Positions 1 to 64,000 of a stretch of DNA of 64,000 nt are shown here, piece by piece. The first letter of the stretch is position 1. Each line of letters opens with the position of its first letter. Location: NCBI GenBank assembly GCA_026120035.1, contig JALRME010000018.1, positions 558,001 to 622,000 on the forward strand, written 5' to 3'. A program made the translations under genes and the position numbers. The notes below the pieces were generated by a model, which worked only from the letters and a program-made list of their open reading frames with translations, did not search any database and was not told the DNA's origin. This DNA is from Coleophoma eucalyptorum. Taxonomy: Eukaryota > Ascomycota > Leotiomycetes > Helotiales > Dermateaceae.

Positions 1-325
1 CTTATGCAATCAATCACGGAGCACCGATTACATTCTTCGTATAGCTGATATGTGATGACAGAACGGTATGAGAAACATGTACTATCCGTTCACAACCCCG
101 AACTGAGCTTGGCAAGATGTATCGGCGATGTGTCGGCAATGTATTATCGGTTCTTGTAACCTGGATTGCTGAGATAGGGAAATAAAACAGTTCTATGGAA
201 AAGATCCAAGGCCCCCCGAATCGCCTCGCACACAGAACAAGACAAATCCATGGCGTTTCAATATCAAACTCCTAGCACCCACGATCAACACCCAGCTCCT
301 ATACATGACATCCAGCAGGCGATCC
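1..325. other. Intergenic, 3' side of the methyltransferase gene
   Basis: No supported gene or structured element. This is presumably the 3' UTR and downstream flank of the RID-like gene on the minus strand. Confidence 0.5.
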
Positions 326-3145
326 TCAGTCAATTACAATGGTTTCGGTGGTACTCGCCTCGTCAGTACTACTCAAGTCCCTGACGATAGATTCGAAAAG
401 AGCTTTAGCAAAACTAGGCGGTACAGCGTTTCCTATCTGCTTTTTAATGCCCATTCCCTTGAAGATGTGGTGTGGTGGAAATCCTTGAAGTGCAGCGTAC
501 TCCCGCAAGGTGAAGTCTCTGAAGCCGTCAGGATGGTAGTTTTGTCCTCCGTGGGTGGTAATGGCTCTACGCAGAAATTTGCTACCGTCGTAAGGAGGCT
601 TTGGGGGATCGCACCTGGCAACACTGTCCATGATTGGGTCGCGCTGCCCCGTCTGGCGACGATGGAAATTTATCTTCGCCAAAATCTCGTTGACTGTTAC
701 GAAGGGATGCAGACCATCAGATCCATCTGAATGGGTGAATGTTGGCATACGAGGTAGAGTCTCTCCGGGGCTGCTCAGATATCAACATTAATTTTGTCTT
801 TCCACGGAAGAATCGTATGAACCTACCAAGCAGCGATGATAATCAAGCGGTGGCGGCGTTGTGGGAGACCCTGGCATTGTCCGTTAACCCATACTCTAGA
901 CACAAGCGGCTACAACCTACAAGACCTTGTAATGGAAGGATAGCCCATCTGACCGAGAAGTTGAGGCTTGTGAATTGCTGGATTAGAGCGTTGAAATACT
1001 GTTGGAATCGAACCATGCATATGCCGAAAGTCTGCTCGAGTGTGACGATTCTTGGACGTACGGCCATGATTATTGCCATTACTGCGAACAGGCTCGCTGT
1101 ATTCATCTCGTCATTCTTGCCAACGACAGTGTGGGCGGGAGACCATGTTTGACAGGGAGGGGATACATGGAGGATATCAACCCTGGTAACTCTTCCAGCA
1201 TACACCTCAGATACGAACTGTTGACAGTGCATCTGGTAGCATTGAGCATATAAAAAGTTCGAATTCCAAGTGGTGCAAGCGTGCTCCCAGTGATCAAACC
1301 CCCATTTGACTTCAAGCCCTGCAAGATCAGCTCCCCGTGAAGCTCCCCCAGCTCCACAAAAGGCATCTCCGTAAGTCCATCTATTTCCTCGAGGTCTCTT
1401 CGATTTTGGAGTTTGATTTGACGACTGAAGGCATCCGGTTACCGGTATTTGTCCGGATGAACCAAGTTCGAGACAGATAACTGGAGTTCTTTCTATAGGC
1501 TCGACTGATAATCTAGACATAGTCCGATTCGTATCCTCCAAGTCGATGAAGGTCTTACGCTTCTTGCCCCCTATTTCATCTTTATCTGGAGACTGCTCTC
1601 TCTTTTGCCCCAACTTAATTATTTGCACGGATGCGGCACGAGCAGATTGTCCAGAACCTCTACGGACTGGAGGAGTTTCTTCGTCGGGGTTTGCATGAAC
1701 GAAAATACAACCTTCACTTCCTTTCTTATCGTTGCAGGCCACCTTGTTGAAACCATCAAGCCAGCATTGCCGAAGTTCTACATCTGAGATTATTCCATTT
1801 GAGACTTCGTTCTCTGTACAACGCATCACAATTCGCTCTCTCCAAATATTCTTTTGCCTGTATGAAGCAGAGTCGTATTTGCAAATATACTTCCAGCGAA
1901 CGATTAGTGGCCCACTCAAGCGTGCACTTGCTGGATTGGTGTAGACCTCAGCGTCTCTTCCATGAGGATATAGCAGGTTTGTTCTGGTGGTCTTCCGGAT
2001 TCTGACAACCTGGGAAAGTTCCACCTCCACAACACATTGATCTTCAGGTTTTCTCGGGTCGTCGAGATCAACCTCGTAGCGCTCACAGACCTCATTCAAT
2101 TTCCTCTCGAGTAAGCCATTGAGATGTCGATTTCGTTGCAGAGGGGCACCCCTTAAAGTCACCTCGCGAGTTGTTATGTGTCGGACAATGGTCTTAATAC
2201 GCAGGAAATCCTCTTCGCGATTAACTCCCTCATCCCGTAACTCAACGACCTTGCCCGACCTAAGATTCATTCCGTTGTATGTGGCTTGTTCGATACATTC
2301 GTATGGATACGAGATTGGTGGGTTGCGAGGAGGCAATACCGAAGATGCGCGTCGGTCAGGCTGATACAGAGGCTCTTCAGTGTAAACATCATCTACGCAA
2401 AGAACAGGTCTGTTTTGTCTAGATGCAAAATCCTCGTCTTCAAAAGCCTCCAAATCAATACACTCGATGTCAACGACTTCGGGATCTCGACTAGCGCTGG
2501 GCGTGGTGGATTGCTTCACCTTGCTTCTTCTCTTGACAGTTGTGACTGGTGAATCATTGCTAATTACGATTTCATCATCCGGGATAGAGCAGTATGCCAT
2601 GCGTGAAATATCATGGCTAGTAGGATCTTCATCTTCATCTTCAGTATCACTCGTCAAATCAACTGCGGTGATGACATCTTCCTGATTTTCCTTTCCTTTT
2701 CCCTTTCGTACACTTGGACTGCTATCTGGACTTGTGAATCTCCAGCAGGACCTGGCAAGTTCTTCTGGTGTCCTAGCCGGATTGTTGGGTATAGCCCGCA
2801 GTGGGGTCTGCCTCCTGCTCGAAGTGGGCGTCGAAGACGAGCTTGGAGTAGGGATATGGTGCTTGGAAGATGTTACTGGGGTAGGCATTGCGGTGGCCGT
2901 GGCTCCTGCGAGTGTATTAATAGGTGTGCAGTCGTTGGTGTGGATTCCACTCCGAGTTGTGAGGGTTGAAGTTGGACTTCCATTAGAAGTGGAATGTTGA
3001 GCAACAGAAGGGGAAGCTGCCCAACAATCAGTCATGCGATTTTGAATGGCTTTATTTACCTCATACCTTTGTATATGATCACCAAGTCGTCGTCGCTGTC
3101 TTCAATGACGATGGGTTCAATTCGCTTGGATTTGGTCTCCTCCAT
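326..3145 (-). CDS. rid: RID-like cytosine-C5 DNA methyltransferase (Masc1/RID family)
   Basis: Four exons on the minus strand: 3145-3067, 3016-921, 870-827 and 770-326, joined by introns of 50, 50 and 56 nt. The product is 887 aa. The catalytic domain has motif I (FCGAGGASRGA, about residue 579), motif IV SPPCQTW with catalytic Cys about 648, motif VI written EQT instead of the usual ENV (about 687), GLPQRRHRL across the exon 2/3 join, and the C-terminal motifs LQGFP and IGNAVPP. The N-terminal half is Ser/Thr-rich, with acidic stretches and a BAH-like region before the catalytic domain. In the family, Neurospora RID is needed for repeat-induced point mutation (RIP) and Ascobolus Masc1 for MIP; EQT is, as I recall, a family trait. 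The reading frame runs open upstream to 3328 without an ATG, so the first in-frame ATG (3145) is used; an upstream coding exon cannot be excluded. All catalytic motifs are intact. Confidence 0.88.
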
Positions 3146-5696
3146 AGTGGCTAGGTAGCTTGGAGATCCCCTATTGTTTTGGGAGAGTTGTTGAAAACCT
3201 ACCCAGTCGGTAAACGTAGCCCAAAAGAGAACACCGTCGCGATGCGTGTTAGTAACGAAGAAGACGCGATGGGATTGAAGGCCTCGTGCGTAGTAGGGGT
3301 TCTGTAGAAGTTGAGGTTTGAGAGACAAAATGAAGTATGGTCAGGAAGGGTTCTTGTCGCAGGTCAAAAAGGCTTGGAGGGTTAGCGAGGCCTTTAAAAG
3401 GGAAATTCTTTTGGGATTGGGATTTTCCTTACTTGGTACCAGAGTTGGGTCAAAATTGTCCAGGCTGGTCAAGTAGTGGTTGTTATGTGATGTGCTTTTC
3501 ATGCCTCAGCATTTGAAGGTGGAGCTTGAGGAGAGTTGTGAGGACCCTTATTGAACGGTCGGATTAAGGACGAAGCCTTGAACTTTAGGGGTTTTGATGA
3601 AAACTGGTTTGGCTTGAGCAGTCATCTGGTTGAATACCACAATAAATACCAACACAGCTTTACTTAAAAAAAGGGGGGTGGGGGTTCTCGATGTTAGGGA
3701 TAAGAGGAAGTTTCAGTCAACATCATAACTCTATAGGCTCTCTTGACCTACGGTAGGCCTGTGAAAGGTGGCCATTGTACCTTTGAAGGTTCAAGATTAT
3801 CTGCTATCAAAAGGATGTTGATGTTTGTTGTAATTTTGTGCAATTATTAGAGGTTTAGGTAAATGTTTCATCCAGGGGATATCTAACCTACAGAGCATAG
3901 AAAGTGATGAGGAGATGTTGGAAGTTAGTACGCGTTATGAAGCCGTGAAGAGTCGATAGCTGGTGACCGCTACAAGCTACAAGGTTTGAGATTGCTTGAA
4001 AGTGAAATTTAGATCTCGAAGCTTTAGCCCAGAGACTTTGACTCTTCTAGGCAGAAGACGAAAAGAAATATGCGAAAGCAGCGGCGCCAATGAAATTTCA
4101 GCTCCCATTCAATGCAAAGAAGTACTGATTTGATCTGCCTGATATGTCCGATCACGAAGAAAGACTAGAATCCAGAGCGCTGATAGAGGCGAAGATGATA
4201 TTTAGGAGAAGCAGAAAAGATGAGGCGAAACAATGAATGATTCCTTTGGTTAGGAACTAGCAAAGAAAGAAACTTGATGATGCTAAATTTCCTGCAGATG
4301 TTAAGGTTGAATAGATAAGATATCTATTGTATTATGAGATTCTGAGGAGAATTGTACAGAGCACATCAGAGATTTTATTCCAGGATTGAATTATGTCAAC
4401 AGCAAGACTAAAGACATCCAGCAACTACACCGAAGAGAAGAAACTTTGGTTCTGATTTGCAACATTAGATCTCAACATGTTGGGTTGGGTTGCTAGAACG
4501 GTCCAGGACATTAGACGTTGACAGCGAGAAATAATCAAGAAATCAGTGAACGACAATGGTCGCAAGAAGGCTTCTATCCTACCAGGACGGATACTTCGTA
4601 GTGGGTGGATCTGAAATATAGCAGCTGGTTCATGCTAAGGATTAACAGGACAGCCTACCCCGTCTACTCTTCTGTGATTTGTCTATTGTGTTTTTTTTTT
4701 TGGGAATTAATAATGGTTCTGTCAGGTGTTCTTACAATTTGTATAGATCCTTCAACCCGCGTGCTCTACTCATTACCAGCCAATAAGCAGACAAGGAAAT
4801 TAGCTGCAGCACAGCAAGAAGGATGGGGGTATGCAGAACTTAGCGCGACAGATTTTTGTTCGCATTCATCATTTTTTTTTTTTTGAGTTTAATTTTTTGA
4901 GTTCATAAATCGTTCAGGCAAAGATCCTCCTGCCGTCCGTATAATTCATGCATTCACTTTCTCGCGACAATAATACCCTATCCTGCTTTCAGACAAAACA
5001 CACAAACATAATGTTTTGTCCTCTTGCACATGCAAGAAAGCGGCACTACTTTAGAAGGAGGGGCACAGAAATGAACGGACCCTTGCTTGCACTTACTTTG
5101 GCACTTTGCACTTTGCACTTTGCACTTTGCGCCTTGGCCTCGTGAACTCCGGAAAAAAGCTCAGCCCTTGCCGAAGCAGGCCGATTATTTTCTTTAAAGC
5201 GCAAGCACTCCAAGTGGATGGCTCCTAAAACCTTTCAAGATGTTTCCTACCGACCATCTCCACCACTGCTCTGCCCCTCTCCTGTCTCTCGTCTCTGCTT
5301 CGAGAGTTGAGACCTCAATTCTGCAGCATCCGCCAGTTGATTGAGCGTTATTTGGATTGATCTCTTCGACCACACAATTCCACCCTTTGTTCCCTCACCG
5401 TTACCAACCTCCATCCGAGTCAGGTCAACCCGGGTGGAAGCGCACCGGCTTAGTTCTGAGGGGTCTTAGTGTAAAGGTAAGAGATATTAATTCATTGGCA
5501 ACGTCCTGCGCCGTTTACAATCGCACCTGGTTATGATGAACAAAAGATTTTTTTAAGATGTTAGACTTCCTAGCAAATCCTGCGGATGCAATCAGTTACT
5601 GAACCACAAAACATTCACCTCGTTTGTACACAAAGCCTTGATTTGGATGCTGACCATCCTTTGTACTAGTTCGATCTCTAGACGTCCAATCCTAAC
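3146..5696. other. Long intergenic region and purine-gene leader
   Basis: 2.5 kb without a supported gene. It holds the RID upstream region, homopolymer runs (A/G near 3665, T near 4690 and 4870) and, near its end, the probable promoter and 5' leader of the amidophosphoribosyltransferase gene. The 93-codon open frame at 4605-4886 has no recognisable protein features. Confidence 0.5.
5101..5130 (+). repeat. Heptamer microrepeat (GCACTTT)x4
   Basis: Four perfect tandem copies of the 7-bp unit GCACTTT followed by GC. They lie about 570 bp upstream of the amidophosphoribosyltransferase start codon. Function unknown; it may simply be a simple-sequence repeat. Confidence 0.85.
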
Positions 5697-7571
5697 ATGT
5701 GCGGAATTCTTGGTCTCATCCTAGGCGACAGCCGTGGCGACGCTGCTTCCACGAATGCCGCCGCAGACCTCCACGATGCACTCTACTACCTACAACATCG
5801 AGGACAAGATGCTTGTGGTATAGCTACATGTGCTTCGGGTGGACGCATCTACCAATGCAAGGGCAATGGAATGGCTGCTAAGGTGTTCAACGATGGCTCA
5901 AGAGTCCAGGACCTACCAGGATTCATGGGACTGGGCCATTTGAGATATCCTACGGCTGGAAGCAGCGCTAGCGCTGAAGCACAACCTTTCTATGTTAACA
6001 GTCCTTATGGAATCACTTTTGCACACAACGGCAACTTGATCAATGCACCAGACCTTAAGAAATTTCTCGATTTTGAAGCTCACCGCCACATCAATACCGA
6101 TAGTGATAGCGAGTTGATGCTGAACATCTTTGCCAACGAGTTGAACGAGACTGGAAAGGCCCGTGTCAATGAGGAGGATCTGTTCAAAAGTCTTGAGCGC
6201 ATGTATGGCAGATGTGTTGGAGGCTGGGCGTGTACGGCGATGTTGGCCGGCTTTGGAATACTCGGTTTCCGTGATCCTCATGGCATTCGTCCTCTGTGTC
6301 TGGGCGAGCGTTCATCGGGGACCTTAACAGGAGCCAAGGACTATATGATGGCTTCCGAATCGATTGCTCTGCGCCAACTTGGCTTCTCCAATATTCGTGA
6401 CATCAAACCTGGAGAGGCGGTCATTGTCCGAAAGGGCTCGGCTCCGGTGTTCCGACAGGTTGTTCCACAGCTTGCGTATGCCCCCGATATCTTCGAGTAC
6501 GTATACTTTGCTCGTCCAGATACGATCATGGATGGTATCAATGTGCACAAGAGCCGAGTGGAAATGGGCTTGAAGCTAGCAGACAGAATCAAGCAAATTC
6601 TCTCACCCGAGGCTCTAAAAGAAGTGGACGCTGTCATTCCCATTCCGGAGACTTCGAATACATCTGCTTTCAGTGTTGCTCAAGCACTTGACAAGCCTTA
6701 TTGCCAAGGATTTATCAAGAACAGATATGTCTTCCGTACCTTTATCATGCCGGGTCAAGGTGCTCGACAGAAGAGTGTCCGAAGAAAGTTGAGCGCCATG
6801 GAATCCGAATTTAAGGATCGAGTAGTACTGTTAGTTGATGATAGTATTGTGCGTGGCACCACTAGTCGAGAAATTGTCAGCATGGCTCGAGAAGCTGGCG
6901 CAAAGAAGGTTATTGTGGCAAGCACATCGCCGCCAATTACGCATGCACATATCTATGGCATTGATCTTGCTTCCACCAACGAGCTTGTCGCGCACAACCG
7001 CGACAGGCAAGCGATTGCCAAACATATTGGCGCGGAAGAAGTCATCTACCAATCCCTGGACGATTTGAAGGCTGCCTGCGCTATCCACTCGCCGAGAAAA
7101 GACCAAGAATTTGAAGTCGGTGTGTTCTGTGGAAAGTATGTCACACCTGTTTCAGCCGGATATTTCGAGCATCTTGAGAAGGTTAGAGGAGAAAGTCGAG
7201 CCCTCAAGTCCATCGAAAATGCCAAGGAGGCGGTGATTCATGGGGTAGCTGGAAAGAGTGAGTTAGAGCTGATTGCCTGCGGGGCTGCAGTTGATGCAAA
7301 TGGCCAAGTCGTTCCAAATGTGAACGGTAGTGGCGTGAATGGGGCTGGGGTGAATGGTGATCATGTTGCCAATGGCCATGCCAGGCGTAAGCGTGAGAGG
7401 GAAGAGACGAGTGCTCCTGTACGAGACCGTACGGACATCAGGTAAGTTCGTCCTAAGTTAAGAACAATCTGAGACGCCTCCGTACATCATATGGGAATCA
7501 TATGTATATCATATACTGATATTATACCCAGTTTGCATAACTTCGGAGATGAGCCCGCGCGGGGTTACTGA
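5697..7571 (+). CDS. ADE4: Amidophosphoribosyltransferase (glutamine PRPP amidotransferase)
   Basis: This enzyme makes 5-phosphoribosylamine from PRPP and glutamine, the first committed step of de novo purine synthesis. The protein starts MCGILG, so Cys2 becomes the N-terminal nucleophile of a class II glutamine amidotransferase domain (about residues 2-240). The phosphoribosyltransferase half carries the PRPP-binding segment [12 protein letters not shown] (about residue 380). A 90-nt intron (7442-7531) with GTAAGT donor, CTGAT branch site and CAG acceptor sits at the very 3' end. Splicing replaces a stop three codons later with a short tail ending DEPARGY and TGA at 7569-7571, giving 594 aa. 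Without the splice, translation stops at 7445 after 582 aa. A Gly/Asn/Val-rich linker (about residues 540-565) precedes a basic stretch near the end. The gene is intact. Confidence 0.93.
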
Positions 7572-8926
7572 AACGAAAATTTCGGGAAGGGTGCTTTGTT
7601 TTAAGGCTTACGACTTGTGGGCACGAGGCATGCATGGTATGCTAAGAATACCTCTGGGATTTTGTACTATTCTGGATGAGTGGCACGCACAGTATGGACG
7701 CACAGTGTGGTACAAGATTAAGCAACACCGTACTTTAGAATAGATGGTTCACGCCGGGTTAAATGTTCAGATGCACTTCGTTCCGTAATATATTGAAGTG
7801 GAGACCCGGAAAACAAGCAAACGAAGCATAATCCGATTGTACTCAAGCTACAGGCCAAGCCTTTTGAATAAGAAAACCCAAACGCATGAAAGGAGAGGTG
7901 GTGAACTTATGGGGTCAGGGGGGAGATAAACAACCTGTGGCCAGGCACGCGCAGCCGCAGAGCTGCTGCGGCTGCGGACGGTACGAGATCGCGCCTCCAC
8001 CGGACGATGCTGCACAGGGAATCCTGGACAGGAATAAATAATAGAAGAGCTGAGAGTGGCTGGGTTGAAATATATTCCAAACACCGAGGTAGAAGCTTGC
8101 GCCTTCAAGGTTCTGTTTCTCAAACATTCAGATATAGTGACCAGTGGAGTGGTTGAAAAGCTTAGCACCGCAGTGGTCCAGTAGCCATGCAATTCCACGA
8201 CGACTGTCGTTACTCGAAACGATCTAGACAAGGGCTTGCAATGCTAAGCCGACTTTTTTGAACAGACGAACCCGGATCATCTGGTTTGGCCGAGCTCCGA
8301 CCTCCTGAGTCTACGTCCACTGTTCGTTTCCATCCTTCGTGCTCCCAACTTCAGCCTACTATCCATGGCGAACATCCTCCCTGTTCTTCCCTTTCGGCTC
8401 TCCCAGGCGCTTTTTCATCGCTTGTTAATCTTGCTCTCCTCGTTTGTCCAGCGTGCACGTCACGAAAGCCCCACCCTGCCTTGTATAGATAATCGAAAGA
8501 TGGAAACAAATTACCAAGGGCGCTCTGTCGCCACTTTTTCGTCTGGTGTTGAGCAGACAAACAGCATGCTATGCAATACAGCCGCATGCTAAGTGTGGAG
8601 GGGAAGGAGTTTTGACTCAAAGCAGAATGCGCTGAACCCACCCCATCTGAAGTACAAAAGTCATGATGGCTTCCTTTCTACCACTTCTTATTTTTCTCAC
8701 TTGCAAGAATCAAGCAGTTTTCTCCTCATTTCTCTTCCCTCTTTCCAGTTCTTTCTCTCTTCACATTCTTTCGCCTTGACGGCAGACTCATTCCTTTCAG
8801 CCCAGTGCTTGAAATTTCATTCCTTAGCAAGCCCACTTCTTTAGGACTTGCTGTAGATTTACCACTCCTTTCAGAATTCTCAGCACCACTATCATTCACC
8901 TCGATCGACTATCAAAAAGTTCCAAC
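7572..8926. other. Intergenic, promoter side of cellobiose dehydrogenase
   Basis: No supported gene. The last 250 bp are pyrimidine-rich (CT/TTC runs around 8690-8800), typical of a fungal promoter and 5' leader before a highly expressed secreted protein. Short open frames on both strands lack recognisable features. Confidence 0.5.
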
Positions 8927-11900
8927 ATGCGTTCTTCGCTCCTCTCTCTAGCTGCGTTTGCAGCCGGAGCTGTCGCGCAGACTTCTTCATCATATGTCGA
9001 CTCCAACACCGGCATCACCTTTCAAGGATACACCGACTCCACCACTGGCTTTCAGTTTGGTATGGCTCTACCAGAAACCGTTGGATCAGACTTCGTTGGA
9101 CAGATGGTAAGCATACTTGCTTCAGCGATGATTTCACAAAGGCTAATATGTATAGATTTTTGAAAGCAACGGCACAGGTTATGGAGGTATTTCTTTCACT
9201 GGAGAAATGACTGGCAGTTTGTTGGTCGTTGCTTGGCCAAGCGACAGCAGTGTCGTCTCATCCTTCCGCGAGACCACAGGCTACACTAACCCAGGCGCCA
9301 TGTCCAACTCATCCTTGACCATGAGCGCCATTGCCAACGGTACCTTCGTTAACTCAACCCATGTCTCATACACTTGGTTGTGTGGAGGATGCATTAACAA
9401 CCCATATGCATTCCTCTCCAGTGCCACCGAAGCGACCATTGGCTGGGCTGTTGGATCAGCCACTGTTACTGATGCAGCATCAGCCGATTCTGCTGCCTTC
9501 ACCTACCACGACGTTGGATTCGGAGACTTCGGTCTCAGTCTCTCTTCCGCACAGAGCGCTAGCTACTCTACCTGGGCATCCATGGCCACTGTTTCCACTG
9601 CATCAAACAGTACCAGCTCTAACTCTACGTGTTCGTCTTCAGCGACCAACGTCACTGCTACCGTCTCCAACTCTACCTATGATTACATTATTGCTGGTGC
9701 CGGACCAGCTGGTATCATTGTTGCTGAACGTCTCGTCGAGAGTGGCGCTTCAGTCCTCCTCATCGAGCGCGGTGAAGCATCCATCTATGAAACTGGTGGA
9801 CGAAGCACCGTTAGCTGGAACGACACTATGACACAATACGATGTTCCATCTATGGACTACTACCTTACCTCTGCCTCCGACACTAGCGAGTACTGTACCG
9901 ATACTGCTTCCATGGCCGGATGTATTCTTGGTGGTGGAACCATGGTTAACGCAATGATGTTTGTTCGGCCACAGGATATCGACTTCGACGACAAGTGGCC
10001 AACTGGATGGAAGTCAGCTGATATCAACTCCTCCGCTGCCGCCTTGTACGCTCGCAACCCAGGTACTACGCGTGCTTCCATGGATGGCAAGCTTTACGAC
10101 CAAGCTGCATTCGATCTTCTCTCATCCTTCTTCCAGACATCTCTTGGATTCACCGAAGTCGATGCTATCGCATCCCCTAACTCGAAGACTAAGGTCTACA
10201 GTCACCCACCTTCAGACGCCATTAATGGTCTCCGTGCTGGACCTGTCAGAACCTACCTTCCTCTTGCTCAAGCCAAGTCCAACTTCGAATTGTCCCTCAA
10301 CACCAAGGTCATTCGTGCCGTCCGCAACAACAGCACCATCTCTGGTGTTGAGGTTGAGCTCTCATCTGGAGCTCGCCAGATCATCAACCTCAACTCTAAC
10401 GGAAGAGTTGTCCTCGCTGCCGGAACTATGTCCTCTCCTCGCATTCTATTCAACAGTGGTATTGGTCCAGCTGCTCAAATCAACACTGTCAAGAACGGCT
10501 GCTCCTCTGTCACTCTTCCAGCAGAGTCTCAGTGGATTGATCTCCCTGTTGGAGAGAACTTGAAGGACCACCCAATCTTTACTTTGAGCTTCAACATCAC
10601 TGGCACCGTCAACGGTACTAACACCACTTCCATGCTTGAGTCAGCTCTTACCAGCCCATCTACCTCCAACATCGAGCTCTTCGCACAGGGAAGTGGTCCT
10701 CTTGCTCAGTCTGACCAACGTATTAACTTCTGGACCAACCTGGAAACAACCAATGGCACCCGCTACTTCCAAGGAACCTGCAACTCCCCCTCAACTGGTG
10801 TCCTTCGAATTAAGCTCTACCTTACTCACGGAGCTACCTCATCTGGTGTTCTTGGCATCACTAGCAGCGGTGCAACATCCTTCACCACCCAGCCTTTGAT
10901 GAACACCGACGCTGATAAGAGCGCTGTCATTACCATGATTGACACCATTCTTAACGCCGCTAAGAACTCCACCATCTTGACACCAACTGACAGTACTGCT
11001 ACTGGAGCCTCCTTGGTCAGCTCATACATCAGTGGTGACCACTTCCTTGGAACCGCCATGATGGGTACAAGCAACGACGGAACTGCTGTTGTTGATACTG
11101 ATACCAAGGTCTTCGGCACTGATAATCTCTTCGTCGTTGATGGTTCCATCCACCCTGATCTCCCCACCGGTAACACCCAAGCCATTATCATGGTTGCCGC
11201 TGAGCATGCAGCAAAGAAGATTCTCGCCTTGGGAAGCACCGCCAGCAGCTCAACCGGAACGACTGGAGTTCTCTATGCCAACACTACCCAAGCTATTACC
11301 ACCGGAACTAAGACTGCTTGCAACAAGAAGACCAAGACTGCCTCTTTGCCTGTTGGAAGTGGCGCTGCCTCTGGAGCTCAAGCTCTCGCAGCCGCCGGCA
11401 CCACATCTTCTGAGTCTCTCGTTGCCTCCACAGTCGTCGTTACTGATGTCATTACCGTCACATCATGTGCTGCTAGCATCACCAACTGCCCTGCTGATTC
11501 TACCACCGTTAGCTCTTCTGTCCGCACGGTGATCACCTCTGTCCCAGCCTCTCTTGTCAATGTTGCTGTTGCTAAGCCAACTGGCAGTGCCCCGGCTTCT
11601 TCTGCATCAGAGGCTGATGCCGCCAGTGCTTCCAGCACTGTACCAGCTTCCATTGTTTCCACTGTCTTGGTTACTGATGTGTTCACTGTCACATCCTGCG
11701 CCGCCAGTATCACCAACTGCCCCGCTGGAAAGGTTTCTTCCTCTATCAGAACCTCTACCACTCTGGTTGCCAACGTCGCATCCGTTACCGTCCCAGTCTC
11801 ATCCAGCACTGCTGCCGCTTCGTCTGATGCTCAAGCTGCTAGCGCTTCTAGCACTGCTCCAGCTTCATCCAGCACCCCTGCTCCTTCCTCTGACGTTCAA

Positions 11901-13787
11901 GCTGTTAGCGCTTCTAGCACTATCCCAGCTTCCATTGTTTCCACTGTCTTGGTTACTGATGTGTTCACTGTCACATCCTGCGCCGCCAGTATTACCAACT
12001 GCCCTGCTGGAAAGGTTTCTTCCACTATCAGAACCTCGACCACTTTGGTCGCCAACCTAGCCTCTGTTCCGGTCGCTGTCCAGCCTTCCGGTGTTGCTAT
12101 GCCTTCTGGCTTCATTCCATCTGGCTTTGCTCGCGCCTCCGGTTCTCAGCCATCAGGTGTCGCTATGCCATCAGGTTTCCGACCATCAGGTATCGCTATG
12201 CCATCGGGTTCCCGCCCATCTGGTGTCGCTATGCCATCCGGTTTCCGCCCATCTGGTCTTCCAGATGCTTCTAGTGCTGATGCTGTCTCCGTTCCTTCCA
12301 GCAGTGCCCAAGTTACATCATCTGCTGCTCTCCAGGTTTCCACCGTTCTTGTAACTGACGTCCTTACCATTACCTCATGCGCCTCAGACGTTACCAACTG
12401 CCCAGCTAGAACCACCTCATCCATCAGAACCTCTACAACCTTGGTCGCCAATGTCGCTTCCGTTACCCCATCAGCTTCATCTGACTCCAGCCCTGCATCT
12501 GCAGATGCTGTCGGTTCCAGCTCTTCTGTTCAACTGACAACTTCTGTCGTACAGACCACTAGAGTGTCCACTGTCTACAGCACCAAGACTAGTGCCGTCA
12601 CGACTTCAGTCTCTGGAACACTTACAACCTCCATTGCTACCAGCAGCGCTGTTGCATCCGTCGTGACTGAAACCATTGACCTGTACACCACAATCTGCCC
12701 AGTCACTGCCGCAGAGGGCTCTGCCACTTCCGTTGCTGCTGTCCAAAGCTCTTCTTCCAACGCAGCCGCTGCCCAGACCACTGCTCCAACCTACAGCAGT
12801 GGTACTGGAAGCGATGATGCTGAGCTTACCACGTCAGTAGTCCAAACCACCAGAGTGTCTACTATCTACAGCACCCAAACCAGTGCCGTCACAACCTCAG
12901 TCTCTGGAACACTCACAACCTCCATTGCCACCAGCAGCGCTGTTGCATCCGTTGTGACTGAAACCATTGACCTGTACACCACAATCTGCCCAGTTACTGC
13001 CGCAGAGGGCTCTGCCACTTCCGTTGCTGCTGTCCAAAGCTCTTCTTCCAACGCAGCCGCTGCCCAGACCACTGCTCCAACCTACAGCAGCGGTTCTGGA
13101 AACAACGATGCTCAGCTTACCACGTCAGTAGTCCAAACCACCAGAGTGTCTACTATCTACAGCACCTCAACTAGTGCTGTCACAACCTCGGTCTCTGGAA
13201 CACTTACAACCTCCATTGCCACCAGCAGCGCTGTTGCATCCGTTGTGACCGAAACCGTTGACCTGTACACCACAATCTGCCCAGTCACTGCCGCAGAGGG
13301 CTCTGCCACTTCCGTTGCTGCTGTCCAAAGCTCTTCCAACGCAGCCGCTGCCCAGACCACTGCTCCAACCTACAGCAGCGGTTCTGGAAACAACGATGCT
13401 CAACTTACCACGTCAGTAGTCCAAACCACCAGAGTGTCTACTGTCTACAGCACCTCAACTAGTGCCGTCACGACTTCAGTCTCTGGAACACTCACAACCT
13501 CCATTGCCACCAGCAGCGCTGTTGCATCCGTTGTGACTGAAACCATTGACCTGTACACTACAATCTGCCCAGTTACTGCCGCAGAGGGTTCCGCAACCTC
13601 CAGCGCAGCAGCAGCCCAAGCTACTGTTACTGGAACTCAGAGCGCCCAATTGGCTGTTGGAACTGGCGCAGCCTCCACCTTCGCCACTAGAACCAAGACT
13701 GCCTGCTCCAAGAAGGCCAAGTCTACGGGCTTCAGCTATGGAAGCGGCTCAGCCTACTATGGAAACGGTACTTCGTCTCACGTATAG
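8927..13787 (+). CDS. Cellobiose dehydrogenase-like flavocytochrome with very long repetitive Ser/Thr tail
   Basis: Two exons (8927-9106 and 9156-13787) around a 49-nt intron; 1603 aa. A signal peptide (about residues 1-18, ending AVAQ) leads into a CDH-type cytochrome domain. Probable heme ligands are Met78 (GEMTG) and His178 (TYHDVGFG). A Ser/Thr linker follows, then a GMC flavodehydrogenase beginning with GAGPAG at about 241-246. The paired active-site residues are present: His in SGDHFLG and Asn in PTGNTQ. Known CDHs oxidise cellobiose and pass electrons through the cytochrome to lytic polysaccharide monooxygenases. After about residue 780 the protein departs from the family. It has four repeats around TSCAASITNCPA, a short PSG-AMPSG repeat block, four copies of a 97-aa Thr/Ser repeat, and a Lys-rich end containing ACSKKAK, which echoes TACNKKTK just after the flavodomain. 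I see no CBM1. The tail should be heavily O-glycosylated and could anchor or extend the enzyme from the wall. Typical CDHs are about half this length. Confidence 0.9.
11415..12470 (+). repeat. Cys-containing and PSG-type repeats in the dehydrogenase tail
   Basis: Coding repeats. Four diverged copies (near 11415, 11650, 11940 and 12335) encode a unit with VTDV-TVTSCA-SITNCPA followed by SSIRTSTTLVAN; each carries two cysteines. Between copies 3 and 4, at about 12085-12260, a short unit encoding PSG(V/I)AMPSGF/SRP recurs about six times. Confidence 0.85.
12531..13605 (+). repeat. Four tandem ~291-bp coding repeats
   Basis: Units start at 12531, 12822, 13113 and 13401. Spacing is 291, 291 and 288 bp; the third unit lost one Ser codon, and the fourth is shorter. 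Each encodes about 97 aa running from LTTSVVQTTRVST through TTICPVTAAEGSA to TAPTYSSG. The copies are nearly identical in DNA, so they are recent or kept homogeneous by recombination. Copy number is likely to vary between strains. Confidence 0.95.
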
Positions 13788-15905
13788 GTAGACAGAGCAT
13801 GATTTCATCATCTCAACAGCAGTTGCATGATTAGCCTTACAGGACCGAAGGCATCGGCATCTTTCTTGTATATATGACCATTAGCTTTTTGTTTTCTTTC
13901 GCGTTTTTTCCCCAAAAATTTGATGTATGTACACTTCAAACAAAGGTTCACATCTTGCCTTCACAAACTCTCTTCGCTTGCCTTTCTGGAAACCTTGTGA
14001 TAAATATGTATGACTTAAGAAGGGTGCTGCGATTCATCATGAAGTTCTCTTTGAGCAACCAAGGGCTAATAAGACGAGTACTCGTCCTTAAGTTGAGGCT
14101 TGTAAGGACCAAAGCACAGCGCGTCAACGTAAGGTAGGAAAGAAGCACGAAGGCAGGTGGTACATACACCTGGACCAGGGCAGCTCGTCCCTCGTCTGCA
14201 TAAATTTCAAGTAGGATCCAATTTCAGTCCCATTCATGTACAGTCACTTTGACCAAACCCAATGGCTTGAGACTGGAAGAGAAGACTTTGTGGGCTGATG
14301 AGGGTGAGCAGCTGATGCTACGAGATCAAGCCAGGCACTGTGCAACGATGTTGCCGACCGACCTGTTCAGTGCGGTTGCACTCGACTTCCAATCTAAGAC
14401 ACAACGGTAACCTAGCCTTCCATCCCATGATGAAAGGAGATGAGATGTTATGCACATGCCCGCTTGGGGGTAAATTGGCTTGCGGGTATGGCCACGTGAC
14501 GATAACACTTGCGTTCGCCTTACAGGACCTTATTAGTTTTCTCATGCTAACAATCACTGGGTGGGTTACGGTGGGCTACGCCATGCTATCTTTCCACGCT
14601 CTCTTCCCCTTATTGCCCGCAATAATCATGCCGGAAGGATAGGTTTATCGTTGAGATGCCAGAAGACTTGATTAGCTCAGGTTCAGAGGGACACTTGACC
14701 ACTTAACATCGTAACATGCGAGAATTGGGCACTTAGTTCCGAAGTTTGGAGGCAGTTTCCTTCCACGCTTCAGCCCACTCTGGCGACGGCTCAATGTCGC
14801 ACAGATAGCAATGCCATCCATCCATAATCACGGCTCCAAATCCCACCGGAAGCGCAACCGCTTACGAGGCACCTTACACCACGGCGGTGATAGCCGCGGC
14901 GCTTAAGAGGAGTTCGTATGCGATGGCTACGGATGTCTTTCCCTCCTCGTCTTCCTTGCTTATCGACTCCCCCCCCACCAAGGTTAGGACGAGGTCTCGC
15001 GGGAAAAGAAAGACAAGGACAAGGACAAGGAGGAAGAGAAAGGCAAAGAGTGAGAAAGAGAGGACGAGAGAGCGAGAGCGAGAGAAAGAGAGAGAGTGAG
15101 AGAGCGATACAGTAGAGCTGTTTCAATCCTTGATCGCCATTGCTTGGCATACGAAAGAATGAGGCAGAAGTAAGCCATACAGAAATCAGCCCTGTGGAGT
15201 TGTAGAAACAATGACACCCCAGACCCAGATTCGAGAAACAAGCAAGACAGGACAAGACAGGAACAGGAAGATGAGCAAGAACAGGAGCAGCAAGCGGATT
15301 ATTGGACACCACTGCGCTTCCTCGCTTAGCGGGTTCTGCTCCTCTGTCACGCCACCCAGGTTTTCAGCGGGGCACAGAGGATAACGCCGGCCAGTCCAGT
15401 CCTGTCCCCGTCCTGTCCAACAAACAGGCCAGCCACTCAACGACCAGCTCGGATGTTGTCGTGGTGGAAACAAATCCCCGGCCCTTCGTCTGATCCATCA
15501 ACGGGTGTCCACCTGCCAGGTACCGACCTTACTTAACAGGCAGGTCGTCAAAAAGTTCATCATCAACACCCCGACCTGAGCTCTGGCTAACGGGATCAAG
15601 GAGGAAGTTGGGGAATCCCCCTTGGGTCATGGCCCCGCCCCATACTCCTTCAGTTGGCGTCACTGGCTGTTGCCCAGGATAAGCACCATGATCAGCCTCT
15701 GCGAGATCCTACCGGGGCGCACTGCATGGTATGGTCAGCTAATGAACAAGACAAGGCCATTCTTGCCGGAGCTTGTCATTCACAATGGCTAGTTTAATTC
15801 ATCTTATCTTAAATCTATATAAGCCTGCTTGAACCCCCCCCGAGACAAGCTTCTCTAGTACTCCACTCCAAATCTCCTCAACCTAACCTTTTGGCGCCTG
15901 TCATT
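13788..15905. other. Intergenic with polypurine tract
   Basis: No supported gene between the dehydrogenase and the sedolisin. The section 14996-15112 on the plus strand is almost purely purine (see the separate entry). Open frames on both strands here are low-complexity translations of that tract. The segment just before 15906 has a TATA-like stretch (near 15820) and CT-rich sequence, consistent with the sedolisin promoter. Confidence 0.5.
14996..15112 (+). repeat. Polypurine GA-rich simple-sequence tract
   Basis: About 115 bp of A/G-dominated sequence composed of AAGGAC, AGGAAG and GAGAGC-type units with very few pyrimidines. Such tracts can form triplex structures, but no function is shown. 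Confidence 0.8.
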
Positions 15906-17942
15906 ATGTTGAGCAAGACGTTATTGTCCATTGGCGTTTTGGCGCAGGTTGTCTTAGGGACGCCTGTTCGCTCGCGAACGGCATATTCAGTCAAGGAGAA
16001 GCATCCCGTGCCTCGGAGATGGGCCTCAGCCGGTCGAGCACCTTCGGACCATATGCTCCATCTACAAATTGGCCTGAAGCAAGAGAACTTCGCCGAATTG
16101 GAGCGTCATCTCTATGAAGGTAGCTTCCGTCCCTATCCGTGCAAAATCATGAATTCCCTCCCGCTAAAACTTGTGCAGTCTCCGATCCGGAGCATTCCCG
16201 ATATGGCCAGCATCTGAGTGCAGATGAGGTAAAGGATCTCGTTAAACCAAAGGACGAGACTGTGGATCTCGTGCATGAGTGGTTGTTATCCAATGGCGTG
16301 GATGCCTTCGATTACAGCCATGCCCAAGACTGGATCAACATCTACATAGATGTCGCGACCGCTGAACAGCTACTCGACACCGAATACTCGGTCTACGAGC
16401 ACGAAGATGGATCGCAGCTTGTTCGCACTTCGCACTGGTCGCTACCTGCACACTTGCACGAGCATATTGACACGGTCCAGCCAACAACCTCGTTCATGCG
16501 ATCTAAGAAACACATTACTGACAACGTTCAACTGGCCAAGCCCTTGGCCCCACGGAAATATAAGCGCGCTACCAACTCGACAATCTCGTCCGTTTGTAAC
16601 CTAGCGTCCGTCACTTTGGAGTGCTTCAGGGCTCTCTATGATTTTGAAGGATATGAGCAAAAGGCGAAAGGCGTCAACAAGATTGGATTCAACAACTATC
16701 TTAACGAAACCCCAATCCGACCAGATCTGTATCAATTCTTGGAAAAGTACAATCCAGATGCAGCTCCTCATGCTTGGACTTTCAAATCCATCGAGATTGC
16801 GGGTGGTCCAGCAGCACAAAATACTTCTTTGACCGCTGAACAATTGGAAGATGACACCTCTGTAGAAGCAAATCTTGATGCCGAGACAATTTTGGGATTG
16901 ACCTACCCAATGCCAGTCTATTCCTACTCGACCGGTGGGATGCCCCCATTCATCGCCGATCTCAATACCCCAGATGACACCAATGAACCATACCTCACAT
17001 GGGTCAATTATGTATTAGGACAAACAGATTTACCGCAAGTAATCAGCAGCTCGTACGGAGATGATGAACAGACTATCCCAAAATCATACGCCGATCGAGT
17101 CTGCCAATCTTTCGCTCAACTCGGAGCTCGTGGCATTACGCTGTTGGTTTCCAGTGGTGACGGTGGCCTTGGAGGCCAAGATGGCAGTCTTTGCTTGTCT
17201 AACGATGGCAAGAATACCACCACCTTTCTCCCAGAATTCCCAGCATCATGCCCGTATGTCACCACGGTAGGTGCTACACAACAGTTCGAACCAGAGGTTG
17301 CTGCGTACCGCGTGCCTGGACTTGGGTTTGATGGCAATACCCATGGATTCTATGCTTCTGGAAGTGGATTCAGCTACTATTTCAGCCGTCCTTGGTATCA
17401 GGAGAGTGCGGTTGGCGCTTACGTGGATAAATTGGATGGATTGTATAAAGGACTTTACAACCAGGGCAAGCATGAACCTCCCGAACCTATGCAAAGTAGT
17501 GGCTAACCATCTGAACAGAAGGACGTGGCTATCCCGACATTTCGGCCCAAGGTCTCTATTTCGCCTTGGTCTGGAACGCCACTCTGTCTACCGTGAGTGG
17601 AACCAGCGCATCCACTCCCCTCATGTCCAGCGTTATCTCGCTTGTGAATGACGCTCTCATCTCATCGGGCAAGGCACCTCTTGGATTCTTGAACCCATGG
17701 CTGTACTCGAAGGGATACAAGGGTTTTACAGACATTACCGCAGGCAACACTTCGTCTTGCGGTACTGATGGTTTCCCAGTTACCAAAGGCTGGGATCCCA
17801 TCACTGGCTTTGGAACTCCTGTAAGTCTTGCTCCTTCCCCTTGTCTCAATTTGTCGGTGGAACACGGGATATATATACGTCTGGAGCGGATTGCTGACTC
17901 AAAAAATAGGTCTTCCCAAAGCTTGTGAAGCTTGCAAAGTAA
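15906..17942 (+). CDS. Secreted sedolisin-type tripeptidyl peptidase (peptidase S53)
   Basis: Four exons: 15906-16119, 16179-17465, 17519-17820 and 17910-17942; 611 aa. It has a signal peptide (to about residue 19) and a pro-kumamolisin propeptide with VSDPEH-RYGQHLS. The catalytic domain shows the S53 residues Glu301 and Asp305 (EANLD), the oxyanion Asp399 (SSGDGG) and nucleophile Ser530 (SGTSAS). A calcium site lies near the C-terminus (DITAG, then GWDP). The family removes tripeptides from protein N-termini at acidic pH. The open frame continues upstream without ATG to 15891; 15906 is the first ATG and gives the best signal peptide. Intron 2 (17466-17518) uses a GC donor (GCAAGC) with CTAAC branch and CAG acceptor; it is required to join LYNQ to GRGYPDIS. 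The other introns are GT-AG (59 and 89 nt). Complete gene. Confidence 0.93.
17466..17518 (+). other. GC-AG intron in the sedolisin gene
   Basis: 53-nt intron with GCAAGC donor, branch GGCTAACC and CAG acceptor. No GT donor in the neighbourhood restores the conserved sedolisin frame. GC-AG introns are a small minority in fungi. Confidence 0.85.
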
Positions 17943-18262
17943 TAGGGAGAAAAGTATTAATTAATGAAATAATCAATAAGTTAATTGAAACAAATATAAT
18001 GAATATAAAATATCCAGATGTTCAAGCACCATGAATTAGTAGTGATTGAAAGTCAACGTTTTCAAATCTTCTTTCTTTTTTCTGCGAGTTCTGGTTTCGA
18101 AGATACTTTTTACCAACTAAATCCCCCTCACCAGCAAGACAACCCCAACTGGAAAACAGCCCAATCCGAGATTAAAAAACAACGCCACAGCCATACCGCT
18201 TAACGCCAAGACATGAGGGGACGGTATTGATCCCTCCAGCCTAGGCGCCCCCAAATCCTACT
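17943..18262. other. Convergent 3' intergenic region
   Basis: AT-rich spacer between the ends of the sedolisin gene (plus) and the lipase gene (minus). No gene seen. Confidence 0.6.
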
Positions 18263-19861
18263 TTATTCCTTCTCTCCAATACAACCAGCAATCATACCAA
18301 AATAGTGCCCGTGTTTCTTCCCGCGCTTGTGCTGCAGCGATTTCAAGACATGGAACTGCGAGTTGCCCTTCTCGCTGTACAGGAAGTCCGGCACGACGGT
18401 GATGTCGGCGAGCGTGATGTTGTTGTCGTCGACCGCGTCGCTGTTGATCCAGTACTCCGGCGCGAAGTGCGTCCAGTGCGTCTTGCGGATCCATTTGTAC
18501 GTCGGGATTTGCGGTATCACATCGTCCCAGTTCCTTTGGAAGCAATTGGTGGTTAGTTAGCACGGCGAGTAGCGGGTATTATATTCTCTCCTTGCCATTT
18601 CTTTTCTTCTTTTCTCTGGGAGGGGGGCAGCTTACGTGACGCGGTAGTTCCTCCCGAACATGGGTGCTTGTCCGGTAATGTACATTGATATGCTACCGGG
18701 TCTTAGTGTTGGAAGATCTTAGGAACGTCTGGGGGGTGGGGGTGGGAGCATGAGTGGAGGCTTGGCTTACTCGGAGGAGCCAAGACGTGGCTGACCGTAA
18801 GTGTACTGGCAGCAGAATATCAGTGCATGCTTTTCTCCCCAGTGCATTAAAAAACAAAAGCGGGTGATGCGAAGGAGAGAGAGAAAGGAGAAAAACGAGA
18901 GGAACACCTACAAGATCAACCTCCCAGCCCAAGTTCCGGAAGTGCGTCGCCCCCAGGGCCGCAATGGCACCGCCAAGGCTATGGCCGGTGAAGACAAACT
19001 TATAGTCCATGTTCTCGGAACGCAGCTGGAAGAGGCACTGCTCGACGAAGCCCTCCATCTGGGTCCAGGCGTTCCAAAAGCCTTCGTGCACCTCGCAGCC
19101 GTTCTTGGTCTCGGGCATGTACTGGTGCAGGCAGGTGTTCGGGCTGATCCGGCGGAAGAACTTCAGGTCCGCCTGGAGCTGGTTCGAGATGGGCCCGTCG
19201 GATTCCCAGTCTCGCTTTTTCGATATCAGCCCGTCGGAAGTGCCTTGGAAGGCGACGATGATCATTTGGTTCGCCGTGTCGCGCGCCACGTAGCCCGTGC
19301 CTGCATCGCGTCCGGCACTGTTTTGGAGTTTGGCTGAGCTCTCAGTCACCATATATGGACTTTCCAACGGGTTGGTGATGTTGGGAGGGATTTCTTTTTT
19401 TTGGGGGGGGGGCAATTTTGTGGGGGCGGTTGGGTGTACTTACTGATAGATAATGTCGACGACTTCTGGCTCCGGATCGTGCTCTAGAGGACACTTTCCC
19501 TCAACTCTCCCGCAGTCGATTGCGAAGTCCTGTCCTTGAGTGTAAAGAGTATCGCAGTAGGCTGCTGCCGAGTAATGTGCAAAGAGCCTCATGTAGTTTA
19601 GTTCTTCCTGCGCGAGGGTCGTGGGCACTGAGTAACTCGCTGTTAGCTTTAGGGTTCTGAGATACATCTCGATGGGATTTTGCGTTTTCGTTTTTTGGCT
19701 TCGTTTGCTTGGCTTTGAGACTTACCTATTGGCACTTCCCATTTGTTCGTGGCGTTTGGGTGTTCCACTGTGTAGTCCCAATCGGCCAGTTTGGGCTTCT
19801 TTGCCTCTGTCAGACTCGAGAAGAGGCCTGAGAGTAGGAGGAGGATTGTAAGGAAGATCAT
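18263..19861 (-). CDS. Secreted class 3 (Rhizomucor/Thermomyces-type) lipase
   Basis: Six exons on the minus strand: 19861-19726, 19627-19444, exon 3 ending 18912, 18805-18771, 18692-18636 and 18533-18263. It has a signal peptide (MIFLTILLLL...SLTEA), then the N-terminal region with DCGR and CPLEHDPEPEV, GTGYVAR, and the nucleophile elbow GHSLGG. The catalytic Asp lies in NWDDVIP and the catalytic His in GHYFG near the C-terminus, followed by a conserved Cys, as in Thermomyces lipase (H-x-x-YFG). The start of exon 3 is not settled: acceptors at 19359 (84-nt intron, 376 aa) and 19317 (126-nt intron, 362 aa) both keep frame. Four of the five introns are small GT-AG introns with clear junctions. 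The role is extracellular triacylglycerol or ester hydrolysis, inferred from the family. Confidence 0.88.
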
Positions 19862-20694
19862 TGTGCCTAGGTCTAGCTGGTTTAGCACTTTAGACAAAAA
19901 TGGTGGAGTACGAAGACTTTGACCGTGTCCAAGATCTGGCTTGGGCAGCAAGGAAGTTGAAGGGTGGTGGTTAAGACAGAATATTTTAAGTGTAAAAGCA
20001 AATATCAAACGTCGAATTTTCATATATCAGTATTCATCCTGGCCCAATCCCTAAGCATGTACTTGTCGGGATCCAGGCGGTTTGGATGAAAACCTAATGT
20101 AAAGGCGGTTACATGCACTAGCTGGGTCGACATGGAGCTAAATAGAGCCTAGTATTTGGTGGCCTTTCTAAATGATTGGGATAAAACATTGCTGCTATTG
20201 CAATTATTATCGGTACTTTGCAGGATCACTTTGGAAGGGTCTATCGTGAAGACTCGCTGGACAGGACATAAGATATAAGCTGGCAACTACTCCGTAGGTA
20301 CTAGGGCATTTCAAAACCTCTAGTTTATTGTCTGAGGGTCTCATTATAAATTGCAGCTTCTTTTAAACACCGAAAAATATGATACCAGGGATTCGCGGAG
20401 ATCATGGCATTGGCAAGTAAGTACAAGAGCTCCGAAGCTCGAGTGCTTATACTTAGTCCTGCGCCAAGGTGTCGCTAAGCTTTTAGTGTGGACAAGCGAC
20501 GGGTACCGCCGCACGGGAAAGCTTCGACTTAGAAGGCAATCTTCAAATATAAAGACATGTAGATATACTAAACTGATACTTAATCCTATTGGTTGAGGAA
20601 GTTTGGAGGATATAGTATAATTTTAATTGGATCTTGCCGAGGTTAGAATGAATGACATGCAGCAGATCATAGCACACAACAACACAGGAGTTCA
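19862..20694. other. Intergenic between lipase and BVMO
   Basis: Lipase promoter region on the minus strand, followed by AT-rich spacer. An 81-codon open frame at 20351-20596 has no supporting features. Confidence 0.5.
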
Positions 20695-22414
20695 TCAAGA
20701 GAGAACGAAGCCAGCATAGCCATTTTCAGCACTCTTCCGGCACTCGGCCCTGTAAGTAGGAACACCGCCAAGGTAAAGCAATGGTTCTCTAGGCTTTCCA
20801 GGAATGTTATCTCCCATGTACCACTGTGATTATGATCAGCACAATATTTAACATACGAAAAGAATTACTGACCGATTTCGTAGTAGGTAGAAGAGACATG
20901 TTGGCAATTTCATGCACCCCCTTCGCCCATGCTTGCTCACTCTCCTTGGAGGCCTCTATCTTGCTGAGGTTTTTCTCGCGCATGTAATTCATGGTGTATA
21001 TGATCCAGTCACCTTGCAGCTCGGCGCAAACTGGGCCATTGCATAGCGCCTGGATAATTGATGTTAGCAAACAAGATTCTCAGTAAAGGTATATCTCAGT
21101 ACATACTGTCGGAGCTTGGGGTCCGTATGTGAAAAACATATTGGGAAAGCCTTCTGTACTCATTCCGAGGAAAGTGGCCGTGCCGTTCTTCCATTTCTCG
21201 CTGATGGATGTGCCAGATGGGCCACGGATATCGATCTTCATGATGCCACCGGTGATAGAATCATAGCCAGTCGCCATGATTATATAGTCGAACTCCATTT
21301 CACGATCTGAAGTCTTGATACCTTTCTCTGTAATCTCTTCGATTGGAGTAGAATTTAAGTCAACCAGACTAACATTATCTTGGTTATATTTTTCGAAATA
21401 CCCAAGTTCGAGCGAAACCCGTTTGCAGCCAAAAGCATGAGGTTGCTCGATCGGAGCGAGAATATCCTTGAGCTTTGAATCATTGATCTTTGCCCGAGTT
21501 TTATCCCGCCAGAAATTGTAAGCCTCTTTGTTGGCAGCCTTGTCGAACAGCATATCGTAGTATGTAGCAAGCCAGTATTGGAAGCTACCCTCCGCCCATA
21601 ATTTCTCATAGAATTCATGACGCTGCTCTGGGGTGTCTTGAAATGTAGTTTTTGGGGCAAAGTCGAAATCAACCCCACCGAAAGTGCTTGCGCGTTTTTC
21701 ATATAGAGAAGGATAGTCTGCCTTGGGGAAAAGTTGCTCTTCGCCAGGGAAGGAGACCTGTCGCATTGGTATTGCTAGATTTGGGGTCCGTTGAAATACT
21801 ACAAGTTCTTTGACTTCCTTGCTGAGCGATTGGACAAGCTGTACTCCCGTTGAGCCAGTACCGATTATAGCAATCTTCTTGTCAGTCATATCAAGTCCTT
21901 CCTTAGGCCAGTAGGAAGGATGAATCCATTGTCCCTTGAAGGAGTGTAGACCTTTAAAGTCCGGAATGTACCGCTTTGCAGAGAAACCAGTGTTCAGAAG
22001 TAGGTACTTGACCTCGAAGGTCTGACCAACGTCAGTTGAAACAGTCCAAGTTGATGTGAGGTCGTCAAAAGTGGCAGCGGTGACGGAAGTATGAAAGATT
22101 GCATCCTTTCGCAAGTCATACGTGTTTGCCACATGCGCAAAATAATCTTGCAGTTCTTGCCAACCTGGGTATCGTTCCTTCCAAGTCCAATTTTTCCAGA
22201 TTTCTGGCATCGAGAACTCGTAAAAAGGGGTGCCAATATCGACTCTGGCTCCGGGATAACAGTTCCAATGCCAGACGCCACCAAAGTCTCCGCCGGCCTC
22301 GACTAATTTGACATTATAGCCCTCATTCCGAAGTTTCCAGAGTTGATATACACCACCGAAACCAGCTCCCACAATCAATGCGTCGAGTTTTATGGCGGCT
22401 TCTTGCGATCCCAT
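20695..22414 (-). CDS. Baeyer-Villiger flavin monooxygenase
   Basis: Three exons (22414-21107, 21049-20873, 20823-20695), with introns of 57 and 49 nt; 537 aa. It is a class B flavoprotein monooxygenase: FAD Rossmann motif GAGFGG (residues 16-21), the BVMO fingerprint F-x-G-x-x-x-H-x-x-x-W-P as FKGQWIHPSYWP (159-170), and the NADPH Rossmann motif GTGSTG (185-190). The C-terminal segment SWYMGDNIPGKPRE, usual for cyclohexanone/phenylacetone-type enzymes, is split across exons 2 and 3. These enzymes insert oxygen into ketones to give esters or lactones using NADPH and O2. Complete and apparently functional; the substrate cannot be told. A P450 lies 5 kb away but no scaffold-forming enzyme is near, so a pathway role is only a guess. 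Confidence 0.93.
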
Positions 22415-24135
22415 TATGAGACTTATGATACTGCAATGAATCTGTGAAGAAGTGATAACAAATAGTACGGCGGGTAGAAATGATGGTGTTGTACTTATTT
22501 ATCCTGTAATATCTGCGGTCCAGGAATTAAGGTGGCAACCAGACAAGTGCTCCATGCCTGGTAGTATTTCATGCTTACTCCATTCTGCCATCTATGAAGA
22601 AAACCCCGCACAGTAGTCAAATTGAACTGAATATCAGAGTCATACAATGTGGTCCATCCACTTAACGCCGAATCTTAGTAGATCTTTCCTTCAAAAGGTC
22701 CGAAATAGATTGTATTGACGGTCCACTAACCATAAACATGTACATATCTCTACACCCACATCGATAAAACATCCAGTAGTGGCATACGCTGCTAAGATTA
22801 TAGCCATAAACCTGATTGCCTGCGGGTAAGCTTATAGGTAAGTCGATAAAATCACCACCACTCCATTGGATAGCAGCAAAGAAATACACCTGTAAGCTGC
22901 GGGGGAGAATGTGATTACTTCTACCGGGCGAGCGAGTAGATCTATGAAATGTGAGCTCTGCTGTCAACCCTCCTGGTCGATCACTTGTGCCAACGAAAGC
23001 CCCGGCAGTATTTTAAGCCGGAAAGGCTCCGCAGATACCGGTTTCTCCAAAAAAGGAAGGGAAACAGCATATAGATGGGTACATGCAATGCCAGCACTAA
23101 AGAAACCCATGTTGCAGAATTTGATGCCGAAAGTGGGACATTTCTTTTATGGATCTAAACCCAACATAGAGGCTAATGTAATGGCTGACGGCAGTAGAAA
23201 CCTGTAGCATCGGCTGTTGTGTCTTGTGATAAAATAACCCGTATGCTTATGTGAGGAATAGGCACTGTGCAGGTGCAACTGGATGGAGAAGGACATGCCA
23301 AAGAAGGGGCAGTCTCGGTGCTTACTGAATTGTTTCCGACCGAAAGTATTTCTCAGATCTAGCGGCTTTATTTGGATTTGCGTCTTGGTATCTGAGGTTG
23401 ACATCCCAAAAGAGCTTCTTGACTTGATCCCATGAATAGGTACCTAGGTGTGTTCTGATTATTGTCCTCAATCACCAAGTGCTACTACTTACTAGCTTTG
23501 ATCTCTGGATCAACTTAATTTCATAAAAATAATTACCACACATGGCATCATGCCCATGACTCTTAAAGATTCTAAATAGGATTTGTCTTTGAATGATTCG
23601 TAGCCAAGACTCCTATCAATGGGCAAAGGTCTCTGTCAGGGTACCATCTGTCGAATCACGTGCATGATGCATATTTGTTGCACGTCTGACCTGCGAGCGC
23701 CCTCTTCGCCCTCTTGGCCCCCCTCTTGGCCTCCCAGAGACTCACTCATTGCGATCTTTCCTTCCCAAGTCGATAGTCCGGCGTTGCGATGAGGGATTCT
23801 TGCAGATCGACTCACATATATGGATGGCTTTGGAGTTGAAAATTAAGATATAGCCTAAATATGGCGAGAGACATCGAACGAACCTAATTTTGAGGTGACA
23901 TAGAGCTCGTTCACCAATTCCACCAGTTCGAACACCAGAACAGAGAACTGGTGGGAAGAGAAACACGATTATGTCATCACATAACCCCGCCAACCGCTTC
24001 TTCCCGAAGCGGCGGGACCCCTCCATCCATCTTCAACACAAGCCTATGCTTCCAGGTTGACGGGCTCTTATCTTCACACCCCACCATTCTTACACACTGC
24101 AAAAACCTCCTCCTACTCTCTTTAAGTTAATAGCC
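22415..24135. other. Intergenic between BVMO and QPRT
   Basis: 1.7 kb divergent promoter region with no supported gene. The part just upstream of 24136 contains CT-rich stretches typical of a fungal promoter. Confidence 0.5.
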
Positions 24136-25075
24136 ATGGCTCTCTCGTACGGCTCCGCAGAAGATCTCCTCCCAATCGGATGGAAGACCCAGATCACGGA
24201 GTGGTTCAACGAAGATACACCATCCTTCGACTACGGCGGATTTGTGGTAGGATCGAGTCCAAATACCGCCACGTTATTCTGCAAATCACCGGGCATTCTT
24301 GCCGGAGTGCCATTCTTCGACGAGGTTTTTTCTCAAGCCGGCTGTACAGTGCAATGGCACGTCAAAGAAGGGACCTACATCGATCCTAGCAAACAAGGGG
24401 GAAAAGTGGCTGCTGCAACTGTCAAGGGTCCGGTCCGGAAACTACTGCTCGGGGAGCGCGTAGCTTTGAACACACTGGCTCGGTGCTCAGGAATTGCAAC
24501 CAAGAGCCACGAAATGAACGTTCTGGTTCGCAAAGCTGGATATACAGGGATCTTGGCTGGTACGCGCAAGACAACACCGGGATTTAGGCTCGTAGAGAAG
24601 TACGGCATGATTGTCGGTGGTGTGGATGGACATCGCCATGATCTCAGCTCGATGATCATGTTGAAGGATAACCACATCTGGGCCAAAGGTAGCATTACGG
24701 AAGCTGTAAAGGCGGCGAAGTCTGTGGGCGGATTTTCTCTGAAAGTCGAGGTTGAGGTCGACAGCGAAAGTGCCGCAGACGAGGCTATTGAAGCTGGTGC
24801 TGACGTAGTCATGTTGGACAACTTTGATGGCGAAGGCTTGAGAGCAGTAGCAAGAACCCTGAAGACGAAGTGGGCTGGAAAGAGACAAGTCTTACTGGAG
24901 TGTAGTGGAGGATTGACGACTTCAAATGTGGAAAGCTACATCAACAACGGTAATGCATTCAGTCTGCTTCCCATAAATACGGATAACTAACGATATAGAT
25001 ATTGACATTATCTCTACAAGCTCGATACATCAAGGCGTACCACATGTGGATTTTTCCCTAAAGATTGACCACTGA
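24136..25075 (+). CDS. BNA6: Nicotinate-nucleotide pyrophosphorylase (quinolinate phosphoribosyltransferase)
   Basis: Converts quinolinate and PRPP to nicotinate mononucleotide in de novo NAD synthesis. Two exons (24136-24949, 24999-25075) around a 49-nt intron with a CTAAC branch; 296 aa, the usual family length. Conserved signatures: GERVALNTL, the active-site loop GTRKTTPG, DGHRHDLSSMI-LKDNH, the acidic strand VEVEVDS and DVVMLDNF. Exon 2 supplies IDIISTSSIHQGVPHVDFSLKI, the conserved C-terminus; without it the protein would end in an unrelated tail. Start ATG is in a good context (GCCATGG). Confidence 0.95.
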
Positions 25076-25344
25076 ACAATAAAAATACCAAGAAATATCA
25101 TTATAACGTATATGACTGCCCGTCTTAATTGCCGAGTTGAAGCAGCATTAAACTTGGTGCATACTAGGTTAAGTCTCAGATCCTGATATGCCTCGTCATC
25201 TCTACTCCACATGTTCCACACACCTTCAAGACAAGTGCTTCGAAAGTTCTTTCCAGTTATATATCGCTCAGCTGCAGGCTAGAGAATGAGCAATTGATGT
25301 GCTTTTGAAACCAAGAGAAATTGCTTGGAACCTCGTGATCTCGT

Positions 25345-26014
25345 TTATCCAGACGGAACTGGTACGCTTTGGCACCACAGAGCAACCCCAAGAAGCGGGG
25401 TCTACTCGAATTAGCTACCCATTCCTCTTTCATTAGAGCTTATAGCTTACCAATGTCAAAGTCTGACAACAAAGCGGTAACTCATATCCTTTACAGGAAC
25501 CATTGGTACTCTTCGAGCCTGACAGTTTTGCGTTTAGAGAGCCTCATCTTCATACAAGGAAGTCTGACATGAACTTACATCCGAATCCGTTAATAGAATT
25601 TCCATTTAATCCGTAATTCAAGCATTGAGCTAACCCAACCACAACTTTCTGGTCGCCAGTCAGAGCCTCAGCACAGCAGAGCAACGTTCCTTGGTTGACA
25701 GGGTTACAGGTTGGTTGATCAGCACTTGTTGAGTTGGTGACAAGAATTGATGGCGGATTATTGAGGATCGGACTCTATCACAACTGCATTAGTAATATTC
25801 TTCTTGAGATATTAGGGAAATATACAAGGCTGTTAAGGAGGGTTGTCGGCACCAGTGGTGTTAGAAGTGTCTCTAGATTCGCAGGACAAGTACCGCCGTT
25901 GAGCAGGGTGCCTAGGTCATCGAGAAGGCCCCCAATTGGCAACGCAGTCCCAAAAGGTGAAAACAACAAGAAGGGAATAATATGATACAACATCGTCTGA
26001 AAAAGTCGGGACAT
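25345..26014 (-). CDS. Small secreted hydrophobin-like cysteine-rich protein
   Basis: Four exons on the minus strand: 26014-25826, 25774-25579, 25518-25451 and 25401-25345; introns 51, 60 and 49 nt with good branch sites. All joins keep frame; 169 aa. The N-terminus is a hydrophobic signal peptide, with a possible downstream start at 25993. The spliced core has the hydrophobin order C, CC, C, C, CC, C with spacing C-X9-CC-X16-C-X14-C-X7-C-X7-CC-X14-C. One extra Cys lies between the fifth canonical Cys and the second CC pair, and another sits in the N-terminal segment (GGTCPAN), making ten in all. The ending GVALWCQSV resembles the class I hydrophobin end. Hydrophobins self-assemble at air-water interfaces on spores and hyphae. 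The spacing fits neither class cleanly, so I call it hydrophobin-like. Every exon is short, which is why it is easily missed. Confidence 0.75.
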
Positions 26015-27689
26015 CGTCGCTAGTAAGTTGTGATGAGAGATTTTTGGATATCAGACGACAACTTAAAGGACAAGAGCTGGAAGAAGCCGCAGCAGCATCG
26101 AAGCTACTAAACGAGCCGCACAAACCAACCCACCTAACGGACCAAACCTAGGTGTTATCTTAAAGTTTCTCGGCAGGATGTGGACTGCGGGGTCTTCGGA
26201 GATGTTTTGTGCTAATCCTCAAAGCAGCACCAACCTTTTGAGCTGTGGCCAAAAGTGGTAGATGTGACAGTTTAAGAGATGCCTAAAATTGGGGTTCGCT
26301 CCGGATCAAGACTCGGCAGCTAAATAAGATCAAGACGGTTGGTAAAGAGAGACAGGAGAAAAACCTCAGAGTGAGACTGCATCGAAGAATTATAGGGTGG
26401 TCTCATTCCAGCTCAAAGTTCGATGGCGGTATTTTTGTTCGCGAAAGGAGAAGCTTGTTACACACCATCCCGTACACAGGGACAAACAAGATTTAGATGA
26501 ACACAATCGGCGATCTTTCAACCATACAGATAAGCATATCAGCTCCAAGATCCTGGTCGTCTTTCAAGCTTTAATTGCTATCGGCCGGCCCTCTGGCTTT
26601 GCACAATAAATATTGCATGGATGTGAGCAGTCTTAGCCAGTGAGGGATGTCGCTTATTTCGACGTCGCCTCCGATTAGATGCTATTCCCGCCACGACGGT
26701 TGAGCTACGGCTGGTTCCACTCAATTATTGAATGTGGAAAAGAAATTTGCGTCGTTTGTCCTATCGGCTGCAGGATAAAAACAGACTTCGTGCAGATAAT
26801 GTGGGTTATTAGCGATTTCCCCTCAAAAAGCATCACAAAGCTGGGATCCCAGCTCTTTGCTTGTTGTCGATCCTGCCATATATGGATCCAAGGCGCCAGA
26901 ACAGTGGAACAGAGATTTCGGAAGCTCTTCCCATCTCCCTGTGCGCAGATCATGCGCTTCGCTCGGAGTCGCGTTCGGGAAAACACGAATAGCCTGCATG
27001 TCAGAAGGGTTGATGTGATAGAGTTAAGGTAAAGGGAGGCCCAAACTGGGAGGCAATCGGGAGCCAACAGTCGAAAGCGGCGGGTGCGCCATGACCGCTT
27101 TGCACTGAAATAAGCCACTAACGGGAGCTGACCCCCATGAATAGCTGGCCTCGGGGTTCGTCCGGCGTTAGCTTGTAGAATCTTGGGATATGATAGGTTT
27201 CCAACCGCTCTTCCCAGCGCGGCGATCTTCAATGAGAGGACCACACGGGGCTGCGGCGCAGTGTTTGTTGACTCTAAGCCATGCCTGCTATTCACTTCTT
27301 GAAGTTTACAGCTCGGCATGACTGCCAAGTCAGGACTCTCCATTTCTCCCAGTGGTTTCCAATTCATGAAAGTATTGAACTCTCTTTCAGGCACGAAGCC
27401 CCTGGTCCAAGGACGCTTGCGAGTTTCTTTTGTCGGGCCTGTTCAAGATTACTGGCCTCGTCAGTAATGTGAATACACTCCAAACATGGCGACTAGCTCC
27501 CATGCCTTTCTTGCAGGCTGAGATAAGTCGCTCGATGTCTCCTCACCTGCCGGATCCATGCTGGCCTACGCTTCCTTTGTCTCGGCTGTTCTCTTATCCC
27601 CCAACTTTGACAGCTAGGTCGTTAAGCTATATCAGTATAGCGAGCAACCTCAAATACTTGGTGGTGGTACACAAAATTCAGTTTTTGTT
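26015..27689. other. Intergenic between hydrophobin and P450
   Basis: 1.7 kb with no recognisable gene. A 229-codon frame on the minus strand (26705-27394) shows no domain, signal or plausible splice neighbours. Confidence 0.45.
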
Positions 27690-29554
27690 ATGCTCAGCAA
27701 CTTCGAAATGTCTGTCATTATTAGACTTGTTTGCGAGGCGTTTCTCTTGTGCTTGCCAATTCTTCTCTCTTACTATCTATACCTTCGACTCTTTACACGA
27801 GCGCGACTATCGAAGGATCTTTCTTGGGCTTCGGCAAAAGATGGCAGCTGTATGTCAAGGGCTCGCTCAACACTAATGAGCGTTTTAAGCACGCGGGAGC
27901 TTGTTGAAGACGGTTACCACAAGGTGTGTCATTATCATAAACAGACAAAGTCTTCTACTTAATTATGCCAGTTTTCTAAGAATAACAAACCCTACGTGCT
28001 GCCAAATATTCTGACAGGGCCAGAAGTCATCATTCCACATTCACAATTGCAATGGCTTCTCGATCAACCAGAGAGTATTTGCAGTCAAAATGAAGTCAAT
28101 CGGGAATTCTTACAGGCCGATCATACCATGCTTCATCCCAGAGTTGTTACTGATACTGTCCATGGGGACGTTATCAAGAAGGAATTGACCAAGAACATAG
28201 GAGATTACACTGAGGCTATGATTGAGGAGCTCGATCATGCTATGAAGCATGCTTGGGGCACTGATTCTACCTGGAAAGAGGTCTCTGTCTATGACACGAT
28301 GGCCGAAGTAATCACCAAACTGTCGAATCGAGTTCTCGTTGGAAAGCCACTTTGTACGTTGCCTTCCAGGAAGAGGTGAACTGATTCTCAAGAAACTCTA
28401 GGTCGAAATAAAGTCTATTTGAAGAACTCGGGTCGATATGCCCGAGGAGTAGTGATTGTTGCAGCTATACTCAGCATGATTCCTAAGCTCATCAAACCGT
28501 AGGCATGGCATTCTGACTCTCTATTAGCAATGTCTGACTTGTTAAACAGAATTCTCGCACCATTGATCACTTGGTACGACAGAAGATTTTTCCTTAAATG
28601 CGCAGAGTTTACACTTCCGATCATCCATGAGAGACTGAGTATACCACCATCAAAAGTTGATGGTGCCGTCGAGGTATGTGTATGGTTTAAATCTTATATT
28701 GGGCTTGCTAAAATTAGCTAGAATGATTATATTCAATGGTCTATACAGCATGCCTCCGACAATGACAAACCCCATGAGCGCACCCCAGACATAATTTGCA
28801 AACGTCTTGCCGTCATCAGTTTTGCGGCTATTCAATCTTCTGCGGTTTCAATTACAAATGCTCTTTTCGATCTGGCTTCATCGCCAGCATCGTGCATTTT
28901 CCAGAGGGAAATGCATGATGAAGCGGTAGATGTGCTGAATTCTGAATTTGGGTCCTGGACTAAGTCAGCCCTTGTAAAGATGACGAAGATCGATAGCGCC
29001 CTGCGTGAGAGTATGCGACTCGGTGGGTTTGTTAATCGGGGTGTGAGTAAGAAAGTCATGATCCCTGATGGTGTTACCTTGCCAGACGGAACTCATGTTC
29101 CTCGAGGCGTGAGGATTGGAGTCTCTTCATATTCAATCCACCATGATGAAGATTTCTATCCTGGAGCGCAAACATTTGATGCTTTCCGTTTCGCAGACTC
29201 CGGGCCTAGATTTACCATGGATAAAGAGAAACAGCTCGAAGGCGAGAGAAAATGCATCCCACTTGTTAGACCCAGCGATAATTTCATGGCTTTCTCATAT
29301 GGGAAGCATGCTTGGTATGTATCTTACTAAACACAAATGGGTCTCGAAGGTCTTTTCGCCAGAACTAACATTGGTTCAGCCCAGGTCGATTCTTTGCTGC
29401 CCAGCAACTCAAACTCACCTTGGCGTATATCGTTCTGAACTACGAAATCCAGCCCATCGCCACTCGACCCGAGAACCAATGGTTTGTGGGAAGTATAGGA
29501 CCGCCTATGTCGGAGAAAGTTTCTGTTCGTCGAAGGCCTGTTGCGGCTTTGTAA
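27690..29554 (+). CDS. Microsomal cytochrome P450 monooxygenase
   Basis: Six exons: 27690-27923, 27972-28353, 28402-28498, 28550-28673, 28749-29314 and 29380-29554; introns of 48, 48, 51, 75 and 65 nt; 525 aa. The N-terminus has a hydrophobic membrane anchor (LLCLPILLSYYLYL); an alternative start is 27708. The I helix reads FAAIQSSAVS, of the AAI-x-TS type found in many fungal secondary-metabolite P450s. The K-helix ExxR motif is ESMR. The heme-binding loop is FSYGKHACPG, with Cys468 formed across the last exon junction. The family is an ER-bound, NADPH-reductase-dependent oxidase of lipophilic substrates. The substrate is unknown and no terpene cyclase, PKS or NRPS lies within the window. 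Complete gene. Confidence 0.92.
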
Positions 29555-30709
29555 TAGTGTTGCATGAAACTTCAAAATCGGTTTCAGAAACTGTGGGAAG
29601 GGAATGTTGGATTGTTCTCTCGTTTCCTTGTAACTAATATCTTTTAACTCATCCTATTATTAATATTGATATAAGGCGGACATCAACATAGTGAAAGATT
29701 TGCATAGGAAAAAGATGTTGCTGATAAAAATATCCTGATGTCATTTCATTCTATCCTCAGAAACACTTGAGGGATAAAGAGACCAGGTCTCGTGCAACTT
29801 TCATGACCCTTGACTAGTCTAATTCATAAAGACTTTGTAACTACTGCCTCATCCAATGCTTTCCCAAAGGATAAACATAATCTCAGTAGACCGAAGCTTG
29901 AGTGCAGTAGTGCTCCATCCACTACCTCGTCCCAGTACGCTGGTCCCGACCCTTTTCTCCTCTCCTCGGGTTCTAGCCTCTTCGCAACATGCCCTGCATA
30001 TCCGCACCCCACCAACAACCTTCATTTCTCCACCCCTATCCACGTCCCTCGGCAATGCACATTCCAGTAAGCGTAGACCACACTGCCAATCAGCTGGACA
30101 TGGAAGAGGTAAAGCACTAAAAGTGTTGTCTGGAAATGATTAAAGTTTGCTGTCGGGTGGTTGGTTCTCTCTTTTGCTGAGGTTGGTGCGGCTGTGGTTT
30201 GGGGCCGGGAGCTTGTGGGGTTGCTTCTGGTCCAGCTGGTGGTCTCTATTGGCAGAGGTGGCTCGGAGGAGGCTAGGGAGGTTACCGTGGCTGTGGAAGC
30301 CATCAGATTGGATCGTGGGGGTGATGGTGCGAAGGCTGTTTGGAGGGGGAAGAATGCTGGGTGCTTGGCCGCTTGCGCAGCATATAGTAGTCAGCTGTGG
30401 GGTGATAATGGGTCGTCTGAAGGTTGGAATGCAATCGGGAGTTTCTTCAATAACTATTGTTCACCTTTTTCAATTGGATAGGAAGGGACAGACTAGAGAT
30501 GTACACCAAGATTTTACTAATACCTTAAAAGTTCCTTTGTATACAGTTTTTGGGAGAGGCAAGTGCGACGCAGGTCATTCTTTTTTTAGATAGTTCGATT
30601 CCTCCTGATACTGCATCTTTCCTTTACATCATCAATCATTTTAAGTCATTGAAATAGAGCTATTCTCATCCCGAGCGTCTCCACTATGTCCAATATCTAA
30701 GAATCCAGT
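29555..30709. other. Intergenic between P450 and DUF3237 gene
   Basis: No supported gene. Open frames at 30147-30593 and 30161-30481 are G/T-rich and overlap each other in different frames without features. Confidence 0.45.
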
Positions 30710-31394
30710 TCATGAAACCCGATACGCACTATTCAATCAGTACAGCAAGCCACAGATCTAGATGTCGAAACTCACTCGTAAATAACCTCAGCGCCTTTCC
30801 TCATCCCACTACCTACCCACATACCGCAATTTAGTTGGTCTTTATACCTCTCATCGCCAGTCTCCATGCTGATGAAGATGCGGAATTTGTAAGCTCCCGG
30901 GTCAACACTGTCGGCGAGCTTTGGGTCAGCCAGCTGGGCTAGAACTTCTGGTGGTCCCGTCCTCCAGCCGTGGGTTTTAATGACTATATGTGCTGGCGGA
31001 TCATCGTGTGTCTGTAATAGGTAGTTTGTATCCAAGTAAGCCGATCCATCAGGGATAATAATTTGACTATCTTGTCCTCCGGGCTGTAGCTTTTATTAGT
31101 GACGCAAAGAGGATTTTAGCACAACATCAGTCATACCATTACAATACCGGATCCCCAAGACCCCGACCACGATCCTCCAGTAAAGGATATCCAGTTCCGG
31201 TGACCGAATGGTACGCTTCCCAGTGAGACGCGCGGATTCAATGTCACTGACATTCGGAAATCAAGCGTCAGACCAGGAACCGGTAATGTGAGTGTGGGAT
31301 GTGGCATAGCGGCGGCTGACGACATTCCATGGCTGGCTCGGGGTGTACTGTGTGAAAACTCAGCATCAGGTGATGAGACGGGTATAGAAGCCAT
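30710..31394 (-). CDS. DUF3237 domain protein
   Basis: Three exons (31394-31137, 31083-30776, 30728-30710), introns 53 and 47 nt; 194 aa. After a short Ser/Pro-rich start (MASIPV) it follows the DUF3237 pattern: LTLDFRMSV, GSVPFGHRN, FTGGS, PGGQD and IIPDG-AYLDTNY, then KTHGWRTGPPEV, YKFRIF and CGMWVGSG. The last exon is only 19 nt and gives the family-like end YDAYRVS; unspliced, translation would stop after EVIYE. DUF3237 proteins are small beta-barrel proteins of unknown function, sometimes found near oxidative enzymes. Confidence 0.82.
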
Positions 31395-31485
31395 CTCTGA
31401 TTAGAATCGGGAAAGTGAAGTGATGAAGCACCGAGGAAGCCGAATCCCATCATCGAGGACTTTATACCAGGAGGAGAAGCCCCAC

Positions 31486-31797
31486 TCACACTGCTTCATC
31501 AAGCATCATGTCCCCGCTCATGAACGGCTGCCGGTTCTCAGTGCTCATGAACCACTTCTTTTCACTGGAAAGAGCTCTGGTAGCGTCCTCACGCCACCCC
31601 ATATGGGTTCTTGTATCTTCTGGATCCTCAGTACCCAGCAACCTCCCTCGGGTCACGTTGGGACTGTAGACAGTCCAATCTGCTAGAGGCGCTTCAGCGG
31701 AGGAAGCATGCTGAGAGGCATTCGAGTCCTGCGATGGGACTTCAGGAGGCACCATCCCCCGAAAGGATGTGAAGGACTTGTAGGTGTTTGGTTCCAT
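31486..31797 (-). CDS. Possible small hypothetical protein
   Basis: A 103-aa open frame whose ATG sits in a good context (GCCATGG), 91 bp upstream of the DUF3237 start on the same strand. The protein is hydrophilic, with no signal, membrane segment or recognised domain. It could be a real small gene, part of a longer spliced gene, or a chance frame. Confidence 0.28.
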   Translation of the reverse strand: MEPNTYKSFTSFRGMVPPEVPSQDSNASQHASSAEAPLADWTVYSPNVTRGRLLGTEDPEDTRTHMGWREDATRALSSEKKWFMSTENRQPFMSGDMMLDEAV

Positions 31798-32291
31798 GGC
31801 GTCTACTGTCCGTTTCTCGTTCCTTGTTCTTAGAAAACAAGAGGATACATGCATGCACCTCTTTGAATCTACCTCGGCGATGTCTTCGTGGTTGGACGTG
31901 GACGGGAATCTCGTCTCGGGTGGCCATCCTAGCCGAGTGCGGAAGTGCGCCCGCACTAAGTCTTGCCCTTACGGGTGACCCGATGATGCTGAAGGGAAAC
32001 TTAAAGATACAGATCGAGTACCTTACATTATGTATGTTCCAAGGAGCACTAGCATTGCCTGTCAGACCGCAGTTTCCTCACTGTTCGACACGGCTGGCAT
32101 GTTATGTTAAATCGACGCATAAATTGGATGACTGGAGCAAGCATGATGACACCAACACCGATACCAATCCCACTCCACATCTTCCCCACTTCTAGTCATT
32201 TTCAGCAACTTCTCTCCGGCGCTGTTGACATCCCTTCAAGTATGCAAATAAGGGACACGCTGCCCTCAAACAGGTCATACCTGCCCGGCTG

Positions 32292-32345
32292 GTAAGCGCA
32301 TTCACATCAACAATCCGTCTCAACACCTACTAACATCACTATCAG
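32292..32345 (+). other. Spliceosomal-type intron candidate inside the tRNA-Lys gene
   Basis: 54 nt beginning GTAAGC, with a perfect TACTAAC branch-site motif about 16 nt before the end and a terminal CAG. Length and signals match the protein-gene introns of this window. Its position, between tRNA nucleotides 9 and 10, is not the canonical 37/38 site used by tRNA splicing endonuclease. Confidence 0.7.
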
Positions 32346-32387
32346 GCACAATTGGTTAGCGCGTGGGCCTTTTAAGCCCAAGGTTGA

Positions 32388-32398
32388 GAGTTCGAGCC
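32388..32398 (+). promoter_or_regulatory. Pol III B box in tRNA-Lys
   Basis: T-arm sequence GAGTTCGAGCC matches the B-box consensus (G-[AT]-TC-[AG]-A-N-N-C core). The A box (TGGCACAATTGG in the joined tRNA) is interrupted after its first two bases by the insertion. In genomic DNA the last intron bases AG leave AGGCACAATTGG, differing from the consensus only at its first position. Confidence 0.65.
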
Positions 32399-32413
32399 TC
32401 TCGTCGGGCGATC

Positions 32414-32421
32414 TTTTTTTT
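32414..32421 (+). terminator. Pol III terminator (T8) after tRNA-Lys
   Basis: Eight consecutive T residues starting 4 nt after the discriminator base, the usual RNA polymerase III stop signal. Confidence 0.8.
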
Positions 32422-35317
32422 CTTTCGCATTTTGGTCACACTAGGCAGACAAGACTCGGCCTTCCTTTTTTCCTATTTTGAGTTCCCTTCCTGTCTTAAG
32501 GATTTCACGAAGCAATATCTCACATCAGCGTACGGACCGTTGTCTAATGACCAAGCTTTCTTTTTGGTGTATTCAGTGACCCCAATCGTCTCGCGAATTT
32601 TAGTCACTTAGTGAGTGAGTCGTTTAAGCGGAAGTCCAAGAGCACAATAGTGGACCAACGGCTCCACCATAGAACGCCGACCTTCGACCTAGGCCCGAGG
32701 CACTGCGAGATTGCTCATTGGAGTCAAGATGTGTGATGCATTTTGCCAAGCTGATCCAGTCTGCATTTGCTCGAAACTCTGCATATCGGACCTACAAATG
32801 TATGGAAATCCAGCCAGAACGCAAAAAAGTGAGCCATTATAGAAATACCTCCCAGATACTCCGGCTGCTCACAAAAAGAGTGGAAAGGCCTCTCACGATT
32901 CAAAATGTGCCATTCCACCTGTTAAATACTCGTTGTTTGCGGCGGATAGTCAATATCAATCACTCTTGCCAATGAAAAGCCCTTTCTCTAGATAGTTTCT
33001 TATAAGTCGGTAGTAAAAACTGGGAATAGTACACACCTTTCTAATGGTCATAGGCGCGCTTGCGGAAGAGATTTTTCGTATGGATGGGATGCGTGTTTAT
33101 CTTTTCATCAAAAATAGTTTAGAACGAACACTTGCGGTAATTATTGTCGTCATCACTCGATTTTCCACGTGTGTTGTTGGCTTGAAAGTAAGAGATGAGA
33201 ATAACCCCGTAAGAGTATCAAAACTGTGAGAGTGCCTAGAGACTTTCTACCTTGAACTTTTAAGAAAATCATTGTAGAGGTGCCACCGGAAATAATCATG
33301 ACAAAATCAACATATTAACTTAAAAAGATTTCGTAATCATGTTATTAGTCACGGGTACTTGTACTATTGGGATCAAAAAGGATGAGAAGCTCGATAGCTA
33401 GCAGATGATGGGGACTTGAGTATAGGGAATCCTTATTATCTTTCTAGCTGCCATGGTCAATGAGATTACTTGTTAGAGTCGTCTTGCTGAGATTTGAATA
33501 CATCGGATAAGTTGATACTTTGAAAAAGCCATATAGTTGCCATTTATATGATGAATGTTTCACTAATGACAACAGTTATTTATTGTACGTCGTGCTCCAG
33601 CCTCAGGCTCAAAACTAAATCACAGCACCAAATTCCAGGTATCATATCAATCAAAGCCAAAAGAGGCCAAAAAGAGCCGAATATATTCCTTCAGTCTCCA
33701 AGCAAGAAGAAAGCCAACTCAAATGTAGAAGAATAGAAACCGAAACAAACAATATAATATCAAAACTCCAGGCTCAACTAACCCCTGGTTAGAAGGATTA
33801 GTTGAGCCTTTAGAAACCCTGCATACCCAAGGTTTTGAAGTCCTTCAGCCAAGAAGCTTTGTCGTGAACCACCGAGCCTGATGGCACGCCCACTTCTTTC
33901 TTTCACTGCCTTTTTTGGCTTAATTGGTTATATTTGTGATGATTTGGTCGAAGTCTGAAGCCACTAGCGGCATCAGGTTGTAGCTATACCAATCTCAACC
34001 TGCCCCTGGACTGATGTTCTCCGGAGGTTTAGTTCTATCAGTCAGAGGCTGTTCCTTGTTACCGGTAAGAAGTACCAGCAACGGCTGAACATTCTTGTTG
34101 TTGACTAGAGAGGCTGCAACTCATCCATACTTTGGATTACAGATTGCTAGATCTATCGCTTTTAAAGGCACAAACAATGCAAGTTGCAAGATGATCTTGT
34201 AAAGCCATGTCAATATCGCAAGCGCTTTTGGTGGTAACAGTGCCAGCTAATCTAACATGCGTTTTCTTTCAACAGGTACCATCGTAGGTTCTCTCACTGT
34301 GTTTGAAGATGATAAGCTGGATGATAATGACGGAATCGTCATCGGTGTTGACAGTACTTCTGGTTTGTTCCGATATGAAGCCATACTCTATCTGGTGATG
34401 TCGTTGCTGCTGCTCAACTCGCTAAGAACAACCTCAGAAGTGCAAGCGATGGTGCCAAGCTAATGTTGCCTACCTTACTGTGGAGATATACTTATGAGTT
34501 CCTATAGATTCCTGAAAATCACTTAGTATATAAGACACGAAGTTTCCAAGTAGAAAGGAGCTTCGTGCTCAAATCCAATCATTTATTTCTTACCTACATT
34601 TGAGAGTAATTAGTTACGTGCTTCTACTATACTATTAGTAATTTGTTTATCCTATAGAGGCTACTATAGAAGGAACTAGGACAGTTCATAAGCCCTACCT
34701 CAAAGCCCGATATTGAAGAAGCCTATGCTACTGCCCTTGTGTCACGAGACGTAATATACTTTTTCCTCTAGACTAATATGGATGATTTTAGTAGTACTTC
34801 CAAAGAGTCTTGCTATCAAAGCTACTTTTAGTTTCCCTGGTGTTATCTATATAGAGGGATTCTTTCTACTTTATAAGGCAGTATAAGTTATAATAAACTT
34901 GATTTGGGGGTGGTAGAACTAGGTTTATCCAGCTAAATTCATGACACAGCTATGTTGGTGATGTTGGAATGTTATTATTGGAACGTCATGCGACACCATA
35001 AGCGAGGGGGTTTATATAACGGCCTCTTTTCTTATTCTTAGGGAGAACACATCATTATTCTACAAGAACACATATCCTCAAATTGAAGATATTCATAAAT
35101 TGCCAACGCAAATGAACAGTGATGAAGTGAAAGTTAAATAGACATGTATAACTTTGATTTCAAGACCGGACAGCTGATGAAACAGGAGAGTGAGAGCACA
35201 GGATTACAAAGTCGATAGTATCCCCAAACAGTCCCAAGATAGTCGTAGTTCAGTTAAATCCAAATTCCATGGTAAAGATATTCCTGATTCCAAATTTGGG
35301 GACCGAACGATTGTATT
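32422..35317. other. AT-rich gene-poor stretch
   Basis: About 2.9 kb without a supportable gene. Short frames, for example 34257-34463, carry no recognisable domain. The only structured item seen is the inverted repeat at 33771-33808. It could contain decayed sequence, but I cannot assign any relic. Confidence 0.5.
33771..33808. repeat. 11-bp perfect inverted repeat
   Basis: GGCTCAACTAA at 33771-33781 and its reverse complement at 33798-33808, separated by 16 nt. Could form a hairpin; function unknown. Confidence 0.7.
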
Positions 35318-35937
35318 TCAGTTTCTGTCGCTCGTCTCTCCCTGCTGCAGTATCTGGTAGCAGGAACAATCCTTGTGGATAGATAGCTGCCCATCATGCA
35401 TGTGCACAATGGCAGGCTGCTCGCAGTTGCCTTCCAACTCCCATCGGGTCATAGGATCCAATTCACTAGAGCTACTGCCAACCTGTACTTGAAGTAGCGG
35501 CGAGTGATAAGGGCAATAGTTGCCTTCAGTACTTGGAATTGGTGTCAAGACATGAGCTTGAGATACCAGATCGGGCTGATAGTTGTTAAATGCTAAGGTA
35601 TCTGCGTATGACAGAGCAGTCTGAGTGTAGGCTGGAAGACCACCGGTAGCTGGATATGCTGTTTGAGGTTCATATGTCGACAAAGAGGCACCACTTCGCT
35701 GTGTCTGTGTTGAAACCCCAGGGGTTTGAGATCTTGTACTCTTTGTTGCCTTGCTCGGAGGAAATTCGGTTTGCGAGGATGATATGAAGGACGGCTGGGA
35801 GTGTGTTGGCTTAGATGGCGGCTTTATTGACTTGTTATTGCCTTCGATGCTGCTGTGTTTGGAGCTAGAGAGCCGTCAGTTCTACAGCTACATAGGGGAG
35901 TGGCTGGAAACTAATTTGACTTTCTTGGTGATCCCAT
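35318..35937 (-). CDS. Small orphan protein, 187 aa
   Basis: Two exons (35937-35921 and 35864-35318) around a 56-nt intron (GTCAAA donor, CTGAC branch, CTAG acceptor). ATG context is strong (ACCATGG). The N-terminal third is rich in Ser, Thr, Lys and Pro (low complexity). The middle is Tyr/Pro/Thr-rich. The C-terminus has several Cys and His (CPYH, VHMHDG, CSCY). No signal peptide, membrane segment or known domain seen. The single long open frame is solid, but the 17-nt first exon is a prediction. It may be a lineage-specific nuclear or cytoplasmic protein. Confidence 0.5.
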
Positions 35938-38244
35938 GGTCCTAAAGCCTGCTCTGGTATCTCGAAATATCGAACAGATTGAAAAGGTGTAGAGCCGTTC
36001 CAGCGAGGTAAGTTCAAGGATCAAAAAGACAGATATAGCTAAGAACTTTCTAAAATCTTCAGAATGGAAATCCGAATATGTGGAAAATCTTTATACCTTT
36101 ATATAGGCTCGCTCAAGATTTCGGGCGTATGTTATCTTTTAGGACTCAGATTGGGCGAGGCAAAGGCCGTAGGCGGCAGTATGGTAGTTGTGCCATGTCT
36201 TTGAGACATATTCCTTAATTAACCCAGGTCCACAATCGTATTTTACCATCGATCGCCTCACGCTACGTGTGTTTATCATGGACTCGTTTTTAAAGGAATG
36301 CAATTGTAGGCAGTCCGGAAAGTAAAATAGAGTATTTTAGCTTGTCACACCTAAATTATTCAATGCCCAGTGCAACATCTCATTGGCCAGAATACTTTTT
36401 GTTTCTTGCGTATCTGGGGCGTTGAAGTGAAAATGTAAGTTGCGGTAAAAGGTGAACCTGTCAGAGGCCATGGTCCCTCCGGCCATGCTTTACCCAACGG
36501 AACGGATGATGCACCACTTATTTAAGCATATGTAAGATGCATCCGTGATCTACGAAGCTAATTGAACAATTATGACAATCAACAATTCACAGAGTTTGCG
36601 GGCTGCACAGCACCGCCCCGATTGGCCTGGAGCCCGTTGTCTGCAGCTGGATGCGTGACTTAGCGAGGGTGGCGTTGAAGCAACGGTTCACGGATTTGGA
36701 GCAGGAAAGAAGGATGTGCAGTGGCGTACCGAGAGAAGTCCAGGAGCTCGTAGTTGGTTAGAAGACCTTTGTTTACATGCGCAATTGATCTTTGTGGACG
36801 AGGGGCACATAGGTCGTGTCAGCCCCCTTGATGCAAGTCTGACCAGCTCTGCTGGATGCCCTACGAGAACTATCATTTTCCCGAAATATGGCTAATAATG
36901 TCATGATCTCGCTCAAAGCTTGCTTTTTGCAATACTGGTGGGATGTGGTGCCAGCTTTGGTTGGGGTGGTCGTGATATGTCGGTCAGAATCCTTTTGTTT
37001 GGCTAGAGGTCAACGCCACCCACAAAGGTTTGGTGAGCCCCTGAAAATTTCAAAGCTGACCATAAGGCAATCTCCCATTTGTAGATAATTATAACTTTTG
37101 CTAGAATTTCCCAATTCCCCCCTCTCCACCCGTACGGCGGTCTACCTGAAGCATGCTGCCTTATAGAGCCGCATTTTGCTTGTCTTCTCCCACGCCTTTC
37201 CTTGGAATCTCATATATCCTTTCTGAAGTAGTTGTCTTCTTCGCATTGTAACCTCATCAACTATCTAAGCCATTTGTTCAAGGGGTCCCTATTGCTTTCC
37301 CTACTTGTGGGAGCGTTCATGGCCATAATATTTGAGATTGCCGAGTAGGCAGCAGCAATGATTGCTGAATAAGATGATGGATTTAGTGTGACGGTGACCT
37401 GACGAGTTACTGGGTGCAATTATCTGGTATTAACTGATATCTTCCAACAAGGTAAAAAGAATAGGATCACGGAGAGTTCTCGTAAGGTTATTTACAAATT
37501 CTGTCATCTGTGCCCGCCACGTGATAGTACTGCTTCAAACGATTATCTTCACAGCGTTCTTACGAAACCGACCTTGTAGATAGTAGTACACAGGTAACTT
37601 ACTTGCTATAGCTTAGCTAAACATACCATATCGCATACAAATCTCTGCTATCTGGTTCGTATCGTCAACCAACAGTAATCAATATCTTCAGTCTTGCTCT
37701 ATCTGTCCCCGCACAACAATCACTTATCCCCTCTATCTCTGGAGATATCTTATCTATCTGCCCAGTAAGTGGCTATATCAGCTCATTATGAGCATCAAGA
37801 GTCATCTGTTATAACCCTGAATTCTGTCAGATCTGCCTGCTTGCTTCATGGCTTGGATCGGCCGTGCATCTAAGCGATAGAATCAGGTCTTGGTGTTGGC
37901 TTTATTGGTGGAACAGTATGTATCAACTTATCCGTTGAGAATTCAACCAATGGAATTGTGGGTAGTATATGTATGGTCGTACATGACCTTTCTGTTTAGT
38001 GTACTATGTAGAAGCGCGCCAATAGTTGTTTACATATTTACTTAGCCGCGGCTTTGCGGTGCATTCTACGAGTAGCCCTTGTATCTAGCAATGCGCTTCT
38101 AATACACATATATATCTAGTTTTGAAGTCCTCCCTTATCCTCCCCTCATATTCCCCAGCTTCCCCAGCTTTCCCCAGCTTTCCCTAGCTTCCCCCGGTTA
38201 TTCCATTTATTTCCACGAAACCACTCTTCTCTTAACTATATATC
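35938..38244. other. Intergenic, promoter side of MFS transporter
   Basis: 2.3 kb with no supportable gene. Immediately upstream of the transporter (38150-38200) is a pyrimidine tract made of repeated CCCAGCTT units, followed by the likely leader. Confidence 0.5.
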
Positions 38245-39852
38245 ATGAAGCCAAAAGTCTATCAGTTTCTTGTTGCTTTGTTTGCATCATTTGGGTCATT
38301 TCTTTACGGTTATGATCTAGGTGTAATTGCCTCTGTGGTGGCTTCGGATTCGTTTATTGATCAGTTCTTGACAAAGGATGCTACAACAAGAAGTGGCACA
38401 ACTGTTGCTCTGTTTACCGCCGGCGGTTTCTTTGGTGCCTTTGCTGCTGGATTCTGTGACCCCCTTGGAAGAAGAGGAACGGTTGCTCTTGGGTCTGGCA
38501 TGTTTATCGTTGGAGGTATCTTGCAGACAGCGGCAGAGGCAATTTCTATGCTCTATATCGGTCGTTTACTCGCTGGGTTTGGAATTGGAATTTTAGTTGA
38601 AATTGTCCCTCAATTCCAAGCTGAAATTTCTCATGCGAGTATTAGAGGTATCGTAACATCTCTTCAACAAGCCATGCTGGGAATTGGCGCGCTAGCAGCA
38701 ACATGGATTGGATATGGCTGCTTCACACATTGGACGGAGACCGGAAACTCGGCACAATGGAGAATCCCGCAAGTTATTATCCCCTGCGCCTACGTATCTT
38801 AAGATCTAACATCAATCGCAGTCTTGCTCTGCAACTTGTCCCGGCCATCGGATTACTCGCATGTATCTATCTATTTCCAGAATCACCCCGATGGCTGATC
38901 GACCATGATCGTCCAGAGGAAGGATTACGGACGCTTGCCAAATTACATGCAAACGGTGATGTTCACGATGCCTATGTACAAGCAGAACATGAGGTTATCC
39001 TCGCCCAGATTGCAGACGAACACGAGAATGCAGCCAAAACTTACGGGGAATTGTTCAAGAACCGATCCAATACTCGTCGTATAGTCATTGCCTGCGCCTG
39101 CCAGGCTTCATCTCAGATGACAGGAGTGTCTGCCATTCAATACTTCTCGCCGGCTATCTTTGCTCAGATTGGTATATCTACCAAACAATCACTCCTCTAT
39201 CAAGGAATTAATTCAGTCATTGGAGAACTAGCGCAATTCATCTTCTTTTTCCTAATAGATCGTGTTGGCAGACGCGCTCTACAGATTGGGGGTAATCTAG
39301 CTTGCGGAGCAGCATTTATCATTGGCGCAGCTCTCCTTGCGGTTTATCCACCCTCCTCTGAGAACACATCTGCCCACTGGGCATTTATTGTCGCTAGTAC
39401 TTGGGTCTTCAACTTTTGTTTCTGGTTTGTATCCACTCACACCATAGTAGACCTCTTCGATAACTGACCTTCGTAGTGCTTCCGGTACCATGTCATGGAT
39501 CATCCCAGCCGAAATTTTCAACACGGCGACCAGAGTTAAAGGAATCTCAATCGCGACGATGGTCTCCTTTGCTTTTAACACTATGATCGGACAAGTAACG
39601 CCCGTCGCATTGGCTGCCATAGGATGGAGGTATTATATCCTTTTCATCGTATGCGATGTTTGTAATGCCCTGTTCTTCTATCTCTTCCTTCCAGAGACCA
39701 AAGGCGTGCCGTTGGAGGCAATGAACGATCTCTTTACGAACTCACCTTTGATTGTTCCTGGCAGTTCGTGGCAGCCAAGCCTCGAGGTTGATGTTGACAG
39801 AATTGCCGAATTAAAGGAGGTAGATATTAAGGTCGAGCAGGTCGAAGCGTGA
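38245..39852 (+). CDS. Sugar-porter-type MFS transporter
   Basis: Three exons (38245-38768, 38822-39424, 39477-39852); 500 aa, about 12 membrane segments. Sugar-porter hallmarks: GYDLGVIAS in helix 1, DPLGRRG and DRVGRR in the two half loops, PESPRWL after helix 6, and PETKG at the end of helix 12. The usual G-x-x-x-x-x-P-x-Y-x-x-E in helix 5 reads VEIVPQFQAE, with Gln for Tyr. Intron 1 (38769-38821) has a GC donor (GCAAGT) with CTAAC branch and CAG acceptor; it joins WRIP to LALQLVP. Intron 2 has a weak GTTTGT donor. The likely role is plasma-membrane uptake of a hexose or related sugar; the substrate is not predictable. Confidence 0.9.
38769..38821 (+). other. GC-AG intron in the MFS transporter gene
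   Basis: 53 nt, donor GCAAGT (consensus for GC introns), branch TCTAACA, acceptor CAG. No GT donor nearby restores the WRIP-L-LQ join expected for sugar porters. Confidence 0.85.
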
Positions 39853-39920
39853 TAGATTCACGATCAGCGTATACATGGAAATCATGGTTTTATACTTAGT
39901 TATATACACAATATCATACT

Positions 39921-39972
39921 TAGATTAGTAGTCGGTTGGGTGACCACCAGCGAATACCTACTGTTGCATGTT
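39921..39972 (+). pseudogene. 5'-truncated 5S rRNA copy
   Basis: About 52 nt matching the last 51 nt of the intact 5S gene at 44020-44138 with a few changes (for example GTCGGTTGGG for GTTGGGTGGG). It begins abruptly at TAGATTAGTAG; the first two thirds of the gene, including the start of the internal promoter, are missing. The homology to the intact locus continues past the gene end into the flank (see the repeat entries). Confidence 0.8.
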
Positions 39973-40084
39973 GCTTTTGCACTTTTGCTACACGTTTTGG
40001 CTCCGTGTCCTAGTTTTTCTTTATATCTCAAACGCAAATCAACAATAGACCTATTCAGGCAAGTATGCCAGGATGGTCGCTTAG
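39973..40084 (+). repeat. 3' flank shared with the intact 5S locus (copy A)
   Basis: About 110 nt similar to 44139-44260, with shared landmarks GTGTCCTAGTT, a CAACAATAG/CAGCAATAAG segment, TCTAGGCA/TTCAGGCA and TCGCTTA. Diverged by substitutions and small indels. It shows that the two 5S copies are related as a larger unit than the RNA gene. Confidence 0.65.
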
Positions 40085-40457
40085 CTTTTCCGAATTAATA
40101 ACTATTTTTTTGAGAAGCATATATATGGGCTGCTTCAGCAAGTAATTTGTGACGGGGACTGGCCAGCAGTTGAAGCCAACAATTTATCCGTATTAAAAGT
40201 CAGGCGGTACGGTCGGTCATCATGAGAGAAATAACGTTAACTTTTTTCTTATATACATATTCAAAATAGCTTTCGCTTCCTCCGCAGAGCAATGCACACT
40301 CGGCCGTCTTGATGATTCGGGACAAAACTAGGCGAATGAGAGCTAATAGACAGTCAAATCATTATCATACGCTGGAGTAATATAAATTTATTCGCTAAGG
40401 GTATAGGTAGGTTTGATACAAAGGATGATAGAACTACTTATTCGAGGTTGATATGCT

Positions 40458-43436
40458 TCACCCGGCCTCTATCTCATCGCCTGTGCCTTCCCATGTCTTA
40501 CGCTGGCGGTTCCAATTCTCAAGGTAGCCATCATTCCTGAGCAAAATCAATTTGAAGCAACATATGAATATGAGTCGAACGCTATACTCAAACCAGACCG
40601 CAGCTCCAACCGAGACAAGCATGCCAGTCTTTTCCAACGTCATTCCGAGGCAGAGGAATATCAACGCCGTTCCAAGAATGATTGAAGTGATCCACCTCCC
40701 CCAGAACGCCCACGAATCAATGAGAATCGAAAGCTGCGCTCTTGCTATAGTGAACCATGTCGGCTTCCTTTCATTGGCCTTGAAAGATTGTACCAGAGCA
40801 TTATACTTATCTTGAGCGGCGTGTGATGAGATGGAATAAAGCAACTCGAAGAATGTGAAACCCATCCCGCGAACCAAAAAACTAATCGTGAAGGCAAAAA
40901 CAATATAATAACCATCATTAGAGGGGGTTTGGGCCCATTGGGGGATTGCAACACATAAAAATGCAGACCATGAACCCGCTGAAACTACCATAAAGAGAAA
41001 AGGAATTAGAGTCCGGCGTAATGTAGAGCGATGATATAGTATCTCAACTAAATCGCTTGCGACCTGACGATTCCGTCTTTGTGCCAATAGTGGCCAGCCA
41101 CGCATTCCGCAATCAAGCTCCATAGTCGTATATCGAGGTTGGATATTGGCGACGATGGAGTCTGCAGTATTTTTTTGATGGTCAAATTTCTGAGCCGTGC
41201 TGTAAGAGATAGGACAGACATAGCGAAGCTTTAGCTTCTTTGATGTCTCCCGAACTACAACGCATCGAAAGCCACGGCTAGATAGCTCAGAATCCCATGG
41301 GCTACGGAACAAAACGAGACATGCATCTGCGGTCATGTTTATACTATCTGGTAGATATTGTGTTACTAACCAGGGTTTATTAGGCTCAATATTGATTTGA
41401 ATCTTTTCGCGCCACGGAAGATCTTTGTTGAATGTCATAATGAGTAAATCGCTGAACTTGTTATTGCCAATGTTACAGCGAGATGAATGTGGGTTATATT
41501 TCAAGACCCCATCCTGAAGCTGTGCGAAGAATTGAGAGTCTTGTATATTACACTCTGAAGGGAATGGTGGTCGCCATCCTTCGAAGTCGCCCTGCTTAGT
41601 TACAAGGACTTCTTCTTCGCTAGATCCCCCTTCTTGTATTCCGTCTAGGCACAAGGGCTTCCTAGAGCCTTGGAAGGCTAGCATTTCGAGAGGTAAGTAT
41701 TTCTGGGCTCGGAGCGTGGCTTTCAGTCGTTCGTCGCTGTCCAAGAGTGTTATCTCTCCAATATTCATGTCGGTCATGATTAACAAGATGATAATCACAT
41801 CCTCCGGCTTTGAGGTATGTCGCTCTCCGATACCAGTCCATGTAGACACGAAATTCTGTTCTGAGCTTGCTACAGAGCGGTAGCCATCATCTGCTTTCAT
41901 AATGGAGGGCAGACTTCCCCACCACTGATATATTGAATCTCGAACGGGATTTGGTTCCAGATAATGCGATGGGTGTGTACGTCTGCTAGTCTGATGTGAA
42001 AAATATGGCTCGAAAGCGTCAAAGATCCCATCTGCAAATTGAAAGTACAATTTTCTAGCCAAGGCTGCCTCTTGTAGCGTCCAGCATCTCGTAGCCCACT
42101 CAGAGCACAGAATCAAGGCGTAGATCTCACAAGTCCCAAGGCCCTTATGGCATATTTTCTGCAGTCCAGCATCAAGTACTAGAACACTCTCACTACAAGC
42201 ATAGATTCGAGCCATAGAGTCTATAGATTTCTGTCTTAGTCTTGGATCACAATTCGGGATACACAAAGGATCAAGCCAAAATCCCGGGCGACATCTTCGT
42301 GCTTGAGCCTGGGAAAGGTTATTGCGGATCCGTGGGATTTGAGGAGGACCGGCCGGTGTGTTCTTTATAGTGAAAACTCCTGGCGACTGTTTAGATCTCG
42401 AGGTAACCGGAATTTGAGATACCAAGTTGGACACCCGTTCTACTTGACAACGAGGAAGTTTGTTGTCAATACTTCCTAATCCTTGCGACCAGATGTGAGA
42501 GAGGCAAACATAATCCATATCAAACTCGGCGGAGCCAAGCAGAATTGGCACAGAACCAGAATTTGTGGCATTGTGGTCGAAGTATAAAACTGCAGTGTTC
42601 CCTTCTCTGAGAATCGAAGACACTTGGTTGATATCAGCACCGATTCTTTCGCATTCTCCCTCACATTTCTGAGTATGCACTACTTTTGAGCCGTCTACGG
42701 TATTCGCCACGCACTCGGTTTCGCTGCATCTGCTATGGGAGCTGCTAGACATGCTCTTAAGGCTTGAGATATAGTAGAAAGCACTTGACGTGCAACGAGC
42801 AGATGCGGCTTTCATAAAAGACGGACAGTATCCTACGCCAAGGAATCGTGCAGTCAGGCAAATTGGCTGTGGTAGCCGGAGAGCCGTGGCATACTGCTTG
42901 TAATGATTAATGACACCCCCTGAGTGCTCTATGAATTCCAAGAGAACCATGATTGAAAGGATGATCAAGGAAAGACTCGAATTCTCGGGTGCATCAAGAT
43001 CCTGTAGCATCTTGACCTGGTGTCGAGTAAATATAAGTGATGGGACCACTTCCTTGGAAATATGATCTTGCAATTGAGAATTTGTTGTTTGCAGAAATTC
43101 CAACCTTGCGGGCAGCGATTCCGAGTTAAGCTGCTGTCTATACCGTCCTCCATCTGGCCAATCTTTCACCAAGACCTCTTGGCTTCGCATTGCGCTCGCC
43201 CAGGCTGGAGAGACTTTGCAGAGCAAGCCAAAGTAAAGCCATTGCTGCGCACGTGTAGCTACAACCTCAGTTGTTGCGTCGAGCCAGCTGTGCAAGTAGA
43301 CTCCTTCATATTCCCAACCCTTACGGCTTGGAAAAGTTTGGAAATCCCCATGATCGTATGCATCGTCGCCAGGCTCTAAATACGGAATCAGGAGCTCCGG
43401 TAGTTGGGACTTCTCAGGATACGGAAGGTGATCCAT
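40458..43436 (-). CDS. HET-domain protein with C-terminal membrane segments
   Basis: A single uninterrupted frame of 992 aa. Residues about 309-460 carry heterokaryon-incompatibility (HET) domain motifs: YVCLSHIWSQGLGS, FWLDPLCIPNCD followed by KSIDSMARIYACSESVLVLD, and RCWTLQEAALARKLYF. The region before (about 1-300) has no recognised domain but contains a Cys-rich stretch (CSETEC, CEGEC). The last 180 residues contain four hydrophobic segments (for example PFLFMVVSAG and IILGTALIFLCLGMTL), predicting membrane anchoring. HET domains trigger cell death when incompatible strains fuse; whether this member does so is inference. It is the first gene of a possible recognition island and is bracketed by 5S-related direct repeats. 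The lack of introns is unusual beside its neighbours. Confidence 0.85.
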   Translation of the reverse strand: MDHLPYPEKSQLPELLIPYLEPGDDAYDHGDFQTFPSRKGWEYEGVYLHSWLDATTEVVATRAQQWLYFGLLCKVSPAWASAMRSQEVLVKDWPDGGRYRQQLNSESLPARLEFLQTTNSQLQDHISKEVVPSLIFTRHQVKMLQDLDAPENSSLSLIILSIMVLLEFIEHSGGVINHYKQYATALRLPQPICLTARFLGVGYCPSFMKAASARCTSSAFYYISSLKSMSSSSHSRCSETECVANTVDGSKVVHTQKCEGECERIGADINQVSSILREGNTAVLYFDHNATNSGSVPILLGSAEFDMDYVCLSHIWSQGLGSIDNKLPRCQVERVSNLVSQIPVTSRSKQSPGVFTIKNTPAGPPQIPRIRNNLSQAQARRCRPGFWLDPLCIPNCDPRLRQKSIDSMARIYACSESVLVLDAGLQKICHKGLGTCEIYALILCSEWATRCWTLQEAALARKLYFQFADGIFDAFEPYFSHQTSRRTHPSHYLEPNPVRDSIYQWWGSLPSIMKADDGYRSVASSEQNFVSTWTGIGERHTSKPEDVIIILLIMTDMNIGEITLLDSDERLKATLRAQKYLPLEMLAFQGSRKPLCLDGIQEGGSSEEEVLVTKQGDFEGWRPPFPSECNIQDSQFFAQLQDGVLKYNPHSSRCNIGNNKFSDLLIMTFNKDLPWREKIQINIEPNKPWLVTQYLPDSINMTADACLVLFRSPWDSELSSRGFRCVVVRETSKKLKLRYVCPISYSTAQKFDHQKNTADSIVANIQPRYTTMELDCGMRGWPLLAQRRNRQVASDLVEILYHRSTLRRTLIPFLFMVVSAGSWSAFLCVAIPQWAQTPSNDGYYIVFAFTISFLVRGMGFTFFELLYSISSHAAQDKYNALVQSFKANERKPTWFTIARAQLSILIDSWAFWGRWITSIILGTALIFLCLGMTLEKTGMLVSVGAAVWFEYSVRLIFICCFKLILLRNDGYLENWNRQRKTWEGTGDEIEAG

Positions 43437-44019
43437 CGGCCTGGATACAGGAACAGACTGAAGCTGAAGCGATCCGTGTCCAACGCAGAGTTATTTGAAG
43501 GGAGGGCGGCAGCAACAAGTGCTATCCATATACGATTTCTACAGTGGGGTATAGAGGCGCGCGCTGCAAAGAACAGCAAATTGCCTGCCAAATACGCAGA
43601 ACTCTGCCCCATTTGCAAGTCTGCCCTGCAAGTGGAGACCGTCCTAGGCGACACGCCGATAAGCAACCGTATGGGGCTGGTAGAAGAGCTGGTGTTATGA
43701 TTCGATCTCGGTAAATGTATTTATACAGCTTGACGAGGTCATCCAACTCCTCCCCCAGATAGATGTGCGCCCCACCTAATGGGGTCTAATCATCCTCTCC
43801 ATCTGTACAGAAACCGTTCCAAACTCCCCGCTGCAGTGTAGCATCTCATATAGGGTGCCAATCCTGGAACAAGATGTCGTTTGCGCCCTCCAAGCCATTG
43901 TTTGCCAAATTCCCGACGTCTACTACCTGCTGTTGTATGTTTTTGTCATTTTATTTTGGTAGAGGTAGCCCTATAGCAGCAACAGTGGGTACATAAATCC
44001 TCTTAACAATGCTTCTATC
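43437..44019. other. Intergenic upstream of HET gene and 5S
   Basis: No gene seen. Contains the HET promoter (minus) and the 5S upstream flank (plus), including an ACATAAAT element about 30 nt before the 5S start. Confidence 0.5.
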
Positions 44020-44138
44020 ACATACGACCATAGACTGAGGAGAATTGGGCATCCCGTCCGCTCTGCCATACACAAGCCTCAGATCGGTAGATTAGTAGTT
44101 GGGTGGGTGACCACCAGCGAATACCTACTGTTGTATGT
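44020..44138 (+). rRNA. 5S ribosomal RNA (dispersed gene)
   Basis: 119 nt from ACATACGACC to GTTGTATGT. The ends pair over 9 bp (one G-U) as helix I. Internal hallmarks of fungal 5S are present: CCCGTCCGCTCTGCC, the AAGCC loop, and GTTGGGTGGGTGACCACCAGCGAATA. It closely resembles Neurospora 5S and is followed by short T runs. It stands alone between protein genes, as dispersed 5S genes do in Pezizomycotina. Transcribed by RNA polymerase III with TFIIIA. Confidence 0.95.
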
Positions 44139-44260
44139 TTTGTTTTGCACTCTTGCTTCACTTTTGCTCCCGTGTCCTAGTTCTTCCCTAAATTTTCATA
44201 TGCCAACCAGCAATAAGCCTATCTGCCTATCTAGGCACGTACATTAGGACGCTCGCTTAA
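44139..44260 (+). repeat. 3' flank of 5S shared with the truncated copy (copy B)
   Basis: Partner of 39973-40084; the similar stretch follows directly after the 5S gene and ends near GCTCGCTTAA. Confidence 0.65.
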
Positions 44261-44650
44261 GTTGGTGATGGCTATCACCACCTCTTCACTTACATGACAT
44301 ATCCACACGATATGAATCTCTTCAGCTCTGCGTACCTCTCGTGATTGAATAATTTCAATTTTGCTTCATCAGTGATGTTAATATAAGGTTTGCCATATCA
44401 TTTAATCTTAGTCCGACTTGTAATCTAAAGAGTCTGCCTTATTTGATATCGTCTCTTAATTAACTTAATAACTATCATTACTATAGCTTTTATGACAGTG
44501 GCTCTGTGAAAGTACTTAATTAGCTACTATTTCCAGATATTTGATCCTTAACTTGGCAGAATCGTCACATAGAATAGCGACCATCGTACTTGATTTTTTC
44601 ATTTGTTAAAAAACACTACTGTGGTAGGCTACGTCTGGGACAGACCTGCC

Positions 44651-47600
44651 TCACTTTGAGCCAACTTTTACTTGCTCCAGCATCTTTAATCTAGAGACTG
44701 TCCATAACTTATGTTCATGCTTTGGCCTAAGAATCTCAGTTTGTCCTTTCAGAGCCTCGGTATGCATCGCTTTTGCCTCCGTGGTACTACCCATATTCTC
44801 GTATATAAAACCGACGCTGTTTAGAATCCAAAGAGTGTCAGGATGTAGAGATCCCAGGATGCTCGCTCTGCGTTCATGCACTTTCCGCATCAATTCAACC
44901 GCTTCTTTATATTTCCCTAGATCTCGCAGACATCTTGAAATATCACTCGATGTCCAAATTGTATGCGGGTGATCCTCTCCTAAGAGTCTCTTTTGCCCCT
45001 CATAGGCTTGCTTGTGTAATTCCATAGCTTCTTCAACCTTTCCCTTGCGTCTATAGCTGCGAGCTAACGTATTGATAGTCCATACAACCTTGCACATCAG
45101 ATTCTGGTAATACTTTTCGGAGAATTTCAAGTGCATGCAGGTGGTAAGCTGAAGCTTCTTGATATTGTCCAAGATGTCGTGTCATGCGTCCAAGCTCATT
45201 GATGGTCAGGACTTTGTCAAGATGGTTTGCCGGCAAGTATTTTTCTTGAATCGCTAATGCCTACAGTTGTATGCTAATCGCATGCTCAGTATGTTCTTTT
45301 TGAGCATACTGGTCATACAGCATCCCTAAGCCGTTGAGCAGCCAGGTTGTCTCTAAACCATCTTTCCCACGTCTTTGTTGAACTCGACTCAGTGCTGATG
45401 AGAAGAGCTGAACACCTTGATCCAGCTGCCCAGCCATGTTATAGGCTCTCGCCAAATCACGCGCGATTATGTCCCTTTCAAAATTTGAAATATTCTCTCC
45501 CTGTGTCGTGGCTGGGGGCAATTCGTCTATATCGACAAGAGCTCGTTGTATGTCAGCCAGATCATCAGCCTTAGAAGCTGTTTTGATAGCCACCCCATGC
45601 TGTTGATTCTTCCAGTTGCGAACCTGTTTCTGTAATTTGGCAATTTGTTGAAGTGGAAAGGATTTTCTGTCCATAATCAAGAATCGTAAAATCAAGGTAG
45701 ACCTCGCCAAGGGGGAAACTGCAAACTCTTCGTATCTTTTGCATAACTTAGGGTTAAATGAAGATGATACAAGGTGAAAATAAAGATTCTGGGTCGAATA
45801 TTGAACCAGGGGATGTCGAAGACAGTTCACCTGGACGCTATGGATAATCGTAGGTATTGACAAACTTGCTAATATTACCTCTGCAATTTCTTGGTGAGCG
45901 TGCGGCTCCTTGATCAGGAACTGGCTCGCAACACCTGTCAGTGATGCGAATTCATAAGAGCTGCAGAGAAACTCGCGGACCGAGAAATGTACCACGTTGA
46001 ATATATCCTTATCTGTACGGTACTCAACCAAAGGGAAGCACAGATCAATTACCACATCCTTAAATGGGCGTTGGCTCTCCACAAACCCTTCTCGGGTACT
46101 ATCTCAGGATAGTGCGCTTTGGATATCTCTCCACGATGGATGGTGAGTGCTACAGCACACCTAGATCAGTATCTTTCGAGCTAGTTCTCGTCTATGAAGC
46201 GATTGGTTTCCCAGCTTCTCTAGGGCTCTTCCGTATACTCCATCAAGCCTAGCAGGCAAATTTGCCACAGCTTTCAATATACCATTTGGTCTACTGCAAG
46301 ACTCAAACTCTGAACGCCAAGAAATGCAAAAAGAAACATTCCATCGGCTGCTTGAGAGAGTCTATCGAAAGCTTGGCCTTGAGCGTCGGTTCCCTTTCCT
46401 GGCATTCGGTCAAGCGACATTGAAAGATAGCTGTCGATATCTGGTTGCATCAAATTTGTATCTAAGTGTATCCTTGTTGCGCTCTCGAACTCTTCTTGAA
46501 TGGCCGGAACCTTTCTTGAAAACAAGCCAAGTGAAGAGTTGAAACATCTCTTGCCATTGATGCAAAAGATTTTGTTAGTTCTCTAGCATCTTCGCATTCG
46601 ATTCCATCAATGACGATATATGCAGCTGGTAGAGAGGATACTAGATTCTGGAGAACTAAGAATAGTTCGTCCGACGATGAGATATGCTGTCGTCCATACC
46701 TCTTTGCTTTGCCATATGCCTCCAGAACGCTTGACGGCATAAATGGAAGCTGCGAAACCAGCTGTGATAAAATTGACCCGTAGACATTCAAGATGGATTG
46801 ATTCTGTACATCACCAGAGTCGCAGTAAAAGTACGCCATAGGAATTCCTTTATTCTGGTCTTGTAGATGCTCAATGACGGTGGCACTAAGAACGGACTTT
46901 CCCGACCCTGGACGGCCATAGACCCAGAGAACAGAGGAATAATATAGATTATCTGAAAAAAGTCTTCTCACGATTTGAAAGATGAAACGTTCAGGATCCA
47001 ACGGCCTGTTCCCTGTGCTCGTTTTGTCAAAACCCGATAAAAGTCTTCCGCAGGATCGACTTGACTAAGCCACCTGATTACTGAATCTTTCAGTTCTGTC
47101 GCGGTGAATTAGTTACTTTTTTCTCAAGACGCATTGTCTTTGGGTACTCACCGTTAATCTCGCGTTTCTCTGTCTTGCGCATGAAGGTTGTATTATCTAA
47201 TGATACGGATCCAACAAGCTCTTGAAGTTGCTTATTCGATGCATCTAGGCGCTGCCGATGTGCCAGAGTAATTTCATCATTGAAGATGCGGGTATATCGC
47301 TCGATATGATTAATATTGTCATTATATTCGGAATCAAAAGACCTCCTCACGTTCTTGAAAAAGATTCTCCATGCTATATTCAGAGTTAGCAAAACCAGAC
47401 CATAATTATATTTGGAACAATACTAACAACTAACTGTGACTGCAGTTCTTGTTTTCTCTAAGAACACGTATATTTCATCATACAAATCAGCCAGAGCTGT
47501 TCGAACTCGCATCTCCTGCGCGAACATTTCTTCATATTGGCTCGATATTGAGAGGATATCGCTGAGTTTTATCATTGCATTGTCGATAAAGTAGAAGTAA

Positions 47601-47900
47601 GTCATGGAACTCTGAGCAATCTGTACCACTATTTAGCATCCTCGAGAAACAGTGACAGTGCAATGAAATCTCACGATTAACACTGCCTTCAATGATCCCT
47701 GAACAAGCGTGGCTGGACTCGACCCATACTGTGACATTGTGTCAAGTGCAGGAGAAAACCTGGTGAAGAAGTCAATGACCGGTTCCATTGTACGCCCAAT
47801 TCGGCGATAGCGGCTTGAGGCAAAGTGGTGTCTCTCCAAGACACGCACTTCTCTCCACACATCTTCGATATGGACTGGAGCCGCGGGAGGAATCTCCGTC
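44651..47900 (-). pseudogene. Decayed STAND/NLR-type gene (Goodbye-like, NACHT, TPR)
   Basis: A recognisable but broken gene on the minus strand. Order: N-terminal helical region like fungal Goodbye-type STAND N-termini (47860-47100, split by at least three introns), the pre-NACHT stretch RWLSQVDPAEDF, a NACHT NTPase with Walker A GRPGSGKS (about 46910) and YIVIDGIEC (Walker B-like), helical linker, then tetratricopeptide repeats of the kinesin-light-chain type (LGEDHPHTIW, 45240-44651). Defects: an in-frame TGA where the family has Trp, plus a T-run frameshift just before the Walker A motif (about 46955); single-base frameshifts near 46525, 46275 and 45110; stops TAG (about 46140), TGA (about 46095) and TAG (about 45260). 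No start codon is found for the first exon. Each stop could come from Trp, Gln or Arg codons by C-to-T or G-to-A change. Intact relatives act in non-self recognition and programmed cell death. Confidence 0.82.
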
Positions 47901-48932
47901 TTGGTAATACTATTGAATGATCAATGAGTCGTCATATCTTCTAACGCTATACTGTAGGAATATCAGGGAAACTGTAATGGTATCTTTTTCACGGCTTGGT
48001 GGGTGACAGCCTTACACCAGAGGTCAGGCACCTCAAAAAGTGGAAGTATTTAAAATAACTCAAAATATTTCCCGATAGATTAAAGACTAGATAATGGATG
48101 TAAGCGTTTGTGTAAAGAAGTATTTTCCTTTTTGAACTAGTTGGAGAAGGACATTTATTGTGATGCCTACTAACTCACATGTCTAGAGTGGTGGGACGGC
48201 TTCTATCAGCCTTGAAGATTGCATCGCGGTTCAATGCCGCCAACAAAGGCTGCGCCACGTACAAATGAACACAAGCCCTGATGAGCATGAAGTGGTTGGT
48301 CGGGCTGGTGGAGGAGCAGCACTCACCTGCAGTCGCCTGCTTTTCCGTCCCAATTGAGGTACGGCTTCGTAAAAGCAAGCATGTCGTGTGCTGTGGGTCA
48401 CTAGCGAGCTGAAGCTGGTGCGGAGCCTCATGGAAAGCCTGGTACATCGCCCCCTCCCTTCCTTCGGTGAGATTCAATCATTTTTGGCGAACTCAATTTA
48501 ATGTGCTCCCCGATAAGTCGGGTTTCCTGAGTTACTTCCCGCTGTTGTTTCTGTCAAATACCTGCCCTGCATCACAGTCTTGGATCTGTCATAATGCCTG
48601 TAGATCAACCTAACACATTGGCCTATTCTATCTGTAGCATGGAACTTGGATGGAAAGATGCTATTAAAGAAATAACACAGAGACTCATAGGTGTCAATTT
48701 CACAGTCTCTGAAGAACTTTCCCAGGTCCATAAGCCCACTCTGCAGCTGAGATAGCCGTCACTGACATCGGGCCCAATAGGGGGAAGTATGGGAATATGT
48801 AGTCAGAGTTCCAACCCAGGCCCGCCTGCAAGATGATGAGATCCTGGTATTTTCCTACAGAGGCTCAACTTAAAATTTATGCTGATAAAACTTTAGAAGC
48901 TGCAACAACTGTGTTATCTTAGATCAAGGCAG
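47901..48932. other. Intergenic between decayed STAND gene and hydrolase
   Basis: No supported gene. A 77-codon minus-strand frame at 48498-48731 has no recognisable features. May include lost 5' parts of the STAND gene and the promoter of the hydrolase. Confidence 0.45.
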
Positions 48933-50508
48933 ATGAGAGCCGACCTTGGTGTTGAGGGATTACAGAAGTATGTTGCTCAAAAGGAGGAACCAATAGCAAA
49001 CACTCCAGAGAATGCCCCAGGTTCCTCGCTAGGTATTGTAAGAAACAAGCCAGATGCCTTACGTATCAAGAGTATACCGTTAGGTCTCTCAAAAGCAGAT
49101 GTACAGGTTGAGATCTACAGTGTTTTTGACAGCATGCCAGATATTCATAGCTTAACACCATCAGACGATAAATTTCAGCACGCAACCGCAACTTTCCCCA
49201 AAAATGATAACGAGTTTGCAATTGGCAAGCTGGCAGAGATAAAAAAGAATGCAGGTTCTTTATCCAAGAACTACAATTTCGATTTCGATACTGATTTTAT
49301 GTCGCTGACTGCCCTCTATGATGCTGGGCCCACGGCCATTGTTGAGTAAGGCTTCATTGCTAAAGATCATCTAATGAGTGCAGCTAATGAAATAAACCAG
49401 TATTTTTGCGGTAGCAGGTCTAGGGACTCATGCATACGGCACATTCAGATCCCCCAGTGAAGGGAGCACGGAGATGTGGCTTCGAGATTTTCTACCCAGC
49501 AGCATACCGGAAATCAGAGTCATACTCTACGGGTATCCATCAACAGTAGATGGCAGTAAATCGATAGAGACGATTGAAGATATCGCTAGTACAATGCTGG
49601 ATAGACTGGTACACTTTCGGAGAGATACTTCAGTACGCTGTCTAGCCCTGCAAATGCATCTTGAAGAAATCGACTGACTGTTGATAGACACAACATCGAC
49701 CTATAATTTTCTTAGGGCAAAGTTTAGGCGGCGTGATAGTCCAAGAAGTCAGTTCGAATGGCAAGTAGATTCTCACTTCAAGTACTAACGAGAAAATACA
49801 GACTTTGCTCTTAGCGGAAAAGAGTAATCAACCCGAAGAACTAGAGATCTTCAAGGCCTGGTACGGACTCGTCGGCTTTGGAGTTCCTAATGAGGGTTTG
49901 AACAATCCTTCTCTGCTACCGGCGGTACAAAATCAGCCAAATAAAGCTCTCATTAAACAGTTATGTTTAGACGATAAAGGGACACCGTCGCCATACCTCC
50001 GAACCCTCAGAGAGAGATTTGAAGAATGCTTGCGAAAACGAACGGAGGTTGCTAACTCTCCAGAGATAATATATTTTTGGGAGACCAATGAATCGGTCCC
50101 TAGATTGGTAGGAGAATACCTCATTTCAGACAGGCTATAAGAGAGGCTGACTGTAAACCAAAGCGTGCAAATATTGAGATCAAGCCTGTACTAATGGTAG
50201 CAAAAGACAATACGGCACTAGGTGTAAAATGGCGCGCACTGAACTCGGATCATGTGGGTATGGTAAAATATAAAAGCAAGGCAGATCCACTGTACGAGGA
50301 CGTCCGCAACAATATCAATAGCATGGTGAAACATCTCAAAGCGCGCCTTGAATCCATGGAACAGACCGCATCAGGCTCTTCTGTTGTTACAGTTGACGAT
50401 CGTTATTCTTTCGTGCAGGCTCAATTGAACACAAGCAAGGGAATCCCAATAAGAGATAAGGGAAAGAAGGCAGTGAAGGGAGGGCAAAAGGGACCTCGTA
50501 GGCGATGA
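48933..50508 (+). CDS. Free-standing SesB-like alpha/beta hydrolase
   Basis: Five exons: 48933-49345, 49401-49632, 49688-49747, 49802-50107 and 50164-50508 (introns 54-56 nt, all in frame); 451 aa. The first about 130 residues are a variable N-terminus. Then VDIFAVAGLGTHAYGTF and MWLRDFLP followed by VILYGYPS match the start of SesB-type fungal serine hydrolases. The nucleophile elbow is GQSLGG (Ser227), with Gln in place of the usual His. Later segments (WYGLVGFGVPNEG, LNSDHVGMVKY and KADPLYEDV) match the family end; the DH before GMVKY offers the catalytic His. It ends in a basic tail (KKAVKGGQKGPRRR). Such domains usually sit at the N-terminus of NLRs as effectors or occur alone next to them; here a decayed NLR lies 1 kb away. 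Start ATG is the first in frame. Confidence 0.75.
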
Positions 50509-50772
50509 ACAAAGTATTCTGAAGACGAAGACTATATTTGAGACTATAGTTTATCTCCTTAAGGAGATTTATCAGACATACAGTCAATCTCTAGCCTCAG
50601 TATTAATGCATGAAGAAATTAAAAAACTCTCATAATTCGTATATGAATTTGCACATGGAAAAGACCATAGTGCTATATACAATGCAGCAGCAGTGCTTCT
50701 TGAGCGTCTTCTTACAATCAAATGCCACCGTGTATCCTTTAACACCACATTGTGCATTGTTACATTCCGAGT

Positions 50773-53260
50773 TTATGCCTCTTGGAAATTAGCTGTGTCC
50801 ATGTGTCCCCCTATCATAAATCTTGAATTCTCTCCCCACTTCCTCAACCTAGACTTATAAAGAAACTTTAAATTCTCAAAATCTTCCGTAAATTTTACGC
50901 GTTCTAAACAGTCTTTATCAGCAATCTATCTATTACAAATAGAGTTTTAGAGAAAGAGAAAGATATTAATGTATATATAGTTAAAAAAAACAGGCAAAAG
51001 AAAAAGCAATAGAACGAACCTAGCTCGTTAGAAAATTTAATCTCCACCCAGCTAAGTTCCTTTGGATTATTTGGAAATCTCCACCGTCCCACTTTGAGGT
51101 CAACTCGTTTTGGTAATCGAATAAAGCATTTCACACATTTTGAATTCGTTTCATTGCATGTGCATAATGATGGGTCCACTTCGGCATCCTGTGAGACTAA
51201 ATAATATTAATAAACCAAATACGGTCAAGGCTTCAAGATGGTACTTACTTAACATTGTAATAATATCTCCTAGGTTGATATTTCTATCCTTTGAGGTCTC
51301 AACTAATAGAGAGAGCAAAGGCGCAATAGGTTGTTCCGTTATAAGGGCAGATACATTATCCTCTATACTTGCCGTGTGACTAAATGCTAGCCTTCTTTGG
51401 GCTCTAAGCATAGTAGTCGAGGCGATCGAATTCCGACTTATATTTGACATTGATGACGGCGCTCGGGAGAGCCAAGTAGGTTCGATGCTATCAAGAGTTG
51501 CTTGAGGTGTCTTCTCAGCTTTCTTATCCCAGAACTGTAGTCGCCCAAAATATGGAGTATCAAGAGCTTTTAAGCCTGTAATGAATTGGTTTTTCTGATA
51601 TATACGGAGGCGAACATTTGTTCCACTAGCCATAATGTCAGTGATGATTCGTAGACAAAGCCCGAAAAGATACGTACTAATCTCTTGCAACCCTATAGCC
51701 AGTCAAATGCTTCTGAAATTCCCTTAGATCAGGTTCATTCCGAAAGCAGAGTTGAAGAGTCGGTTCTTTGGTTTTTTTATCCTCGAGAATTAAATCGCAG
51801 GTGTGGAAATCATGAGGGTGGATGGAGTATCGAGGAATAATATGTGCTTGTCGCAGATCTCTAAACCAGGATGTTATCATCGTTGTTCTCAGTAGTAGTT
51901 ACCTTTATTCATTCACTTACACCTTCTTCAGATATTCTGCATCTGGTGGCCTTGAATCGAGTGTCAATGATAGGCAACCTTCGGTATCTATCAAAAGCTC
52001 TAGTTTCACATTTGCTTGCGAACCAGCTAACGTACTGCGATTCATTAGTGCTTAAGCATATAGAAGAAGAAGGTCAAATACCAATCAAAAACCACGCCAA
52101 TATCTTGAATATCAGACAACGTTGAATTGGAGTCATCAGATGGTAAGTGCCTTCGATGGGTCAGTGAGCTCACGCGTTCAGGTGTCAGGAAGGTGGTTGA
52201 CAGATCATCGAGCGCCCCGAACAAGTCCTAGCTCAAAGTCAGTTCAAAGCCAACGAACGATGTCGCTTCCCTCCAGTCACATACAATCTCAAGCTCAGTT
52301 ATGTAATTGGGCAACACCCACCCTGCCTTGAGCATTCGGAGATCCTCCGGATGAGTGAACATCGTTGAAAAGGCCTTGTACTCACCCGAGGACTTTGCAC
52401 TCGTTAAATAACGAGAACAAATCATCAGGTGAATCCACCGGTCAGTACCCTGGCATGACGTTTGCACTGCGGCGTGTATGTGCTGGAAAAATTCATGAAG
52501 AATATCACTCAATGACGAAGCTGAGATAAACGGCAAGGCATCCATCGAGATACTTTGCAGGTAGGAAAAGTCTTTCAACTTATTCCACTTCTCATCGATA
52601 ACAGGTATGTGATTACCATCAGGTTGTTTCTGCCGACAGAATCTTCGTACTTCAATGTCAATGTAAGTCTTGACTCTCGTTGATCTTCGCTGTCGGTCCT
52701 CGAGCGTTACGCCCTTGTGCGATGAGGTTGTACCGTGACTGATTTAATGTCAGTTTATGTTAGGCAAATGATGGTCAGTTAACTTACTAGTTCAGAGTAC
52801 GCAATAGCACGTCAAGCTTTTGATTGTCGATTGTTACCGATTCTTCCAGTGTCGCATGCACTCCGGGCTCGAGCTTGCGTAATTTCGCATTCGATCCGGA
52901 TCCATCGCCGAGTGCTGTCGATAATGAAGATAGTGTTGCCTCAAGACTTTTAAAGATTTGCGCAAAGTCTTTCAGTAGACGCGCAGGAGAGGACGATCCA
53001 TTAAGACCATCATTACTCTTACCCAGTGATCTGTGGAGGTGGGTATGGAGGTGGGTATGGAGGTACGTCAGTCTGTTTTGGATTTGCTCGACACCACTGT
53101 ATAAACCACGGGCATTTGGAACCCGGGAGTCTGTGGAAGCAGTCAGTATGTTGACCTGCTCTGGTTTAAAGCAGTGGTCACAAAGGGGAGCCTTACAGTA
53201 TTGCTGTAAGCGTCTGTGGACGTTATCGGCCGCGCTCAGTAGATCGTCGAAGAAGTCCAT
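50773..53260 (-). CDS. Conserved-looking protein of unknown function, 684 aa, eight exons
   Basis: Minus-strand exons: 53260-52788, 52738-52285, 52227-52082, 52034-51921, 51860-51678, 51625-51249, 51196-51020 and 50903-50773. All seven introns (49, 57, 47, 60, 52, 52 and 116 nt) have branch-like motifs and keep frame. I do not recognise the family. The N-terminal part is mostly helical (MDFFDDLLSAADNVHRRLQQY) with a short HTHL repeat. The middle contains DLFGALDDLSTTF and LELLIDTEG. The second half alternates beta-like stretches and a Ser-rich loop. Near the end is a Cys cluster (CTCNETNSKCVKC), then WVEIKFSNEL and a basic helix. Intron 2 contains an in-frame TAG; its GTATGT donor, CTGAC branch and CTAG acceptor argue it is a true intron. 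Its place beside HET, STAND and SesB-like genes suggests a role in recognition, but that is inference only. Confidence 0.68.
53034..53070. repeat. 12-bp tandem repeat in coding sequence
   Basis: About three copies of GGAGGTGGGTAT on the plus strand, encoding the HTHL repeats of the minus-strand gene. Likely length-variable. Confidence 0.75.
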
Positions 53261-54059
53261 GCTCAAGTCCCCTTTTGACAGATAACCGTCGCTCTCTTAT
53301 TAAGGAATGCAGTATCATAATAAGCCAATAACTGCAAGACAGGGTAAAGATCTAAGGAGGAAGAGTGGGCGATGAGGAAAGGTCAAGAAGGTGTGGTCGA
53401 GAATGGAGAGAGGGGAATTCTCGGTGGGCCAAAAAGAAACGGCAAGATAGACAAGGCGTGTACAGTTCACGCCCACCGTGCTGAGCCTCACCCACTCCAG
53501 CATTCCAGTAACGGCTCACCGAAGGCTGCAGATGGGAAGGCAAACGAGGCAGATCAAGGCAGGTCCGAAAGGCAAGGCGGACGAGGCAGCGACATAATGG
53601 GGAGGTTGCCGTATCATATCCTGCAACCTGCGCGAACTGCTGAGCATATACGAGTCAAGTCTTTTGGCTTTTGACAAAGCAAGCACTGAAGATACAGCTG
53701 AGAAGAAGAAGATGATACGCCGAATCTAATTCACCTCATTCCAAGCATCGAAGAATCCGGTTGGCTTCACCTGATCACTGTTGAAGTATAAGCCAAGATT
53801 GGGGGGCAGTTGGGATGACGAGGTTGCAATCATCGAGATAAAGACAGAATAAGGTGCATGCATGGCTTCCGCGCCCCCCCTGGTTCTTCCCCCTTGCAGG
53901 CCAGATGTAACCCCGGTCATGTATCTCAGCCTCACTCACTGGAAAGAGGACTCATAACTCAATCAAGAGAATCATTTGAGCATGTTGACCGTCATGATGA
54001 GTCGCCAGTCGACTTTGTTAACTGTTCGTTTGCAACATAAAACCTGTACCAGCTGAAAA
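53261..54059. other. Divergent intergenic region
   Basis: About 800 bp between divergent starts of the unknown gene (minus) and the permease (plus). No gene seen; a 100-codon plus-strand frame (53372-53674) is basic, low-complexity and unsupported. Confidence 0.5.
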
Positions 54060-56348
54060 ATGGATGATTCTTTATCAAGGGTCGTCCCAAAGGACGAGCC
54101 ACTACTCATTGAGCAGGATAATGATATTACGCGCGAAGACAGCCTTATCAGTTTCGAGGAACGAGGAGCAGTAGAGGCAGAACGACTGGCGGCCGAAAGC
54201 ACAACGAGGGAATATATTAGGACTCCTCAACACCTCTTGAAACCTTACCAAGTATTTGCCATCATTGCAAATCGCATGATCGGTAAGTTTATAGGCTTTC
54301 CTCAATCAAATTCAACCGGTTAATAATAAATGACGACAGGAACCGGAATCTTCGATACTCCAACAACCATCCTCCACCAAGACCGAAATATAGGATGGAG
54401 TCTAGTTTTCTGGAGTCTTGGTTTCATAGCTAGCATGGCTGGAACATACATGTTTGTCGAGTATGGTTTGACAATACCAAGGCATAAGTTGCGTGGCGGG
54501 AAAGAATCTGTCCCAAGAAGGTGAGTGTCAGCCAAAATGTCTGCATTTATAGACGATAAACTAAATCACATAACTTATGTAGTGGAGGAGAACTTAATTA
54601 TTTAAACTACCTTTGCAAGCATCCTAAATATATGGCCACCTGCGTGTTTGGCTGGATATTCATTGTAGTCGGAAACTCGGCAGCAAATTGCATCTCTTTT
54701 GCAGTGCACATTCTTGCTGCGGCAGGAGTTATGCCACCTTATTATGGTGTGGTGCAGGCCATCGCAATTGGCGTTGCATGGGCTGTATATGTAATTCATA
54801 CGACCGGACGGATGTCTGGTGTTCACCTGAACACTGCATTTGCGCTGGTGAAGGTTGGAATACTTTTGATGATGATCCTTTTAGGCTGGATAGTGCTTAA
54901 TAATCACACCAAAAGTATGCCCAGAGAGTCAGCTTCGAAATCAAATTTGGGAAGCCAGAGCTTTCAATACCTTCCGTCAGAAAGCGTGCATCAGTCGCGA
55001 GCGCGTGGCTATGCATCGGCATATTTGGATATTATCTTCACATTTGGAGGCTTTAACCAAGCTAACTATGTAGGTAATATCATATCATACCGTTCCTCTG
55101 ATTCACTAACTGACAAATCTCCTCTAGGTCCTTGGTGAAATCGGGCAACCTGCTATCAAGTTTAAACGAACGGCTCTTTGGAGCGTCGGGATTGTCAGCG
55201 CATTGTATTTGCTGGTTAACTTTGCATATGTGAGTGCTACTGGCTCCTCCTATAGTTACTGAATTACACTGATTCTTCTTCTGGCAGATGATTGTTGTAC
55301 CGATTTCTCGGGATGTCGGCTTCGCAGACGACTATAGTATATGCGGAGAGTTCTTCAAGTTAACAATAGGCAAGGTCTGGAATGAAGCAGATGCACTTCG
55401 ATTGATGAATGTGTGCCTGGCAGTCTCAAGTTTGGGGAACGTTGTTGTAACCACTTTTACAGCAGCGCGAGGTCGGCAGTCTCCTTAACTTGTGACTTCG
55501 CGATGAGCTAACGTATTACAGTCAAGCAAGAAATTGCGAAAGAAGGGATCTTACCGTGGTCTTTACAGCTTTCCAGAAATGTCAACCTGGTCGAGAAAAT
55601 CAAGAACAAAGTTAGAAGAGGCCCAAGACCAGATGTGGAGTTTGATGATGGGGCCAACTCAAGTAGCAGCCAGATCGAGCCTATTCCATCACCTGCATTG
55701 ATGATTCATGGGGTATTTGCCACTATACTTATTCTTATTACCCTAAGAATTAAACCAGTTAAATATGCATATCCGTTCCTTGTTGGTAAGTTTTAACACT
55801 GCCAGAATAGCTGCTGGTGCAGCTCAAGGATAAATAATCGTACTAACTCAACTATTATAGGCTTGTATAGCTATACAATCGATGCCATGGTTGGAATTAG
55901 CCTCAGTTCGGGATTGATTTACTATCGCCTGACCAAGTCTCGGTGGAACGAAATTTCCAAATTCAACAGGTATCTCAGTCTCGGGACTGCGTTTTTGGTT
56001 TTCTTCGCCAACTCGTTCCCCGTCGCAGCGTCATGGGTTCCCGCAAAGCCAGAGCAGCTGGCATCAAGTATTCCTTGGTACGTTGTGCCTGCTACAGGGG
56101 TTGCCTTACTCCTGAGTGGTTTCTTCTATTGGCTTGTATTCTATTATCTTGTCCCACTCTTCACAAGGGGCAGCGTGCTAGTGGTCACCCGTGAGCCAGT
56201 CTTGGCTCAAGATGACCAAGGTAATTTTACACAGATTGGTGAGACTGTTGGGCAGCGGTGGAAGGTCCCAGAGGTTTCCACTGCCGGGATACCTCTTCAT
56301 GAGTGGAGGAGAAGGGGGAGATCTGTATCTACCATCGTGAGTGACTAA
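54060..56348 (+). CDS. Amino-acid permease (APC superfamily, LAT/methionine-permease-like)
   Basis: Seven exons: 54060-54282, 54340-54520, 54583-55069, 55128-55229, 55288-55471, 55522-55785 and 55861-56348; introns 50-75 nt; 642 aa. A hydrophilic acidic N-terminus (about 60 aa) precedes helix 1, whose unwound segment RMIGTGIFDTP (split by intron 1) is the APC substrate-binding motif. Further family segments: FTFGGFNQANYVLGEIGQPA in helix 6, SSLGNVVVTTFTAARVKQEIAKEGILP, and a C-terminal hydrophilic tail with GQRWKVPEV. About 12 membrane segments. Likely a plasma-membrane amino-acid uptake carrier; similarity to high-affinity methionine permeases is my best guess. Complete gene. Confidence 0.9.
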
Positions 56349-57050
56349 AATTTAGCCTACGGTTGTGAATAAAGTTCTCAGCCCTTAACTTGACGTAATA
56401 TTGCAAGGGAAAAGGGTTCAATAAACTGTATCTAAAGTTGTTTATGTATTTTAGTTTGTATTTTCTAAGTGCAAGTGCTTGAGTGGAGTCGAAGGTATTA
56501 TGATTATGTGCTATAACTGGTTAAACTGACCAAACTATGTAAACTCAAGAAATCGTTTGATCAGTGGAATGTACTTTAATATAGTGTAGATAGAGTGCCA
56601 CATCTACGAGAGCTACCACTTGTGCTGATATATATTTCGACTAAAACACCTCAATGCCACCCAGTACAGCGGCTAGATCTATTATAGAGTTATGACAGCG
56701 CATTTATGGACCTTATGAGTTAGAGTACCTACAGAACTACTTTTATATGAAGAATTTTGCAATTTTGGATGGGACACCTTATTTCATGGTATGGGACCTA
56801 CAAGAAAACTTCCATGGCACTGGTAAGAGTCAGGAACAAACCCACAAAACTAGCCATCCAGCCTTATAATATCCCTTATCACTAGCAGTGACTGTGCAGA
56901 GAAGTTCGTCAGTAATACAGTAGTGTCATTATAATCTCTAATATGAGCCCCTACATGCGATGTTCCTATAGGGAGGTCGCATGAGCGCATACATACAAAC
57001 CTGCCTATACTATTTCAAAGTCAACTCCTTGAGCTCCAATAGATATGTAT
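56349..57050. other. AT-rich convergent spacer
   Basis: 700 bp between the 3' ends of permease and dioxygenase. No gene seen. Confidence 0.6.
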
Positions 57051-57988
57051 TTAGACCCAAGCAAAGCTTGCGAAATTAAATCCGAGCATATCGTCTGCCC
57101 ACGTATCAGCCACTGCATCTCCCGCAGCACCAGCACATACGAAGAGGGGCAGGAGATGTTCCTCGCCATACTTCGGATGACACAAGATTGAACCTGGAAT
57201 ATCGCGCCACTCCTTGATTTTCTCTTTTCTCTCTGCGCTACTCTCTAGCGTCATGGTCTCAACTAATGTTTTTGAGAAGGTCACAACTCGCTCCTTCACA
57301 CTAGCGGCACTGGCCTGGCGGAAGAGCCCCATATTGTGCATGCTGTACATGCCAGAACCAACTATGGCGATGTTCTCATCCCGCAATTTGGCCAGTGCAT
57401 TACCCATGGTGTACAGATCCTCAGGCGACTCTGGCTCCAGGACGGAGAGCTGGATGATAGGGATATCCGCCTCTGGGTGAATCAGAAGCATAGGAACAAA
57501 TACTCCGTGGTCCCAACCTTCAGAACGGAAACGGAATAATTAGTATAAATTTCCTTGGACTGCCTCTGCCCCCTCTGCTGTTGATGTGGGTAACAGATAA
57601 CACAGAATTCGTGATAATGGGTGTGTTCTTACGTACCTCTCTCTAAATCCATCTTAGGTTTTAACCCTGCGTCGTTAAAGGCATCAAAGACCCTCTTCGC
57701 GATCTCTGGACTGCCCGGGGCATCATATTTCAACTGATAAGTCTCCGGGGGGAAGCCACCGTAATCATAGTACAACTTATGTTTTGCGGCACCCGAGATC
57801 GTCGGCACCGAAGTCGACCAGTGTGCCGAGACAAGAACGATTGCCCGAGCCTGTTCGGGTGTGCCAATGCGGAGATATTTGCGGACAGTAGTCTTCATGG
57901 ATTTGATCATCTGTTTGTGGTTGGGGTCATTCATCAGCGGCATAGGTCCCCCGCCATGATTGACTGCCACGACTGCCCCACGTGTCAT
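57051..57988 (-). CDS. DODA-type extradiol aromatic ring-opening dioxygenase (LigB superfamily)
   Basis: Two exons (57988-57637, 57517-57051) around a 119-nt intron; 272 aa. Metal-ligand and active-site signatures of the 4,5-DOPA-extradiol-dioxygenase-like family: NHGGGPMPLM with His11, VLVSAHWSTS with His56, YDYGGFPPETYQL, and GWDHGVFVPM formed across the splice junction (His about 121). The end (LLPLFVCAGAAGD, then a short FAWV terminus) also fits. Such enzymes open catechol-type rings with a non-heme metal. The frame is open upstream to 58051 without an ATG, so 57988 is used. Cytosolic; substrate unknown. Confidence 0.9.
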
Positions 57989-58470
57989 TCTTGCGGCAGA
58001 GAGAAAGAGATTCGACAGTTTGAGGACCAAAGTGAAGATACTAGGTTTCACAAATCAATATTATAACTGCTTTTCTTTCAAGAGCTTTGTAAAAGTGAGA
58101 GATTCTGGGTTTGGACGTGCAGATATAATCACCCCGTCCACATCCGTCCATTCAAAGGCGGTGAAAAGACAATTGGTAATCCTCATTCCTATTACTGGTG
58201 TTATACATTTTTCAAGTCGCTAAGGTAGAAACACGGCAGTTAGTTAAGCGATCAAGTAATGAGAGTGATTCGTTGGAATAGACACTTGCTTGAGGTCTGA
58301 GCGAGCACAGCACGGAAGCCTTCCATACATGATTACGAAGTCGAGCGGAATGCGGAGTCCGCTCGCCTCAAGCGCAAAGTACAGTAGTATCATTGACAGA
58401 GTCTAGATTTACAATAATGAGGATGGAAATAGCGCAGCACATAGTATAAAGTAACAACATACCTTAACAG
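57989..58470. other. Intergenic upstream of dioxygenase
   Basis: No gene seen between the dioxygenase start and the amidohydrolase relic. Confidence 0.5.
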
Positions 58471-59110
58471 TCAGTAGATTCGAACACTTTTGAACACTTT
58501 TTTCTTGTTTTCACTCTGCTCCCCAAACGTCGACGCCAGCTCCTTTGAAAAGCTTCCTCCCTTCCACACGTGCATTAGGTCTTTTTTGTTCTTTAACATT
58601 TTGGTATCCTTCAATGGGCTCTCGTGCAGTACCAAAATATCTGCCTCAAATATTCTTTTGAGTCGATCAGTCTTGGGCGTCATGGGGCCGAGAGTTAACG
58701 GCCCATTTGCCATTGCCGACTTCAGAGCTTCCAAAGGAGTCATGCCCGCATCAACAGCACCCTCAAGTTTTACTGCATAGTTCGATTCTGGTTCCCGATT
58801 AGTTCCGAATGCACTTGCAGCGCCTATCGGCACCGCAAGCTTTTTCAACCTAATTCATGATTCTGGCAGGAGATTTCTGCAATCTTGCCAGAGACTCTCG
58901 TCGACAATGCTATGAGTTTGATATACAGACGATATTTTCTCTTTCATCAAATTAAGGCATTCCTCATAGGCATAGCTAACATTTTCAAACGTCTTTAGCC
59001 AGCATTGATCATCGCGTGAAATTACGCCTCCACTTGTTAGAACCTTTATAACAGTCGCGCCTCGACGAATCTGTAGACGAACTGCGCGTCAAGCTCCGTC
59101 AGCTCAACAG
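58471..59110 (-). pseudogene. Amidohydrolase relic (imidazolonepropionase-like)
   Basis: Minus strand. The fragment at 59110-58980 reads RRGATVIKVLTSGGVIS, a metal-dependent amidohydrolase segment. It continues into YEECLNLMKEK and THSIVDESL, then an in-frame TGA at about 58857. Next comes KKLAVPIGAA, GMTPLEALKSAMANGPLTLGP, the DADI-like EADILVL, and HVWKGG at the C-terminus (58848-58471). The stretch normally between SGGV and the EE-C-LM segment, which holds metal-binding His residues, is missing, and no 5' part of the gene is found. Non-functional remnant created by deletion plus nonsense change. Confidence 0.8.
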
Positions 59111-61062
59111 ATTAAGCCAGTAGAAACCCCACTAGGCCAGGAGGGACGGACTTGAGTATTAATCTGAGGAAAGCGTCAGATCAGTAGATTAGTAGTTGGG
59201 TGAGTGACCACCAGCGAATATTTTTGCATTTCTTTTTGCTGGTTTCCAGAGCTGGCTGTTACCTTTGGCAAATATGTAACCTTGATTGATTTGAAGTTGC
59301 TGCTATGCATCAGTATTGGAGCAAACACTTGTAGTGCAGACAGTGTTAAGCAAAGAGAGTTTTCTTCAACTATTTTATCTCTTGCGTTGCCGTCTTCTGT
59401 CACCTTTGTTACGAGTGCCATCTAGACAGAGGTGGTACTTCAAGAACGTGCCTCTACAATTGGGTGCAGTAGCTGTCACAAGTCCTAGAATATGATTATT
59501 ATATCTATCGAGGAGTAAGCTGTATTTCCCCTCCAACCCTACTGGATTTGTTTCAAGAATTGTGACATTGCCAATTTAGTGACTGGGTACCTTCGGTGAA
59601 TTCCAGTATTGCAGCGCTTGACATGTCCCGATTAGTCAATGATGTTTAACGCCCATTTCTACTTTAACGTTTGGTAAACTTACCCTATCTCGCGCACTTT
59701 AGGTCGACAGTCTTGAAATCGCTAGGGTGGAGAGGAAGAACCGGAGGAGGCATAAGTGAGCAGGTTAAATATGAAATACGAAAGGTAGTAAGTACATGGG
59801 CGACTGTGATAAGAGACAAGGCTATCACTTGTATGACTGGAGGATGATGGCTGACTCTAGCCGAGGGATCGAGGCACATGCAGAAGCAAACAATGAACGT
59901 GAATTCATTACTGCCGCCCGAGATTGTAAAAACGCCAAACCGAGTTCTGATAGCAGTGTTGTCAAGGAAGGGCACGCCTGTCTTCGTCCAATACTCTGAG
60001 CTGTGAGGTTCCACGAGCGACGGGCCGGACACGGCCCGTCTGAGCATCATGAGTAGTCTATTTTCACCACTTTGCTTGCGACTGCTATGAGATGCGGAGT
60101 ACCCTGTAAATAAATACTGGGAAAATCCACATCAGTGCAGATGTGCGTCAGACGAACGCAGGCTGGATAATATAAGTGACAGCATGATATAATAGTTGTA
60201 ACAAGTTCCACCGGGTATTGTAACCAGGCTTGAAGCCTCGGAAAGTCCCGCAAGGCAATACGGGCAAAGTCGTAAGCATGAGCCATTCTGGGCGGTGAGA
60301 TGTTTGATCGTTTGGCAATTGCTGGGCGGCTGAGACAACAGCCGAGGCTCATGTTTGCTCCCTCAGCTGCACAGGAGCGTCATCGGGTATCGCCTGTTTG
60401 CGCGAGGGGCACATGCAAAAGCTCATCAAGATCCGCCGCGACGAGCAAGGTATAAGTAAAATGAACAATCCGAGGAGAGAAATTTTCATGCATCCATCCA
60501 AAGAGAAGGGCGAGGAAGAAACGAGGATGTTTATGGAGGACAGACAGTAAATGCTTCGGGAAAGTTTACAGCATGGCATGGCTAACTCACGTCAACAAGC
60601 ACAGCGCGGCTTAAAAGGGCAAGAGGTGCATACTGCATGCAGCATAAATATGCTTCGGGGCCACTTTACCCCACATTCACAAGCTGCAAGTCTGCCCTCC
60701 AAAAACTCCCTCGAGCCGAGAAACGGAGCGCTGCCTTTGTGCCGTTTGCCTTGCCTATGCATCAGACGGCTTTATCTCAACCCCAAACCATTGCCGAATA
60801 GCTCCCTCCTCCCATTTGCTTTGCTTGCTCGTTGCCGTGGCTTTGCGTTTTCTTCCGCTCTCCCGTCTTGTGCTGGCTCCTTCTCATCCTTCTGACCTCA
60901 TAACTTGCCTACATCTATACTCGACGTGCTACCCGCGCGTGCTCGACTTTTCTCTCCCATCCCATTCTTCACTTCCACCCCGAAGTTAAATCTTCTCCAT
61001 CCTTTTCTCAACACTTCTACTCTTTGTATATCTGCCTTGCCCACCACATTATAACTGCGAAC
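59111..61062. other. Intergenic, promoter side of malate synthase
   Basis: About 1.9 kb. It contains the 5S fragment (59177-59220) and, from about 60900, a CT-rich promoter and leader for malate synthase. The minus-strand frame 59685-60050 (121 codons) has no recognised domain. Confidence 0.5.
59177..59220 (+). pseudogene. 5S rRNA fragment
   Basis: About 44 nt nearly identical to the inner 3' part of the intact 5S (CAGATC-GTAGATTAGTAGTTGGGTG-GTGACCACCAGCGAATA). The first about 60 nt and the last about 17 nt of the gene are missing. It lies directly beside the amidohydrolase relic. Confidence 0.8.
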
Positions 61063-62892
61063 ATGGCTCAGATCGATTCCATCCTCCAGGGGGTCAATAT
61101 CTCAGGCAACATCAATGATTTCAACCGAAAGATCCTTAGTAAAGATGCTGTAGCTTTCCTGGCTCTCCTCCACCGATCCTTCAACACCACTCGCAAGAGT
61201 CTGCTGCAACGCCGTGTTATTAGACAGGCCGAGCTGGACAAGGGCGTCCTTCCCGACTTCTTACCTGAGACCAAGCACATCCGTGAGAATGATGCGTGGA
61301 AGGGTGCCCCTCCTGCTCCAGGACTGATTGACCGCCGAGTCGAGATTACTGGTCCTACAGACCGAAAGATGGTGGTGAATGCTTTGAACTCAGACGTCTG
61401 GACATATATGGCAGATTTCGAAGGTGAGCATATAAGCATGTGATTGCGAATAAGCTGTCGCTAACCTTCCACAGATTCAAGCGCACCCACCTGGGAGAAC
61501 ATGATCAGCGGACAGGTCAACCTCTACGACGCAATTCGAAGGCAGGTTGACTTCAAGATTGGCGAGAAGGCATATAAGTTAAGAACCGATCGAACCCTCC
61601 CCACCCTCATCGTCCGACCTCGAGGATGGCATTTGGACGAGAAGCATTTCACCGTCGATGGTGAGCCAATCTCTGGTTCGCTCTTCGATTTCGGTCTATA
61701 CTTTTTCCACAATGCTAAGGAGCTGATCAAGCGTGGACATGGTCCATACTTTTACCTCCCAAAGATGGAATCGCATCTTGAGGCTCGTCTCTGGAACGAT
61801 GTTTTCAACCTCGCACAAGATTTCATAGCTATCCCACGCGGTACCATCCGAGGTACGGTTCTCATTGAGACCATCCTTGCTGCTTTCGAGATGGATGAAA
61901 TCATCTATGAATTGAGAGACCACAGCTCCGGACTCAACTGTGGAAGATGGGATTACATCTTCAGTGTCATTAAGAAGTTCCGTCAAAACAGCAATTTTGT
62001 TCTTCCAGACCGTTCGTGTGTCACCATGACAGTTCCGTTCATGGATGCATAGTAAGTCTTCATTTCGTCTAATTCACTTTTGGCAATTTTCTTGGCCCCG
62101 CAGATGGATCAACACGCTCGGAAACATTAACTGATCATTTCCAGCGTCAAACTCCTTATCCAAACTTGCCATCGCCGACAGGTTCATGCAATGGGCGGTA
62201 TGGCGGCTCAGATCCCCATCAAGGATGATAAGGCAGCCAACGATAAGGCAATGGAGGGTGTGTATGCCGATAAGCTTCGTGAGGCCAAGGCCGGCCACGA
62301 CGGTACCTGGGTTGCGCATCCAGCTTTGGCATCCATCGCTTCGGAAGTCTTCAACAAGCACATGCCAACTCCAAATCAGATGTTTGTTCGACGTGAGGAT
62401 GTCAAGATTGGACAGAACGATCTTTTGAACATGAACGTCCCAGGTGCCGTAACCGAAGAGGGTATCCGCAAGAACCTGAACATTGGGCTCGGTTACATGG
62501 AGGGATGGCTCCGGGGTGTTGGATGCGTGCCAATCAACTACTTGATGGAAGACGCAGCCACGGCCGAAGTATCTCGATCACAATTGTGGCAATGGGTCAA
62601 GCACGGTGTTGCTCTTGATTCTGGAAAGAAAGTTGACAAAGCCTATGCTTTGAAGCTATTAAAGGAACAAGCCGAGGAGCTGGCTTCCAAGGGTCCTAAG
62701 GGTAACAAATACCACCTAGCTGCGCAATACTTCAGCGGGCAGGTCACTGGTGAAGATTATGCGGACTTTTTGACGTCGTAAGTTCTCCACTCTATACCGT
62801 GTGCTCCTTTCAACCAACTAACATTGCTGGCCAGACTTTTGTACAATGAGATCACCTCTGTTGGCAGCTCGTCACCGGCCTCTAAACTGTAA
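61063..62892 (+). CDS. Malate synthase, peroxisomal
   Basis: Glyoxylate-cycle enzyme condensing glyoxylate and acetyl-CoA to malate, needed for growth on acetate or fatty acids. Four exons: 61063-61423, 61475-62051, 62145-62777, 62835-62892; introns 51, 93 and 57 nt; 542 aa, the usual length for the A isoform. Conserved blocks: [22 protein letters not shown] across intron 1, [26 protein letters not shown], and [11 protein letters not shown] with GRWDYIFS. The C-terminal tripeptide SKL is a PTS1 peroxisomal signal, supplied by the 58-nt last exon. The frame upstream includes another ATG (61024), but 61063 (MAQIDS) fits family starts. Confidence 0.96.
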
Positions 62893-63545
62893 TGAGCTCT
62901 CTTTGATTGGTTTTCTTGGTAGGAAAAGGCTGTGATTAACTATGTAGTCAAAACAAGATGTATGATTCAAGCCGAGTCATTGTGTGCATGTTTTCGCATT
63001 AGCAGATGTAAGATGACCATGGGTGACACCCTCGATAGGCTTTTGATCTCCGCCCATCTCCCAAAGGTCCAGCAACACGTGCGGAGAAATGGACCCATCC
63101 CGCTTCGCTGGGATTCCCGCCACATCAACCAGCCAATCATGTGCCGCCTATTGACATTCTCTGCACAGATCGGCTGGCCAGCCCGACCACTGAATGTCAC
63201 TGTCAGTTGATGATTTGAGATATATGCTCAGGACGGGAATTACATTGGATTCTTTCCTCCATACCTGTTGAACTATCCCACTCTCAGCGAGGTCATATTA
63301 CTCTGTGGCTTTCCCATACTATCTTCCACAAGTGAAGCCGATTCTTTCTCCCACGTGTCTGCTCTCCGGAAGTAAGTAGCCAAAGTAATCGCAAGGTCTC
63401 TCTGTCTGGACCTGCATGACGTTCAGGAACAGGATGAGTATAAGGATGACCATCTTGTACGCTTCTTGGCGGTCTTTTCTTTCCTCTCTACCCTGCTCTT
63501 CTTCTTATCTCCCCTCGCCTTTCCTGCACTAGGAATAGCAGCACG
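62893..63545. other. Intergenic, promoter side of phosphatase gene
   Basis: No supported gene; CT-rich leader (63470-63530) before the acid phosphatase start. Confidence 0.55.
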
Positions 63546-64000
63546 ATGCGTTCAACTCCAATCCTGCGCAGCTTAGCTGCTGTTGCAGTATCTGCCTCGT
63601 CCTGCCAGGCTGCTACCAATGCCACCATCAACTCGCAAGTCCGTCTCGCCTATGCTGGAGACTCGGGCATGTACGTTTCATGGAACACATTCCAGCACCT
63701 CAATCAGCCAACTGTGAAGTTCGGCTTGAGCCCTAACCACTTGACCGAGACCGTATCCTCCAACATCTCCGTCACCTACCCAACATCTTTGACATACAAC
63801 AACCATGTCAAGATCACCGGGCTGAAGCCACATACTACTTACTACTATGCTCCTGTTGGTCTTCTGAAGGATAACACAACAACTCTGCCATATTCTTTCA
63901 CAACTGGTAGACCCGCTGGCGACAGCACGCCTTATTCGATTGCTGTTGTTGTGGATATGGGCACCATGGGTGCTCAGGGTCTTACTACTACGGCAGCAAA
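63546..64000 (+). CDS. Secreted purple acid phosphatase, 5' part
   Basis: Open from ATG 63546 to the window edge (151 codons, no stop). It has a signal peptide (MRSTPILRSLAAVAVSASSCQA), then the N-terminal fibronectin-like domain of purple acid phosphatases (VRLAYAGDSGMYVSWNTF, VKFGLSP, and HVKITGLKPHTTYYY) and FTTGRPAGD. The first metallophosphoesterase strand IAVVVDMGTMG then begins, whose Asp is a metal ligand. The rest of the catalytic domain lies outside the window. Role inferred from the family: extracellular or wall phosphate release. Confidence 0.88.
   Translation, partial: MRSTPILRSLAAVAVSASSCQAATNATINSQVRLAYAGDSGMYVSWNTFQHLNQPTVKFGLSPNHLTETVSSNISVTYPTSLTYNNHVKITGLKPHTTYYYAPVGLLKDNTTTLPYSFTTGRPAGDSTPYSIAVVVDMGTMGAQGLTTTAA

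Follow-up and report, generated by a model that had tools for sequence, protein, structure and literature searches.

The window analyzed here is a stretch of 64,000 nucleotides from the genome of Coleophoma eucalyptorum (G000:C11:558001-622000, in an assembly of 45.26 Mb and 101 contigs). It contains a tRNA-Lys(UUU) gene in two pieces, the first comprising the 5' acceptor strand with U8 and G9 and the second everything from the D arm onward, with an insertion at tRNA positions 9/10 rather than at 37/38, the canonical site of eukaryotic tRNA introns (Table 1). The first-pass annotation had proposed that segments 32283-32291 and 32346-32410 join across a 54-nt gap into a 74-nt tRNA-Lys(UUU), and its coordinates proved right: ARAGORN calls the joined 74-mer as tRNA-Lys(ttt), a cloverleaf with anticodon UUU and a single A-C mismatch in the D stem. 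The same program called no tRNA in the whole window or in a 300-nt genomic stretch around the gene, and Rfam matched only its 3' part (32345-32402, model positions 9-63, 39 bits). The insertion finishes with TACTAACATCACTATCAG, and its GT and AG ends fall exactly at the exon junction, which is fixed by an intact paralogue described below. The element GAGTTCGAGCC in the second exon is what we take to be the B box, from its consensus. At the Rfam gathering threshold, no group I or group II intron was found in the window; the 5S rRNA and tRNA models alone had matches. The 5S rRNA gene (44020-44139, plus strand) is uninterrupted and matches its model over the full length (74.7 bits). Among the protein-coding genes, one at 843-3098 on the minus strand encodes a protein with a C-5 cytosine DNA methylase domain, which we presume may be of the fungal RID/DIM-2-like type. 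Two Coleophoma species have proteins 65% and 60% identical to a HET-domain protein encoded in the window, and a quinolinate phosphoribosyltransferase is 100% identical over 88% of the query to a protein of Coleophoma crateriformis, the nearest named relative in the protein comparisons and a member of the Helotiales (Leotiomycetes).

Table 1. Positions of the split tRNA genes, their presumed signals and the intron-bearing U6 gene (unprefixed positions are those of the window)
Feature	Position	Strand	Remarks
TATA-like box AAATAAG	32246..32252	+	-37 of Lys exon 1
Start-site-like box TCAAACA	32266..32272	+	-17 of Lys exon 1
tRNA-Lys(UUU) exon 1	32283..32291	+	GCCCGGCTG; 7-nt 5' acceptor strand plus U8 G9; same letters as C9:367761-367844
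Spliceosomal-type intron of tRNA-Lys	32292..32345	+	54 nt, GTAAGC...CAG, tRNA positions 9/10
Branch-site motif TACTAAC in the tRNA-Lys intron	32328..32334	+	branch A 12 nt upstream of the final intron base
tRNA-Lys(UUU) exon 2	32346..32410	+	D arm to discriminator base, without a 37/38 intron
Anticodon UUU of tRNA-Lys	32371..32373	+	ARAGORN run on the joined sequence
Presumed B box of tRNA-Lys	32388..32398	+	GAGTTCGAGCC, by inspection of the sequence
Pol III-type terminator, T8 run	32414..32421	+	after 3 nt of Lys trailer
Split tRNA-Leu(UAG)	G000:C9:112614-112460	-	GGGAGTC, then 57-nt GTAAGT...AACTAACAATAACTAG, then TGGCCGAGTGG...
Three split tRNA-Tyr(GUA)	C11, C13, C101		CTCTCGGT, GTAAGT...TTCTAAC...AAG, CGTCTAGTTGG; 12-nt 37/38 intron
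Fourth split tRNA-Tyr (Tyr C101b)	near C101:751099	-	55-nt GTAAGG...CACAG in T stem, 51/52
U6 snRNA gene with 54-nt GT-AG intron	G000:C33, about 149,660-149,815		...ACGATAC, GTAAGT...TTCTAACATATACACAG, AGAGAAGATTAGCATGG...

Searching the genome at the DNA level with the 74-nt joined sequence led to two places, the window gene (positions 9-74) and G000:C9:367761-367844 (positions 1-74). The latter is an ordinary tRNA-Lys(UUU) gene whose 5' end is uninterrupted and whose 37/38 site carries a 10-nt intron; once the introns are taken out, the genes agree at 74 of 74 positions. This match makes the Lys junction exact and shows that the window copy is not decayed; decay of the 5' strand, which had been named as grounds for doubting the gene, is absent in this comparison with the same-genome paralogue. 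The D-stem mismatch is not a sign of decay, because the paralogue carries it too. Folded for minimum energy, the 74-mer retains its anticodon and T arms while its D arm pairs partly with the acceptor, so no clean cloverleaf results; this is no mark of decay either, because the intact paralogue has identical letters. A pattern for UUU tRNAs, with or without an intron, gave 30 matches (58 in the control), of which the window gene, its paralogue and a mitochondrial gene were the only ones judged by eye to be tRNA-Lys.

The flanks of the two genes are unlike, save for a leader of about 12 nt (TCAAACAGRTCA) and GATC at the 3' end, and the window copy has a different intron after G9 instead of the ordinary one at 37/38. 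Retroposition of a spliced pre-tRNA is a possible source of this copy, as both the absence of the 37/38 intron and the confinement of the likeness to leader, gene and first trailer bases fit such an origin; as a general rule it is contradicted by the split Leu and Tyr genes, which retain their 37/38 introns. The start of the intron (GGTAAGCGC) resembles the D-loop (GGTTAGCGC), and partial tandem duplication was considered as the origin of the intron and rejected, the resemblance being judged by eye to be due to chance.

Five more nuclear tRNA genes with GT-AG insertions, of 55-57 nt, were found elsewhere in the genome: one tRNA-Leu(UAG), interrupted at 7/8, and four tRNA-Tyr(GUA), three interrupted at 8/9 and one (Tyr C101b) at 51/52. 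Split tRNA genes thus number at least six, the Rfam genome search having scored 63 of 1762 candidates. ARAGORN recognizes a tRNA in all six joined sequences and in none of the six genomic ones, and each of the six junctions is confirmed by a paralogue that is intact at that site. The split tRNA-Leu was first seen as a weak Rfam match (26.6 bits against a cut-off of 29, model positions 8-63). All seven of its acceptor pairs are formed, two of them G-U, and it has an ordinary 37/38 intron as well; ARAGORN labels the joined sequence Leu(taa) with a misplaced intron, and we read it as UAG with a 19-nt intron at 37/38. An intact tRNA-Leu(UAG) at C57:243697-243801 is identical to it at 37/37 positions across the 7/8 junction and at 27/27 positions at the 3' end, and the two differ in the variable arm and the 37/38 intron.

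The three tRNA-Tyr genes split at 8/9 scored 24.2 bits each in Rfam, below the cut-off of 29, and Tyr C101b went unreported at E values up to 1. ARAGORN labels the former Asn(gtt), again with the intron misplaced; placing it at 37/38 yields the anticodon GUA. Joined Tyr C101b is called Tyr(gta) directly. These genes verify each other: the 5' part of Tyr C101b is uninterrupted (CCCTCGGTCGTCTAGTTGG), which verifies that U8 is joined to C9 in the three 8/9 genes, and these in turn are uninterrupted at 51/52. A pattern combining CTAAC, an A box and a B box gave 16 matches (19 in the control), including the Lys and Leu cases and three tRNA-Tyr(GUA); ten others were unrelated, as judged by eye. Another pattern, AGGYNNAR...GNTTCRANYC (45 matches against 33 in the control), was mis-specified, as it misses the window gene, and by itself yielded no split tRNA; one of its matches, at C9:112431, shares sequence with the split tRNA-Leu but lies on the opposite strand. 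The remaining match of the CTAAC pattern, at C58:28937-29013, was discarded, being tRNA-like in the T arm only and having no Rfam match at E values up to 1.

A U6 snRNA gene in the same genome has an intron of the same type (Table 1); its junction was placed against the U6 consensus, and the intron lies inside the ACAGAGA box (GATAC / AGAGAAG). All seven introns, those of the six tRNA genes and of U6, begin with GTAAG and end with AG, and CTAAC lies 10-12 nt before the end in six of them (five of the six tRNA introns; Tyr C101b has TGCTAAA). The tRNA introns measure 54 nt (Lys), 57 nt (Leu), 55, 55 and 56 nt (Tyr 8/9) and 55 nt (Tyr 51/52), and their 3' ends are CAG (Lys), TAG (Leu), AAG (the three Tyr 8/9) and CAG (Tyr C101b). 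The branch site of the Lys intron agrees with the fungal consensus RCTRAY at a spacing of 6-36 nt (PMC5832005, section 3.2). Under a strict reading of that consensus, two of the six split tRNA introns fit, with TCTAAC in three others and GCTAAA in one. The weak signals, namely AAG instead of YAG together with TCTAAC in the three Tyr 8/9 introns and TGCTAAA in Tyr C101b, count against a spliceosomal reading. The first-pass annotation had likened GTAAGC, TACTAAC and CAG to the protein-gene introns of this genome, and the likeness is borne out by 13 intron candidates of the window, picked by hand from 22 that were predicted by frame continuity alone, which are 49-100 nt long (8/13 at most 57 nt) and have similar signals. 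In both length and signals the Lys intron is what is expected of a U2-type intron in this genome.

A genome search with the Lys intron, in which very common words were skipped, returned its own place only, and an introner-like element was rejected. Similarity among the introns of Pol III genes is weak: the best of ten pairs, Lys in the window against Tyr C101b, scored 10.5 (1/500 shuffles as high), and one pairing of a Pol III-gene intron with a protein-gene intron scored higher, at 12.5. We note this weak sequence similarity between the Lys intron (32292-32345) and that of Tyr C101b, which sit at different tRNA sites, as an observation that is not decisive. The insertion sites all adjoin an internal promoter box on its 5' side, the A box in the case of 7/8, 8/9 and 9/10 and the B box in that of 51/52, which leaves the cores of both boxes contiguous in the DNA; this may be why these sites tolerate introns.

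The tRNA-Tyr genes bear most directly on function. A DNA search with the joined Tyr sequence gave four matches, all of them split genes, and no uninterrupted nuclear tRNA-Tyr appeared among the limited number of candidates scored. A pattern of anticodon plus B box likewise gave four matches (nine in the control), three split Tyr genes and C13:262478, which is unrelated by eye, and again no uninterrupted nuclear tRNA-Tyr; both results apply to the candidates scored, in an assembly that possibly has gaps. A mitochondrial-type tRNA cluster on contig C56 includes a separate tRNA-Tyr. (Another contig, 153,507 bases long, carries at G000:C50:145760-145935 a tRNA-Ala(TGC) that is almost the same as that of C56 and is perhaps a mitochondrial insertion or variant.) UAU and UAC codons need a GUA tRNA. 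Because they do, and because no uninterrupted nuclear tRNA-Tyr was found, the split tRNA-Tyr genes should be spliced, used and functional. Their sequences also record selection. The three 8/9 genes are identical to each other, and Tyr C101b differs from them at 6/75 positions, which form three compensated pairs (2-71, 29-41 and 31-39); the acceptor, anticodon-stem and T-stem pairs are all formed in 4/4 genes. Since pair 2-71 joins the exons across the intron, selection has acted on the spliced RNA.

Function thus appears likely for the class of split tRNAs, thanks to the tRNA-Tyr genes. For Lys and Leu, intact tRNA-Lys(UUU) and tRNA-Leu(UAG) genes are present, and a need for the split copies is not implied. 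The first-pass annotation had named intact UUU copies elsewhere, combined with an absence of junction reads, as grounds against the window gene; the first half of this holds, since an intact copy exists on C9, and the window gene, taken by itself, may be one that the fungus can do without. Might it even be a recent dead copy, disrupted by an intron-like insertion and either unexpressed or never matured? Apart from the intact tRNA-Lys(UUU) elsewhere and the failure of standard tools to call the window gene, precedent speaks for this: in the portion of the tRNA-intron review PMC4090602 available to us, D- and T-arm insertions in eukaryotic tRNA genes are described as mostly residing in one of many synonymous genes and as supposed pseudogenes. 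However, the exons are identical to the paralogue at 74/74 positions though the flanks are unlike, and GT, branch site and AG stand exactly where the junction requires them. A rough estimate, with equal base frequencies, puts the chance of exon 1, GTRAG, RCTRAC and YAG abutting exon 2 at 4e-10. Five more genes are built alike, including all tRNA-Tyr genes found, and we therefore regard a dead copy as unlikely.

The surroundings of the split genes bear on which polymerase transcribes them. As a reference we used 50 upstream regions of ordinary nuclear tRNA genes, from which mitochondrial-type and C50 entries had been dropped and in which near-identical copies were kept. Between -50 and -22, 34/50 of these regions have an ATAA box (17.6 after shuffling), and 39/50 have a CAA box between -26 and -6 (16.4 after shuffling). 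The narrower A[AT]A[AT]AAG occurs in 8/50 (shuffled mean 1.4) and in 3/6 split genes, and boxes of the TCAAACA class in 25/50 (shuffled mean 1.7); the Lys paralogue on C9 has TCAAACAGATCA at a place like that of TCAAACA in the window gene. Upstream of exon 1, ATAA is found in five of the six split genes (-32 to -35), Tyr C101b being the exception, and CAA in all six (-12 to -17). In the five genes split in their 5' part, the stretch ahead of exon 2 has ATAA in no case and CAA in one, the window Lys gene, at -25; a second box of the TCAAACA class also lies there, inside the intron at -26 of exon 2. With the CAA box, a transcription start inside the intron is conceivable. Neither A[AT]A[AT]AAG nor ATAA was found before Lys exon 2. 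At the other end, T runs of 5-8 begin 3-12 nt after the gene in 6/6 split tRNA genes.

This layout fits Pol III transcripts that would begin before exon 1. Two further points were weighed. No T run in the seven introns exceeds 4, which Pol III would permit but which is no argument for it, because the 13 protein-gene intron candidates have no longer run either; low T content of the introns was accordingly dropped as a Pol III sign. The intron puts an extra 54 nt between the presumed start and the A box of the window gene; this counts against Pol III and could weaken transcription by it. Spliceosomal introns are normally coupled to Pol II, and the first-pass annotation had suggested that the Lys gene may be read by Pol II; its transcript would then be spliced like an mRNA. 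We do not favor this proposal and consider it improbable, slightly more so than a dead copy, given the Pol III-like boxes at ordinary spacing before exon 1 (CAA 6/6, ATAA 5/6), the T runs after every split gene (T8 for Lys) and the U6 gene with the same intron type. Least probable by a clear distance is removal by the tRNA splicing endonuclease with coincidental GT-AG ends: tRNA introns at non-canonical positions of such a kind are known in eukaryotes, as in Cyanidioschyzon and nucleomorphs (according to the accessible portion of PMC4090602), and the split Leu and Tyr genes do carry ordinary 37/38 introns, but the bulge-helix-bulge (BHB) motif was found at the intron ends of 0/7 genes, U6 included, by a simple rule applied without a positive control, 7/7 introns run GTAAG...AG, 6/7 with CTAAC 10-12 nt before the end, and U6 has the same intron type.

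The main reading of the first-pass annotation, a spliceosomal-type intron in a nuclear tRNA gene, was thus right and indeed understated, backed as it now is by an intact paralogue, five more split genes and the finding of no uninterrupted tRNA-Tyr. We think it very probable, judging from the sequence evidence, that the window gene is a functional tRNA-Lys(UUU), split after G9 by a U2-type intron as one of at least six such genes, transcribed by Pol III and spliced by the spliceosome. RNA polymerase III would start upstream of exon 1 and stop at the T run, and the 54-nt intron would be removed in the nucleus by the spliceosome, as for intron-bearing U6. The joined RNA would then enter the usual tRNA path of end trimming and CCA addition; in the Leu and Tyr genes, the ordinary 37/38 intron would also be removed by the tRNA endonuclease. 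Transcription, splicing, the order of its steps and the use of the product are what we infer from the gene structures.

Known systems offer partial parallels. U6 introns in fission yeast and other fungi (cited in the available part of PMC5832005) are likewise short GT-AG introns in a Pol III-transcribed small structured RNA; U6, however, is a component of the nuclear spliceosome, whereas tRNAs leave the nucleus for the cytoplasm and have splicing enzymes of their own. Fungal U3 snoRNA introns, 133/138 of them in the 5' half (PMC5832005), are normal spliceosomal introns with an RCTRAC branch site in a small structured RNA, but not in a tRNA. Ectopic spliceosomal introns in the rDNA of lichen fungi, among them one of 57 bp in Cladonia grayi, are removed from a non-Pol II transcript, but one made by Pol I and yielding rRNA (PMC8527467, from the part available). 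The introns removed by tRNA endonuclease do reside in tRNA genes, and archaea, red algae and nucleomorphs have some of them at non-canonical positions; they differ in being recognized by BHB structure instead of GT, branch site and AG (PMC4090602, accessible portion). In the accessible portions of two reviews, eukaryotic tRNA introns are assigned to the tRNA endonuclease (PMC4090602; PMC4390854). Words beginning with "spliceosom" are absent from the main text of PMC4090602, and the available portions of PMC6461891 and PMC11782384 do not mention tRNA genes with spliceosomal introns. In the open-access literature searched, the phrase "spliceosomal introns in tRNA" did not occur, and among the titles and abstract openings listed there was none on nuclear tRNA genes with such introns.

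Taken together, these observations suggest that some tRNAs of this fungus cannot be made without the machinery that splices its mRNAs. It is fairly likely, though less so than the reading of the window gene itself, that tRNA maturation in this fungal lineage has the spliceosome as an obligatory component, with every cytosolic tRNA-Tyr being spliced by it. If so, translation would depend on the spliceosome twice, through mRNA and through tRNA, and the spliceosome's own U6 would depend on it too. Reverse splicing into Pol III transcripts may have been the way in which the introns were gained; an insertion on the 5' side of the A or B box would leave the internal promoter readable. The split genes also explain why the tRNA finders used report no nuclear tRNA-Tyr. 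That all tRNA-Tyr genes found should need the spliceosome would break the division of labor between the endonuclease for tRNA introns and the spliceosome for mRNA introns, as it is drawn in the accessible portions of PMC4390854 and PMC4090602. It would also mean that mRNA-like splicing is open to Pol III transcripts on their way to the cytoplasm, and the before-and-after paralogues within one genome would make this fungus a natural system in which to study how tRNA genes gain introns.
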